In this document: one piece after another, positions 1 to 20,500 of the stretch | Layout: every line of letters begins with the position of its first letter | How positions within the stretch are numbered: position 1 is the stretch's first letter | Virus record (IMG/VR): IMGVR_UViG_3300020159_004428 | Location: 1-20,500 of that record | Source of the DNA: a virus | Direction: 5' to 3' (one strand) | Length of the DNA: 20,500 nucleotides | Notes under the pieces: model-generated | Told to the model about the DNA's origin: nothing | The model's input: only the letters and a program-made list of their open reading frames with translations | Database searches by the model: none | Position numbers and translations under genes: made by a program

Positions 1-1185
1 AGACTTGCCAAACATGAATTCGCCACCCTCGTGGTGATAGCTAATTCGAACTGTTTGCTTTTCTCCATTCATCATTGCTTCAAAAACAATCATATTTTCA
101 TCAAGCGTAATGATTTTGACTGGTGCGTCCATCTCGTCCGCTAGCGCACGGCCAAGGCGTTTGCGGAATGATTCCATCTCTGGAGCAGAGGTGACATCGT
201 AAAACTCACCATATTCGCCGTCAGCACCCTTTTTCTTGGTGCTTGAGTATCGATCAAGAAGTCTGCGGCCTTTTGCAGCAAGTTCGGCGGCATCTTCACG
301 AGTTTTTGGGGCTGGCTCACCCCATGCTCGAGCCGACAAGGCAAGGCGTGTTGGCTCGCCCTTGTCATCAACTAATGGGCCTGAGGGATTGGTAAAAAAT
401 CGAGTTAAGAAAGAACCTTTTCGGCGCATTTTTGTCGGAGTGTCGGCAGGACCCTTTACTCCTGGCTTAAGGTCAGCCCCCTCTGTGCGCTTAAAATGAG
501 CCCTACCAGCCGCCGTGAGCCCTCCATCGGGATCTTTTAGAGGTTGGTCTGATGACTTTGTTGTTCCTGTAATAGGTACACAATTCGGCACCATTTTACC
601 GTTTTTACCAGGCTTCATTCCGACCTGTTCGTATCCGTCCCAGCATGGATTGTCGGCTGCTTTTTCCTGATCATCGGATTTAATCGAGATAGTGCCGGTA
701 AGTTGATTTGCGCCGTGAAGAACCGGACTTACTTCGTACAACTCAACTTCTTTAAGGATGTTCGCCTGACGAGCATTGTCGTAAACTGCGTCAAGTGTTT
801 TGTAGCCAATAGACCATTCTTGATCCATTCCGAAAAAGCTGATACTGGCAAAGGCTTCTCGGCCGCGTTCGCTCTTTAGGTTAAATTGAACTCGCGCATA
901 AAGGCCACCGATTCCTGCCTCGCGCATTTTTTTTGGCAGACGGGGATCGTTTTGACCAACTTCATAGATGTCAAGGACTTTCCCGATTGGCTGATTCCAG
1001 TCGTGACCCCAAACAACACGGGGGGTTCGGCGGCGTAAGCTCGCAGAGAATGCTCCGGGTGCGCAAATATCGCCAACGCTGTCCTTGTTTCCGACGCCCG
1101 CCACGAAGCATTCGACAATACCTTCTGCCTCGTCAACAGTAATTTGGCCAGGGTTTTGCTTGAATTGGATACCACTAGTCGACAT
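1..1185 (-). CDS. HK97-family prohead protease with C-terminal extension (3' end beyond window)
   Basis: Serine protease that cleaves scaffold and capsid precursors during prohead maturation. The reading frame is open from the ATG at 1185 to the left edge (395 codons, no stop), so the C-terminus is missing. The start follows a GAGGTGG ribosome site. Residues about 15-165 are the protease domain: the motif VVWGHDWNQPIG places the likely catalytic His at 61, and ELYEVSPVLHGAN places the likely catalytic Ser at 153. After it come a Cys-Trp-containing motif (CWDGYEQVGMKPGKNG, about 181-196, then PNCVP) and a segment from about 218 to 312 (DPDGGLTAAGR ... PLVDDKGEPTRLALSARAWG) that resembles the DUF6321-type region of other phage proteins. 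The final 80 residues are unrecognised. The usual protease is about 200 residues, so this one is at least twice normal length. It lies downstream of the portal on the same strand; a capsid gene probably follows to the left. The protease call is firm; the extension assignment is from memory of the family. Confidence 0.9.
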   Translation of the reverse strand, partial: MSTSGIQFKQNPGQITVDEAEGIVECFVAGVGNKDSVGDICAPGAFSASLRRRTPRVVWGHDWNQPIGKVLDIYEVGQNDPRLPKKMREAGIGGLYARVQFNLKSERGREAFASISFFGMDQEWSIGYKTLDAVYDNARQANILKEVELYEVSPVLHGANQLTGTISIKSDDQEKAADNPCWDGYEQVGMKPGKNGKMVPNCVPITGTTKSSDQPLKDPDGGLTAAGRAHFKRTEGADLKPGVKGPADTPTKMRRKGSFLTRFFTNPSGPLVDDKGEPTRLALSARAWGEPAPKTREDAAELAAKGRRLLDRYSSTKKKGADGEYGEFYDVTSAPEMESFRKRLGRALADEMDAPVKIITLDENMIVFEAMMNGEKQTVRISYHHEGGEFMFGKS

Positions 1186-1252
1186 AAACCACCTCGGTTC
1201 AATCATAAATCATTATGATTGCTTTCAGTGAATGTTTCTAGTTCTTTACTCG

Positions 1253-1279
1253 AGTTTACTAAAAGGCTTTAAGTAAACT
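1253..1279. repeat. Near-perfect inverted repeat between portal and protease genes
   Basis: AGTTTACT at 1253-1260 is matched by AGTAAACT at 1272-1279. The centre also pairs (AAAG, one base, CTTT), apart from one A-A mismatch on each side. The right arm overlaps the portal stop codon (1278-1280). No T-run follows on the minus strand, so it is not a standard intrinsic terminator. An mRNA processing or stability hairpin, a weak terminator, or a protein-binding operator would all fit. A second, weaker hairpin (AATCATA / TATGATT, 1201-1220) lies between it and the protease start. Confidence 0.5.
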
Positions 1280-3671
1280 ACTGAAACCGGAGTCGGCATC
1301 GGCAGTTCATGGTCAGATGTGGCGGCGCAACAGGGTCGCCAGGGAACCTAAGTCCAAACCCGTCAGTCATAAAATCTTCGCCAAAAGGGACCGTTTTGCC
1401 ATGTAAGTGGAGATGTTCGGGTCGGACTCGACTATCTCTCCTGGTCAGCCATGTTTTTTGTGCTGTATCGTCATCTTGGGCTCCGAAGTAAACACCGGCA
1501 TTAAATGCGGTCTGTGCTTCGTGCTCTGCAATAACGCGCTTTCTCTTGCCAAGGAGATTTGCAAATATGGCAACTAACGCAGCACGCAACATTGATGAAC
1601 GATCTTCATCGCCCCCAAGAGCTAAGGCAATCAAAATTGCTGCTGTGATTTCTTCTTTGGTAGTTTCATTTACCTTTTGCAAACGCTCTACTTGGGAGTT
1701 GACATATTCGTCATATTGAGCTCCGGTTGGCTGTTGGCGCGGAGCATCTTGGTTAGGTGTAGTGCTAAGCGCCCCATCTTGAGAGATTGCAACAACAACT
1801 GGCCTAATATCCTCGGCTAGCTGTTTTGCCCACACTTCTGAATCAAATACCGCTTCCACGGCTAAGTTGCCTTTATCTAAGCCTTTTTTAGCACCCTTGC
1901 CAGCTGCTTTTTCTAGGACCACACGCTGTTGTCGTTCGAATAAACGCTCCAAAGAACGATCAAGAATTTCCGTCCATCGTTCTGTTGTTTGTTCTGCCTT
2001 CATATCCCACTCAGTGAGTGTCGTGGAATCGATCTTTATTTCGATCGGGTTGCCGGATATTGTTTGCTGCGTTTTGGCATCCTTAACTGCGGTAGCTGGC
2101 ACGCCAGGCATAATTTCGCCATTTTCGTCTGGTTCCATCAGGTCAAATGGCGAGGGTACCGGTTGTGGTCCTCCCGCAACGGACTCTGCTGTTACCCCAG
2201 GGAGAATTTCTCCTGCGGCATCAGGCTGGGTTCCAGCAAGTGCTGGATTTGCGGCCATCGCTGCCTGGTCCTGAGGGACGCCTAATGGTGGAGGAGTTTC
2301 TGTATATCCACTCATTTCAGCACCGGGAGCACCTGGCATTGCTGGGGCCGCACCCTCGCCCATCAGTCCGGCCATTCCCGGAGCGCCACCGGCACCCATC
2401 ATGTCAATTGGCTGCTGACCCTGCGGTTCAAATTTCTTTTCAGTATTTGCAATTGGTGTCAAGTTAGGGTTAGAAAGAAGACTGTCAGCAAGTTCGGAGT
2501 CGACTTTTTTCTTTCCGGTTCCATCGCGGTATTCATTAGCAGAAATAAGCCCACTATTGAACTCCTCGAGCAAATACCGCTCGCGCTCTTGTTTGGAAAG
2601 AATCAGAATCGGAACATTTGATACATCGAAATCGACATAATTTTGATCGTCCAGGTTGTCTAATGCCCGAGCAATAAGCATTAGGTGGGGCATCATTGTT
2701 TCCATCCAGAATACGCGCAGTTCTTCTGCGGCGTTGCTGAAGGTACGGCCAGATGCATTTCCCATCACTGATTCTGGAACGCCAAATGAAGCAAGGATTT
2801 CTTCTTTGGTAATTTGCCTCATCTGGATATACGCCGCGTCGCGAGGGTTGGAAGAAGTATCTACAAAATCAACGCCTTCATCGGCCGAGACGACCGTAAC
2901 AGACCCTGTCTTGTTAAGATTTCCACGGAATCTATTGCGGAGCTCATCTTTGTCGTCGTCGTCTATTTCTCCACGAAGAACCAAAAGACCGCCTGGGCGA
3001 CCATCATTTAGTAGGAAGTTTCGGTTGTAAACCTTTGCCAGGTTTTCGATTTCAATTGCTATTCCAGCCGACTCCATTGGTGTCAAAGATAGATATGGAT
3101 CGAGCGGATGTGGCTTTCTAATCCATAAGACATCTTCAGGTTTAAGAATTTGCTTAAAACCATTATTCATAAGTACTTCATAGCCACTTACAAATTTTTT
3201 CGGGTCCGGAATAGGGGAGGTATGCTGCGGTGGAAGAAGATGAAGGGCAACTATTCCACCGTCTCGACCTCGAACTTTTTCGACGAATACTCCTCTAGAG
3301 CTCATTAGTAGTTGTGAGGAAAGTCGATAACGGAAAATAAATGAATTTTCCCCATCATTAGTTTGTGTATTCAGAATATCTAAAAGGGGGTCATTTTTCT
3401 TTCGAATAATTCGGCCGTCTTGCTGGTTGTCCTTGCGCAAGATAATTGGCAATCGAGCCTGATTTCCTGACACAGCATCAATACACCGTGAAACCCAGGT
3501 GACCTTCTGCATTCCTTCTCGGTATGCTCGCTCAATATCCCAAGAATCCCTATATGGTTTCCCTGCATTTGCCGTATTGTAAGCAACGGGAGCACCAGGA
3601 CCAATCGCAGCGCCCTTGGTCGCCTCAGACTGGAGGGACTTGTTATTTTGTTTGTTCCATCCCATTTTCAC
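1278..3671 (-). CDS. Portal protein fused to a C-terminal MuF-like head morphogenesis domain
   Basis: The portal forms the ring at the capsid vertex through which DNA enters and to which the tail attaches. MuF-like domains mark minor head proteins packaged with or attached to the portal. Residues about 40-400 of 797 read as an HK97-type portal (LLPPQHTSPIPD near 145; NFLLNDGRPGGLLVL near 218; ITKEEILASFGVPESVMG near 287-304). Residues about 415-540 are a low-complexity Gly/Ala/Pro/Met linker. Residues about 675-797 match the MuF family: RRDSRVRPEHLHLHGKTVP (744-762) and PPHLTMNCRCRLRF (783-796). Portals are usually 400-550 residues, so this is a clear fusion with no stop between the parts. 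The start is GTG at 3671, overlapping the upstream TGA as GTGA; ATG at 3665 is an alternative. The protease gene follows after about 90 bp. Confidence 0.92.
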   Translation of the reverse strand: MKMGWNKQNNKSLQSEATKGAAIGPGAPVAYNTANAGKPYRDSWDIERAYREGMQKVTWVSRCIDAVSGNQARLPIILRKDNQQDGRIIRKKNDPLLDILNTQTNDGENSFIFRYRLSSQLLMSSRGVFVEKVRGRDGGIVALHLLPPQHTSPIPDPKKFVSGYEVLMNNGFKQILKPEDVLWIRKPHPLDPYLSLTPMESAGIAIEIENLAKVYNRNFLLNDGRPGGLLVLRGEIDDDDKDELRNRFRGNLNKTGSVTVVSADEGVDFVDTSSNPRDAAYIQMRQITKEEILASFGVPESVMGNASGRTFSNAAEELRVFWMETMMPHLMLIARALDNLDDQNYVDFDVSNVPILILSKQERERYLLEEFNSGLISANEYRDGTGKKKVDSELADSLLSNPNLTPIANTEKKFEPQGQQPIDMMGAGGAPGMAGLMGEGAAPAMPGAPGAEMSGYTETPPPLGVPQDQAAMAANPALAGTQPDAAGEILPGVTAESVAGGPQPVPSPFDLMEPDENGEIMPGVPATAVKDAKTQQTISGNPIEIKIDSTTLTEWDMKAEQTTERWTEILDRSLERLFERQQRVVLEKAAGKGAKKGLDKGNLAVEAVFDSEVWAKQLAEDIRPVVVAISQDGALSTTPNQDAPRQQPTGAQYDEYVNSQVERLQKVNETTKEEITAAILIALALGGDEDRSSMLRAALVAIFANLLGKRKRVIAEHEAQTAFNAGVYFGAQDDDTAQKTWLTRRDSRVRPEHLHLHGKTVPFGEDFMTDGFGLRFPGDPVAPPHLTMNCRCRLRFQ

Positions 3672-3880
3672 TCAAGTCCAAGTAATATGCCGACTGCGAA
3701 GCAGGCGACGCCGGCTACAATTAAACCTGCAGGAGCATATATCATTGACGCCCCTATGGCAGTATTAAGTATAAAGCACAGCATCAAGAGATTTGCGATC
3801 ACATCTCGACGCAGTAACCATTTCTGGAAACGAGTTATGATGGATTTAAAGCTTGAAGCAAATATTTTCAATAGGCTCAC
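3668..3880 (-). CDS. Small membrane protein, two predicted transmembrane helices
   Basis: A 70-residue protein of unknown function. A basic amphipathic N-terminus (KIFASSFKSIITRFQKWLLRRD) leads into two hydrophobic stretches: about 28-46 (IANLLMLCFILNTAIGASM) and 50-68 (PAGLIVAGVACFAVGILLG). The short loop contains YAPAG. It ends in a TGA that overlaps the portal GTG, so the two are probably translationally coupled. Small membrane proteins of this shape occur just before portal genes in other phages, in my recollection, but no function is established. The only start in the frame is GTG at 3880, without a clear ribosome site, so the N-terminus is uncertain. A plus-strand reading of the same DNA (3648-3929) looks less protein-like. 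Confidence 0.6.
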   Translation of the reverse strand: MSLLKIFASSFKSIITRFQKWLLRRDVIANLLMLCFILNTAIGASMIYAPAGLIVAGVACFAVGILLGLE

Positions 3881-3929
3881 CGTGCCGACACTAGTCGCTT
3901 TTGGGTCGTTTGCGTGGAAAGATTTCTGA
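3881..3929. promoter_or_regulatory. Divergent intergenic region between head module and terminase
   Basis: About 49 bp separate the minus-strand head genes from the plus-strand terminase. Genes diverge here, so promoters for both directions are expected in or near this gap. I cannot point to a convincing -35/-10 pair on either strand. The only clear element is GGAAAG at 3916-3921, placed as a ribosome site for the terminase. The promoter assignment rests on gene orientation only. Confidence 0.3.
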
Positions 3930-5240
3930 TTGATTATGACAGATTGGGCGAAAGTTCTCCAGTATTTAGAACCACGAATGTCATTGTACTCTCCAGAAGA
4001 GGCATCATTGACACAAAAAGTGTTCCTTCGGACATATGCGCTTGAAGCACTATTCGGTGGAGCCGCCGGTGGAGGTAAGTCCTCAGCACTACTTATGGCA
4101 GCAATGCAGTATGTCGATGTTCCTGGATATTCAGCAATCTTATTCAGGCGGACCTACGCCGACTTGTCTCTGCCAGGTGCACTCATGGACCGTTTTAAAG
4201 ACTGGATTGCTCCACACGATGATATTCACTGGAACGCAAACTCATATGTAGCTACATTCCCATCGGGGGCACGAATTTCATTCGGATATTTAAACAACCA
4301 GAATGACTATCTTCGATATAAGGGTTCCGAATTTCAATTTATTGGCATGGATGAAGTTACAGAAATTCGCGAATCCGACTATCGTTACATGTTCTCCCGT
4401 CTGCGCCGTCCGGCAAACGGACCATTGTCGCAGGTTCCATTACGAATGCGGGCCGCGTCAAACCCAGCGCCAAACTGGGTACGCCAGCGATTCATTGTCG
4501 AAGGACTAGAAACTAATCGTATTTTTGTGCCCTCAAAACTTACTGACAACCCTGGAATTGATGCCGAATCGTATCGACAGGCACTACAGGCGCTAGATCC
4601 CGTTGAACGCAGGCGCCTTGAAGAGGGCGACTGGTGGTCATCGACGCTTGGATCAATGTTTGACAGAACAAGCTTTGTGATTATTGATCCGCATGAAATT
4701 CCGGTAATTACATCAGCAGCAAGAGTTGTAAGATTTTGGGACCTCGCTGCAAGCGAACCATCGCCGTCATACCCAGATCCTGACTGGACAGTTGGGACGC
4801 TCGGTATATTTGACCAGGGAATTTTTTATATTTTGGATGTTCGTCGCGCCCGTGTTAAGAGTGACAAGGTAGAACACCTAATTGCCCAAACGGCCCTAGA
4901 GGATGGACCTCTCGTGTCGATTCGCATGGAACAAGAACCTGGATCTTCCGGTAAGGCTCTTGTTGACCAGTTTGCGCGGTATGTATTGCCGGGATATGAC
5001 TTCCAGGGCATTAGGTCAACCGGTGACAAGATCACTCGTGCTCGGCCATTTTCTGCATCTGCAGCTAACGGGAATGTTCGATTGGTACGCGGGCGATGGT
5101 TGACTGACTGGCTAGACGAGGTCTCAGCATTTCCTGAAGGCCTTACCCACGACGACCAGGTTGACTCAGCTGTAGGGGCATTTACATTTCTTTCTGGCCT
5201 CGGGTTGCCTCAACGCAAAAAGGTGGCTATCATCGTCTAA
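3930..5240 (+). CDS. Terminase large subunit (DNA packaging ATPase/nuclease)
   Basis: Motor that pumps DNA into the prohead through the portal and cuts the concatemer. The 436 residues are normal length. N-terminal ATPase: Walker A GGAAGGGKS (43-51), Walker B FIGMDE (137-142), and an ASN coupling motif (176-178). C-terminal RNase H-fold nuclease: acidic residues in RFWD (D271), MEQE (E334/E336) and THDDQVDS (D408/D409, D412). All expected catalytic elements are present, so it should be functional. The frame opens at TTG 3930, 8 nt after GGAAAG; the in-frame ATG at 3936 is 14 nt away, so TTG has the better spacing but the choice is open. No small terminase is recognisable in the window. Its position opposite the portal, on the other strand, is unusual. 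Confidence 0.96.
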   Translation: MIMTDWAKVLQYLEPRMSLYSPEEASLTQKVFLRTYALEALFGGAAGGGKSSALLMAAMQYVDVPGYSAILFRRTYADLSLPGALMDRFKDWIAPHDDIHWNANSYVATFPSGARISFGYLNNQNDYLRYKGSEFQFIGMDEVTEIRESDYRYMFSRLRRPANGPLSQVPLRMRAASNPAPNWVRQRFIVEGLETNRIFVPSKLTDNPGIDAESYRQALQALDPVERRRLEEGDWWSSTLGSMFDRTSFVIIDPHEIPVITSAARVVRFWDLAASEPSPSYPDPDWTVGTLGIFDQGIFYILDVRRARVKSDKVEHLIAQTALEDGPLVSIRMEQEPGSSGKALVDQFARYVLPGYDFQGIRSTGDKITRARPFSASAANGNVRLVRGRWLTDWLDEVSAFPEGLTHDDQVDSAVGAFTFLSGLGLPQRKKVAIIV

Positions 5241-5261
5241 GTAAATCTCCGAAAGGATGCT

Positions 5262-5756
5262 ATGGAACTATCTAACTATCTATCGTCGTTAAATTTGACC
5301 GTAATTGAACTTGATACGGCATTGACCTCGGCTCGAGAGAAAATGACACTCGACGAGGCTGCTGACATTCTTGTCGCACTAAATCGTCATCGCGACGAAG
5401 TAAAAATTGTTTACGACAGCCTTGCTCACCTCGTTGGACAACTAATGAACCAACAGAGCGAAATGCTTGCTGGCGACGGAACAAAAATTGAAAAAAAGGG
5501 CGATGTAAATCGAACTGCTTGGAAGCATAAAGATCTTGCAAATGAAGTTGTGTCTCGCTTGTCAGAAATGGCGATTGATACATCTACTGGTGAAATTATG
5601 TTGAGTGGTCAAGAAATGGCCATGAAAATGCTCGACTACATACAACCATCGTACTGGCGAATTAAAGAGTTGAGCACGCTTGGAATCAACGCTGACAACT
5701 TCTCTAAAGTCGGAGAATACAAAGAGAGCATCATTGTTAGAAAGGCAAAACCATGA
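5262..5756 (+). CDS. Conserved phage protein of unknown function, first gene of recombination operon
   Basis: A 164-residue, charged, largely helical protein. The N-terminal half (about 1-75) looks like a helical pair or coiled coil (LDTALTSAREKMTLDEAADIL...). A central basic motif KKGDVNRTAWKH (about 78-89) and a C-terminal motif IQPSYWRIKELSTLGI (about 131-146) stand out as likely conserved features. I recall similar proteins next to Rad52-type annealing genes in actinobacteriophages, but no function is known to me. AAAGGA precedes the ATG by a good distance. It overlaps the Rad52-like gene by ATGA, so the two are probably co-translated. A partner or accessory factor of the annealing protein is a guess from position only. 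Confidence 0.7.
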   Translation: MELSNYLSSLNLTVIELDTALTSAREKMTLDEAADILVALNRHRDEVKIVYDSLAHLVGQLMNQQSEMLAGDGTKIEKKGDVNRTAWKHKDLANEVVSRLSEMAIDTSTGEIMLSGQEMAMKMLDYIQPSYWRIKELSTLGINADNFSKVGEYKESIIVRKAKP

Positions 5757-6559
5757 CATCATCAAACAAACACACAACAGCAGAAGAGCTTGTTGAAGAT
5801 TATGCTGCTGAATTTGCGGCTGATATAAAGCTAGAAAATCATCGTCGTGAGCAAAATCGACAATACCAGACAAAGCTTTTTGAACAGCTCAGCGAGCCAT
5901 TTCCTGTGGAGATGGAGCGCACGCTTGTTAAAGGTGGAACGCGCCTTACTTACCTACCAGTATCTGAGGTAATTACTCGCCTAAATCGAATCTTTGGCCC
6001 GCTGAATTGGTCATTTGAAATCATTAAGTGTGAGCGCGATACGCTCGATCCGGAATTTATTGTTGCCCATGTTCGCCTTACGGTTAATGGCGAAACCGGA
6101 TGGTCACATGTTTCAAAAGATGGATTTGGTGGTCAGCAAATCAAGCGCAAAAAAGATGGAACGATTGTCGATCTAGGTGACGAATTTAAAGGTGCTGTAT
6201 CTGACGCACTCAAAAAAGCGGCACAACAGCTTGGCGTTGGTCTATACCTGGCCCGAGATCCTGACGCAATCGAGATTGATGGCGCAATGCATGCATCCGA
6301 AATCGTTGAGCAACCAGCAGCTCCAGCAATGCCTCAGGGCTACGACCAGTTCATGTCGCTCCGTAGTCAACTCAATGAAGATCAAGTGCAGAAACTTCGC
6401 TCGTACTGGAATGATTTTAGCAAGGGTCGCCCTGTGCCTAAGCCACAGGAATTCACCTCTAATGAACTTGATGTTTTGATCACGGAGTGCACTCGACTCT
6501 TGCTTGATGGCGAATACACAGTTCCGCAATCTGAGGATGGCGAGAATGACGGAGAATGA
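5753..6559 (+). CDS. Rad52/Sak-family single-strand annealing protein
   Basis: Recombinase that anneals complementary single strands, used in phage recombination and replication restart. Of 268 residues, about 50-168 form the core: YLPVSEVITRLNRIFGPLNWSFE (67-89) and DEFKGAVSDALKKAAQQLGVGLYL (143-166), the characteristic Rad52-family signature. The remainder is an acidic C-terminal region (about 185-268). In other systems, acidic tails of annealing proteins recruit single-strand binding protein or a partner nuclease. The start is ATG 5753, sharing ATGA with the upstream stop. The next gene, a RecB/Cas4-like nuclease, starts inside its 3' end, which matches the common annealase-exonuclease pairing. 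The family call is strong from motif order. Confidence 0.9.
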   Translation: MTSSNKHTTAEELVEDYAAEFAADIKLENHRREQNRQYQTKLFEQLSEPFPVEMERTLVKGGTRLTYLPVSEVITRLNRIFGPLNWSFEIIKCERDTLDPEFIVAHVRLTVNGETGWSHVSKDGFGGQQIKRKKDGTIVDLGDEFKGAVSDALKKAAQQLGVGLYLARDPDAIEIDGAMHASEIVEQPAAPAMPQGYDQFMSLRSQLNEDQVQKLRSYWNDFSKGRPVPKPQEFTSNELDVLITECTRLLLDGEYTVPQSEDGENDGE

Positions 6560-7325
6560 TTTACTGATCGCTCCGGAATATCTTTCGCCGTCGTCAATCT
6601 CTACTTTTCAGCAGTGTCCGCTTAAGTTTAAGTACAGTCGCATAGACAAGCTTTCCGAGCCACCCACCGAGGCAACAATTCGCGGGAACTTTGTTCACGA
6701 CATTATGGAAGCATTATATGGCCTTGATCCAGAACAGCGGACTCAGAACAGCGCCAAAGAACTAGCTCGATCACTATGGGACGGCACATGGGAAGCACGA
6801 GCCAGCGAGCTAATTCCTGATTCAAAAAAATTGCATGAATTCCGCTGGAGTGCATGGTGGTGCGTTGCAAATCTATGGAACCTCGAAGACCCGACGCTAG
6901 TGATTCCTGCTGGACTTGAAAAAGAAGTCCTTGCAACAATAGGTGGCGTTGCAGTCCGTGGGTTCATTGACCGGTATAGCGCGGCCGACGATGGAATCAC
7001 AATCAGCGACTATAAAACTGGCAAGAAACCCCATCCACGCTACCAAAGTGATAAATTTTTCCAGTTATTTGTTTATGCCCTAGCAATACAAGAACTTGAT
7101 ATAGGTCATGTCAAGAATGTTGAGCTGTTGTTTCTTAAGGAATCGTTACGCTTAATGCACGATGTTACTCCTGACGACCTAGAGGAAACAAAGGAAACGA
7201 TTGTCTCGGTTCGTAGGGGAATAGACTCTCGGTGTGCAAATAATGATTTTGAACCAAAAACACATAAATTGTGCGATTGGTGTCACTTTAAACCAATATG
7301 TCCAGCATGGAAGGGTAAGCGATGA
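6546..7325 (+). CDS. PD-(D/E)XK nuclease, Cas4/RecB-like with four cysteines
   Basis: Probable exonuclease that resects DNA ends for the Rad52-like annealing protein. The 259-residue protein has the elements of the RecB/Cas4 nuclease family: LSPSSISTFQQCPLKFKY (13-30) with Cys24, the RGNFVH motif (His51), GFID (Asp142), the catalytic DYKTGK (155-160), a QLFVYALA helix (173-180), and C-terminal Cys243, Cys246 and Cys252. One N-terminal and three C-terminal cysteines is the pattern that holds a 4Fe-4S cluster in Cas4 and AddB. The frame extends upstream to 6504, but ATG 6546 is chosen because GAGG lies just before it and MTEND leads directly into the domain. It overlaps the Rad52-like gene by 14 nt. 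No CRISPR array or cas1/cas2 is present, so a CRISPR adaptation role is unlikely here. Confidence 0.9.
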   Translation: MTENDLLIAPEYLSPSSISTFQQCPLKFKYSRIDKLSEPPTEATIRGNFVHDIMEALYGLDPEQRTQNSAKELARSLWDGTWEARASELIPDSKKLHEFRWSAWWCVANLWNLEDPTLVIPAGLEKEVLATIGGVAVRGFIDRYSAADDGITISDYKTGKKPHPRYQSDKFFQLFVYALAIQELDIGHVKNVELLFLKESLRLMHDVTPDDLEETKETIVSVRRGIDSRCANNDFEPKTHKLCDWCHFKPICPAWKGKR

Positions 7326-7828
7326 ATGATGATGCTTTTGCCAGGTTAGTGGCAGAGGAAGTGAAGAATCGCGTAAGCAAAACACAGCGCGATTTTCTCC
7401 GCATGCCCGAAAACTGGGAACGATGGCAGCGATCGCTGATTTCATTGTGTACAAATCTAGGTAATCAGATTGTCTACATAGAATCAGATCAATCATCTGA
7501 TCGTTCTCGGTATGAGGCACTTGGAGATGATGGCATTAAGTTGCTTGCAGAAGCAATGTCCGACTATGAACAAAAGCGATCGAAGATTGAACGCTTCAAA
7601 TTTCATGTCGAAAAGCGACTTGATGAAGTAACCGTAATGATCGCCAGTGGCTCAGACTCGATTGATGAAAACATTGGGCTTGCGGTTTTTCTAAAGTCTG
7701 CGATCGTAAAACATCGCGAGCTCCTGAATGAGTACGACATCGAGCCAACCCCAGTTGACCAGGCGCTCTGGTCTAGCCTTGAGGGCAAATGGTCATTTGA
7801 TGAAATCAGGTCGGAAGACATCAGCTGA
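7322..7828 (+). CDS. Conserved hypothetical protein in recombination operon
   Basis: A 168-residue protein I cannot assign. It is rich in charged helices: DAFARLVAEEVKNRVSK (4-20), a tryptophan-rich ENWERWQRSL (about 30-39), then a long helical stretch from about 75 to 140 (YEQKRSKIERFKFHVEKRLDEV). No metal site, Walker motif or membrane segment is visible. ATG overlaps the upstream nuclease stop (ATGA), and its own TGA overlaps the glycosyltransferase ATG by one base. This tight coupling between a nuclease and a glycosyltransferase suggests a role in the DNA metabolism operon, but that is inference. I recall similar proteins in actinobacteriophage genomes. Confidence 0.7.
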   Translation: MNDDAFARLVAEEVKNRVSKTQRDFLRMPENWERWQRSLISLCTNLGNQIVYIESDQSSDRSRYEALGDDGIKLLAEAMSDYEQKRSKIERFKFHVEKRLDEVTVMIASGSDSIDENIGLAVFLKSAIVKHRELLNEYDIEPTPVDQALWSSLEGKWSFDEIRSEDIS

Positions 7829-8904
7829 TGTTTTTGCCTAAGATTGGGATTGTTTCGACAGACTGGTCGGGTTCTATTGTCGATAAACGCGGGCACCCGG
7901 AACCCGGTGGGGCTGGTTTTATTCGACTTCAGCAACTTCGACCGCATATTCAGAATACAACCGTAACTGGCCCTCTGCTTTTCAATGAAAAAACCGGCTT
8001 TAGCGTGGCTGAATTTAATGGAAAAGTTCATACTGACTGTGGCGTAATTATTTTGCAGCGCCTCATGTTTAAGGGTTTGGTTGAAACACTCAAGTATGTC
8101 CGCAGCATGCCTGTCAGGCCACTAATAGTTAATGATTTGGATGACTGGTATTGGGGCCTGCATCCCAATAATGCAGCATTCAATCTCGTTGACCCCAATG
8201 TCAATAAAGACGAAAACCTTGATCACTATCTTCAAATACTAGAGCTATCTGACATTGTTGTCGTTTCAACGCCATTCCTTCTACAACGAATGAAAAAATT
8301 GCTAAAGAACCCAAGTGTTGTAATGATTGAAAATTGCGTTTCAACACAAATGTTTTCGGTAAGACGACTCAATCTAAAGAAACCAATCATTGGCTGGGTT
8401 GGGTCTACATCACATCGATCAAATGACCTTGAGGAACTTCGTGGTGTTTTCAATCGGGCCGATCGATTGCATCATTCAGGCCATATTGATGGTGCTCCGC
8501 TTTTTTGGGAGCGAGTAGACGGAGTGCCAAACCGCGTATCTTTATCGTCAATGAACCCACCACATGAATACATGCGCAAATCTTTCTGTTTTGATATAGG
8601 CCTAGCTCCACTTTCCGACATTGACTTTAATAAAGCCAAGTCATGGATCAAGATGATCGAGTATGCGGCAGCTGGGATTCCGGCTGTTTGCTCACCATCG
8701 CCAGAATATGTTCGTCTTCATGAAGAATATGGCATTGGACGAATCGCTCACTCAAAAGATGAATGGCGCTCTCACATCGATGAATTACAAAACACCCGTG
8801 TTAGAAATATTGAAGCAAAAGCAAACAGAGATCGGGTTCGAGCACTTGATGTTACGAAAATGGCTAGTCAGTGGGCTGACCTTCTTCAGGGGCACCTTGC
8901 ATGA
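7828..8904 (+). CDS. GT-B fold glycosyltransferase (group 1/4 type)
   Basis: Likely transfers a sugar from a nucleotide-sugar donor to an unknown acceptor: modified DNA, a virion protein, or host surface glycan. In the 358-residue protein, the N-terminal half has DLDDWYWGLHP (103-113) and ELSDIVVVSTPFL (139-151), typical of the acceptor-side Rossmann fold. The C-terminal half has IGWVGSTSHRSND (188-200) and KSWIKMIEYAAAGIPAVCSP (271-290), the donor-binding region of GT4-type enzymes. There is no signal peptide or membrane helix, so it should be cytoplasmic. Its start overlaps the previous stop by one base and its end overlaps the HNH gene by four, so it is locked into the recombination operon. 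The fold call is good; the substrate cannot be read from sequence. Confidence 0.82.
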   Translation: MFLPKIGIVSTDWSGSIVDKRGHPEPGGAGFIRLQQLRPHIQNTTVTGPLLFNEKTGFSVAEFNGKVHTDCGVIILQRLMFKGLVETLKYVRSMPVRPLIVNDLDDWYWGLHPNNAAFNLVDPNVNKDENLDHYLQILELSDIVVVSTPFLLQRMKKLLKNPSVVMIENCVSTQMFSVRRLNLKKPIIGWVGSTSHRSNDLEELRGVFNRADRLHHSGHIDGAPLFWERVDGVPNRVSLSSMNPPHEYMRKSFCFDIGLAPLSDIDFNKAKSWIKMIEYAAAGIPAVCSPSPEYVRLHEEYGIGRIAHSKDEWRSHIDELQNTRVRNIEAKANRDRVRALDVTKMASQWADLLQGHLA

Positions 8905-9221
8905 GATACCGCTCAAAAAAGAAAGAAGCAGAATATAGGCTTCGACGCCCACTAGTTGCTCGATTATTAGAGGAACGGCCACTATGCGAGGCATGTCCAA
9001 AATTTGCCGAATATGATCAAAAGCAACTTTATACACGGAACGGATCGCAGGACATACATGAAATTGTGCGACGGTCGCAAGGTGGATCAATTCTTGACGA
9101 AAATAATCTCATGGCTGTTTGCCGGAGTTGTCATAATCGTATTGGCTCTCATCCTGCTCTCGCTTTTGAACTAGGCTTAGCCAAGCATGGATGGACGACT
9201 AATGATTCCGATGGGGATTGA
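8901..9221 (+). CDS. HNH endonuclease
   Basis: A 106-residue nuclease with a zinc-ribbon type HNH motif. Cys29/Cys32 (LCEAC) and Cys74/Cys77 (CRSC) would hold the structural zinc. HEIV (His53-Glu54), Asn69 in DENN and His78-Asn79 form the His-Asn-His metal site. The N-terminus is strongly basic (RYRSKKK), suited to DNA binding. Small HNH proteins next to terminases assist packaging in some HK97-like phages; this one instead sits beside a RuvC-like resolvase, so it may act in DNA processing or be a free-standing homing-type nuclease. It is coupled to the glycosyltransferase by an ATGA overlap and overlaps the resolvase start. The operon position and overlaps argue against recent insertion. Confidence 0.87.
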   Translation: MRYRSKKKEAEYRLRRPLVARLLEERPLCEACPKFAEYDQKQLYTRNGSQDIHEIVRRSQGGSILDENNLMAVCRSCHNRIGSHPALAFELGLAKHGWTTNDSDGD

Positions 9222-9705
9222 TCTCTCGCTGACATCGACTGGTGTCAGTTGTCAAAATATACTGTCGTGCATCAATAGCCCAAATAAGGGCATTCCACGG
9301 CTAATTGATATTTCCGAACAACTTACGGAAATGATTGAACAGATTGATGGTCCTATTGTAGGGGTTATTGAGGGCTATTCATTTGCTAGCCGAAATTCGC
9401 AAGCTCACTCACTAGGCGAGCTTGGTGGAGTTATTCGAACTATGCTTTTTAAGCGTTCTATTCCATGGGTTAATGTTCCGCCAACAGTGCGTGCCAAGTT
9501 TGCCACCGGGCGCGGCAATGCAGCAAAAACTGAAGTTATGTCTGCAGTGTCAGCAAGAACCGGACTTGTTTTTTCTGGAAAAGGTGCTGATGATATGTGT
9601 GATGCCTGGATTTTGGAAGAAATTGGTTTAGTTAAATACGGAACCCCGCGCTCAAGTTGGCCTGAAGCCAATTTACGGGCGCTTGACAAGATTGAGTGGG
9701 CATGA
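9202..9705 (+). CDS. RuvC-like Holliday junction resolvase
   Basis: Cleaves four-way DNA junctions left by recombination or replication before packaging. From ATG 9202 the protein is 167 residues. The RNase H/RuvC acidic residues are in place: GIDLSLTSTGV (Asp7), VIEGYSF (Glu57), and ADDMCDAW (Asp130/131 and Asp134). LGELGGVIR (71-79) and GNAAKTEVM (105-113) also match the RuvC family pattern. GGATGGA about 7 nt upstream supports 9202; ATG 9187 and ATG 9211 are possible alternatives, and the domain would be intact from each. It overlaps the HNH gene by 20 nt. It completes an annealase, exonuclease and resolvase set in a single operon. Confidence 0.87.
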   Translation: MIPMGIDLSLTSTGVSCQNILSCINSPNKGIPRLIDISEQLTEMIEQIDGPIVGVIEGYSFASRNSQAHSLGELGGVIRTMLFKRSIPWVNVPPTVRAKFATGRGNAAKTEVMSAVSARTGLVFSGKGADDMCDAWILEEIGLVKYGTPRSSWPEANLRALDKIEWA

Positions 9706-10055
9706 TGCAATATTTACGAAATAGTCCGATTTCACAAGTCGAAATCGAGAATGAGCTTCTTCGATTGCTTTCGTTGCTTGAAGAAGAGACGGAAGCATTT
9801 GAGAGCCTTTGTGGAGATGCCGCCAAAAAAGAAGCTCTCTATAAAGCAAATTGGGCAAAAGAATATTTGTCTGCAAAAGGCTCTATTAAAGAGCGAGAAG
9901 CATGGGCTGACTACAAATTGTCAGACGAATCATTCGATTTCAAAATTTCAGAAGCTTTAGTTAAAGCTAAGCGCGAAAAATTAACATCCTTACGCACATC
10001 TATTGACGCACTTAGAACTCTTAATGCTAATGTTCGATCTCAGGTGAACCTATGA
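9702..10055 (+). CDS. Small helical/coiled-coil phage protein, function unknown
   Basis: A 117-residue, almost entirely helical and highly charged protein. Residues about 10-30 (VEIENELLRLLSLLEEETEAFE) and 85-112 (KAKREKLTSLRTSIDALRTLNANVRSQ) have heptad-like leucine spacing. The closing DALRTLNANVRSQV is the most distinctive motif; I recall it from uncharacterised actinobacteriophage proteins near recombination genes. It begins at ATG 9702, overlapping the resolvase stop as ATGA, and ends in ATGA with the ParB-like gene, so it bridges the recombination and ParB/PP-loop blocks. No catalytic motif is visible. A structural or adaptor role is inferred only from its shape. Confidence 0.7.
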   Translation: MMQYLRNSPISQVEIENELLRLLSLLEEETEAFESLCGDAAKKEALYKANWAKEYLSAKGSIKEREAWADYKLSDESFDFKISEALVKAKREKLTSLRTSIDALRTLNANVRSQVNL

Positions 10056-10843
10056 ATGCGAACATAAACGAGAGTATTTCCCATCTTGCGGTCGATGTCG
10101 ATCTGCTTATTCCACTACCAGGAAACCCGCGTGTAGGAAATGTCGAAGCTATTTCTGCTTCATACGCTGAATTTGGCCAGGTAAAGCCAATTGTGATCAG
10201 GCCTAATGATGACGGAACATCTACCGTGATTGCCGGCAACCATCAACTACTTGCAGCAAAACGCCTTGGGTGGACCCATATTGCAGCCGTCGAGATGGAC
10301 GCTGATGATAAGCGGGCACTAGCTTTTGCAATGGCCGATAACCGCTCAATGGAGCTTGGTCATACTGATGGCGATTTGCTTAATGACATTTTGTCGCAAA
10401 TTTCAGATGATTATTCTGGTTTGCTCGATGGTCTTGGGTGGGATGATTTCGAACTTGCTGCCATTAATGAATCTTCTCTTAGGGTTGAGCGAAACAATGC
10501 GTTGGGCGGCTATGTCACCCCAGTTATGCAAGCTCTTGGCGACATAGTTGGTGCAATTGTAGGAGATCTTCCAGATGTTGTACATGACGAGATAACTGGT
10601 GAAAGCCGCATTGTTGCACCAGTTGGCAGCGACCATAGGTCAATCGCAACACAAGGTTCTACATCAATTAATCAGTCTGGTTCTGATAGGGCAGTTGTGC
10701 AATACACGCTAGTTTTTGACAATACAGAGCAACAGCGTAAGTGGTATTCATTCATTAGATGGCTAAAGACAGATGCCGGTAGTGATGGGGATACAATCGC
10801 TGAGCGAATTATTAATTTTCTGGAATCGCACGCCGATTTCTGA
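10052..10843 (+). CDS. ParB/sulfiredoxin-fold protein (first ParB-like of the trio)
   Basis: The N-terminal part (about 14-118 of 263) is a ParB-like domain: LIPLPGNPRVGNVEAISASY (19-38), VKPIVIRP (44-51), VIAGNHQLLAAKRLGW (59-74) and AFAMADNRSMELG (91-103). This domain type binds CTP in chromosomal ParB and has been linked to nuclease or regulatory roles in phage and plasmid relatives. There is no helix-turn-helix in the usual position, so a partition role is unlikely. The C-terminal third (about 215-263; FDNTEQQRKWYSFIRWLK) looks like a separate small domain. It is coupled by ATGA to the upstream gene and followed after 11 bp by the PP-loop gene. ParB-like plus PAPS-reductase-like pairs are known as IbrB/IbrA in E. 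coli. Confidence 0.85.
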   Translation: MNANINESISHLAVDVDLLIPLPGNPRVGNVEAISASYAEFGQVKPIVIRPNDDGTSTVIAGNHQLLAAKRLGWTHIAAVEMDADDKRALAFAMADNRSMELGHTDGDLLNDILSQISDDYSGLLDGLGWDDFELAAINESSLRVERNNALGGYVTPVMQALGDIVGAIVGDLPDVVHDEITGESRIVAPVGSDHRSIATQGSTSINQSGSDRAVVQYTLVFDNTEQQRKWYSFIRWLKTDAGSDGDTIAERIINFLESHADF

Positions 10844-10854
10844 GTAGGAGAGCT

Positions 10855-12021
10855 ATGACTAGGCAACGAATGTTTCTTGATATCAACTGCGTTGAAGCAG
10901 CGCGCCAGCGGATCCGTCATGTTTATGACTCCTTCGATACCGTGTGCGTGCAATTCTCTGGTGGTAAAGACAGCACAGCAATTCTTTATCTAGCTAAAGA
11001 AATACATGAAGAACGAGGCCTGGGTCCGGTAAAGGTCATTTTCCGAGATGAAGAGATGGTAAGCCCATCGGTAATTAAATTTGTCGAAGAAGTTCGTAAT
11101 TATGACTGGGTCGACATGGAGTGGTATTGCCTGCCGGTTGGTCAGGAAGTATGGGTTTTAGGCCGTCGCGAATATTGCCTCCTGTGGTCAGAGAAGCGTC
11201 GTAAAGAAGGGCGCCTTGTTCGCGACATCCCAGAATGGGCAATCACGGCACAACACTTTGGTCTTGACGCAAACTCACAAATACCTCAATCTGTCGATCA
11301 TTACCAGATGCAAGGCAAAAAAGGCAAAGTCGCTTTTATTACTGGCGTTCGCGCAAATGAATCAATGATTCGCTACCGCTCATGTGTTCAAAAACTGCAT
11401 GAAAATTACATAGTCCATCCGTTCAAGTTGCCAAAAAGCGTTCCGCTCAAGTTCGCTAAAATTATTTACGACTGGACGACAGCTGATGTTTTGAAATTCA
11501 TCACTGAAGAACATGGGGCGAATTATTGTAGCTATTACGACCTAGCGGCAATTACTGGATCAAACACACGAGTAGGAATTCCACTACACGCTGTTGCTGT
11601 TCGTCGAATTGGCGATGTTATTAAAACTGAACCGCAGTTCCTTGATGAGCTAGTGCGCTGTTTTCCGCATGTTGATGCTCAACGACGCTGGTGGCCAGAA
11701 TTTGACATTGAAAAGTTGATCAAGCGTTATTCAGATAATGGCTGGGATGGCGTTAGGCAATGCATTGAAGATAACTTCATTACGCCCGGCAAACAAATGC
11801 GCGCTAGATCATTTGCTGCCGAGTTCCGTAAAAAACATGCCACCGATCCCTACTCGTATCCGATTCATTGGTTGGTTAGAAACCTGCTCCTAAACGAGCT
11901 AACCCCTAGTAGGTCGGTAAATCCGATTGGGCCAGGAACTCGGGCACATACTCTTCGACTACAGGAAGCACAACAACAGGCAGATCTTGATAGCTTGGAC
12001 TACCAGGACGATACGGTATAG
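10855..12021 (+). CDS. PP-loop PAPS reductase-like protein (IbrA-like)
   Basis: An adenine-nucleotide alpha-hydrolase-fold protein of 388 residues. The PP-loop FSGGKDS (34-40) binds the nucleotide; GVRANESMIRYRS (164-176) and YDWTTADVLKFI (205-216) are further landmarks of the PAPS-reductase/DndC-like superfamily. True CysH enzymes need a C-terminal ECG(L/I)H cysteine motif, which is absent, and there is no CxxC pair for an iron-sulfur cluster, so sulfate reduction is unlikely. Residues about 270-345 form an added C-terminal region (RRWWPEFDIEKLIKRYSDNGW) as in IbrA-type proteins. GGAGAG precedes ATG 10855. It is flanked by two ParB-like genes. E. coli IbrA/IbrB act as regulators by an unclear mechanism; DndC relatives feed DNA phosphorothioation. 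Which applies here cannot be told. Confidence 0.85.
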   Translation: MTRQRMFLDINCVEAARQRIRHVYDSFDTVCVQFSGGKDSTAILYLAKEIHEERGLGPVKVIFRDEEMVSPSVIKFVEEVRNYDWVDMEWYCLPVGQEVWVLGRREYCLLWSEKRRKEGRLVRDIPEWAITAQHFGLDANSQIPQSVDHYQMQGKKGKVAFITGVRANESMIRYRSCVQKLHENYIVHPFKLPKSVPLKFAKIIYDWTTADVLKFITEEHGANYCSYYDLAAITGSNTRVGIPLHAVAVRRIGDVIKTEPQFLDELVRCFPHVDAQRRWWPEFDIEKLIKRYSDNGWDGVRQCIEDNFITPGKQMRARSFAAEFRKKHATDPYSYPIHWLVRNLLLNELTPSRSVNPIGPGTRAHTLRLQEAQQQADLDSLDYQDDTV

Positions 12022-12028
12022 GAAAATG

Positions 12029-12577
12029 ATGAAAACACAGACTTATTCACTAACAGATTTAACCCCACCAGGTTGGCGCTCCACATACATGATGCGACCA
12101 GAAATTGCGATGCTCGCTCAGTCACTTAATCAGTATGGGTGGATTAGCCCGCTGATAGTAAAGAGCGATACCCTCGAAATAATCGATGGCTACCATCGAT
12201 GGCTGGTTGTCAAGACTGATAAAGGAATGGCCAAGAAGCTGGGTCGCGATATTCCTTGCGTTACTGTTAAATGCGATCAGGCCCAAGCAATGATGATGCA
12301 TCTCCAGTTAAATAGGGGGCGCGGATTAGTTCTAGGAGAGGGAACTTCCTTTATAATTCGTGAACTTCTTAAGTCAAAACGCTACGGCAAAGCGGCGATT
12401 ATGCACTCTTTGTCCATGTCCTCTGATGAATTCGACCTTATGGTCGACGCTACATTAATTAAACATTTAAAGATTCCGACCCATACATACTCCAAGGCAT
12501 GGGTACCAGTAGAGGCTCCAGCGTCGATTGGCGACATTGCTGCAACGATCGAGCGACCACCAAACGCAGATCGGTAA
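12029..12577 (+). CDS. Second ParB-like domain protein
   Basis: A 182-residue protein with a divergent ParB-like domain in residues 8-100: LTDLTPPGWRSTYM (8-21), LAQSLNQYGWISPLIV (29-44), EIIDGYHRWLVV (50-61) and the QLNRGRG motif (93-99), which corresponds to the conserved N-R segment of the family. Residues about 103-145 (IIRELLKSKRYGKAAIMHSLSMSSDEFDLMV) could form a short helix-turn-helix, as expected for a DNA-binding ParB relative. The open frame extends to 11927 inside the PP-loop gene, but AGGAAA just before 12026-12029 and the homology support ATG 12029 (12026 is also possible). It follows the PP-loop gene by 7 bp and shares little residue-level similarity with the first ParB-like protein, so the two are not a recent duplication. 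Confidence 0.8.
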   Translation: MKTQTYSLTDLTPPGWRSTYMMRPEIAMLAQSLNQYGWISPLIVKSDTLEIIDGYHRWLVVKTDKGMAKKLGRDIPCVTVKCDQAQAMMMHLQLNRGRGLVLGEGTSFIIRELLKSKRYGKAAIMHSLSMSSDEFDLMVDATLIKHLKIPTHTYSKAWVPVEAPASIGDIAATIERPPNADR

Positions 12578-12637
12578 CAACGGACGGGCAATTTTTGTTC
12601 TATTATTGGGTGTCGCTTCATAACCCGGAGGTTTGGC
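12578..12637 (+). promoter_or_regulatory. Intergenic gap before the connector/tail module; possible promoter
   Basis: Sixty bases separate the ParB/PP-loop block from the structural block, in a stretch where most genes overlap. TATTAT at 12601-12606 could serve as a -10 box, but I find no good -35 element at the right distance. GGAGG at 12627-12631 is the ribosome site of the next gene. No terminator hairpin is visible. The gap is a reasonable transition between early and late transcription, but this is inference. Confidence 0.2.
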
Positions 12638-12868
12638 GTGCCCCAGCCCGATGACACCCCAGATGTAGAACCAGATCAACGCGGTGGCCGTCCACCGTGG
12701 TGGCGCCGCGCGCTTACGGCAGTACTTCGTAGTATTGCACGAGCTATTCCGGGCGTACGAAATCGTGTTCAGCGCAATGATCCAGGCGCATATCGTAGCC
12801 TTGGCAGCGAATGGCGAGGTAACCGCCAAGGCGGAATGACGCGACGCCAGGCACTTCGCGCAACCTAA
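12638..12868 (+). CDS. Small arginine-rich protein of unknown function
   Basis: A 76-residue protein starting at GTG 12638, 6 nt after a clear GGAGG. The N-terminus is acidic and proline-rich (PQPDDTPDVEPDQ), the middle has PPWWRRALTAVLRSIARAIPG (about 19-39), which would form a basic amphipathic helix, and the C-terminus is strongly basic (GNRQGGMTRRQALR). It contains no cysteine and no known motif. It heads the connector/tail block and is followed 18 bp later by the connector gene with a strong ribosome site. It could bind DNA, membrane or a virion surface. The ribosome site and position support a real gene; the function is unknown. Confidence 0.65.
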   Translation: MPQPDDTPDVEPDQRGGRPPWWRRALTAVLRSIARAIPGVRNRVQRNDPGAYRSLGSEWRGNRQGGMTRRQALRAT

Positions 12869-12886
12869 CCAAGGAGGTGGCCAGTC

Positions 12887-13510
12887 ATGCTGGTTTCTGT
12901 AAATGACCTCCAGGTTTATATGGATATCTCATTTACAAACCGTCAGCAGGATGCTGCTGAGTTTGTACTTGAAGGACTGCAGAGCGAATTGGAGTCGTAC
13001 CTGCGCCGCCCCATCGAGGTTGGTTCATATACCGAGCAACATGTGATTGACTCAAATCATATGGGTATCCCGAATGCCTCTTTCTTCTATAACTACAGCC
13101 TAGATACAACATCTCAGACGCTTAGTTATATTGACCCTCCAGCAACCGTGTATTTGCGTAACACGCCGGTTGTCTCAGTAAGTTCCATCACCATTCAAAC
13201 CCCCACCATGAGTCCTATCGCTCAAGTTCAGGGTCGAGATTGGATAGCTCGCCCCTACGGCATCGAGCTTTATCGCGCATACGCTAATGACCTCGTGACG
13301 GTCACATATACGGGCGGCCTAGATGGAGACGGAATTAAACATTTTCGAATTTTAATTCTTCGCGCCGCAACGCGAGAAATGCAAAATATGCATGATGATG
13401 TTGTTGGTATTAAGGACTTAGAGTCGCGTAATGTGGCTCCCTTAGAGACTGGCTTCTCTGAAATGGAAATTAATTCTGTAAGACGGTACAGGCGTCGGCG
13501 GGTTAGCTGA
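12887..13510 (+). CDS. Head-tail connector (HK97 gp6-like adaptor)
   Basis: Adaptor ring that docks on the portal after packaging and begins the neck. The 207-residue protein opens with VNDLQVYMDISFTNRQQ and a helix ending in LQSELESYLRRP (about 32-43), the typical start of gp6/gp15-like adaptors. A beta-rich middle follows (ATVYLRNTPVVSVSSITI, about 86-103; YGIELYRAYANDLVTVTYTGG, about 124-144), then a C-terminal helix (KHFRILILRAATREM). The C-terminus is basic (RRYRRRRVS). It has the strongest ribosome site seen here, AAGGAGGTGG at 12871-12880. The next gene starts one base after its stop. Family placement rests on domain order and synteny with the completion protein. Confidence 0.82.
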   Translation: MLVSVNDLQVYMDISFTNRQQDAAEFVLEGLQSELESYLRRPIEVGSYTEQHVIDSNHMGIPNASFFYNYSLDTTSQTLSYIDPPATVYLRNTPVVSVSSITIQTPTMSPIAQVQGRDWIARPYGIELYRAYANDLVTVTYTGGLDGDGIKHFRILILRAATREMQNMHDDVVGIKDLESRNVAPLETGFSEMEINSVRRYRRRRVS

Positions 13511-13511
13511 C

Positions 13512-13976
13512 ATGTTTTCCCGCAATGATGTTGAGGTATATGGAGCAAAAGAGGCTGCTCTAAAAATGCAGCTCATTATTGAGCGATCCGATCAACTTCA
13601 ATTGGTTTTTGAGCAGGCAAAGTTAGAATTGGCAGCAGCAAATGCCGCCAACTTTGCTAGCAACGGCCTCCCTAGTGGCAAATCTTGGGCCCCACTATCA
13701 CCGAAGTATGGTGCGTGGAAGTCTTCTAGGTTTCCTGGGCGACCGACAATGGTCCGCTCCGGTCGATTATTTCAAAGCCTTACTACGCTTTCCGACTCTG
13801 TTAATCGCATTGATGGCGACAAGGCTCAATTTGGCACTAGTGTTGAATATGCCAAATTCCATCAGCGAGGAACATTTAAAATGCCAAAACGAGCCGTAAT
13901 TTTTGAACCTCCTGGCTTTGCTGAGCGTCTTGGAACGCGGATTGCAAAATTTATTGTTGATGGCGAGGTCATCTAA
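13512..13976 (+). CDS. Tail completion / virion morphogenesis protein (GpS / HK97 gp10-like)
   Basis: Neck or tail-completion protein needed to join heads and tails. The 154 residues match the P2 GpS / Mu virion-morphogenesis pattern: NFASNGLPSGKSWAPLSPKY (47-66), the KSSRFPGRPTMVRSGRLFQSL run (about 70-90), FGTSVEYAKFHQRGT (107-121) and KMPKRAVIFEP (123-133). The N-terminal 45 residues are helical. It starts one base after the connector gene and its TAA shares an A with the next ATG (TAATG), giving tight translational coupling. The position between connector and terminator-like gene is standard for this family. Confidence 0.85.
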   Translation: MFSRNDVEVYGAKEAALKMQLIIERSDQLQLVFEQAKLELAAANAANFASNGLPSGKSWAPLSPKYGAWKSSRFPGRPTMVRSGRLFQSLTTLSDSVNRIDGDKAQFGTSVEYAKFHQRGTFKMPKRAVIFEPPGFAERLGTRIAKFIVDGEVI

Positions 13977-14596
13977 TGCAAGGGCCCCATAGTGCAAGAA
14001 AATTTGTGACGGATTACCTAAAAGCTGATTTACCTCGACGCGTCGATGATTATCGAAATGCACGACGGGCAGAAGGCGAGTGGTATCTCGATGACAACAC
14101 TCTTCCGACCCCAGATAATTTCTTGATTTACGAACCTATTGCTCTTGATGTCTGGCCAACAATCATTACTCTTGCCATGTCAACAACAAACTTGTCTCGC
14201 ATCGACTACACGCCAGTCATGGACCCCCTTTATCGAGTGTCTTACTCGATGAGAACATATGTCTGGGTTCGTGCTGAAGGGTCAGAAGAAGCGACCTTGA
14301 TGAGGGATCGACTTACTACGGTAGTTAGATCATCGCTCCTGGATAGGCCATGTTTAATGGCAAATGACCCGTCTAAATATCTTGAGGTCATGATTGATGA
14401 AGGAACAATGCGCGAGGAATTCTCAGACTTAACTTTGTTAAAAGGTGATCGAGTTATGGCTGGCGCGTACATTTCCTACGACATGTACATAAACGAACGC
14501 ATTACCAGAGAACCACTCGGTGCGGTTGATGAATTTCAGATTGATATTCAACAATTTTCTATGGAAGCGCCGGAAATTGATCTCAGTGAGGCTTAG
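13976..14596 (+). CDS. Probable tail terminator/neck protein (by position)
   Basis: A 206-residue protein that I do not recognise by motif. It has an alpha/beta pattern: an N-terminal helix (SARKFVTDYLKADLPRRVDDY), a beta strand with EPIALDVWPTIITLAM (about 53-68), SYSMRTYVWVRA (about 89-100) followed by a helix (EEATLMRDRLTTVVRSSLL), and a later strand GAYISYDMYINE. Tail terminators of long-tailed phages have a similar alpha/beta plan and sit exactly here, between the completion protein and the sheath or tube gene. The function is therefore assigned by synteny, not by direct homology. It starts in a TAATG overlap and ends 153 bp before the sheath gene. Confidence 0.65.
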   Translation: MQGPHSARKFVTDYLKADLPRRVDDYRNARRAEGEWYLDDNTLPTPDNFLIYEPIALDVWPTIITLAMSTTNLSRIDYTPVMDPLYRVSYSMRTYVWVRAEGSEEATLMRDRLTTVVRSSLLDRPCLMANDPSKYLEVMIDEGTMREEFSDLTLLKGDRVMAGAYISYDMYINERITREPLGAVDEFQIDIQQFSMEAPEIDLSEA

Positions 14597-14749
14597 TTCA
14601 ATAATGCATTGTTTAAGTGATGTATCATCGCAAGGGAACCTCTGTCAAAGGAAGGTTTCAGAACTGAGAATGTTCAAAGAAGCAGTCTGGCTTGCGGTAC
14701 AATTTTGCAAGCACGACATTTATCCCATCATTGGGAGCGGAGGAAACAC
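14597..14749 (+). promoter_or_regulatory. Longest intergenic gap; candidate late promoter for sheath/tube
   Basis: A 153-bp non-coding stretch before the sheath gene. TACAAT at 14698-14703 is a good -10 box; TTCAAA at 14673-14678 could be a -35 box, though the 19-bp spacing is long. GCTTGC / GCAAGC form a 6-bp inverted repeat overlapping the -10 element, which may be an operator or a 5' UTR hairpin. A shorter imperfect repeat (AACCT ... AGGTT, around 14636-14658) precedes it. GGAGGA at 14739-14744 is the sheath ribosome site. A strong separate promoter fits a gene whose product is needed in many copies, but no experiment backs it. Confidence 0.35.
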
Positions 14750-16201
14750 ATGCCCGGCGTAGTAGTCACAACAGCAGTTCGCACAGGCCCCTCGGTCGCT
14801 AATGTCACGCCTTCAGCGACTTTTTTTGTAGTTGGTCGCACACAGCGTGGACCTTCCGACGAAGCAGTACTCGTTACCAGCCTTGCTGATTATGAGGAGC
14901 AATTTGGTGGATATGTCGCCTATGGCGTAGTTCATCAGCAAATGCAGACATACTTTGAGGAAGGCGGTTCTCAGGCCTATGTGGCTCGAGTCGTCGGCGC
15001 CAGCGCAACTGTCGGCACTGCAACCCTCATCAACTCCTCAAATACCGCAGCAATTACTCTTACTGCCAATGGCGCAGGAGCTTGGTCTTCTGACCTCGAT
15101 GCTCAAGTTGTATCTGCTGGTGCTGGTTTTGCTGTCAAGCTCTTTCTTAACGACATTCTTGTCTACAACAGTGGTGAGTGCTCAAGTGCTGCCATTGCAG
15201 TCAACAAGATCAATACCAGCTCGCTAGCCTCTGCTTATGTCTCCGCCGCCGTAGGTGCTGGCGGTGGAAACCCAGTAGCCGGTGGTGCGATTGTGACTTT
15301 TGGAGCAGGTACAGATGCAGTAACTCCAACCACTTCCGCATACACAACTGCGCTCGATTTGTTTACCGACACTCTTGGGGCTGGAGCAGTGGCTATTCCT
15401 GGTCAGTATGGTTCCACTATTTGGGACGCACTCATCACTCACTGCAACGCAACCAACCGTATTGCCCTTTGCGCATTCGAAGAAGAAGCAACATCGGCAG
15501 AGGCAATCTCCGATACGGCCGCTTATGCAGATGCTGCAAACAGCGAGCATGCAGCATTCTTCTTCCCGTGGATTCAGATTGAACGGGATGCGAATGTCTT
15601 GGCCTATATCTCCCCCGAGGGTTATGTTGCGGCAAAGCGTGCGCTTGCACAGAACACAGATGGCCCATGGCGTCCATACGCTGGCCTTATGTCTGAGGCT
15701 TCGTATGTACTCAGTCTTAAGTCGATCATCTCTAAGGCAACTTCAGATAGTCTCGACGAGGGTCGCGTAAATGGTCTCCGAGTGATTAACGGTCGTGTCC
15801 GCATTTACGGTGCTCGCACTGCGTCAAACGACGAAATCAACTTCCGGTACATCACTGCACAAGAGATGCTCAACTATGTAGTTGTTCAGGCTCAAGCACA
15901 GCTCGAAGACCTCGTCTTCTCAACGATCGACGGACGGCAGACATTGTTTGCAAATGTTAAGAGCCGTCTAATCAACCTGCTTGACCCGATTCGTGTTGCT
16001 GGAGGCCTCTACGAGGCGTTCGACACCACTGGTCGGCGTATTGACTACGGATATAGCGTGGTCGTTAACGAAGCAATTAACCCAGTCTCCCAACTCGCAG
16101 GCGGTCTGATCCGTGCAAAGGTCGGTATTCGCGTGTCAAGCGTGGGAGATCAAATCGAGATTGCAGTCACCAAGTCCAATCTCACGGCGTCAGTTGTCTA
16201 A
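14750..16201 (+). CDS. Contractile tail sheath protein
   Basis: Forms the outer contractile layer of the tail, which defines this phage as a myovirus. The 483 residues are normal length. The N-terminal region carries ATFFVVGRTQRGP, VLVTSLADYEEQFGG and QTYFEEGGSQAYVARVVG, the conserved first part of the sheath family. The middle (about 95-210) is a variable Ala/Gly/Thr-rich insertion domain, and the C-terminus (LINLLDPIRVAGGL ... GGLIRAKVGIRVSSVGDQIEI) is the conserved arm that interlocks subunits. The frame runs up to 14705, but GGAGGA 5 nt before ATG 14750 and the sheath-like MPGVVVTTAVRTGP start decide for 14750. Codons end in C or G more often than in neighbouring genes, as expected for high expression. 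The tube gene follows 15 bp later. Confidence 0.95.
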   Translation: MPGVVVTTAVRTGPSVANVTPSATFFVVGRTQRGPSDEAVLVTSLADYEEQFGGYVAYGVVHQQMQTYFEEGGSQAYVARVVGASATVGTATLINSSNTAAITLTANGAGAWSSDLDAQVVSAGAGFAVKLFLNDILVYNSGECSSAAIAVNKINTSSLASAYVSAAVGAGGGNPVAGGAIVTFGAGTDAVTPTTSAYTTALDLFTDTLGAGAVAIPGQYGSTIWDALITHCNATNRIALCAFEEEATSAEAISDTAAYADAANSEHAAFFFPWIQIERDANVLAYISPEGYVAAKRALAQNTDGPWRPYAGLMSEASYVLSLKSIISKATSDSLDEGRVNGLRVINGRVRIYGARTASNDEINFRYITAQEMLNYVVVQAQAQLEDLVFSTIDGRQTLFANVKSRLINLLDPIRVAGGLYEAFDTTGRRIDYGYSVVVNEAINPVSQLAGGLIRAKVGIRVSSVGDQIEIAVTKSNLTASVV

Positions 16202-16216
16202 TCTGGAGGAGTTTCC

Positions 16217-16657
16217 GTGGCAAAAGTTGCACAGCGTCAAGTAGTCGCATCAATCACGCCCGTGTCCGTTGCTGGGCACGAGATTGGTCCGAACATCAAT
16301 AGCTACTTCTCTCAGGTATCTGGAGGTGAAATCACCGCTTCCGTAGAGAAGGTATATGTCGGTGGACAACAGTTCCCCGAGGTACTCTGCGCGCCTGCAG
16401 AAATTGGCGACATCACCGTGACTCGTCACTGGGATGACGGCGATCATTCGAACCTACAGAAGCTTCGTCAACTGGTTGGTCGTACTTATTACAACATTAC
16501 GATCACCACGCTTGATTGCGATCTTAAGGTCCCTGGATCAGATCGTAACTACCCCAAGGCCCTTTTGGTTGGTGTAACCGAGCCCGAGGGTGATGCCTCG
16601 TCTGGTGCACCCGCAACCTACGCCTTGACCTTCAGTATTTCAACTGTCGCTGTCTGA
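16217..16657 (+). CDS. Tail tube protein
   Basis: Inner tube of the contractile tail. The 146-residue, beta-rich protein has the tube pattern: an N-terminal SITPVSVAGHEIGPNINSYFSQ, then GGEITASVEKVYVGGQQFPE, DITVTRHWDDGD (about 61-72), a helix (LQKLRQLVG) and the beta strand pair YYNITITTLDCD with ATYALTFSISTVAV at the end. This matches the beta-barrel fold shared with other tube proteins. GTG start at 16217 after GGAGGAG. Placement directly after the sheath gene is the standard myovirus order, and it shares the sheath gene's preference for C/G-ending codons. Confidence 0.87.
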   Translation: MAKVAQRQVVASITPVSVAGHEIGPNINSYFSQVSGGEITASVEKVYVGGQQFPEVLCAPAEIGDITVTRHWDDGDHSNLQKLRQLVGRTYYNITITTLDCDLKVPGSDRNYPKALLVGVTEPEGDASSGAPATYALTFSISTVAV

Positions 16658-16700
16658 CAAAAAGTTTCTGACTCTTTCGCCGTAGAGGTTCTACTTCTGC

Positions 16701-16706
16701 TAGGGT
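16701..16706 (+). promoter_or_regulatory. Possible extended -10 box close to the chaperone start
   Basis: TGC-TAGGGT fits the TGN-TANNNT extended -10 form and ends 7 nt before ATG 16714, the distance expected for a leaderless transcript in actinobacteria. There is no good -35. The AGGG inside it could instead be the ribosome site of the chaperone gene, which is the simpler reading. Confidence 0.2.
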
Positions 16707-16713
16707 TCGTCCC

Positions 16714-17229
16714 ATGGCTGAAATTTTTGAACTTAAAGACGATGAAACCCCTGCTCCGAAGGTTGGTAAGACCGCCTCAAAGGAGCCAACAATCCTTGAA
16801 CAGTTAAAGACGACCATCTCGAAGAAGGTTGAGCGCACCGCTATCTATATTGAGGTGCCTGAGCGCGAGGGTGTAACTATCAAGGTAAGCCCAAATGTAA
16901 CTCAGAATCAACTCCGTGCATGGCGCAAGAATGCTGGCGAGGACACCAAGAATGGTCTCGATCCGACAAAGTTTGCATGTCAAGTAGTTGGTCACACAAC
17001 TGAGGCAATTTGCATCAATGGTGAAGAAGTAATGAATGAGGACGGCGTCATGCTTACCTTTGCTTCACCAGAGATCATGCAAATGACGAACACAACTCGA
17101 CCCTTACCGGACTGCGTTCGTGAGTTTTTTGGAATTGACCCTCATGTCGAGGCTGCTGCTCTCGCAATCATGGAGCATGCTGGGTATTCTGACACCGTGG
17201 AAACTGTGGACCCTTCCAAGCAGTCCTAG
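16714..17229 (+). CDS. Tail assembly chaperone, short (unshifted) form
   Basis: Chaperone that coats the tape-measure protein while the tube polymerises around it; not part of the finished virion. The 171-residue zero-frame product begins with an acidic stretch (MAEIFELKDDE), has a beta-rich core (ERTAIYIEVPEREGVTIKVSP, about 39-59, then a helix QNQLRAWRKNAG) and ends at TAG 17227-17229. It lies between tube and tape measure, the invariant position of tail chaperones G/GT in lambda-like and E/E' in P2-like phages. The following open frame has no start codon, which supports a programmed -1 frameshift making a longer form. Direct sequence homology is weak, as is normal for this family; position and frameshift carry the call. 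Confidence 0.82.
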   Translation: MAEIFELKDDETPAPKVGKTASKEPTILEQLKTTISKKVERTAIYIEVPEREGVTIKVSPNVTQNQLRAWRKNAGEDTKNGLDPTKFACQVVGHTTEAICINGEEVMNEDGVMLTFASPEIMQMTNTTRPLPDCVREFFGIDPHVEAAALAIMEHAGYSDTVETVDPSKQS

Positions 17230-17402
17230 ACGATCTTTCCGAGGATCCGAAGATAATTACAGCGGCCCGCCTCGGTGAGTTATTTGGGACTGATCCGATT
17301 AAGCTTCTAGACTGTTCGGAAACAGAATGGTTAATCCGTTTCGCCTGTGCTAAAGTAATTCAGGCAGATCGTGAAGAGTCCGAGCGCAAGGCAGGACGAT
17401 AG
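17193..17402 (+). CDS. C-terminal extension of tail assembly chaperone made by -1 frameshift
   Basis: This frame (-1 relative to the chaperone) is open from just after a TGA at 17190-17192 to TAG 17400-17402. It holds no ATG, GTG or TTG at all, so it cannot be translated on its own. Its protein-like part is VLDDLSEDPKIITAARLGEL (from 17223) followed by FGTDPIKLLD and the helix EWLIRFACAKVIQADREESER, a compositionally normal helical domain. The shift must happen between 17193 and 17229. The fusion would add roughly 60 residues to the chaperone, comparable to the T part of GT in lambda. A sequencing error is the alternative, but the tail-chaperone setting makes frameshifting much more likely. 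Confidence 0.8.
   Translation, partial: HRGNCGPFQAVLDDLSEDPKIITAARLGELFGTDPIKLLDCSETEWLIRFACAKVIQADREESERKAGR
17211..17217 (+). promoter_or_regulatory. Candidate -1 ribosomal frameshift site (C CCT TCC)
   Basis: In the only region where a shift is possible (17193-17229), the zero-frame codons are GTG GAC CCT TCC AAG CAG TCC TAG. At C CCT TCC, the Pro tRNA re-pairs well from CCT to CCC and the Ser tRNA from TCC to TTC with one U-G pair. This is not a perfect X XXY YYZ heptamer but is the best choice in the interval. No strong downstream hairpin is evident. Confidence 0.45.
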
Positions 17403-17420
17403 TCAACCCTGGTGGTGATG

Positions 17421-20400
17421 ATGGCCGTTGAAAATGTAGTCATCAAGATAACCACGACTGCAAGCACTAGGCAGGTTAGACAAGCACGCAACGAATTACT
17501 TCAGCTTGCCAAAGCAGGCCAACTAGGTACGACGACGCAAAAAAGCCTGCAGCAAGAATTCGATAAATTCGACAAGAAGCTTAAAATGATGAAGGGGACG
17601 CTCAAGACAGTAACCGGCGCTATCGTTTCCCTCAATAAAGTCGCTATCAAGTTGTTTACAATTGGCTTTGCGGTAGGTTCAGCAGCATTGGCAGCCAATA
17701 ACGCTTTGTTTGCTGCTGGAAAGTTCCTCGCCAAAGGATATACCCTTGCGATGCAGGGCCTCGCTGTAGCAGTTGCTTCGGTTGGAGCGGCGGCGGCAGT
17801 GGCAGCGGCCGCATTCTCCGAATATACGGCCGCAGTTAATGCATATGCGTTCAAGCAAAGTACTGCTTTAAATGGCAGATTGAGCGAGTCATCCGCGGCA
17901 CTAAGAAATATTGAGTCCGACGCAACTCTTGCGACATTCGGAGTTCAGGCATTGGCTGGTGCGTTCGCTTCAATTTCAAAAAATGCTCAAGTTACCGGAG
18001 TATCAAAAACTCTTCTTAAGGGCCTCGCTGATTTTGCCGCGGCCGGTGGCGATCCGGCAAAAAATCTTCAGGCTGCTGGTGAATTTATTGGCCTTTTACA
18101 AAAAGCGGGCAATCTTGATTCCAAGGCAATTAAAGCAGCGGAAGGCATAGGTCCGACATTTGTCGAGGCGCTGAAGAAAGCTCGTAGTCAAGGTGTTTCG
18201 ACCCTTTCGGAGTTCACCAAGATGTTAACTAGTGGTGAACTTGCCAGGCTTGGTGGCGTAGAGGGGCAAGCCGGGATAGTTGGCCAGACATTGATGGGTC
18301 AATTTAAGGCATTCATGGTTGAGCTGAAGGTCTTGGGTTCGGACTTTGGTCAGATATTACTAGGGCCAGTCAAGGGTGCTCTTGAAGCAATTGGTCGAAT
18401 CCTTAAATCAACAATCGCCAGAGTTGGCCCTGACATGATTGCCTTTGCTAAGGGTCCAGGTATTCGCGGGCTTGTAAGAATATTTGAAGTAATAAGTAAC
18501 TTCACAGTTGATTTAATGCGTAAATACCTTCCGGGTGCCAATGGGATGATGGCAAAATTTGTTACATTTTGGAATCAAACTGTTTATGTCATTAAAGATG
18601 TTGTTGCTCGCTTAAGATCCTTACTCCCTGGTGGCAAGGCCGTTATAGAGGCATTCGGCAAGCCATTTATGGAAGTCTTTAAAACAGTCGGCAAATGGAT
18701 TCGTTACATAGGCGACTCAATTCGCAAAAATCAAGCTAAGTACAATGCTTTTGGCCAGGCTCTGACCAATTTTGTGTTAAAACTTCAAGAACTCGGCAAA
18801 AAGTTTATTGACACCTTTACAGAAGCATTGCCATTTCTTGAAAACATGGTCAACTGGGCAACAACACTTCTTGACAAGATTATGAGCCTTGTTGACGCAG
18901 TCGGTTTATTGGGCAGGGGTCTTGGGGGCATAGTAAATCTTCTCGGCGGACAAGGAGATGGATTAGGCGGTGCAGCTAAGATTTTTGGAATTGGAATAAC
19001 CGCAGCAATTCTGAAGTACAAGATTGCACTCATGAGGGGCATACCTTTTGCAGATATGAGCATGATGGCTCAGGTCGGGGGAAAGGTAGTTCAAGGCGGA
19101 AAAAAAATTGGTCCAGCCATCAACAACGCCGGCGGAAACATAGTTAATAATTATCAGCAAATGGGTTATGCTCCAGTCGGTGGTCCTCAAGCTGCAGCTC
19201 TCGGCAGATTGCCACGAATGGCCAATGCATACAGGGGTGCTGGACGCGGTGGTGCTGGATTTCCTGGTCGCGTTAAGGCGGCCAATACTGCGCGCATGCG
19301 CTATAACGCGCAACATCCAAGTGGAGGTTTTCTAAAAGGCATGGGCCCGGCCGCCATGCTTGGTATTGGGTCAATGTTTGTCGCACCAGAGGCGCAGGGA
19401 TCAATGCAGACAGGTGCAGCAATTGCTTCGCTAGCACCCATGCTCGGTGCCGCTGGCCCCATGGCAGCACTTGCCGGTGTTGGCATAGCTGGCTATGGGA
19501 TGATGCAGAATTCTCGCACTGCTGGCGGTGGAGCATTAGGTGGCGCAATGACCGGAGCGGCCATTGGTGGTGCTATTGGTACGGTAATTCCCGTTATTGG
19601 AACAGCCGCAGGGGCAATCGTGGGCGCAATTGCAGGAACGGTTGTTGGCTTTGTTAAAGGCCGCTCAAACGGTGAAAAAATCAAAGTCGAAACAGCTATT
19701 GACAAGTATATGGGTGAGCAACTGAATGCTGTTGCGGCTGGTTTAGTTCAGGGCAGAACATCAGATATTCGTACACAACTCAAAGAACAATTAGATCGAG
19801 CTAAATATATTTCAGACATTAATGAGCAATATTTTCAGGGAGATAATCACGGGCGTGGTGACAGAAAAGACACTGCCAAGCGGCTGGTGCAGGAAAACAA
19901 AATTACCCAGGCCGAGGCGGATGCTCTCATCGCTGCTCCGGGAACTTATGCCAGAGAATTGACGGAGTCAGGAGATTTACTAAATGAAGTTGTTACTCCA
20001 ATGCTTGAGAAGTTTGATCAGGCAGCTGGGGTTGCCGCAAAAACACTAGGAATAACAACAAACGGGCTTATACAACTTGCCTCTGTTAAAGGTGTTGATC
20101 TTTACGATCAGACGACAACTTTGCGTGACAAATTCGTACAACTTGGCCTAGCAATGAACTATACGGCCGAGCAAGTTGTTGGCGCAATGCGTGATATTGC
20201 TGTGAATGGCGTTGAAGGGTTGATGTCAAGAATCGAACGCAATATGTCACCGCAGCGTATGGACGAAATTACGGAAGGTCTTTATCAAGATTTTCAATCT
20301 GGCGCTGTTATCGGTCAAGATCAAATGGGTCAATATGTAAACGACATGCTGAATCAACTCAACATAATTTCTCCTGATACACCTCTGAGAAATGTTGGAC

Positions 20401-20500
20401 AGTTGGTTGCTCTGCTCGGTCCTAACGGAACCCTATTTAGGGCTGGTAATCAACTTGAAGGTATGGGTGATGCATTCGGGCCATTTTCTGACATGATAGC
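17421..20500 (+). CDS. Tape measure protein (3' end beyond window)
   Basis: Sets tail length and is threaded through the tube, later entering the host envelope. The frame is open from ATG 17421 (or 17418) to the right edge, over 1026 residues, with no stop. The N-terminus is helical and charged (NELLQLAKAGQLG ... KKLKMMKGTLKTV), then a hydrophobic Ala-rich stretch at about 17640-17830 (IGFAVGSAALAANNALFAAGKF; GLAVAVASVGAAAAVAAAAF). Long helical regions follow, with a very Gly/Ala-rich hydrophobic segment at about 19340-19660 (GAAIGGAIGTVIPVIGTAAGAIVGAIAGTVVGFV) that could span membrane. Phe and Trp residues recur along the helical parts. Length, composition and place after the chaperone identify it; GGTGGTG is a modest ribosome site. 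I see no lysozyme or peptidase motif in the visible part. Confidence 0.9.
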   Translation, partial: MAVENVVIKITTTASTRQVRQARNELLQLAKAGQLGTTTQKSLQQEFDKFDKKLKMMKGTLKTVTGAIVSLNKVAIKLFTIGFAVGSAALAANNALFAAGKFLAKGYTLAMQGLAVAVASVGAAAAVAAAAFSEYTAAVNAYAFKQSTALNGRLSESSAALRNIESDATLATFGVQALAGAFASISKNAQVTGVSKTLLKGLADFAAAGGDPAKNLQAAGEFIGLLQKAGNLDSKAIKAAEGIGPTFVEALKKARSQGVSTLSEFTKMLTSGELARLGGVEGQAGIVGQTLMGQFKAFMVELKVLGSDFGQILLGPVKGALEAIGRILKSTIARVGPDMIAFAKGPGIRGLVRIFEVISNFTVDLMRKYLPGANGMMAKFVTFWNQTVYVIKDVVARLRSLLPGGKAVIEAFGKPFMEVFKTVGKWIRYIGDSIRKNQAKYNAFGQALTNFVLKLQELGKKFIDTFTEALPFLENMVNWATTLLDKIMSLVDAVGLLGRGLGGIVNLLGGQGDGLGGAAKIFGIGITAAILKYKIALMRGIPFADMSMMAQVGGKVVQGGKKIGPAINNAGGNIVNNYQQMGYAPVGGPQAAALGRLPRMANAYRGAGRGGAGFPGRVKAANTARMRYNAQHPSGGFLKGMGPAAMLGIGSMFVAPEAQGSMQTGAAIASLAPMLGAAGPMAALAGVGIAGYGMMQNSRTAGGGALGGAMTGAAIGGAIGTVIPVIGTAAGAIVGAIAGTVVGFVKGRSNGEKIKVETAIDKYMGEQLNAVAAGLVQGRTSDIRTQLKEQLDRAKYISDINEQYFQGDNHGRGDRKDTAKRLVQENKITQAEADALIAAPGTYARELTESGDLLNEVVTPMLEKFDQAAGVAAKTLGITTNGLIQLASVKGVDLYDQTTTLRDKFVQLGLAMNYTAEQVVGAMRDIAVNGVEGLMSRIERNMSPQRMDEITEGLYQDFQSGAVIGQDQMGQYVNDMLNQLNIISPDTPLRNVGQLVALLGPNGTLFRAGNQLEGMGDAFGPFSDMI

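Follow-up and report, generated by a model that had tools for sequence, protein, structure and literature searches.

A conserved phage gene trio of two ParB-like proteins and a PP-loop protein with a predicted role in DNA modification

Why would a phage place a PP-loop protein, of a kind usually labelled PAPS reductase, between two different ParB-like proteins? This arrangement occurs in the window, a stretch of 20,500 nucleotides from IMG/VR virus record IMGVR_UViG_3300020159_004428, and we asked whether it recurs, what its proteins resemble and on what it might act.

The gene trio and its conservation

The three genes lie on the plus strand and were verified by Pfam and PHROGs profile matches. 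ParB1 (10052..10843) encodes 263 amino acids (Pfam ParB_N, E 1.7e-7; phrog_723, 4.8e-41). It is followed by the gene for a PP-loop ATP-pyrophosphatase-like protein of the PAPS_reduct superfamily, hereafter PP (10855..12021; 388 amino acids; PAPS_reduct, 4.3e-10; phrog_2302, 2.7e-76), and by that for ParB2 (12026..12577), an IbrB-like ParB protein with I-I-D-G-x-x-R and N-R motifs, whose Pfam ParB_N match (0.0049) is under Pfam's cut-off and whose family call comes from phrog_2159 (1.1e-29). Only 11 bp separate ParB1 from PP and 4 bp PP from ParB2. Judged from the sequence, ParB2 most likely starts at the ATG at 12026 (or 12029), right after the PP stop and with GGA in front; a TTG at 11927 falls within PP. 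ParB1 overlaps by ATGA with a small conserved gene directly 5' of it (9696..10055; phrog_1389, no assigned function), a member of the local operon outside the trio. Further upstream on the same strand are a RuvC-like resolvase, recognized by a family match (9187..9705), a glycosyltransferase (7828..8904; phrog_7162) and the terminase large subunit (3930..5240), about 5.6 kb before PP.

In a comparison set of 188 related loci, grouped into 18 clusters at 60% identity, ParB1 is found upstream and ParB2 downstream of PP in 17 clusters, and 290 of 291 neighbouring ParBs share the strand of PP. Both ParBs are present in 23 of the 24 contigs of 44 kb or more, even with scattered trio genes; four genomes with trio genes about 20–85 kb apart still retain both. 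The idea that a sister clade lacks the ParBs was discarded after a whole-contig search had located them elsewhere in the genome. The recurrent ParB1-PP-ParB2 order exceeds chance and the trio is no local accident, its order and co-retention being seen across very different viruses. An earlier note on this DNA had described PP as flanked by two different ParB proteins and had made its reading depend on homologues not being mostly unlinked; both points came out in its favour. A literature search covering few subscription papers found no description of the trio.

The two ParBs belong to distinct families. ParB1 combines a ParB/Noc-type N-terminal nucleotide-binding domain (about residues 1–150) with a disordered linker and a conserved helical C-terminal motif (218–260; Y-x3-F-D-x3-QQ-x2-W-x2-F-x3-L ... 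T-x3-R). The top fold matches of its AF2 model (pLDDT 84.6) in Foldseek are ParB/Noc proteins, CTP/CDP-bound forms included, and an HMM comparison matched Noc at E 5e-17. Both comparisons support a ParB N-terminal fold with nucleotide-site motifs, for which CTP binding and hydrolysis are predicted. In ParB2, D54 (113/114), G55 and R58 (114/114 each) and N96 (112/114) are conserved.

Motifs, fold and relatives of the PP-loop protein

SGGKDS (35–40), GxRxxES..R and DWxxxD are invariant across 68 diverse PP homologues. With the CysH family PP shares the SGGKxS PP-loop and the PAPS_reduct fold. CysH enzymes use a catalytic ECG cysteine, and APS reductases a CxxC. Neither ECG nor CxxC occurs in the PP of the window, and no such cysteine is among the invariant columns of the 68 homologues, in which we likewise found neither an Fe-S site by motif nor a second conserved cysteine for a DndC-type dyad. 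By these motifs PP keeps an intact ATP-pyrophosphatase loop without the CysH and Fe-S cysteine motifs, as the earlier note had read it. What had been overlooked is a single Cys225 within Y-C-x-x-Y-D, present in 124/126 proteins of the window clade and in 115/120 loci with both ParBs. Because human FAD synthase also contains YCxLYD, Cys225 does not imply sulfur chemistry, and we rejected it as proof of sulfur transfer.

FAD synthase is also the top fold match of the PP model (AF2 pLDDT 89.7; Z 16.3 over 177 residues, 3.4 A, about 18% identity), with PAPS reductases close behind. The resemblance to its PAPS domain, an FMN adenylyltransferase, extends to the common DWxxxD...YCxLYD pattern, although this modelled likeness does not imply FMN adenylyltransferase activity of PP, which differs by the low identity, an extra helical C-terminal region (about 270–388) and its ParB partners. 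A DndC chain is not among the fold matches listed, which says nothing either way on likeness to DndC.

In the phylogenetic tree, the PPs of the trio form a single phage clade (support 100/99) that is sister to IbrA, and they are nearly confined to phages. The proposed kinship with IbrA/IbrB of E. coli ECOR-9, in a form going beyond the simple pair, is supported: both systems place a PAPS_reduct PP-loop protein beside an IbrB-like ParB, yet IbrA/IbrB has a single ParB (IbrB) and the trio a second one of another family. Moreover, IbrA carries DUF3440 behind its PAPS_reduct domain, whereas none of 68 trio PPs matches DUF3440 at E 0.01; all four phage Ibr-type PPs tested do. Position 225, a cysteine in the trio, is Asn in 23/23 IbrA duos with IbrB downstream.

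Cassette exchange beside the terminase

The strongest clue to function is, in our analysis, an exchange with a proven DNA-modification cassette. In the cluster-B mycobacteriophage Phlyer the slot reads ParB1-gp2-gp3-PP-ParB2-terminase, and in FrenchFry (Rosebushvirus) ParB-TGT-QueC-QueD-QueE-FolE-terminase. Thus, the trio fills the position just before the terminase that ParB-DpdA-QueCDE-FolE holds in Rosebush-type phages, with conserved flanks: between Phlyer and FrenchFry, Suigeneris and AnarQue, TerL is 57–62%, the portal about 55% and gp1 48–53% identical. Both cassettes begin with a phrog_723 ParB, the family of FrenchFry gp1 and of the window's ParB1, and differ in what follows, DpdA, QueC/D/E and FolE in one and PP and ParB2 in the other; no transglycosylase or 7-deazaguanine pathway gene is annotated in the Phlyer slot. 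The Rosebush-type cassette has been shown to introduce dPreQ0 into DNA, with dPreQ0 present at about 28% of G in Rosebush (PMC6884629). Since the trio sits where relatives carry known DNA-base-modification genes, it probably disguises viral DNA chemically, though the synteny, which points to replacement, does not entail identity of function. Action on DNA had been proposed earlier from linkage to annealase and nuclease genes; it is still the best reading, but the clue is the exchange beside the terminase and not that linkage. A RuvC lies close to the trio, or to what replaces it, in Phlyer, prophi79-1, FrenchFry, Suigeneris and AnarQue. The terminase lies about 5–7 kb from the trio in the window clade and this adjacency is lost in split genomes, so that as a rule for every genome it holds only in part.

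Relatives of ParB1 keep similar company elsewhere. They adjoin Mom-like proteins in Sonny and Blett (ParB first), precede an HMC-glucosyltransferase in jlb1 and are in some cases fused to DNA methyltransferases; prophi_GD43-6 has a ParB-DNA methylase beside the terminase. ParB relatives also occur on 5-carboxymethylcytosine CmoX contigs (PMC12783734), and DndB and DpdB, from established DNA-modification systems, belong to the ParB superfamily (PMC12839542). The ParB1-type loci resemble the trio in that a ParB1-type domain goes with a DNA-modifying enzyme, in many cases close to the terminase, and differ in having another modifying enzyme and one ParB.

A predicted modification module and its alternatives

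Taken with the protein families, invariant motifs, fold, conserved order and co-retention, the exchange with a proven modification locus leads us to predict that the trio is probably a ParB-guided, ATP-dependent phage DNA (hyper)modification module. PP would use ATP to adenylate, and so activate, a group either on DNA itself or on a nucleotide that is later built into DNA, and the activated group would then take a small nucleophile. ParB1 and ParB2 would be DNA-binding partners under the control of an NTP switch, bringing PP onto phage DNA or setting its position there ahead of packaging; ParB1 belongs to the family of the ParB that accompanies the dPreQ0 transglycosylase and resembles the ParB part of ParB-methyltransferase fusions. 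The mark might then be extended by tailoring enzymes: a small methyltransferase would do so in many clades and a glycosyltransferase perhaps in that of the window. The likely benefit would be virion DNA shielded from host nucleases. More tentatively, the chemistry itself may be so far undescribed. Guided by two ParB switches, a PP-loop enzyme would carry out an ATP-activated substitution or an adenylyl-type addition on DNA, the product would often be methylated or otherwise modified further, and the system would be common in phages, where it goes by the mistaken label "PAPS reductase". ParB domains are also contained in nucleases and regulators, which counts against a modification role, as does the sister pair IbrA/IbrB, whose only described role, to our knowledge, is that of a prophage-gene activator.

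That sister relationship of PP and ParB2 to the IbrA/IbrB duo, together with Ibr labels on the Phlyer and RHph_I4 records, would also fit a DNA-bound, nucleotide-dependent co-activator of phage genes that leaves DNA chemistry unchanged; the title of Sandt 2002, as cited in PMC10434257, describes IbrAB as an activator of prophage eib genes. We consider such a regulator unlikely, because an intact ATP-pyrophosphatase loop with many invariant active-site-type residues exceeds a regulator's needs and because the exchange with DpdA/Que genes and the methyltransferase partner point to chemistry; Ibr activation could itself act indirectly, via modification. DNA phosphorothioation or base thiolation of the DndC/SspD type appears rather improbable. 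Dnd/Ssp systems, which are known to act on DNA, also pair a PP-loop enzyme (DndC) with a ParB-superfamily protein (DndB), PP belongs to the PP-loop/PAPS_reduct superfamily and Cys225 is near-invariant, but the trio has two ParBs, and PP has neither a second cysteine for the dyad nor an Fe-S motif and shares Cys225 with FAD synthase. The kinship to DndC that had been suggested stands as weak N-terminal matches to DndC and BrxP (TIGR03183, the DndC equivalog, scores 20.9 bits against a cut-off of 290.4, at the N-terminus only); as a decisive clue, DndC-type sulfur chemistry does not stand, the top fold match being FAD synthase rather than a thiolase. No cysteine desulfurase (PF00266) that could act as a phage-encoded sulfur donor turned up in a search of 28 trio genomes, but such an enzyme could come from the host.

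Two further readings are disfavoured and, in our estimate, very improbable. The ParB_N domains with their ParB/Noc CTP-binding fold would suit plasmid-type partition of a phage-plasmid, with the ParB-like proteins segregating the prophage; we rejected this because no ParA-type ATPase (AAA_31) scored over the cut-off in any of 28 trio genomes, and two different ParBs are tied to an enzyme. By their label, many public records suggest a viral PAPS reductase that would raise sulfate assimilation in the host, but PP lacks the CysH motifs and forms a separate phage clade with ParB partners, which supports the earlier view that it is not a sulfate-assimilation enzyme; its top fold match is FAD synthase, though PAPS reductases follow closely.

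The PP gene is present on hundreds of phage contigs. In public records its relatives go by the name PAPS reductase, and this name has been taken to mean viral sulfur metabolism; if the modification reading is true, that would be wrong for the trio clade. The trio would then represent a new class of modification system, testable in phages of ordinary laboratory hosts (M. smegmatis, Arthrobacter, B. subtilis), would hint at how IbrA/IbrB works biochemically and would point to phrog_723-type ParBs as a general marker for unknown DNA-modification genes beside terminases.

The accessory genes vary between clades. A methyltransferase of family phrog_11826 stands beside the trio in 10/18 clusters; a genome-wide search found none in the window clade, which excludes it as a fourth universal part and is a point against the modification reading. 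The glycosyltransferase, a possible accessory in the window clade only, occurs in 10 contigs of that clade, adjoining ParB2 in 7 of them, and with 10/29 genomes was likewise rejected as a universal part. Gene 114 of RHph_I4, annotated as a methyltransferase, belongs by family to the ParBs, and that annotation was rejected.

Organisation and conservation of the trio

In the window, a viral record of 20.5 kb, the trio genes are arranged head to tail: ParB1 (10052-10843; ParB_N in Pfam, phrog_723 in PHROGs), the PP-loop protein PP (10855-12021; PAPS_reduct in Pfam, phrog_2302 in PHROGs) and ParB2 (12026-12577; phrog_2159 in PHROGs). An ATGA overlap joins ParB1 to the gene upstream, PP starts 11 bp past ParB1 with GGAG in front, and ParB2 starts 4 bp past PP with GGA in front; the ParB2 start at 11927 in the mechanical ORF list falls within PP and is not credible. 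Elsewhere in the window, a portal-MuF domain fusion of 797 aa (1278-3671, minus strand) lies opposite to the terminase and head-tail genes, an unusual order.

PP relatives are plentiful in IMG/VR: a single scan gave at least 569 stretches. Five scans of viral data and one of genomes, together with annotated phages, yielded 188 PP-type loci, which form 18 clusters at 60% identity; the window clade, that is the relatives grouping with the window's PP, shares at most 39% identity with any other cluster. The trio is conserved as a unit: in 17 of the 18 clusters PP is preceded by ParB1 and followed by ParB2, and 290 of 291 neighbouring ParBs are on the same strand, per-locus ParB counts being lower bounds with many loci truncated at contig ends and IMG/VR records often fragmentary. 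ParBs and methyltransferases in the loci were called with self-built profiles from few sequences, and PHROGs families agreed independently. Named carriers are Arthrobacter phage Salgado (genes 5-6-7), Mycobacterium phage Phlyer (1-4-5), prophi79-1 (93-95-97), Bacillus phage 031MP004 (79-80-84) and Rhizobium phage RHph_I4 (114-115-116). The only cellular records that yielded trio-type proteins are a 3.5 kb Kribbella contig and an Amycolatopsis plasmid, where the trio sits in a phage-like region.

A sister group of loci at first looked to be without either ParB, a reading rejected when a whole-contig search located the ParBs elsewhere in the genomes. Proteins of phrog_723 and phrog_2159 were both present in 23 of 24 contigs of at least 44 kb, the sole exception being G002, a possibly fragmentary 56 kb record. 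In contig G001 the trio genes are spread out, near 92, 73 and 22 kb, and in G025 they are near 86, 66 and 18 kb; ParB1 and PP are about 85 kb apart in G020, and ParB2 is about 42 kb off PP in G007. Because they are retained jointly through such rearrangement, the trio genes very probably work together. ParB2 relatives are confined to 87 of 50,697 phage records, with genus counts equal to those of full-length PP carriers (Mycobacterium 55, Arthrobacter 12, Bacillus 6, Rhizobium 4).

The three proteins and a cassette exchange before the terminase

All 68 diverse PP members examined keep S35-G-G-K-D-S40, D65, E67, G164, R166, E169, S170, R173, D206-W207, D211 and Y228. The AlphaFold2 model (pLDDT 89.7, pTM 0.85) best matches the PAPS domain of human FAD synthase among solved folds (Z 16.3, 177 residues, 3.4 A), followed by FMN adenylyltransferase and APS/PAPS reductases (Z about 14-14.6), ranks too close to fix the nearest relative. 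From about residue 270 onward the model has an additional helical region, outside the scope of these matches.

The ParB1 model comprises a ParB/Noc nucleotide-binding domain (HMM match to Noc, 5e-17) followed by a conserved C-terminal motif, and ParB2 retains I-I-D-G-x-x-R and N-R; each therefore keeps the outline of a putative NTP pocket. ParB2 is nearer to IbrB than to ParB1 (profile scores of the window ORF: ParB2 263 bits, IbrB 69, ParB1 28). Among neighbourhoods picked from a spread list, ParB1 relatives adjoin a Mom-like protein (phrog_1384) in Sonny and Blett and an HMC-glucosyltransferase in jlb1, and one is fused to a DNA methylase, with the terminase alongside, in prophi_GD43-6; in ScarletRaider, where the ParB-bearing protein is a long fusion, no recognised modifying neighbour was found. 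The ParB superfamily includes DpdB and DndB (PMC12839542; PMC10853773), and many CmoX (5-carboxymethylcytosine) contigs carry ParB genes whose role there is unknown (PMC12783734).

FrenchFry (Rosebushvirus) has the order ParB-TGT(DpdA)-QueC-QueD-QueE-FolE-terminase-...-RuvC-...-portal, and Phlyer has ParB1-gp2-gp3-PP-ParB2-terminase-...-RuvC-...-portal; in the same slot, Suigeneris and AnarQue carry ParB-TGT-other genes-terminase, with the TGT family confirmed. Phlyer shares 57-62% identity with these three phages in the terminase, about 55% in the portal and 48-53% in the first-gene ParB, and phrog_723 includes both FrenchFry gp1 (2.5e-65) and the window's ParB1 (4.8e-41). The virion DNA of Rosebush carries dPreQ0 at about 28% of G and proved resistant to several restriction enzymes (PMC6884629); the ParB gene preceding DpdA in Rosebush-type phages has been suggested to be DpdB (PMC6392294). 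Thus, given shared slot, flanks and first gene, the trio replaces a proven DNA-modification cassette while its ParB stays. At L286, L287 and L288 (1-6000 in each), the cluster-B-type pre-terminase slot looks like an exchange site, with varying DNA-modification cassettes and a constant ParB first gene.

Proposed function and rival readings

We favour a DNA-modification module, a reading built on the observed families, motifs, fold, conservation, co-retention and cassette exchange. DNA would be the substrate: PP would use ATP for activation through an adenylated intermediate, the ParBs would act as switches that position PP on DNA, tailoring enzymes would join in some clades, and the product may serve protection. 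In the literature searched, no modified nucleoside was reported for any trio phage.

The main rival is that the trio acts as an Ibr-like transcriptional co-activator. In the tree all trio PPs group as a single clade (100/99) whose sister is the clade of IbrA duos, and the two are jointly set apart from other PAPS_reduct proteins (100/98). DUF3440 is absent from all 68 trio PPs and was found in four of four Ibr-type phage proteins tested. Trio PP has C225 where the duos have Asn; FAD synthase has the identical YCxLYD around this position, so C225 permits no conclusion about sulfur. Phosphorothioation is improbable: no DndC-type signature was seen in PP, and no desulfurase was found in 28 trio genomes, although the host could supply one. 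Partition fails because no ParA was found in the same 28 genomes.

Neighbouring genes

Ten of the 18 clusters, all outside the window clade, have a small methyltransferase family, phrog_11826, beside the trio; a genome-wide search found this family missing from the window clade. Its invariant residues (P-x-I-H ... D ... G-L ... A-R-R ... E ... G-R), including the ARR and EGR motifs, were read from L083:5536-6114 and 12 aligned relatives; the DPPY/NPPY and PC motifs of ordinary DNA methyltransferases were not seen, and, judged by these motifs, the enzyme may tailor a group installed by PP. The window clade has a glycosyltransferase, phrog_7162, in 10 large contigs, adjoining ParB2 in seven; in the window it is an operon member (7828-8904, plus strand).

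In Microbacterium phage Rasputia, an Ibr-type PP (L088:4758-6167, plus strand), with no ParB found in its vicinity, closes a gene series made up of three glycosyltransferases, one acetyltransferase and one methyltransferase. Other plus-strand neighbours are a histone-deacetylase-like amidohydrolase (PF00850, 3.7e-28) between ParB1 and PP (L035:6078-7004; cluster in six loci), a dCMP-deaminase-like gene adjoining ParB1 (L030:5106-5621; cluster in six loci) and a pyrimidine-dimer DNA glycosylase (Pyr_excise) directly upstream of PP (L063:6582-7004; cluster in 14 sister-clade loci). A WhiB gene (PF02467) on a sister-clade contig (L042:4044-4403, minus strand) suggests actinobacterial hosts.
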